From IMG/VR virus record IMGVR_UViG_3300009609_000074, positions 1 through 21,225 of that record: a stretch of DNA of 21,225 nt. One strand, 5' to 3'. Source of the stretch: a virus. Of this stretch, positions 1-21,225 are shown piece by piece. Positions within the stretch are counted from its first letter, which is position 1; every line of letters begins with the position of its first letter. Below the pieces are notes generated by a model. It did no database searches, was not told where the DNA came from, and worked only from the letters and a program-made list of their open reading frames with translations. Made by a program: the position numbers and the translations under genes.

Positions 1-3
1 ACG

Positions 4-1539
4 TTGCCCTCGGGCATGATCGTGCCGGCGAGCTTCGCCGAAGCATTGACGGCCGCCCCAGCCGAAACGCGGGAGATAGCCAGCACGCGCGATGGCCGCG
101 ACGTAACGCGCGGGTTCGTCCAGCCGATGCAGCGCCTGCAGCCGCAGGACACGCTGCTACTCGCGCGCGGTGACGCGAATTACAACCTCTACCGCGAGGT
201 GCTGCGCGATGACCAGGTCGGATCGGTATTCGCGCAGCGGCGCCTCGCTGTGATTTCTCGCTCGTGGGAAGTCGAAGCGGGCGGAAAGTCGGAGCCAGAC
301 AAGGCCGCCGCGGCGTTCCTCCAGGAGCAGCTCGACAATGTGCAGTGGGACGCGTGCACCGACAAGATGCTCTACGGCATGTTCTACGGCCACGCGGCTG
401 CCGAGATGATGTGGGGCGTGGATGGCAGCTTCATCACCATCGACCGGATCAAGGTGCGGGACCGGCGCCGCTTCGTGTTCGATGGCGACATGAACCTGCG
501 GCTCTTGACGATGGCGGACACGATGCACGGGGAGCGGCTGCCGGAGCGCAAGTTCTGGGCATTCTGCACCGGCGCCGATCATGACGACGAGCCCTACGGC
601 CTGGGGCTCGCGCACTGGCTCTACTGGCCGGTATTCTTCAAGCGCAACGGGATCAAGTTCTGGCTGATCTTCCTGGAGAAATTCGGCCAGCCCACGGCGA
701 AGGGCACGTATCCGGGCGGCGCGACCCCCGAAGAGAAGGCGCGGCTTCTCGCCGCGCTCGGCGCGATCGCCACGGACGCCGGCGTGATCCTGCCCGAGGG
801 CATGGCGATTGAATTGATCGAGGCCGCGCGCTCGGGTACCGCCGATTACACGGAGCTCTACGATCGCATGGACGCGGCGATCGCCAAGGTCGTCCTCGGC
901 CACACCGGATCGAGCGACGCGACACCGGGACGTCTGGGCGGCGAGGACAACGCGCACGACGTGCGCCAGGACATCGTGAAGGCCGATGCAGATCTCATCT
1001 GCTCATCGTTCAATCGCGGCCCGGCGCGCTGGCTCACCGAATGGAATTTCCCGGGGGCGGCGGTGCCGCGCGTGTGGCGCCAGGTCGACGAGGGCGAGGA
1101 TCTGGAGAAGCGCGCGAAGATCGATCAGGCGCTGCACGAGATGGGTTATGAGCCCGAGTCCATCGAGTACATCAACGAGACCTATGGCGGCTCCTGGAGG
1201 AAGAAACCGACACCTCCGCCCCCGCCGCCGGGTCCGCTGCCGGCGCGACAGCCCGGCGCGGAGTTTGCCGATCCGGCACAAGCCGGCGACGTCGGCACCG
1301 AAGACCAGGAGGCGCTCGAGCAGGCGGCCGCCCAGTTTGCGCAGCGCTGGCGCGAGGTGCTTGGTGCGAGCGTGGAGGAGCTCCTCGCGATGGCCGAATC
1401 GACCGGCGACCTCGTGACCTTTCGCGAACGCCTGACCGAGATCATGGCGAATCCGCCCACCGAGGAGCTGGTCGAGTCGCTCACGCGCGGAAATTTCATC
1501 GCTCATCTCATGGGCCGCACGCTTGGCGACCGAAGTTAA
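4..1539 (+). CDS. Mu gp29-like portal protein (DUF935)
   Basis: The 511-aa product resembles the Mu gp29 / DUF935 portal family. By family knowledge it forms the dodecameric ring at the capsid vertex through which DNA enters and to which the tail joins. Length is close to that of Mu gp29. Visible family traits are the N-terminal 'D..YNLYREVLRDDQVGS..AQRRLAV' stretch, the 'LYGMFYGHAAAEMMW' region near residues 120-137, 'FLEKFGQPTAKG' near 222-233, and 'IEAARSGTADYTELYDRMDAAIAKVVLG' near 270-298. Residues about 402-412 form a proline run between the core and a Glu/Ala-rich C-terminal tail. The start is uncertain: TTG at 4 is used here, ATG at 16 is possible, and the true start could lie before the window. 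The stop codon sits at the centre of a 20-bp palindrome, and the next gene begins inside the last codons. The terminase is presumably just upstream. Confidence 0.9.
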   Translation: MPSGMIVPASFAEALTAAPAETREIASTRDGRDVTRGFVQPMQRLQPQDTLLLARGDANYNLYREVLRDDQVGSVFAQRRLAVISRSWEVEAGGKSEPDKAAAAFLQEQLDNVQWDACTDKMLYGMFYGHAAAEMMWGVDGSFITIDRIKVRDRRRFVFDGDMNLRLLTMADTMHGERLPERKFWAFCTGADHDDEPYGLGLAHWLYWPVFFKRNGIKFWLIFLEKFGQPTAKGTYPGGATPEEKARLLAALGAIATDAGVILPEGMAIELIEAARSGTADYTELYDRMDAAIAKVVLGHTGSSDATPGRLGGEDNAHDVRQDIVKADADLICSSFNRGPARWLTEWNFPGAAVPRVWRQVDEGEDLEKRAKIDQALHEMGYEPESIEYINETYGGSWRKKPTPPPPPPGPLPARQPGAEFADPAQAGDVGTEDQEALEQAAAQFAQRWREVLGASVEELLAMAESTGDLVTFRERLTEIMANPPTEELVESLTRGNFIAHLMGRTLGDRS

Positions 1540-2353
1540 CTTCGGTCTCGCGCCTGCGAAGGCGGTCGCGTTCTTCCAGGGCAAGGGGCTCAAGGCGTCC
1601 TTTGCCTGGCAGGACATGCTCCACGATGAGCATGACCGCTCGTTCACGGTAGCGAAGATGATGGACCTCGATCTGCTGTCTGACGTGCGCGGTTACGTCG
1701 ACCGCGCGATCGCGGAAGGCTGGAGTCGCGAGCGCTTCATCCAGGAGCTGCAGCCCGAGCTCGTCCGCCGGGGCTGGTGGGGGCGCGCCATGATGCCCGA
1801 TCCCGCCACCGGTGAAACCCGCGAGGTTCAGTTGGGCAGCGTGCGGCGCCTTAACACGATCTATGACGTCAACCTGCGTTCGTCGTACGCCTCGGGCCAC
1901 TGGGCGCGGATCGAGGAGAACCATCGCATCGCGCCGTATGTCATGTACAACGCGATCCTCGACGGCCGCACCCGTCCGCAGCACCGCGCCTGGCACGGCA
2001 AGATCCTGCGCTGGGATGATCCGTGGTGGAAGACCCACACGCCGCCCAACGGCTGGCACTGCCGCTGCACCGTGCGGCAACTCTCCGAGCGCGATCTGAA
2101 GGCGCTGGGCAAGCGCGGGCCGGATGAGGCGCCGGCGTCACCCACGCGCGAATGGACCAATCCGCGCACCGGTGAGACGATCGAGGTGCCGGTCGGCGTC
2201 GACCCCGGCTTCGGCTACGCACCGGGCGCGAGCCGGCGCGATGAGATCGTGGACATCGCGCGCCAGAAAGCGGCGGGCGCGCCACCGGAGCTGCGCGATG
2301 CGTTCCTCGCGTGGCTCGATGCCGAGGCTGCCCGGCTGAGGACGCGCCGGTGA
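1523..2353 (+). CDS. Mu gp30-like minor head protein (MuF domain)
   Basis: The 276-aa product is a minor head morphogenesis protein of the Mu gpF/gp30 (phage Mu F-like) family, expected inside the capsid near the portal. The diagnostic MuF motif is clear at about residues 149-182: an Arg-rich start, then QHRAWHGK, a DDPWW pair, and a terminal PPNGWHCRC with two cysteines. The N-terminal part (PAKAVAFFQGKG, then FTVAKMM) also matches the family, so translation must begin before residue 5. The only suitable codon is TTG at 1523. No Shine-Dalgarno is visible, and the gene overlaps the portal gene by 17 bases, which suggests translational coupling. A potential 8-bp hairpin (1528-1547) falls immediately after the TTG. 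The stop overlaps the GTG start of the next gene. Confidence 0.88.
   Translation: MATEVNFGLAPAKAVAFFQGKGLKASFAWQDMLHDEHDRSFTVAKMMDLDLLSDVRGYVDRAIAEGWSRERFIQELQPELVRRGWWGRAMMPDPATGETREVQLGSVRRLNTIYDVNLRSSYASGHWARIEENHRIAPYVMYNAILDGRTRPQHRAWHGKILRWDDPWWKTHTPPNGWHCRCTVRQLSERDLKALGKRGPDEAPASPTREWTNPRTGETIEVPVGVDPGFGYAPGASRRDEIVDIARQKAAGAPPELRDAFLAWLDAEAARLRTRR
1528..1547. repeat. 20-bp perfect palindrome over the portal stop codon
   Basis: GACCGAAGTTAACTTCGGTC is fully self-complementary. Its centre is the TTAA that contains the portal TAA stop (1537-1539). As RNA it gives an 8-bp stem with a UUAA tetraloop. It starts 5 nt after the T of the gp30-like TTG start codon at 1523, so it lies within the first codons of that gene. 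It could tune translational coupling or be a protein-binding site; the sequence does not decide. Confidence 0.9.
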
Positions 2354-2853
2354 ACGTCAGAATCGAAGTCCAGGACGCGCCGGTCCGCGAAGCGTTGAGC
2401 CGGCTGGTCGCAATGGGCGAGAATCCCGCGCCGGCTCTGCATGCGATCGGCAGGCTCTTCAAGGAAAAAACGCAGCGAGGATTCCAGACCAGCACCGATC
2501 CTTACGGGCGCCCTTGGGCACCTCTTAAGGTACGATCGGGGCAGCCGCTGCTTGACAAGGGGCATCTCCTCAATTCGATCGACTATCAGGTCGAGGGCAA
2601 CAGCGTGGAGATCGGCACCAACAATCCGCACGCACTTACCCATCAGAAGGGCGCGACGATTGTACCCACCAAGCCTGGCGGCGTGCTGGTCTTTCCCGGT
2701 CCGGACGGCAAGTTGATCTTCGCAAAGAAGGTGACGATCCCGGCGCGCATGATTTTCCCGACCGACGGGCTGCCGGAGGACTGGAGCGCGGAAGCGCTCG
2801 ATGCCATCGGCGATGCGATGCGCGCAACCTGGGACGGCGGATCAAATCCTTAA
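2350..2853 (+). CDS. Phage virion morphogenesis protein (Mu gpG / P2 gpS-like)
   Basis: The 167-aa product matches the phage virion morphogenesis family (Phage_tail_S type) that includes Mu gpG, needed for head-tail joining or tail completion. Visible family features are the N-terminal helix 'APVREALSRLVAMGENPAPALHAIGRLF', the 'DPYGRPWAPLK' motif near residues 50-61, 'GHLLNSI' near 71-77, and 'VEIGTNNPHALTHQKG' near 86-101, where the family typically has a GTN..YA..HQ.G motif. The GTG at 2350 is chosen because it overlaps the preceding TGA and gives the family's normal N-terminus; an earlier in-frame TTG at 2311 would add 13 unmatched residues. The gene ends within an inverted repeat (2849-2864). 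Confidence 0.85.
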   Translation: MNVRIEVQDAPVREALSRLVAMGENPAPALHAIGRLFKEKTQRGFQTSTDPYGRPWAPLKVRSGQPLLDKGHLLNSIDYQVEGNSVEIGTNNPHALTHQKGATIVPTKPGGVLVFPGPDGKLIFAKKVTIPARMIFPTDGLPEDWSAEALDAIGDAMRATWDGGSNP

Positions 2854-2864
2854 CATCTGTTAAG
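2849..2864. repeat. Inverted repeat CTTAAC-N4-GTTAAG over the stop codon
   Basis: Six-bp arms flank ATCT, and the left arm contains the TAA stop of the gpG-like gene. It opens the short gap before the protease gene. No T-tract follows, so it is not a standard terminator. Its TTAA core over a stop codon recalls the sites at 1528 and 19164. Confidence 0.6.
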
Positions 2865-2901
2865 AGACACGGGCAGCGCCGGGCGGCAGACTTCGCCGCT
2901 C

Positions 2902-4002
2902 ATGAGCGCGATCGAAATCTTCAAGCCCGGCCGCCATGTCGCGACAAGCGGCAAATCCCTGGAGTTTTCCGATGCTGATCTGACAGCCACCGCCGCGGCC
3001 TACGATCCGGCGGTGCACGAGGCGCCGATCGTCATCGGCCATCCGAAGACCGATGCGCCCGCCTACGGGTGGATCAAGTCCCTCAAATTCAACGGGCGGC
3101 TGGAGGCCGAGCCCCAGCAGCTCGACGCGGCGTTCGCGGATATGGTCGCTGCCGGACGCTTCAAGAAAATCTCCGCCAGCTTCTGGTTGCCTGACGCGGA
3201 TGACAATCCGAAGCCCGGGGTCTACTACCTGCGGCACGTCGGCTTCCTCGGCGCAGCACCCCCATCGGTCAAGGGCCTGAAACCCGTCGCGTTCAGCGCG
3301 AGCGCGGAAGGCGTCATCGAGTTCAGCGACTGGACGCCGATGCAAAACGCATCGCTGTGGCGCCGTATGCGCGAGTGGTTGATCAGCAAGTTCACGCTGG
3401 AAGAGGCCGATCAGATCATCCCCGGCTACATGGTCGAGGATCTCGAGGCCGCGGCTCGCGGCAACCAGGCGGCGGTTGCATACGCCGAGGAACTCAACAC
3501 GGAGAACGACATGGCCACGCAAGCAGAAATCGCAGCGCGCGAAGCGAAGATCAAAACCGATCAGGAAGCCCTCGACCGGAAGAATGCCGAGTTCGCTGCG
3601 CGCGAGGAGCGGTTGCGGGCGGCGGAGTTGGTTACGCGCCGCACCGCGATCGCCGAGTTCGTCGCCGGCCTGGTAAAGGGCGGCAAAGTGCTGCCGCGCG
3701 ACCAGGCGGGGCTCGTCGCCTACATGGCCGGCCCGAACGATGCCGGCGTGATCGAGTTTGCCGAAGGCGAGGCGAAGAAGACCGCGAAGCCGGATGAATG
3801 GCTGCGCGGCTTCCTCACGAACCTGCCCAAGGCAGTGGACTTTACCGAGCACGCGCAGCGCGGCGCCGAGCAGACGGAGCTCACCGGTGAAGTGATCGCC
3901 AAGCGCGCGATCGAATTTCAGGAATCCGAGCGCAAGGCCGGCCGTGAGGTATCGGTGATCGCGGCGGTCGAGCACGTATCCAAGGCGGCCGCAACGCAGT
4001 AG
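2902..4002 (+). CDS. Mu gpI-like prohead protease with C-terminal scaffold (gp32-like)
   Basis: The 366-aa product fits the Mu-like prophage I protein family: an N-terminal capsid maturation protease fused to a C-terminal scaffold. The protease part covers about residues 1-135. It has 'VIGHPKTDAPAYGWIKSL' with His47, then 'KKISASFWLP' with Ser91/Ser93, then 'YYLRHVGFLGAAPPSVKGL' with His112. A conserved His and Ser of this kind are plausible catalytic residues, though the assignment is an inference. From about residue 200 the protein becomes Ala/Glu/Lys/Arg-rich and probably coiled coil, as expected for a scaffold. An in-frame ATG at codon 204 (position 3511), with its own GGAGA, would make the scaffold separately, as Mu does with I and Z. 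ATG at 2902 is the only sensible start; the SD before it is weak. Confidence 0.87.
   Translation: MSAIEIFKPGRHVATSGKSLEFSDADLTATAAAYDPAVHEAPIVIGHPKTDAPAYGWIKSLKFNGRLEAEPQQLDAAFADMVAAGRFKKISASFWLPDADDNPKPGVYYLRHVGFLGAAPPSVKGLKPVAFSASAEGVIEFSDWTPMQNASLWRRMREWLISKFTLEEADQIIPGYMVEDLEAAARGNQAAVAYAEELNTENDMATQAEIAAREAKIKTDQEALDRKNAEFAAREERLRAAELVTRRTAIAEFVAGLVKGGKVLPRDQAGLVAYMAGPNDAGVIEFAEGEAKKTAKPDEWLRGFLTNLPKAVDFTEHAQRGAEQTELTGEVIAKRAIEFQESERKAGREVSVIAAVEHVSKAAATQ
3501..3505 (+). promoter_or_regulatory. Internal ribosome binding site for a nested scaffold
   Basis: GGAGA lies 5 nt before ATG 3511, inside and in frame with the protease gene. It is the best Shine-Dalgarno/start pair seen inside this gene and supports independent translation of the C-terminal scaffold. 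Confidence 0.6.
3511..4002 (+). CDS. Nested scaffold protein from an internal in-frame start (gpZ-like)
   Basis: Starting at ATG 3511, in the same frame as the protease, the product would be 163 aa. Its first 40 residues are rich in Ala, Glu, Lys and Arg with a heptad-like pattern, suggesting a coiled coil, followed by a mixed alpha-helical domain. In Mu, the scaffold Z is made from an internal start in gene I, so the arrangement has a precedent. Evidence here is the GGAGA 5 nt upstream of the ATG and the change from protease-like to scaffold-like composition at this point. If real, the free scaffold should outnumber the protease fusion in the prohead. Confidence is limited because internal starts cannot be proven by sequence alone. 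Confidence 0.6.
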   Translation: MATQAEIAAREAKIKTDQEALDRKNAEFAAREERLRAAELVTRRTAIAEFVAGLVKGGKVLPRDQAGLVAYMAGPNDAGVIEFAEGEAKKTAKPDEWLRGFLTNLPKAVDFTEHAQRGAEQTELTGEVIAKRAIEFQESERKAGREVSVIAAVEHVSKAAATQ

Positions 4003-4039
4003 CGGTCACGCCTCTTTCCACAGGGCCACAGGAGCATCC

Positions 4040-4828
4040 ATGAACTCGCTACTCACCAAGAGCTATACCGCCGGCGCGGCCATCGCGAAGCATCGGTTCC
4101 TGAAGGCGGGCGCCGCCGACTACGCCGCCATCCAGGCGACGGACGCCTCGGTTGCGATCCTGGGCGTCTCGGAGGGCGTGGCAGCCGCCTCCGGTGAGCA
4201 GGTCGATGCCATCAAGGCCGGGCTCGCCTACCTCGAGCTCGGCGGCAATGTCACGCGCGGTGACGCGCTCATCCCGGACGCGAACGGCAAAGGCATCGCA
4301 GCCGTGATCGTCGCGGGCACCACGCAGCGGGTCGGCGCCATCGCGGAGATCTCCGGCGTCGCCGGTGACGTGATCCCGGTCAACGTGACGCCGGGCGCGG
4401 TGATTGCGACCGATACCGGGATCGCCACCGCGGAAGTGACGATCTCCTCGGCCGAGCTGCTGGCACTCAATGCGACGCCCAAGCAGATCATCGCAGCACC
4501 GGGCGCCGGCAAGGCGATCCTCGTGGAGGACGCGCAGTGGTTCCTCGATTACAACTCGGCGGCCTATGCGGGCATCGCCGCGGGCGAAGACCTGACGCTC
4601 AAGTACACGGACGGCTCGGGTGCTGCGATCACGACGCTCGAGACCACAGGCTTCCTCGACCAGACCAACGACGAGTTCCGCCACACGGTGCCCGGGTACG
4701 GTGCGGCCGGCGTTGAGCCCGTCGCCAACGCGGCGGTCGTTGCGCACCTTCTGGTGGGCGAGATCATCACCGGCAACTCGCCGCTCAAGCTGCGCGTGCG
4801 CTACCGCACCGTCGACGTCACCTGGTAG
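4040..4828 (+). CDS. Capsid decoration/cement protein (DUF2190-like N-terminal domain)
   Basis: The 262-aa product lies between protease and major capsid genes, the usual place of a head decoration protein. The first ~110 residues resemble DUF2190 capsid cement proteins: an N-terminal 'YTAGAAIAKHRFLKAG' segment, several short Gly/Val/Ala beta strands, and a 'GDALIPDANGKGIAAV' turn near residues 75-91. The family commonly has 'Gd.l...a.G....a' here. The C-terminal half (about 125-262) is a second domain, also beta-rich, that is not part of the minimal family; its function is unknown. AGGAG at 4030-4034 lies 5 nt before ATG 4040. Unlike the surrounding genes, it is separated from both neighbours by about 37 bp, so it may be translated independently at high level. 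Confidence 0.68.
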   Translation: MNSLLTKSYTAGAAIAKHRFLKAGAADYAAIQATDASVAILGVSEGVAAASGEQVDAIKAGLAYLELGGNVTRGDALIPDANGKGIAAVIVAGTTQRVGAIAEISGVAGDVIPVNVTPGAVIATDTGIATAEVTISSAELLALNATPKQIIAAPGAGKAILVEDAQWFLDYNSAAYAGIAAGEDLTLKYTDGSGAAITTLETTGFLDQTNDEFRHTVPGYGAAGVEPVANAAVVAHLLVGEIITGNSPLKLRVRYRTVDVTW

Positions 4829-4851
4829 ACGGGCCTAACGACACACTTCAC

Positions 4852-4855
4852 GGAG
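4852..4855 (+). promoter_or_regulatory. Ribosome binding site fixing the capsid gene start
   Basis: GGAG lies 9 nt before ATG 4865. The alternative ATG at 4952, which would remove the hydrophobic leader, has GAGGG only 1 nt away and so is poorly spaced. This favours translation of the leader. Confidence 0.6.
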
Positions 4856-4864
4856 AAAGCCACA

Positions 4865-5908
4865 ATGAAACTGCGATTCCATCTGATTCAGTTGCTCGGC
4901 GTTGCACTCGTCCTGGCAGCCTGGCTCGCCGGCCTGCTGCCGGCCGAGGGCATGCCGATCCTCGCGATGGCGCTCGCGCCGTTCCCGGTGACGCCGAAGC
5001 TCCAGGGCATCACGCTCGCCTACCGGAACCGATCGCTCATCGGCGACGAGATCCTGCCGCGCGTTCCCGTGGGCCTGCAGGCGTTCAAGTACCTGTCTTA
5101 CCCGAAGGGGACGTTCTTCACGCTGCCCGAGACGCTCGTCGGACGCAAGGGACGGCCGAATACCGTGGAGTTCGAGGCGACCGAGATTGATTCGTCCACG
5201 AAGGACTATGCGCTCGATGACGAGGTGCCGGTCGCCGACATCAACAACGCGGCAGCCCAGCCCGGCATGCCCGATCCCCTGGCGCGCGCCACGGAGGGCA
5301 TCACGGAACTCCTCGCGCTGGCGCGCGAAGTCCGTGTCGCAAGCCTGGTATTCGACGCCGCCCAGTATGCCGCGGCGAACAAGGTGACACTCGCCGGCAA
5401 CGATCAGTGGTCGTCCGGGCACGATGATGGAAATCCTATCGTTGACATCACGGTGGGCCTGGATGTTCCGATCATGCGCCCGAACGTCGCGGTAATGGGC
5501 CAGGCGGTGAGCACCAAGCTGCGCCAGAACAAGTACATCGTGAAGGCGTTCAACGGCACCACCGGAGACGCCGGCATCGTGCCGATGGGGTTCATCAAGG
5601 AAATCTTCGAGCTGGAAGATATCTACGTCGGCCAGGGCTGGGTCAATATCGCCAAGAAGGGCCAGGTGCCGAACATCGTGCGCGTGTGGGGCAAGCACTT
5701 CGCCCTGCTCCACCGCAACAAGAATGCCGACACGCAGCGCGGCACCACGTTCGGCTACACGGCCGAGTGGGGCACGCGGGTTGCCGGCAGCGAGCGCGAC
5801 TCGCTTATCGGCATGCGCGGTGGCGAGCGCGTGCGTGTCGGTGAGTCCGTCAAGGAACTCATCACCGCGAACGATCTGGGCTACCTCATCGCTGACGCGG
5901 TGGCGTGA
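4865..5908 (+). CDS. Major capsid protein (not gpT-like)
   Basis: The 347-aa product is called major capsid protein from its position after protease/scaffold and decoration genes and from its motif pattern: 'PKLQGITLAYRNRSLIGDEILPRVPV' (about 41-66), then a 'YLSYPKG' strand, 'YALDDEVPVADI' near 116-127, and a C-terminal 'RVWGKHFALLHRN' and 'ELITANDLGYLI'. This pattern is common in HK97-fold coat proteins of siphophages. It does not show the Mu gpT signature, so the capsid gene is probably of different ancestry from the Mu-type block upstream. The odd feature is the first ~29 residues: a basic MKLR start, then a hydrophobic stretch rich in L, V and A, ending LLPAEG, which reads like a signal peptide or a cleavable assembly peptide. 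The stop overlaps the next start (TGATG). Confidence 0.82.
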   Translation: MKLRFHLIQLLGVALVLAAWLAGLLPAEGMPILAMALAPFPVTPKLQGITLAYRNRSLIGDEILPRVPVGLQAFKYLSYPKGTFFTLPETLVGRKGRPNTVEFEATEIDSSTKDYALDDEVPVADINNAAAQPGMPDPLARATEGITELLALAREVRVASLVFDAAQYAAANKVTLAGNDQWSSGHDDGNPIVDITVGLDVPIMRPNVAVMGQAVSTKLRQNKYIVKAFNGTTGDAGIVPMGFIKEIFELEDIYVGQGWVNIAKKGQVPNIVRVWGKHFALLHRNKNADTQRGTTFGYTAEWGTRVAGSERDSLIGMRGGERVRVGESVKELITANDLGYLIADAVA

Positions 5909-6135
5909 TGGCGCGCTACCGCATTCAGTCGCCGCTCAAGATGGGCGGCAAGACTCACGAGGTCGGGAAGTTCGTCACGATCGAGGACGCCGCACTCGCC
6001 GCGCACCTCATCGCCAACGGCACACTCGTTTCGCCGCCGCAACCCGCGCCCGATCCCGATGCGGAGTCTGTCGCCCGGGCCAACGCCATCCGTGCCCGGG
6101 CGGAAGCGGCGGCGCGTGGCCAGGGCGGCGAGTGA
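5908..6135 (+). CDS. Small head protein of unknown function (gp35-like position)
   Basis: This 75-aa protein starts at ATG 5908, overlapping the capsid stop by one base; the GTG one codon earlier is less likely. The N-terminal half (YRIQSPLKMGGKTHEVGKFV) is predicted beta strand, followed by a short helix and a 'NGTLV' turn. The C-terminal third starts with a Pro/Asp linker and ends in an Ala/Arg-rich helix. Small proteins of this pattern commonly follow capsid genes in tailed phages, and this is the position of gp35 in Mu, but I do not recognise a defined family. It could be a minor head or connector-associated protein. Confidence 0.7.
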   Translation: MARYRIQSPLKMGGKTHEVGKFVTIEDAALAAHLIANGTLVSPPQPAPDPDAESVARANAIRARAEAAARGQGGE

Positions 6136-6170
6136 CGCACGCGTAGTCGCGCGCCGCCGATCGCACGCGT

Positions 6171-6590
6171 ATGACCTACGCCACGCAGCAGAACATGATC
6201 GACCGCTTCGGCCAGGAGGAGCTCACCCAGCTCACCGACCGCACGCGTTCAGGCGGGATCGATGCTGCAGTGGTGGACCGTGCGCTGGCGGACGCCGATG
6301 CCGTCATCAATGGCTACGTCTCAGCCAAGTACACGCTGCCCCTTTCCCCGGTGCCGGCGGGGCTGGAGCGAATCGCGTGCGATATCGCGCGCTACGGCCT
6401 CTACGACGATCGCGCAACCGAGCAGGTCAAGCAGCGCTACGACGCTGCCATCACGTTTCTCAAAGACGTGGCGAAAGGGACGGCCACTCTCGGCCCGGAT
6501 GCCGCGAATCAGGCGCCGTCGATCACGGGCGGCCCGCAGCACTCCGCCCCGGAGCGGATCTTCACCCATGACACCCTTGAAGACTTCTAA
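6171..6590 (+). CDS. Mu gp36-like protein (DUF1320), head-tail connector
   Basis: The 139-aa product matches DUF1320 (Mu gp36), a small helical protein of the head-tail connection module. Typical traits are the N-terminal 'MTYATQQNMIDRFGQEELTQLT', the central 'VVDRALADADAVINGYVSAKYTLPLSPVP' and the 'ERIACDIARYGLYDD' helix near residues 66-80, followed by 'RYDAAITFLKDVAKG'. The C-terminal 35 residues are low-complexity and probably flexible. The fold is of the adaptor (gp6/gp15-like) type by family knowledge. ATG 6171 agrees with the family start; no clear Shine-Dalgarno precedes it. The stop overlaps the next start (TAATG). Confidence 0.88.
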   Translation: MTYATQQNMIDRFGQEELTQLTDRTRSGGIDAAVVDRALADADAVINGYVSAKYTLPLSPVPAGLERIACDIARYGLYDDRATEQVKQRYDAAITFLKDVAKGTATLGPDAANQAPSITGGPQHSAPERIFTHDTLEDF

Positions 6591-7039
6591 TGTCGGTGGA
6601 GCTCTTCGACGCGGAGCTGGTCATCGCGCGGCTCTCGGCCGAGGTCACCGACTTCAAGCAGATCGGCGGGTCGGCGGATTTCATTACAGCGATGAAGGGC
6701 GGCGTGGTGCAACCGCCCGCGGCGTTCGTTGTTCCGCTCTCGGAGCGCGCGCTTCCCAACGAGCTCGCGACCGAAGCCGTGTCTCAGCGCGACAACGCGA
6801 CCTTCGGCGTCATCTTCGCGGTGCAAAATATCAGGGACTCCCGCGGGCGCGAGGCGCATGTGCAGCTGCGAGCGCTGCGTATCGCGGTCATGAATGCGCT
6901 CCTGGGCTGGACGCCGGACGGCGCGGTCTACGACGTTTTCACGTTCGCCCCATCCGGCGGCCGGCTTCTCGCATTCGAAGACCAGGTGCTGTGGTGGCAG
7001 GACGATTTCGTAACTGCACTTTACCTGCGGACTATATGA
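6590..7039 (+). CDS. Mu gp37-like tail terminator protein
   Basis: The 149-aa product resembles the phage tail terminator family of the Mu gp37 type, which caps the tail tube and contacts the head connector. Features are the N-terminal helix 'ELFDAELVIARLSAEV', the central 'PPAAFVVPLSERALPNE' and 'FGVIFAVQNIRDSRGREA' strands, the 'QLRALRIAVMNALLGWTPD' helix near 100-118, and C-terminal 'GGRLLAFEDQVLWWQDDFV', which is the most typical part. It starts with ATG 6590 overlapping the previous stop, so it is likely translationally coupled to the gp36-like gene. Confidence 0.82.
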   Translation: MSVELFDAELVIARLSAEVTDFKQIGGSADFITAMKGGVVQPPAAFVVPLSERALPNELATEAVSQRDNATFGVIFAVQNIRDSRGREAHVQLRALRIAVMNALLGWTPDGAVYDVFTFAPSGGRLLAFEDQVLWWQDDFVTALYLRTI

Positions 7040-7064
7040 CGCCGCGGTATATGAGGAGAGAGCT

Positions 7065-7316
7065 ATGAGCAACGTTCCAGTGGGCCACGGCGGTTCCTAC
7101 CGCGTCGGCGAGAACGGCGAGGTTACGCAGGCCGAAGCACCGACGCAGGATCACCCTGAAGGTAACCGCCCGCGCAACTCCGATGGCAAGGCGCTCCACC
7201 TGGGTGAGCCCGTGCCCGAGGAAAAACCCGCCGCACCGCCAGAGCCGGCAGAGCCGCCCGCGGCCAGGCGACGCAGCAGCTTCTTCGGCACGCCTCCGGC
7301 ATCGGACAAGGAGTAG
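7065..7316 (+). CDS. Small Pro/Glu-rich protein before the tail tube gene
   Basis: This 83-aa protein has a strong GAGGAGAG before ATG 7065. It has no recognisable fold. The first 50 residues are polar (Gly, Asn, Glu), residues ~47-65 are a Pro/Glu/Ala run, and the end is basic (ARRRSSFF). It is probably disordered. Small genes are often seen at this position between terminator and tail tube genes in Mu-like siphophages. I do not recognise the function; an assembly or linker role is only a guess. The stop is 3 nt from the tail tube start. Confidence 0.65.
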   Translation: MSNVPVGHGGSYRVGENGEVTQAEAPTQDHPEGNRPRNSDGKALHLGEPVPEEKPAAPPEPAEPPAARRRSSFFGTPPASDKE

Positions 7317-7319
7317 ACG

Positions 7320-8477
7320 ATGGCCACCCGCTATTTCCGCAAGAAATCGATCCTCGCGAAGATCGAGGCTGTCTACGGCACCGATTCCGTGCCCACCGGT
7401 GCGGCGAACGCGATCAACACGCGTGACGTCGAGTTTACCCCGATGGAGCTGGAATACGCCGACCGCGACATCGCTCGCGCCTACATGGGGCATCAGGAGC
7501 AGATCGTCGTCACCGCGCGCGCGCGGATCTCCTACAACGTCGAGATCGCGGGCTCCGGCACCGCCGGCGTGGCTCCCGCGTGGGGGCCGCTGCTTCGCGC
7601 CTCTGCGATGGGTGAGTACATCCTCGCGGCCGCTCACGCGAACACCGCCCAGGCCGGCGGCGCATCGACCATCACGCTCGCCGCCGGCGCATCGGCTTCG
7701 GATGAGGCCTACCGCGGCATGCGCATCCGCACCACCGGCGGCACCGGCTCGGGCCAGTCGCGCATCATCTCGACCTACAACGGCACCAGCAAGGTTGCCA
7801 CTGTGTCGGAGGCGTGGACGGTAAACCCGGATGCGACTACAACGTACTCGATCGACGCGCAGGTTGCCTACCTGCCCGTCTCCAGCGGACACGAGGCGGT
7901 GAGCAAGTATTTCAACCTGGACGGCAAGCGCCACATCATGCTGGGCACGCGCGGCAGCGTCGCGATACGGTTGATGGCGCGCAGCCTCCCGATGTTCGCG
8001 TTTACCTTTGAGGGGCTGCTCGGCACCATCAGCGACACGGCGCTCCCGACCGACGTCTTCACCGCCTGGAAAAAGCCGCTTGCCGTCAACAACGCGAACA
8101 CCAGCGGCTTCACGCTGCACGGTTTCGTCGGCAAGCTCTACGGCCTGGAGGCGAATCTCTCCAATCAGCTCGTCTATCGCAATCTGGTCGGCGTGGAGGA
8201 CGTGCAGGTGACGGATCGCGGTCCGGCGGGCAGCGTCACGATCGAGGACCCGACCATCGCCGAGAAGAACTACTACACCCAGGTGACGGCGATCAACCTG
8301 GGGGCGATGAACCTGCTCCACGGCACCGCCGCGGGCAACCAGTTCCACTTCCACGCACCGGCGGCGCAGTTGACCAATCCGCGTTACGAGAACCGCGACG
8401 GCATCGTAGCGCAAGCGCTCGCCGCGCGGTTCGTCTCCAACCTCGGCAACGACGAGATCGCCATCCAGGCGCTCTAA
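7320..8477 (+). CDS. Major tail tube protein with an inserted beta module
   Basis: The 385-aa product is a tail tube protein of the long Phage_tube_2-like type. The N-terminus 'RYFRKKSILAKIEAVYGTDSVPTGAANAI' and 'DRDIARAYMGHQEQIV' near residues 48-63 are characteristic, and the C-terminal part returns to tube-like strands ('VSLNLGAMNLLHG'-like region near 320-332, 'NPRYENRDGIVAQALAARF'). Residues about 106-180 look like a separate module: 'TITLAAGASASDEAYRGMRIRTTGGTGSGQ' and '..ISTYNGTSKVATV' are the well-known 'GtGsGQ...I..Y.G..k.atv' phage insertion module. It would sit on the tube surface, perhaps with the usual carbohydrate- or cell-adhesion role. AAGGAG lies 6 nt before ATG 7320. A terminator follows the gene. 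Confidence 0.8.
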   Translation: MATRYFRKKSILAKIEAVYGTDSVPTGAANAINTRDVEFTPMELEYADRDIARAYMGHQEQIVVTARARISYNVEIAGSGTAGVAPAWGPLLRASAMGEYILAAAHANTAQAGGASTITLAAGASASDEAYRGMRIRTTGGTGSGQSRIISTYNGTSKVATVSEAWTVNPDATTTYSIDAQVAYLPVSSGHEAVSKYFNLDGKRHIMLGTRGSVAIRLMARSLPMFAFTFEGLLGTISDTALPTDVFTAWKKPLAVNNANTSGFTLHGFVGKLYGLEANLSNQLVYRNLVGVEDVQVTDRGPAGSVTIEDPTIAEKNYYTQVTAINLGAMNLLHGTAAGNQFHFHAPAAQLTNPRYENRDGIVAQALAARFVSNLGNDEIAIQAL

Positions 8478-8498
8478 AGGAGCATCGCACTAACAAGC

Positions 8499-8520
8499 TG
8501 CCCCTCGGTAACCGGGGGCA
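8499..8520. repeat. Hairpin downstream of the tail tube gene
   Basis: TGCCCC-T-CGG / CCG-GGGGCA pair with a TAA loop, a 9-bp stem with one bulged T. It lies 22 nt after the tail tube stop and has no T-tract. It may stabilise the 3' end of the upstream mRNA. A second, terminator-like hairpin follows at 8544. Confidence 0.7.
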
Positions 8521-8543
8521 CATCACAACGAAGCGCATGCATT

Positions 8544-8579
8544 GGTGGGCATCCCGGCCGGGTCGCCCACCTTTTTTTT
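8544..8579 (+). terminator. Intrinsic terminator within the tail operon
   Basis: A perfect GGTGGGC/GCCCACC stem (8544-8550 with 8565-8571), extended by an inner CCC/GGG pairing, is followed by eight T (8572-8579). It stands between the tail tube and the chaperone genes, so it probably reduces, rather than blocks, transcription into the low-copy tail assembly genes. Confidence 0.85.
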
Positions 8580-8605
8580 GAACGATTTGATGAGGGTTTA
8601 ACGCA

Positions 8606-8944
8606 ATGTTCAAGATAGCAGAGAAGCGGATAGTCGAGTGGCCTGTGGTGATCTCCGTGCCACAGGACGGCGGGAAAGTGCGCAAGCACGAAGCGCGCGT
8701 GCAGTTTGAGTATCTCGAGCAGGCTGAGGTTGATGAAGTCCTGGCCAGCGGAAACGACACCGATTTGATGGTGCGCGCGGTCAAGGGGTGGCCGGAAGGC
8801 CAGTTTCAGGACGAGAAGGGCGAGGCGCTCGCGTTCAGTCCCGAGAATCTCGCGCGGCTGATGCAGACACAGTATGTGCGTCTCGCATTCGTTGCCGCGC
8901 ATCTGCAGCTCCAAAACGGCCGTGAGGCAGCAAGAAAAAACTAG
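8606..8944 (+). CDS. Tail assembly chaperone, upstream frame (lambda gpG-like)
   Basis: The 112-aa product resembles tail assembly chaperones that coat the tape measure protein before tube polymerisation. Family traits: the N-terminal beta segment 'EWPVVISVPQDGGKV', 'EARVQFEYLEQAEVDEV', the 'VKGWPEGQFQDEKGEALAFSPENLARLM' region (~70-97) and a final helix ending in Lys-Asn. ATG 8606 has GAGG 10 nt upstream, after the terminator. The decisive feature is the end: A AAA AAC occupies the last three codons in phase, immediately before TAG, so ribosomes can slip -1 and continue into the DUF1799 frame, as lambda does from G to G-T. The predicted fusion would be 233 aa (112 from this frame, 121 from the next). 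Confidence 0.85.
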   Translation: MFKIAEKRIVEWPVVISVPQDGGKVRKHEARVQFEYLEQAEVDEVLASGNDTDLMVRAVKGWPEGQFQDEKGEALAFSPENLARLMQTQYVRLAFVAAHLQLQNGREAARKN

Positions 8945-8981
8945 CCGACGCCGCACGGCACTGGGCGCACGTCATGCGGCG
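8935..8981 (+). other. Programmed -1 ribosomal frameshift signal
   Basis: The slippery heptamer A AAA AAC (8935-8941) lies in the zero frame directly before the stop TAG (8942-8944). Seven nt downstream begins a 7-bp stem, CGCCGCA (8949-8955) with TGCGGCG (8975-8981), with a 19-nt loop. The -1 frame is open from just after a TGA at 8923-8925 to the stop at 9304, so the two frames overlap only at 8926-8944, exactly at the heptamer. Confidence 0.85.
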
Positions 8982-9306
8982 GAAGGTCGGGCGCGGTCCG
9001 GACGAGGCTGCCGATGATCTCGATAGCATGGGGATCGGTGGCGAGGTGCGCGACGCGGTCGAGGAGGACGATGCACCCGATCTGTTTGCCGTGTGGCCCG
9101 AGAACAGGTCTACGGTTGACCTCTTCACGAACGCGTGCCGCACCCAATGGAGCGTCGGTTTTGAAGGCGTTATCGGTATGAACTATGCCGGAGTCGATGT
9201 GGTGCTCCGCATGCAACGCGTGAAGCGCCAAGCGCGCGTCTTCTCCGATATCCAGGTCATGGAACGCGCGGCCCTCCCCATCCTGAAAGTGCGCAGCGAT
9301 GAGTGA
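8941..9306 (+). CDS. Tail assembly chaperone, -1 frame extension (lambda gpT-like, DUF1799)
   Basis: Translation after the slip starts with codon CTA at 8941 and ends at TGA 9304-9306, adding 121 residues to the upstream chaperone. The sequence matches DUF1799: an N-terminal 'ADAARHW' helix, then an acidic linker, then 'VWPENRSTVDLFTNACRTQWSVGFEGVIGMNYAGVDVVLRM' and a closing 'DIQVMERAAL'. There is an ATG at 8974 but no convincing Shine-Dalgarno before it, and starting there would lose the conserved first helix; translation as a fusion is therefore preferred. The stop overlaps the tape measure start by 8 bases. In lambda the T domain binds the tail tube subunit while G binds the tape measure. 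Confidence 0.8.
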   Translation, partial: LADAARHWAHVMRRKVGRGPDEAADDLDSMGIGGEVRDAVEEDDAPDLFAVWPENRSTVDLFTNACRTQWSVGFEGVIGMNYAGVDVVLRMQRVKRQARVFSDIQVMERAALPILKVRSDE

Positions 9307-12300
9307 CGTCGTTCTCGGCATCAGGCTTACGATTGACGGCAAGGAGGTATCCGGTGAGATCCGGGGCCAGACCGCCGAACTGGAGAAGCTCGGCCGCGTC
9401 GCCCAGCAGTCCAATCAGCAGGCGAAGACCGCGGCGGACAATTACGTCGCGTCGCTGAGGAAGCAAGCCGACACGCTCGGCATGACCAAGACGCAGACGC
9501 TTGCGTACGAGGCGTCACAGCACAACCTCACCACCGCGCAGCGCGAGCAGATCGCCACCAACATCAAGGCGATTGAAGCTCACGATCGCCACGAAAAGAT
9601 ACTGGGGCGCGTTCGAATGGCGGCTGCTGCCGCCGGCGCGGTGCTCGCCGCAGGACTCGTCGCCGGGCTCAAAGCATCTGTCGCGGCCGCGATCGAGGCG
9701 GAGCAGGCGGATCTCCGTCTGCTGGCGGTCGTCAGGGCAACGGGCCAGGCGGCAGGACTGACGGCTCGGGAGCTGATCGATATGGCCGGAGCCTTCCAGG
9801 ATCGGCTCGGCATCAACGACGAGGCCGTCAAGCAGTCGATGGCGGTGCTCCTCACATTCCGCTCCGTTTCGCGCGACAGCTTCGGCGAAGCGATGGAAGT
9901 CGCGGCCAATCTCGCCAAGGTGACTGGCACCGACCTCCAAAGCGCGGTGTTGCAGCTCGGCAAGGCCCTGGAGGAGCCGGAGGCCGGATTGACGGCGCTG
10001 CGGCGATCGGGCGTGAGCTTCACCGAGTCGCAAAAGGATCTAATCAAGGAGCTGGTCGAGACCGGTAACCAGGCGCAGGCAATCACCACGATCCTGCAGG
10101 TAATGAAGGAGCAGGGTTTCGACAAAGTGGCCGAGTCGATGCACCAGGGCCTCGGCCGCGAAACAGCCAGGCTCAGGAACGAATGGGACGATCTCCTTGA
10201 AACGCTGGGGCGCACAAAGCAGATAGAGACTGGCGTGGGCGGTCCGTTGGGCTTGCTCGCCACCCGGCTCCGCGAGCTGCGTGAGTTGATAGAGCTTCCG
10301 GTCTGGCAGCGCCTGGGCGTCATCTTTAGTTTCGGTGGGTACTCTCCGCCCAAGCCCACGACGTCGAGTTCCGGCGTTGACGCTGAGGATCGTGACCAGG
10401 GACTGTCGATCCGTTCGGTACGGAACGCGCAGGATGCTTACGCGTCGTTCAGCAAGCAATTCCGCAGCGACAACGAGAAACTGGCCGACGACCTGCGCAA
10501 GCTCACCGCGCTTTACAACAACAACGCGATGTCCCTCGAGGAATACACCAAGACCGAGGCCGATATCCGCGCCAAGTACGCGAAGAAAGGCAAGGGCGAC
10601 GGCGGCGAAGACATGGAGGCATACGTCGCTAAGCTCCGCGAGCAGCTCGCCGTCATCAAGGAAACCTCACTCGAAGAGAAGGTGCTATACGACCTACAGA
10701 CCAAGCGCTGGAAGAACGGCACGCAGGCGCTGAGGGAGGAGGCGGTCGAACTAGCGCGGCGCCAGGCGCTCAAGAAGAACGAGGATCTGTTGCTCCAGAC
10801 GGAGCTGGCGTTGCAGAGGGAGGCGGCTGAAGAGGGGCGCGTGAGAATTCAGCTCGGCGAGCGCGCGAACCAGCTGCGCAACGAGGCGCTGGATTCGTCT
10901 CGGCTCGCCGTGCAGGCAGCGAACGATGAGCTGGCGATCGCTCAGAAGGAAATCGAGCTGATGGGACTCTCCGAGGCGGCGCGGCGTGAGCAGCTCGCGC
11001 TGTTCAAGGCGGAGATCGAGGAGCGCGCCAAGATAAACGCGTTGAAAGCCCAAGGCGCGAAGCTGGACGACGAGGACGTTGCGAACATGCTGGAGCGCGC
11101 CAAGGCGGCCGCTGCCGTCCGAGCCCAGGCTGACACACTGCGGCAGGAGTTCGCCGCAATGCAGGGGCAGCAGGTCGATATGTGGCGGTCGATAGACCGT
11201 GTCGCGCATGACACGTTTTCCTCGATCGAGGATTCCGGGAAGGGCGCATTCGATCGGCTCCGGGACTCGCTTAAGAACGGGCTTTACGATCTGCTCTACC
11301 AGATCACGGTGCGCCGGTGGATCATTAATATCTCGGCCGCGGTGTCCGGGCAGTCCGCGGCGTCGCAAGCCTTCGGCGCCGCAAATGTGAACGGCGGCGG
11401 CATGAGCATCACGGATTTGTTCTCCCTCGGCAACAGCGCCTCCGGCCTGTTCGGTGGTGGGGGACTGTTCGGCGGCGCGGTGAACCTGGCAGGCAATTCT
11501 CTCGCCGGCGCATCCTGGTTGGGCACCGGCTCCATGTTCGGCGCCGTCGGTGGGGCAGAACTGGCGGGCCTTGCCGCGCTGGAGGGTGGCGGGGCACTGG
11601 CGGGCGGCGCCGCACTCGGCGCAGGTGCCGCCGCGGCCATCCCGTACATCGGCTGGGCGATCGCAGCGATCGCGCTTCTCTCAAGCCTCGGCGGCAGCAA
11701 GATCCCGACCTCCGCCCTCGGGGGATTCGGCGGCGCATTCGACCCCGGCGGAATGATCTCGGGTACGCCGTCGCCCTACGGCGGCGACAGCGCCGGCGCG
11801 CAGCGCGTCGTCGAGGGGCTGTACCAACGTTTCGACACGCTTGCCACTGCGCTTGGCGGGCGCTACCAGAACGTCTCGTTCTCCTACGATGCCAACACCG
11901 GCCGGGAAGGCCAGAACCCGAACTTCGCGCTCTTCTCAGCCGCGGGCGCGAACCGCTACCAGGTGGGTGAGAACGTCGGTGCCTACCGCCAGCTCGACGA
12001 CGCGACGCTGCAGCTCGAGGTGAGTCGTGCGCTGGTCTCCGCCCTCCAGGGTGCGGACCTCCCCGGCTACATCGAGAAGTACTTCGACAGCCTCAATCCG
12101 GCCGGCATGGATCAGGCCGCGATCGACAACGCGCTCGCCTTCTCCGGCGCCCTGAAGGCATTGCGCGATTCGCTCTATGAGACCCGCACGCCGCTCGAGA
12201 TCGCGCGCGACAACATGCGGGACCTCGCGCGCGAGCTTTCCACCTCAAAGGGCGGCTTCACGGAGGACCTGAAGGCCGCGATCCGCGAGGGCCTCACGCC

Positions 12301-13591
12301 GGAGACGCTGGCGCAGTGGACGCAGCTTAAGGCGATCATCGAACAAGTGACGGCCGCGGAGCACCAGCTCGCCGACGAGCGGCGCGCGGAGGCGCAAGCG
12401 CTTCTTGCCCAGCAGCGAGAGCGGGCACGCGCGCTCCTCGCCGAGCAGCGCGAGCTGGCGCGCGCGCGGCAGCAATTCCAGGGGAGCATAGAGCAGCGCA
12501 TCGCCGCGCTCGGCGGCGGCCCGGGCGCCGGCGTGCTGCGCTCGCGGCTCGATCAGTTGCGCGATCAGTACGAGGACGCGGCCGGCAGCCGGCGGCGCAT
12601 CAACATCCTCACGCAGGCGGCCGAGACCGTCGACCAGTGGCTCGATGCGCGCACCTCCGCGCTGGAGCGCGAGCGGGCGAAGATCGAGGAGGTCGGCGCC
12701 GTGCGCTTGGGCGCGCTGGAGAAGGAACTCGCGATCCAGCTCTCGTGGGCGGGGGCGCTCTCCCAGGCGAAGGCGATGCTGGACGCGATGCGGCTCACCT
12801 CCGCCAACCCGCTGCCGATCGGCGGCCGCGTGGGGCTTGCCTCGCTCGACGTCGCGCGGCTCCAGGGCGAGTTCGCCGCGGCGCCGCGCGACGAGCGCGG
12901 GGCGCTCGCGCAGCAGCTCCTCTCCGCACTCGGCACCCAGCTCGGTCTGGTGCAGGAAGCCTACCAGCGGCCGAGCCCCGAGTATCAGGCCGCGTACAAC
13001 CAGATCGCAGCGCAGGTCTCGGACGTGCAGGCGAAGGCGCAGCATCACGCCGAGCGCGCGATCACCCTCCAGCAGGAGATCTCCGCGCTCCAGGAGGCGC
13101 AGATCAAGCAGCTCGCCGGCATCGATGCCAGGCTCGAGGCCGCCAACAGCCAGGCACTCGAATGGTACCGCGAGATCCAGCAGCAGGGCGCGCTCCTCTA
13201 CAAGGAGCTGCAGCTCACCGCCAAGGCGGAAGCCGAGGCGCTCGCCGCCGGCGTTACGCTGAGCGATCACATCGCCACCAACACCGGGCGCACGGTGACG
13301 CTCCTCACGCAGATCCGCAACCGCCTTGCCGTGATGCCGCCGGGGTTCGCATCGGGGCTGGACTTCGTCCCGTACGACAACTTCCCGGCCATGCTGCATT
13401 TAGGCGAGCGGGTGCAGACGCGCGCGGAGGCCGATGCTGCACGTCGTGGCGGCGGCTCGGTGATCGAGTTCAAGCCCACGTTCGTGATCCAGGGCGGTAG
13501 GGCTGAAGACGCGAAGGCGATCGTGGAGGAAGCATATCGCGTCTTCGTTCAACGACTACCCGCCCTCAAACAGCAGTTAAAGGTGGCGTAA
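9299..13591 (+). CDS. Tail length tape measure protein
   Basis: The 1430-aa product is the tape measure that sets tail length and later leaves the tail to help DNA entry. The N-terminus carries the family pattern 'YVASLRKQADTLGMTKTQTLAYEA' (about 50-72; lambda gpH / TMP_2 type). A hydrophobic Ala/Gly segment at ~103-130 and a larger one at ~700-800 (Gly/Ala-rich, 'AAAIPYIGWAIAAIALLSSL') are the usual membrane-active parts. Long Glu/Lys/Arg/Ala coiled-coil stretches lie at about 440-640 and 1010-1060. The C-terminus 'GFASGLDFVPYDNFPAMLHLGERVQTRAEAD' is a standard ending of the family. At the common ~0.15 nm per residue, a tail near 210 nm is expected (inference). ATG 9299 overlaps the chaperone stop; the next gene abuts. 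Confidence 0.93.
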   Translation: MSDVVLGIRLTIDGKEVSGEIRGQTAELEKLGRVAQQSNQQAKTAADNYVASLRKQADTLGMTKTQTLAYEASQHNLTTAQREQIATNIKAIEAHDRHEKILGRVRMAAAAAGAVLAAGLVAGLKASVAAAIEAEQADLRLLAVVRATGQAAGLTARELIDMAGAFQDRLGINDEAVKQSMAVLLTFRSVSRDSFGEAMEVAANLAKVTGTDLQSAVLQLGKALEEPEAGLTALRRSGVSFTESQKDLIKELVETGNQAQAITTILQVMKEQGFDKVAESMHQGLGRETARLRNEWDDLLETLGRTKQIETGVGGPLGLLATRLRELRELIELPVWQRLGVIFSFGGYSPPKPTTSSSGVDAEDRDQGLSIRSVRNAQDAYASFSKQFRSDNEKLADDLRKLTALYNNNAMSLEEYTKTEADIRAKYAKKGKGDGGEDMEAYVAKLREQLAVIKETSLEEKVLYDLQTKRWKNGTQALREEAVELARRQALKKNEDLLLQTELALQREAAEEGRVRIQLGERANQLRNEALDSSRLAVQAANDELAIAQKEIELMGLSEAARREQLALFKAEIEERAKINALKAQGAKLDDEDVANMLERAKAAAAVRAQADTLRQEFAAMQGQQVDMWRSIDRVAHDTFSSIEDSGKGAFDRLRDSLKNGLYDLLYQITVRRWIINISAAVSGQSAASQAFGAANVNGGGMSITDLFSLGNSASGLFGGGGLFGGAVNLAGNSLAGASWLGTGSMFGAVGGAELAGLAALEGGGALAGGAALGAGAAAAIPYIGWAIAAIALLSSLGGSKIPTSALGGFGGAFDPGGMISGTPSPYGGDSAGAQRVVEGLYQRFDTLATALGGRYQNVSFSYDANTGREGQNPNFALFSAAGANRYQVGENVGAYRQLDDATLQLEVSRALVSALQGADLPGYIEKYFDSLNPAGMDQAAIDNALAFSGALKALRDSLYETRTPLEIARDNMRDLARELSTSKGGFTEDLKAAIREGLTPETLAQWTQLKAIIEQVTAAEHQLADERRAEAQALLAQQRERARALLAEQRELARARQQFQGSIEQRIAALGGGPGAGVLRSRLDQLRDQYEDAAGSRRRINILTQAAETVDQWLDARTSALERERAKIEEVGAVRLGALEKELAIQLSWAGALSQAKAMLDAMRLTSANPLPIGGRVGLASLDVARLQGEFAAAPRDERGALAQQLLSALGTQLGLVQEAYQRPSPEYQAAYNQIAAQVSDVQAKAQHHAERAITLQQEISALQEAQIKQLAGIDARLEAANSQALEWYREIQQQGALLYKELQLTAKAEAEALAAGVTLSDHIATNTGRTVTLLTQIRNRLAVMPPGFASGLDFVPYDNFPAMLHLGERVQTRAEADAARRGGGSVIEFKPTFVIQGGRAEDAKAIVEEAYRVFVQRLPALKQQLKVA

Positions 13592-14215
13592 ATGTCCGAC
13601 AAAACCGACTACTTGAAGAACGCGCAGATCAACACCATGCGCGACGTGGCGCTCTCCGCGCCGGCCGACATGTACGTGGGGCTCTTCAGCACGATCCCCG
13701 CGGACGACGGCACCGGCGGCGTGGAGCTCTCCGGGGGCAGCTACGCACGCCAGGCGGTGACGCTCGGCGCCCCGGCGGCCGGCGTTTCCAGCAATAGCGG
13801 GGAGGTGGCGTTTCCCGTCGCGACCGGCAACCAGGGCACCGCGATAGGCTGGGGACTCTTCGATGCGGCCGCGGCCGGCAATCTGTGGTGGAAGACGCGG
13901 CTCGGAGGCGCGCCGCTCGACTTCATCGGGCTTGCGGCGGACGACTTCATCTACGCGCTGGGGCATACGTTCGTCAACACCGACGAGATCGTGTTCACGG
14001 GTGCCTCCGTGCCCGGCGGGCTCACCGCCGGCACCAAGTATTTCGTGCGCGATGCGGCCACTGACAAGTTCAAGGTGGCGGCCACGAGCGGGGGTGCTGC
14101 GATCGATCTCACCGCGAACGGCACGGGGGTCGTGCAGACGGATCTGCGCAAGACCATCAACACAGGCGACCAGGCCAAGTTCGCGATCGGCGACCTGGTG
14201 GTGAAGGAGCGCTAG
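13592..14215 (+). CDS. Gp80-like tail fibre protein with inserted module
   Basis: The 207-aa product begins immediately after the tape measure stop. Residues 1-110 fit the small Gp80-like phage tail fibre family: 'MYVGLFSTIPADDGTGGVELSGGSYARQAVTLGAP' and a later 'GWGLFDAAAAGNLWW' are typical. The final 20 residues ('INTGDQAKFAIGDLVVKER') also fit its end. Between them, about residues 112-187, lies a module with 'DEIVFTG...PGGLTAGTKYFVRDAATDKFKVAATSGGAAIDLTANGTG', a widespread phage insertion motif (a tgl..GT.YYV....d.FkvA pattern). The protein is thus an ordinary fibre domain interrupted by a mobile beta module, presumably exposed at the tail tip. Confidence 0.72.
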   Translation: MSDKTDYLKNAQINTMRDVALSAPADMYVGLFSTIPADDGTGGVELSGGSYARQAVTLGAPAAGVSSNSGEVAFPVATGNQGTAIGWGLFDAAAAGNLWWKTRLGGAPLDFIGLAADDFIYALGHTFVNTDEIVFTGASVPGGLTAGTKYFVRDAATDKFKVAATSGGAAIDLTANGTGVVQTDLRKTINTGDQAKFAIGDLVVKER

Positions 14216-14218
14216 ACC

Positions 14219-14506
14219 ATGTTCTTCGCCGTGTATGAGACCGCGTCCGGCAAGCTCGTGAGTGTCGGCACCGTGCTGGGGCCTTTGCGCGAGGGGCTCG
14301 CCTCGCAGCAGATCCAGGGCGAGCACGATTCGGCCACGGTGTGGAATCCGCTGACGCTGGTGTTCGATCCGCCGCCCGCGCCCGTGCCCGATCCGGACCG
14401 CATCGTGATGCAGGCGCTGGTGGACAAGACGCTCCAGGACTGGACCAACGCGGACACGATCGTCGCCATCAAGCACCTGATCAAGCGGCAGCTCCGCAAT
14501 GGGTGA
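14219..14506 (+). CDS. Small tail-module protein of unknown function
   Basis: The 95-aa product follows the fibre gene by 3 nt, with AAGGAG about 9 nt before ATG 14219. It has an N-terminal beta segment 'MFFAVYETASGKLVSVGTVL', a proline-rich hinge (residues ~50-60, 'FDPPPAPVPDPDR') and a C-terminal helical part ('DWTNADTIVAIKHLIKRQLRNG'). I do not recognise a family, though similar short 'Y.....G.lvs.Gt' proteins occur near phage tail tip genes. It overlaps the next gene by 8 bases. It may be a fibre-associated or assembly protein; this is inference from position. Confidence 0.65.
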   Translation: MFFAVYETASGKLVSVGTVLGPLREGLASQQIQGEHDSATVWNPLTLVFDPPPAPVPDPDRIVMQALVDKTLQDWTNADTIVAIKHLIKRQLRNG

Positions 14507-15329
14507 CTGGCCGCTCTCGGGGGGCGCGCAGAAGCTCACCACCGTCGCCGCCGATGCCGCCGCCTCGCGCGGCACGACGGTCACAGCTCCCGGCGCCAAC
14601 AACACCAAGGGCGCCTACACCGAGCTTGTCGCCTCCTCGGCGCACGACGCGGACGCGCTGCTCGTGGTGCTGCAGATCGGGCTCAATGCCGTGGGCTACC
14701 TCGTCGACATCGCGATCGGTGGCGCAGGATCGGAGAAGGTTGTCGTGCCCAACATCCCGCACGGGTCCGCCAACAGCACGCGCGACACGGACAGCCTGGC
14801 TGTGATCGTGCCGCTCGCGATCCCGGCCGGCACCCGCATATCGGCACGCTACCAGGCAAGCACCGCATCTGGCTCCATCGTGCGCGCGACGGCGACGCTG
14901 CTCAAGGGCAACTTCAAGTCGCCCTCGGCGCTGGGCGTTGTCTCCGCACTCGGCGCGCTCACCGCGAGCAGCCGGGGCACCAACATCGATCCGGGCGGCA
15001 CGATCAACACCAAGGGCTCGTATGCGGAGCTGATCGCCTCCACTGCGTACGACATCAAGGCGCTGGTCGTCATCCCGCGCAAGGTCGCGAACGGTTTGAG
15101 CGTGGCCACCTGGTGGCTGCTCGACATCGCGATCGGCGGCGCCGGCTCGGAGAAGATCGTCATTGCCGATTACGCGCTCACCGCATCCGACCGGGACATC
15201 CTGTCGCCGGAATCCACCGTGATTCCCGTTGACATCCCGGCCGGCTCGCGGGTCGCCGCGCGCGCGGCCTGCAGCATCAACACCGCGAGCGTGCGCACGA
15301 TCGACCTGGTCCTACTGGGAGTCACCTGA
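14499..15329 (+). CDS. Tail-module protein made of two duplicated beta-rich domains
   Basis: The 276-aa product consists of two related domains of about 130 residues (about 10-137 and 144-275). Each has 'NTKG(A/S)Y(T/A)EL(V/I)AS(S/T)A.D..AL.V', then 'DIAIGGAGSEK(V/I)V', then 'VP..IPAG(T/S)R(I/V)(S/A)AR', and ends with 'TLLKG' or 'VLLGV'. The pattern is beta-rich with no signal peptide or membrane segment. I do not know a named family; position suggests an exposed virion tip or fibre protein, and such pairs often act as receptor or carbohydrate-binding modules. ATG 14499 overlaps the previous gene; the TGA stop overlaps the next ATG by one base (TGATG). Confidence 0.75.
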   Translation: MGDWPLSGGAQKLTTVAADAAASRGTTVTAPGANNTKGAYTELVASSAHDADALLVVLQIGLNAVGYLVDIAIGGAGSEKVVVPNIPHGSANSTRDTDSLAVIVPLAIPAGTRISARYQASTASGSIVRATATLLKGNFKSPSALGVVSALGALTASSRGTNIDPGGTINTKGSYAELIASTAYDIKALVVIPRKVANGLSVATWWLLDIAIGGAGSEKIVIADYALTASDRDILSPESTVIPVDIPAGSRVAARAACSINTASVRTIDLVLLGVT

Positions 15330-15655
15330 TGGCTGTCCAATCCGCCGCGAGCGGCACGCAGGCCGCAACCGTCACCACCGAGCACACGCTCACCACGCAG
15401 ACCAGCGCCGGCGTCTACGTCCTGGTGGTCGACGCCGGCAACATGGTCGCCGACGATGAGCTGGAGCTCAGGCTCAAGACCAAGGCGAAGAGCGGAGGCA
15501 CCTCGCGCCTTGCCTACATCGCGACCTACCGCCACGCGCAGGGCGACCCGAACAAGTACTCGATCCCGGTGCCGGTCGATACCGAGATCATCGCCACGCT
15601 CAAGCAGACCGCGGGCACGAGCCGCAACTTCGACTGGAACCTGCTCAAGCTCTAG
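15329..15655 (+). CDS. Small conserved tail-module protein
   Basis: The 108-aa product starts with ATG 15329 overlapping the previous TGA. It is beta-rich: 'EHTLTTQTSAGVYVLVVDAGNMVADDELELRLKTKA', then 'YIATYRHAQGDPNKYSIPVPV', and ends with 'TLKQTAGTSRNFDWNLLKL'. Short proteins with this 'vyvl.vD...m..gD.lElr' and 'tLkQT.Gt.r.f.W.l' pattern are common beside phage tail tip genes, but I know no assigned function. It may cap or decorate the tip complex encoded next. The gene ends 3 nt before the 926-aa tip protein. Confidence 0.7.
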   Translation: MAVQSAASGTQAATVTTEHTLTTQTSAGVYVLVVDAGNMVADDELELRLKTKAKSGGTSRLAYIATYRHAQGDPNKYSIPVPVDTEIIATLKQTAGTSRNFDWNLLKL

Positions 15656-15658
15656 CCC

Positions 15659-18439
15659 ATGTCCACGCTCCGCCACAGCGCGCTCCTGACCGACAGCTTC
15701 ATCCCGCTCAAGGGCACCGCGCAGGGCAACGCCAGGGCGCACGCGAAGGCGACCATCGCTCTCGGCTTGATGGGGCTGGCCGAGGGACGCCCGCAGGCCT
15801 TCGGCAAGGTGCTGCGCGGCCTGGCGCTGAAGGGCCGCGCGCAAGGCAACACGCGCGCGCAGGGGAAGGCGATCGGCCGCTGGAAGCTCCGCGGAACGGG
15901 GCAAGGCGTGGCACGCGCCTACGCGCTGCCGAACCAGCTCCCGCGCATTCTCGTGCGGCGCGAGTTCAACGCGCTGCTGCGGATCTCCACGCACCGCTAC
16001 GGGGTCAACGAGGAATACCGCGAGGCGGTGTGGCACGAGCCGCTGGTGATCGAGTTGCCGCACCCGGAGGAGGCGCTGCAGGACGACTTCGGCATCGCCG
16101 CATCGAGCGAGCTTGAGATCGCGATCGCGGACACGGCGCTGCGTGCTGTGCTCGAGGCGGGCACGCTCGACGGCGCGCAGGCGATCGTGGAGGTACTGAC
16201 GCGCAGCCACTACACCACCGGCGCGCCGCAGGAGGAGGTCATCACCAAGGGCTACACGGTCGCCGGGTACCGCTACCGTAGCGGGGAGGTGACGCTCTCG
16301 CTCGCCGATATCGAGGACGTGCGGCTCCAGGCAACCTATCCCTTCCGCAAGTTCGCAGCCAGCGACTGGCCGGAGCTTTTCATCGACCACGCCGGCCGGC
16401 CGGTGCCGGTCGCGGTCGGCACCGCGGTCAAGGTGCCCTGCACGCTGATTGAGACCAACGCCGGCGCCGGGCCGTTCGTCTATGCGGTGTGCGAGCAGGG
16501 GCCGAGCGTGCTGACCATCTACCGCGGCGGGCGCATCGTCTCGCCCACGGAATACACGGCCGGCACGGCAACGGCTGGCGGCTACACGGTGCTCACCGTT
16601 TCCTTCGCCAACGAGCAGCTCGACTTCCAGGGTAACCATTACGCGCTCGAGGCCGACGTCGCGGGCTCGAACAACCGCAACGCCGTCGCGGAGCTAAAGC
16701 GCCTGCTGCTGGCCGCGGGTGCGACAGTGGACCCGGTCTCCTTCACGCTCGCCGAGGCCTACGGCGAGACGGCAAAGATGTACGTGGACTTCGCCCATGC
16801 GAGCGAGCGCACCTATGCGGCGCTCGTGCGCGAGCTGGCGCTCGTCGCGCGCGCGAGCCTGCTGCGGGGCGCGACCGGCGAGTATTCGGTGATCCAGGAC
16901 AAGGCGGTGAGCGTGATCCGATCGTACGACGAGACCGCAGGCGATCTGATCGAGCTGACCGAATACCGCTCGGCGCGGCCGCCGCAGAAGCTCGAGCTGT
17001 CTTTCCGCCCGAACATCGCCCGGCCCGGCGAGCTTGAGCACACGCTCTCGCGCTCGGCCGGCGGCTACACCGGCACTGAGCGCATTGAACTGTCGATGGT
17101 GCGCGACGCGGAGACCGCGGATCGCGCCGCGTGCTACCAGGCGCTGCGCCGCCAGCACGGCGCCCGGGCGCGCGCCTCGGTGCACGATGCGCGCATACGT
17201 GCGGGCCAGGCGATCGCGGTCAAGTCCGGCGGCATCTACAGCGGATCGAAGACGTGGATCGCCGAGCGCGTGCGCTTCGGCGCGGCGGGCGACGAGGTGG
17301 AGCTTCGCCAGTACGCGGACGCGATCCATGTCTACACGCCGGGCACGCTGCCGGCCAACGCCACGACCGGCTACAGCCCCGACTTCTCCCAGACGCCGCC
17401 CGCAGCACCCGGCGGCCTCATCATCACCGCCAACGTCACGAGCCTCAACCAGGACGGCACCGCGCAGTGCGCGCTGACGGTGAAGGCGACGCCACCCGCC
17501 ACCAACTGGACCGAGATATGGTTCATGGCGGAGAACCAGGTGACGAACGAGATCTACCTCGGCCAGGGCGAGGCCATCGGCGGCGGCGAGTACGGCACCA
17601 CGCTTGCCGGCCTGCGCCCGAACACCTTGCACAATCTCTTCGCGTGGGCGGTGAACGGCTTCGGGCTGAAGGGCGAGGTGACAGCGCCCGTCCCCTTCAC
17701 GAGCCAGTCGTGGACCAGCGCGCCCGCGGCTCCCACCGGGGTGGCGGTCACCCAGGCGACGGGAAAGGTGCTGCGCCTCAAGTGGAACCCGGTCGCCGGG
17801 AGCAATATCGACCACTTCAACGTGTTTCGCAAGGTGGGTGCGGGCAACTTCAGCAAGGTGGGCGAGGAGGCCGCCACGGTCTACGTCGACAACGACGTCA
17901 ACTACGGCACAAGCTACAGCTACAAGCTGCGCACCGTCGACCGCGCGGGCAACGAGTCGGATGACTCCGCGACGGTCTCGCGCACGCCGAGCGTCAACGT
18001 CGGCACGCCCGATATCGTGTCGAACGCGATCAGCTCGGTCGTCGGCCAGAATGACAACCAGGCGCAAGTTCTCACCACGAGCTATCAGGACCTCGCCTCG
18101 GTGCAGATCACGACCGAGGGCGGCCGCGTCCTGGTCGATTGGGGCACGAGCTACAGCCTGGAGATTCCGGCCGACGGCAGCACCACGTTTGCCTGGCTGC
18201 ATCTGCGCCTGAAGCGCGGCTCGACGGTTCTCGTCGACGAGACGCAGGCGGCCTACCTTCAGTTCACTGGCGGGGTCGGCGCGAACAGCCGCTCGGCCGG
18301 CGGTACTTACTCGGACACGTACTTCGACACGCCCTCTGCCGGAACGCATACCTATACGATCCAGGGCAAGAAGTTAACCGGCTCCGGGCCGGTGTTCAGC
18401 TATCGCCGCTCGCTGCAGGTCGTGGAGCTGAAGCGATGA
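15659..18439 (+). CDS. Large tail tip (host-specificity-like) protein with FN3 domains
   Basis: The 926-aa product is the largest protein after the tape measure and probably the central tail tip protein, equivalent in role to lambda gpJ. Residues 17-92 are four basic repeats of 20 residues starting L-x-G-x-(A/G)-(Q/E)-G. Residues ~95-570 are a mixed alpha/beta region that resembles phage hub or tip proteins ('FRPNIARPGELEHTLSRSAGGYTG', 'RAQ' helix, 'ERVRFGAAGDEVELRQY'). Two fibronectin III-like domains follow: about 580-685 and 690-785 ('APTGVAVTQATGKVLRLKWNPV', 'NYGTSYSYKLRTVDRAGNES'). The last ~140 residues are beta-rich and may bind receptor or trimerise. No NlpC/P60 or lysozyme motif is evident. 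The start ATG 15659 has no clear SD, so coupling is likely. Confidence 0.75.
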   Translation: MSTLRHSALLTDSFIPLKGTAQGNARAHAKATIALGLMGLAEGRPQAFGKVLRGLALKGRAQGNTRAQGKAIGRWKLRGTGQGVARAYALPNQLPRILVRREFNALLRISTHRYGVNEEYREAVWHEPLVIELPHPEEALQDDFGIAASSELEIAIADTALRAVLEAGTLDGAQAIVEVLTRSHYTTGAPQEEVITKGYTVAGYRYRSGEVTLSLADIEDVRLQATYPFRKFAASDWPELFIDHAGRPVPVAVGTAVKVPCTLIETNAGAGPFVYAVCEQGPSVLTIYRGGRIVSPTEYTAGTATAGGYTVLTVSFANEQLDFQGNHYALEADVAGSNNRNAVAELKRLLLAAGATVDPVSFTLAEAYGETAKMYVDFAHASERTYAALVRELALVARASLLRGATGEYSVIQDKAVSVIRSYDETAGDLIELTEYRSARPPQKLELSFRPNIARPGELEHTLSRSAGGYTGTERIELSMVRDAETADRAACYQALRRQHGARARASVHDARIRAGQAIAVKSGGIYSGSKTWIAERVRFGAAGDEVELRQYADAIHVYTPGTLPANATTGYSPDFSQTPPAAPGGLIITANVTSLNQDGTAQCALTVKATPPATNWTEIWFMAENQVTNEIYLGQGEAIGGGEYGTTLAGLRPNTLHNLFAWAVNGFGLKGEVTAPVPFTSQSWTSAPAAPTGVAVTQATGKVLRLKWNPVAGSNIDHFNVFRKVGAGNFSKVGEEAATVYVDNDVNYGTSYSYKLRTVDRAGNESDDSATVSRTPSVNVGTPDIVSNAISSVVGQNDNQAQVLTTSYQDLASVQITTEGGRVLVDWGTSYSLEIPADGSTTFAWLHLRLKRGSTVLVDETQAAYLQFTGGVGANSRSAGGTYSDTYFDTPSAGTHTYTIQGKKLTGSGPVFSYRRSLQVVELKR
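15707..15934 (+). repeat. Four 60-bp coding repeats in the tip protein gene
   Basis: Codons 17-92 encode four units with an exact period of 20 residues, beginning LKGTAQG, LMGLAEG, LKGRAQG and LRGTGQG (the last unit is partial). The amino acid pattern is better kept than the bases. Confidence 0.8.
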
Positions 18440-19167
18440 AAATCCATCACGGCGAGCAGAGCTACTCCGCCTCCGCGACCTCGCAGCAGACGGGCTACGA
18501 GGCGTCCAATCTCGTCCTGCCGCAGGTGCGCCGCGCCTGGCGCTCGTCCGCCACGACCGAGCAAGTGGTGACGCTCGACATGGGCTCGAGCAAGACGCCG
18601 GCGAGCCTCTGGGTGCAGGAGGTGAACTGGGCGACGGCCACCATCGAGCGCAGCGCGGACGGTGCCGCCTGGTCGAGCGTCGGCACGCTCACGAGCTACC
18701 AGGACATCCACGGCCGTCGCAAGGGCCTGATCGCGATCGGCATCGCCTGCCGGTTTGTCCGCGCGACGATCCCCAACGGCACGCCCACGGACGGCGCGGC
18801 CTACTTCTCGATCGGGGCCGCGTATCTTTTCTTGAACAGCGAGTCCGCCGCTATCCCGCCCGAGTGGGGACACGAGCTGGCGGTGGCGTACCCGCAGTCG
18901 CGGCGGGACCTGCCGAACGGGCGATCGGTGACCGTGGAGCTGGGCGCGCCGCAAATGACTTTGAGGGGCCAATTCCCGCCCAAGCCGGCCGAGGACGCAG
19001 CGAAGGTCATCCGGCTCGCGCGCGCGGGTACCGTTGGCATCGACATGGAATTGACGGCCAGCCGCGAGCGCGCGTGGCCGATGCGGGACTACGAGAGCGG
19101 CTTCACCCAGCGACCGCAGAACGTCGCCGTGTGGCCGGTTCAATTCACGTTGAAGGAGGTCGCTTAA
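18436..19167 (+). CDS. Tail protein with discoidin-like N-terminal domain
   Basis: The 243-aa product starts at ATG 18436, overlapping the tip protein stop (ATGA). An upstream in-frame extension exists but lies inside the tip gene and is not needed. Residues ~20-125 resemble a discoidin/F5-8C galactose-binding-like fold: 'ASNLVLPQVRRAWRSS', 'VVTLDMGSSKTPASLWVQEVNWATATIERSADGAAWSSVG' and a closing 'RFVRATIPNGTP'. The C-terminal ~90 residues ('SVTVELGAPQMTLRGQFPP...WPMRDYESGF.QRPQNVAVWPVQFTLKEVA') are beta-rich and probably attach to the tail. It is the last gene of the structural run. Its TAA stop is inside an inverted repeat (19164-19176). Confidence 0.72.
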   Translation: MKIHHGEQSYSASATSQQTGYEASNLVLPQVRRAWRSSATTEQVVTLDMGSSKTPASLWVQEVNWATATIERSADGAAWSSVGTLTSYQDIHGRRKGLIAIGIACRFVRATIPNGTPTDGAAYFSIGAAYLFLNSESAAIPPEWGHELAVAYPQSRRDLPNGRSVTVELGAPQMTLRGQFPPKPAEDAAKVIRLARAGTVGIDMELTASRERAWPMRDYESGFTQRPQNVAVWPVQFTLKEVA

Positions 19168-19176
19168 CGACGTTAA
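19164..19176. repeat. Inverted repeat TTAACG-A-CGTTAA at the operon end
   Basis: Six-bp perfect arms flank one A, and the left arm holds the TAA stop of the last tail gene. It is followed by a short A-run and marks the border between tail genes and the non-coding stretch. Confidence 0.6.
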
Positions 19177-19180
19177 AAAA

Positions 19181-19289
19181 GAGGAGGCGACCAACCGGTG
19201 TTGTGGCACCGGCAAGCCACCTCAGCCCACTGCATGCACAGTGAGCCTCGGCCGAGGCCTCCCCGCCCCGTACGGAGCGAGGGGAGCCT
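19181..19289 (+). ncRNA. Structured non-coding stretch (possible leader RNA)
   Basis: Between the last tail gene and the 54-aa gene about 150 bp carry no gene. Potential stems, in order: 19181-19188 with 19216-19223 (8 bp, one mismatch) enclosing CCGGTG/CACCGG (19195-19200, 19207-19212); CACTG/CAGTG (19228-19232, 19239-19243); the perfect palindrome GCCTCGGCCGAGGC (19245-19258); and AGG-C-CTCCCC/GGGGAG-CCT (19255-19289). A GTGGC/GCCAC pair (19203-19207, 19216-19220) competes with the first stem. No T-tract follows, so it is not a normal terminator. It may be a regulatory leader of the downstream pair; that role is inferred. Confidence 0.4.
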
Positions 19290-19306
19290 AGCACAACAAC
19301 AAAACC

Positions 19307-19312
19307 GAGGAG
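19307..19312 (+). promoter_or_regulatory. Ribosome binding site for the GTG start of the 54-aa gene
   Basis: GAGGAG lies 6 nt before GTG 19319, an ideal spacing that supports this start in the absence of an ATG. Confidence 0.75.
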
Positions 19313-19318
19313 TCACCG

Positions 19319-19483
19319 GTGAGCAAGAAGAAGGGCATCCCCAAGAAGGTGCCAGGCAGGAACGGGTTTAAGTATCGGCAGCAGTACGGCGTCATCGTCA
19401 TCTGTGACGATGAACGCCACCAGGAGCGGGTCTACAACCGGCTCCACGCGCGCGGCCTGAAGTGCAAGGTGGTGGCGGTATGA
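19319..19483 (+). CDS. 54-aa basic protein preceding the ABC ATPase
   Basis: Reading from GTG 19319 gives 54 residues: a lysine-rich start (MSKKKGIPKK), then 'PGRNGFKYRQQYGVIVICDDERHQERVYNRL', and a 'KCKVVAV' end. The order is a beta strand (YGVIVIC), a helix (ERHQERVYNRLHARG) and a beta strand (KVVAV). The strong GAGGAG and the ATGA overlap with the ATPase start at 19480 argue that it is a real gene, translationally coupled to the ATPase. I believe similar small 'YRQQ.GVIV.C..E..Q...Y..L' proteins accompany ATPases of this type in other phages, but cannot verify this here. Function is unknown; a partner or adaptor of the ATPase is an inference. Confidence 0.72.
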   Translation: MSKKKGIPKKVPGRNGFKYRQQYGVIVICDDERHQERVYNRLHARGLKCKVVAV

Positions 19484-20208
19484 AGATCTCCGTCCATCAC
19501 AGCTGCGAGGACTTCGAGTCCTACCGGGCAGCACGCGTGAAATCGCTCTTTAACATTTCGGACGGATCGAGGTTCGTGCTCGAAACGAGCCTCCCGATCG
19601 AGGACGGCGAGTGGCAGATCGGCCTGGTTGCCGGCCCCAGCGGCAGCGGCAAGTCGAGCATCGGCCGTGCGCTTTGGGGCGAGCGTGCGGTCTACCGGCC
19701 GCGCTGGCCGAAGGATAGGCCGATCGTCGACGCGATCGCGCCGCACGGTGACTTCAACGCGGTCACCGGCGCGCTCGCCTCAGTCGGGCTGGGTTCGGTG
19801 CCTTCATGGCTGCGGCCGTATCGCGTCCTCTCGATGGGCGAACGCTTCCGAGCCGATCTCGCGCGCGTGATCTGCGATTCGCCTGGGCGGATCGTGATCG
19901 ACGAGTTCAGCTCCGTGGTCGACCGCCATCCATTTTTTTCCGAAGAGATCGAATGGCGTCTCGTGTCCAGGTACTACGAGAGCTACAAGGACCGGGATAT
20001 CAAGTTCGACGAACGACGGACGACGCTCATCCCTTTTGTCGAACTGCCACTTGATGGAATACACGGCGATGGTCGACTGTTCGAGGAGGTTTACGTCGGG
20101 CCGTCTCCCAATCCGACCTTGGCATTCGCCGCTATCGCGAGCTTTTTGAGCAACAAAGGAGCATGCAGCGTCACTAGGAACAGCCTCTCGCCGGAGCGGA
20201 TTGTCTGA
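19480..20208 (+). CDS. ABC-type ATPase with atypical C-terminus
   Basis: The 242-aa product starts at ATG 19480. Walker A is 'GPSGSGKSS' (about 52-60), 'SVPSWLRPYRVLSMGERFRADLAR' contains an ABC signature-like LSMGE (117-121), and Walker B is 'RIVIDE' (137-142) followed by 'FSSVVDR'. This order fits the soluble ABC ATPases, often fused to a GNAT-type domain, that occur in phages and genomic islands. Those proteins are usually much longer and continue after 'VVDR' with a switch His (H-loop) region. Here the sequence from ~150 to 242 has no such motif and resembles nothing I know. The protein is therefore either truncated and fused to foreign sequence, or a new variant. No membrane segment is visible, so it is not a transporter subunit by itself. 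It faces the dinD-like gene with 16 bp between them. Confidence 0.75.
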   Translation: MKISVHHSCEDFESYRAARVKSLFNISDGSRFVLETSLPIEDGEWQIGLVAGPSGSGKSSIGRALWGERAVYRPRWPKDRPIVDAIAPHGDFNAVTGALASVGLGSVPSWLRPYRVLSMGERFRADLARVICDSPGRIVIDEFSSVVDRHPFFSEEIEWRLVSRYYESYKDRDIKFDERRTTLIPFVELPLDGIHGDGRLFEEVYVGPSPNPTLAFAAIASFLSNKGACSVTRNSLSPERIV

Positions 20209-20226
20209 AGAAGCCAGGCGGCTTCT
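20209..20226. repeat. Hairpin between convergent genes
   Basis: AGAAGCC (20209-20215) and GGCTTCT (20220-20226) form a 7-bp perfect stem with an AGGC loop directly after the ATPase stop and overlapping the stop codon of the opposing gene. No T-tract follows on either strand, so any termination is weak or factor-dependent. Confidence 0.65.
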
Positions 20227-21055
20227 AGCCTTGCCGGCGGCCCGATTGTTCCTTCTTCGCGTCAAGTTTTTTCATTGCGCGGGCCGCAGTCTTGAGGCGT
20301 TTCTGGACCCCCGCTATAGGCTCTTCGATCGGCAGAGATTCTGGCGAAAGCCCACTGTTCTTAACCATCATCTCGCGTACTTCTGACCCAACTGAGGCCG
20401 CCGTGTCGGACAGGTTTTGAAGGCCCGCCACCTTCTGAGCTTTCACCCTTGCTGCTGTCTGTGTAACGCGAAATAGATTGCCCGCCAGCTCGTCCAAGCC
20501 CATGAAGTCGTACAACACTTGCCCGTCTGGCACGCCCTTATAGCGCATCAATTGACGGAGCCCCATGTTGTACATGCCGCGAAAACCTGCGTCCTTGAAG
20601 ATTCCGAACTGGGTGCTTTCGAGCCCGGCGGCCTTGGCCACTCCGCTCATTACAGATTCGGCGAGGCGAAGGTCCTGTCGTGCTTCAAGGCGCCCAAGAT
20701 CCTGCTCGTTGATGTGATGCTGGATTAATTGGTCAGCAATCGCAGCGAGCGCAGCCTTGGCCTTGGCGACCTGGGGTTTCTTGGAATCTGCGTGCATCGA
20801 GACGAGGAAGCACGCAAATCGGCTGAGGCGAAATGTGCGTAGCGGCCGCCCGTTATGCTCGATGATTTCGGCGGTAAAGGCTTCGGTGGCGTCGATGTTC
20901 AGTCGTGAGCACGACGCCATTGCCTTGTTGATGACGCCGAGGAATGAGGGCCATGACTCATAGCCCAAGGTGTCCATGAACTGATGGGCGTACCAGTAGC
21001 GGACACCGTTTTCGCAGGCCGCATCTTCGAATTTCTGGATGCTGAACTCGGTCAT
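20225..21055 (-). CDS. DinD-like damage-inducible family protein (BRO-N type N-terminus)
   Basis: The 276-aa product, close to the 274 aa of E. coli DinD, matches that family along its length. The BRO-like N-terminal part has 'VRYWYAHQFMDTLGYESWPSFLGVINKAMASC' (18-49) and 'FRLSRFACFLVSMHADSKKPQVAKAKAALA' (75-104). The C-terminal part has 'FGIFKDAGFRGMYNM' (150-164), 'YKGVPDGQVLYDFMGLDELAGNLFRVTQT' (172-200) and 'VGSEVREMMVKNSGLSPESLP' (222-242). E. coli DinD is SOS-induced and inhibits RecA filament activity, so a RecA/SOS-modulating role is plausible here but inferred. ATG 21055 is chosen: GGGAGG lies 9 nt upstream and the longer 309-aa reading would run over the promoter. No LexA box is evident. 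It is the only clear minus-strand gene. Confidence 0.85.
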   Translation of the reverse strand: MTEFSIQKFEDAACENGVRYWYAHQFMDTLGYESWPSFLGVINKAMASCSRLNIDATEAFTAEIIEHNGRPLRTFRLSRFACFLVSMHADSKKPQVAKAKAALAAIADQLIQHHINEQDLGRLEARQDLRLAESVMSGVAKAAGLESTQFGIFKDAGFRGMYNMGLRQLMRYKGVPDGQVLYDFMGLDELAGNLFRVTQTAARVKAQKVAGLQNLSDTAASVGSEVREMMVKNSGLSPESLPIEEPIAGVQKRLKTAARAMKKLDAKKEQSGRRQG

Positions 21056-21086
21056 CGGTGGGGGCCTCCCGGCTAAGGTTGCGGTG

Positions 21087-21115
21087 ATTATAGACCCAAC
21101 TAAAGGCGGCAAAAA
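21087..21115 (-). promoter_or_regulatory. Promoter of the dinD-like gene
   Basis: On the minus strand TTTTTG (21110-21115) and a perfect TATAAT (21087-21092) are separated by 17 bp, ending about 31 bp before the ATG. It lies next to the tandem repeats at 21140-21182. Confidence 0.65.
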
Positions 21116-21139
21116 GATGGGCCGTACGGGGGCTTGGGG

Positions 21140-21182
21140 GCGTACGCAAACCATGTGGCGTGCGTACGCAAACCATGTGGCG
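21140..21182. repeat. Tandem 21-bp repeats with 22-bp period
   Basis: Two identical 21-bp copies, 21140-21160 and 21162-21182, separated by one T. Each begins GCGTACGC, an 8-bp palindrome, then AAACCATGTGGCG. A related CCGTACGG palindrome is at 21122-21129, so CGTACG occurs three times upstream of the promoter. Candidate operator for autoregulation or a repressor; transposase end-binding sites are an alternative. Confidence 0.85.
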
Positions 21183-21191
21183 CGCTACATC

Positions 21192-21216
21192 CACGTCATG
21201 CGCGATCACGTCATGC
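21192..21216. repeat. Direct repeat CACGTCATGC, 15-bp period
   Basis: CACGTCATGC occurs at 21192-21201 and 21207-21216. It follows the 22-bp-period repeats. No gene is seen in 21056-21225; the whole stretch appears to be a repeat-rich control or end region. Confidence 0.75.
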
Positions 21217-21225
21217 ACCGGAATG

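Follow-up and report, generated by a model that had tools for sequence, protein, structure and literature searches.

A phage ABC ATPase joined to the end of a DUF2971 protein, most likely a relic of recombination in the right-end region of a B3-like transposable phage

In PMC7824862, with reference to Iyer et al. 2013, a GNAT domain coupled to an ABC ATPase is predicted to carry out an uncharacterised acyl modification of a DNA base and is named apart from Mom. For phage Mu, PMC6483171 describes Com as an activator of mom translation and the Mom modification as a shield of the phage DNA against restriction. In the transposable phage KS10, paired direct repeats, presumed to be transposase sites, are located at the genome ends (PMC2628397).

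The window, i.e., the whole stretch of DNA analysed here, is a complete IMG/VR record of 21,225 bases. Its head and tail genes are those of a transposable phage akin to Pseudomonas phage B3, with a portal 50% identical to that of B3 and with portal and tape measure families matched in profile searches; the left half of the phage genome, where the transposase genes and the left terminus would be expected, lies outside the 21-kb contig. Both the head gene set and the right terminus of B3-like phages are present. The capsid ORF (4865-5908, plus strand) opens with a hydrophobic stretch of ~30 residues, and its real start may be further downstream. The last tail-type gene (18439-19167), for which no close relative was found among viral contigs, is followed by a G+C-rich leader, a 54-aa ORF and a 242-aa ORF (Table 1). 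We conclude with good confidence that the 242-aa ORF is a chimera produced by illegitimate recombination in a variable cargo slot, which stretches from the tail genes to the right end of this B3-like phage. The ABC-DUF2971 fusion is most likely a relic of recombination that no longer functions, and not a new ATPase system.

Table 1. Features at the right end of the window
Feature	Position	Strand	GC3	Basis or remark
G+C-rich structured leader of the small/ATPase pair	19168..19318	+		Fold z; no Com ORF
54-aa basic protein, phrog_28816	19319..19483	+	0.89	GTG start; conserved C-terminal motif
N-terminal part (residues 1-149) of phage ABC-GNAT protein	19480..19926	+	0.84	Walker A, signature, Walker B, D-loop
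Putative recombination joint CGC/CAT	19924..19929	+		Exact base ambiguous by a few nt
C-terminal ~93 codons of DUF2971 gene, natural stop	19927..20208	+	0.65	N-terminal two thirds absent
DinD-like gene, phage-borne cargo	20225..21055	-	0.69	phrog_8036; NCBIfam PRK11525 1e-48; PADLOC PDC-S13
Two abutting 22-bp direct repeats, presumed transposase end sites	21140..21183	+		Common to L106
Right terminus of phage, ..CGCGCTACA-3'	21184..21188	+		9-bp terminus as in B3 and L106

Residues 1-150 of the 242-aa ORF match phrog_11143 (E=2.8e-57) at profile positions 1-144 of 357, with nothing of the profile matched beyond. Walker A (GPSGSGKSS), the signature (LSMGE), Walker B (IVIDEF) and SVVDR are all intact in this half, and the best named phage relatives, which match at ~58-65% identity, cease to do so at residue 150. 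Canonical relatives occur in faecal phages, Porphyromonas, Gordonia and Pseudomonas phage Komp_PAO1_1 and measure 373-409 aa. In these proteins, DEF(S/T)SV(V/I)DR is followed by the H-loop region, QIA..GA.AF.K.WRR...VLLSCHYD, and then by the GNAT domain, to which the Pfam Acetyltransf matches in Komp_PAO1_1 are weak. When a canonical relative was modelled with AlphaFold (mean pLDDT 77), a helix (150-165), three strands (170-175, 188-191 and 196-198) and the whole GNAT lay past the cut point. Foldseek searches with the canonical protein recovered the ABC nucleotide-binding domain, with only ABC ATPases among the best 50 matches listed, and PADLOC gave weak partial matches of the window ATPase to mad3.

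Our sample of relatives comprises 6 named ones and 80 from viral contigs, i.e., 87 loci (denoted by L numbers) when the window is included. The normal ATPase continuation past residue 149 is found in 85 of the 86 relatives, the exception, L082, being broken early by a stop. A subgroup (L061, L062, L066, L069, L073, L075, L078 and L079) has an ABC ORF of 229-232 aa and keeps the GNAT as the following sequence; among all 87 loci, the window alone has no GNAT, either fused or following. Stops or frameshifts break the ABC-GNAT frames of L055, L082, L083 and L084, which may reflect either decay of the module or sequencing errors. In the window, none of the six frames contains the H-loop, the last ABC strands, the GNAT or the downstream formyltransferase; canonical ABC-GNAT tails, formyltransferases and Com used as queries yielded no significant match on it, and a Com zinc-ribbon gene was not found there upstream of the ATPase. 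A frameshift in an otherwise full-length gene, which the preliminary description had named as an explanation of the join that would refute it, is rejected, because the canonical tail gives no significant match in any frame of the window.

A search with residues 150-242 alone gives no alignment to the standard ABC-GNAT family, and their homologues are the C-termini of DUF2971 proteins. The best match is to a protein from a Legionella adelaidensis plasmid (WP_058462743.1; 49% identity over 97%, E=3e-21), followed by DUF2971 proteins of Sinorhizobium and, more weakly, by those of Rhodococcus and others. When the full Legionella protein was used as a query, the only significant match on the window was at 19891-20199 (E=4.7e-25), with none for its N-terminal part, and in an alignment with eleven DUF2971 proteins the tail reaches the natural C-terminus of that family. 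In the 287-aa Legionella protein, PF11185 covers residues 101-206 and the segment present in the window begins at about residue 195; Pfam alone missed the tail because PF11185 ends about where the tail starts. On the basis of these alignments, the foreign end is identified as the C-terminal third of a DUF2971 protein, lacking the N-terminal two thirds and, with them, nearly all of the PF11185 region. DUF2971 matches are mostly on plasmids and chromosomes. A fold search with a DUF2971 model (pLDDT 87) returned matches of the ADP-ribosyltransferase type (Tpt1, DarT), of which the best (E=0.056) was not significant. The preliminary view of an ATPase that is normal through Walker B and then turns foreign, with an end of ~93 residues devoid of H-loop and GNAT, is thus borne out by the extent of the phrog_11143 match, to residues 149-150, by the alignments and by the six-frame search.

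At the joint, family conservation of the ABC half ends after SVVDR and the DUF2971 similarity begins at HPFFSEEIEW. The GC content falls there from 0.67 to 0.57, as does GC3 (Table 1), and that of 19927-21188 (0.569) is below the minimum of 0.616 for same-size stretches in the rest of the window. A CA dinucleotide shared at the joint would fit microhomology. Close parental DNA of the joint was not found and the crossover itself was not seen. The joint is known from a single contig, and one exact-match scan, of a set from which near records may be missing, gave no second copy. A recurrent ABC-DUF2971 fusion is rejected, since no further case occurred in phage records or at the DUF2971 loci recovered from genome and viral contigs. 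Neither half of the ORF contains a stop or a frameshift, which could point to recent formation or to selection.

The predicted right terminus, read inward, consists of TGTAGC followed by the two 22-bp sites, the sole abutting pair of this kind in the window; positions 21189-21225 are flanking DNA. At the start of contig L106, a flank of 15 bases, unlike that of the window, precedes the same string, whose second site differs at two positions. The complete phage B3 genome terminates in the same TGTAGCGCG, its terminal 9 bp being identical to those of the window. A similar, B3-type terminus is found in L038. The terminus common to B3 and L106 places the right end of the phage at 21188, and hence the DUF2971 tail and the dinD-like gene inside the phage. 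The DinD-like gene, which adjoins the terminus, has a GC content below that of the phage genes and strongly matches a PADLOC candidate-defence profile (PDC-S13). Its 64% identical relative in another Mu-like phage adjoins a Mu-type protease gene.

In L038, the right-end slot contains com, the small protein, ABC-GNAT and a Formyl_trans_N protein, with the terminus following ~80 bp past the formyltransferase stop. By comparison, L111 (the contig of L106), in which several head and tail proteins are 52-73% identical to those of the window, carries other cargo and no ABC module at its right end, indicating that the cargo of this slot is variable. At least 68 of the 86 relatives have the formyltransferase, and in at least 25 the intact ABC-GNAT module is preceded by a Com zinc-ribbon ORF; these counts, like that of the small protein below, are lower bounds, as some loci end at contig edges. 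The module of Pseudomonas phage Komp_PAO1_1 (L004) also has a Com zinc-ribbon ORF upstream (3683-3928; PF10122, E=9e-21), which the record leaves unannotated.

Collectively, both halves of the ORF are identified, the lost parts are absent, composition jumps at the joint, a phage terminus lies downstream and the intact module occupies the slot of a relative, for which reasons we favour a chimera. Presumably, the ancestor carried the small protein, ABC-GNAT and the formyltransferase. Recombination would have cut the ABC-GNAT gene just past the D-loop codons and joined the cut end to a DUF2971 gene of which the last third was kept, the reading frame being preserved by chance (1 in 3), with the dinD-like gene following the DUF2971 tail and with the GNAT, the formyltransferase and the last ABC strands being lost. 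This order of events is one that we infer.

The strongest competitor, which we nevertheless regard as unlikely, is an artefact of assembly, whereby sequences of two different phages or molecules would have been misjoined in the contig at ~19926, with the true gene running on to the GNAT and the formyltransferase. Such a misjoin would account for the sharp change of composition exactly at the joint and for the single occurrence of the latter in the exact-match scan. However, a random join would seldom place a correctly oriented B3-type right terminus ~1.3 kb past the joint; moreover, the join is in frame and the right-end slot is variable in relatives.

The pair of genes upstream of and across the joint bears on a second alternative. 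The 54-aa ORF (19319-19483) belongs to a conserved family, phrog_28816 (E=8.5e-20 in a profile search), and is joined to the 242-aa ORF (19480-20208) by an ATGA overlap. At least 52 of the 86 sampled relatives carry its motif directly 5' of the ATPase, mostly with the ATGA overlap. In several phages, the motif stands at the C-terminus of a longer, ParB-like protein, with a ParB_N match (2e-5 to 8e-5) below Pfam's own cut-off, and the 54-aa protein is thus read as the free-standing form of that domain. Its conservation identifies it as a genuine component of the intact module, resembling the ParB-like C-terminal domain. In a Porphyromonas phage (L006, 2876-3004), the small protein of the module, DBA55004.1, carries the annotation 'acr candidate'; its conserved place before ABC-GNAT suggests a module component instead of an acr.

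The leader folds better than its shuffled versions (z=-3.2); comparison with Rfam gave no credible family match, and no Com-like translation was found in its plus-strand frames. Related G+C-rich leaders precede the small ORF in the com-less loci L016, L018 and L026, the same sequences from which the search model was built, and covariation support in the four-sequence alignment is weak. Judging from these four sequences, a leader RNA element possibly replaces Com control in com-less members. The overlapping genes and the structured leader of the preliminary description stand. Of its two options, a recombination that replaced the end is supported, since the foreign piece comes from a family unrelated to the ATPase, occurs a single time and coincides with a jump in composition. 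On the same grounds, its other option, a new variant with a partner protein, is unsupported, although the partner itself is real and belongs to the intact module.

A functional fusion, in which the ABC half and the DUF2971 tail would act as one new protein alongside the 54-aa partner, as a variant of the module, is very improbable in our estimation. The frame is open throughout and ends at a natural stop, and the small partner, the overlap and the leader are intact, all of which would suit a functional fusion. Against it, the H-loop, the last ABC strands and the entire GNAT are missing, the DUF2971 piece is truncated as described above, and the fusion is one case among 87 loci. Slightly less probable still is a repurposed anti-host protein, in which the ABC half would still bind DNA or the small ParB-derived partner and the DUF2971 tail would offer a new effector surface.

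The least credible alternative, in which the phage would stop at the joint and give way to host chromosome (a defective prophage or a deletion border), draws on the lower GC and bacterial-type genes there and on the plasmid and chromosomal location of most DUF2971 matches, but is contradicted by the related dinD-like gene of another Mu-like phage and by the B3-type terminus with paired 22-bp sites at 21140-21188, and host DNA from the joint onward is rejected by the phage terminus at 21188.

The intact parent of the chimera is probably a DNA-modification (anti-restriction) module, as predicted in the literature; the roles in exclusion, defence or DNA handling suggested by the preliminary description are unsupported for the window product. 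The Com ORF before many copies of the module would support a Mom-like, anti-restriction role. In the intact module, the GNAT would be the enzyme that modifies bases of the phage DNA in a Mom-like manner, the ABC part and the small or ParB-type protein would serve the GNAT, and Com, where present, would control the module translationally. The window copy lacks both the acyltransferase and the formyltransferase, its ATPase fold is cut short, and it is therefore most likely a relic without that activity; its fusion product would be neither a normal ABC ATPase nor a DNA modifier.

Thus, an apparent new ATPase variant finds its probable explanation in a recombination relic, which illustrates the remodelling of right-end cargo in B3-like phages. 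The comparison also outlines the intact module, consisting of Com (where present), a ParB-type or free small protein, ABC-GNAT and the formyltransferase, as a widespread predicted DNA-modification operon.

Compared to known systems, the locus shares with the phage ABC-GNAT family (phrog_11143) residues 1-149, the small upstream partner, the overlapping start and the right-end position, and differs from it in lacking the H-loop, the last ABC strands, the GNAT domain and the downstream formyltransferase. With DUF2971 proteins such as WP_058462743.1, it has in common the C-terminus and the ~93 residues that lead up to it, among them the EEIEWRLV, TTLIPF and VYVGPSPN motifs, whereas their N-terminal two thirds, with the HYT and LSQWRAY motifs, are absent here and an ABC fragment is joined in their place. 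The transposable siphophage B3 resembles the window in its portal and in its right-terminal 9 bp, yet has only one small ORF after the tail fibre gene and no ABC module. Finally, as in the com-mom operon of Mu, cargo is carried at the right end of a transposable phage, and some relatives have Com before ABC-GNAT; unlike in Mu, the window has neither com nor GNAT, and in the relatives the GNAT is fused to an ABC domain.
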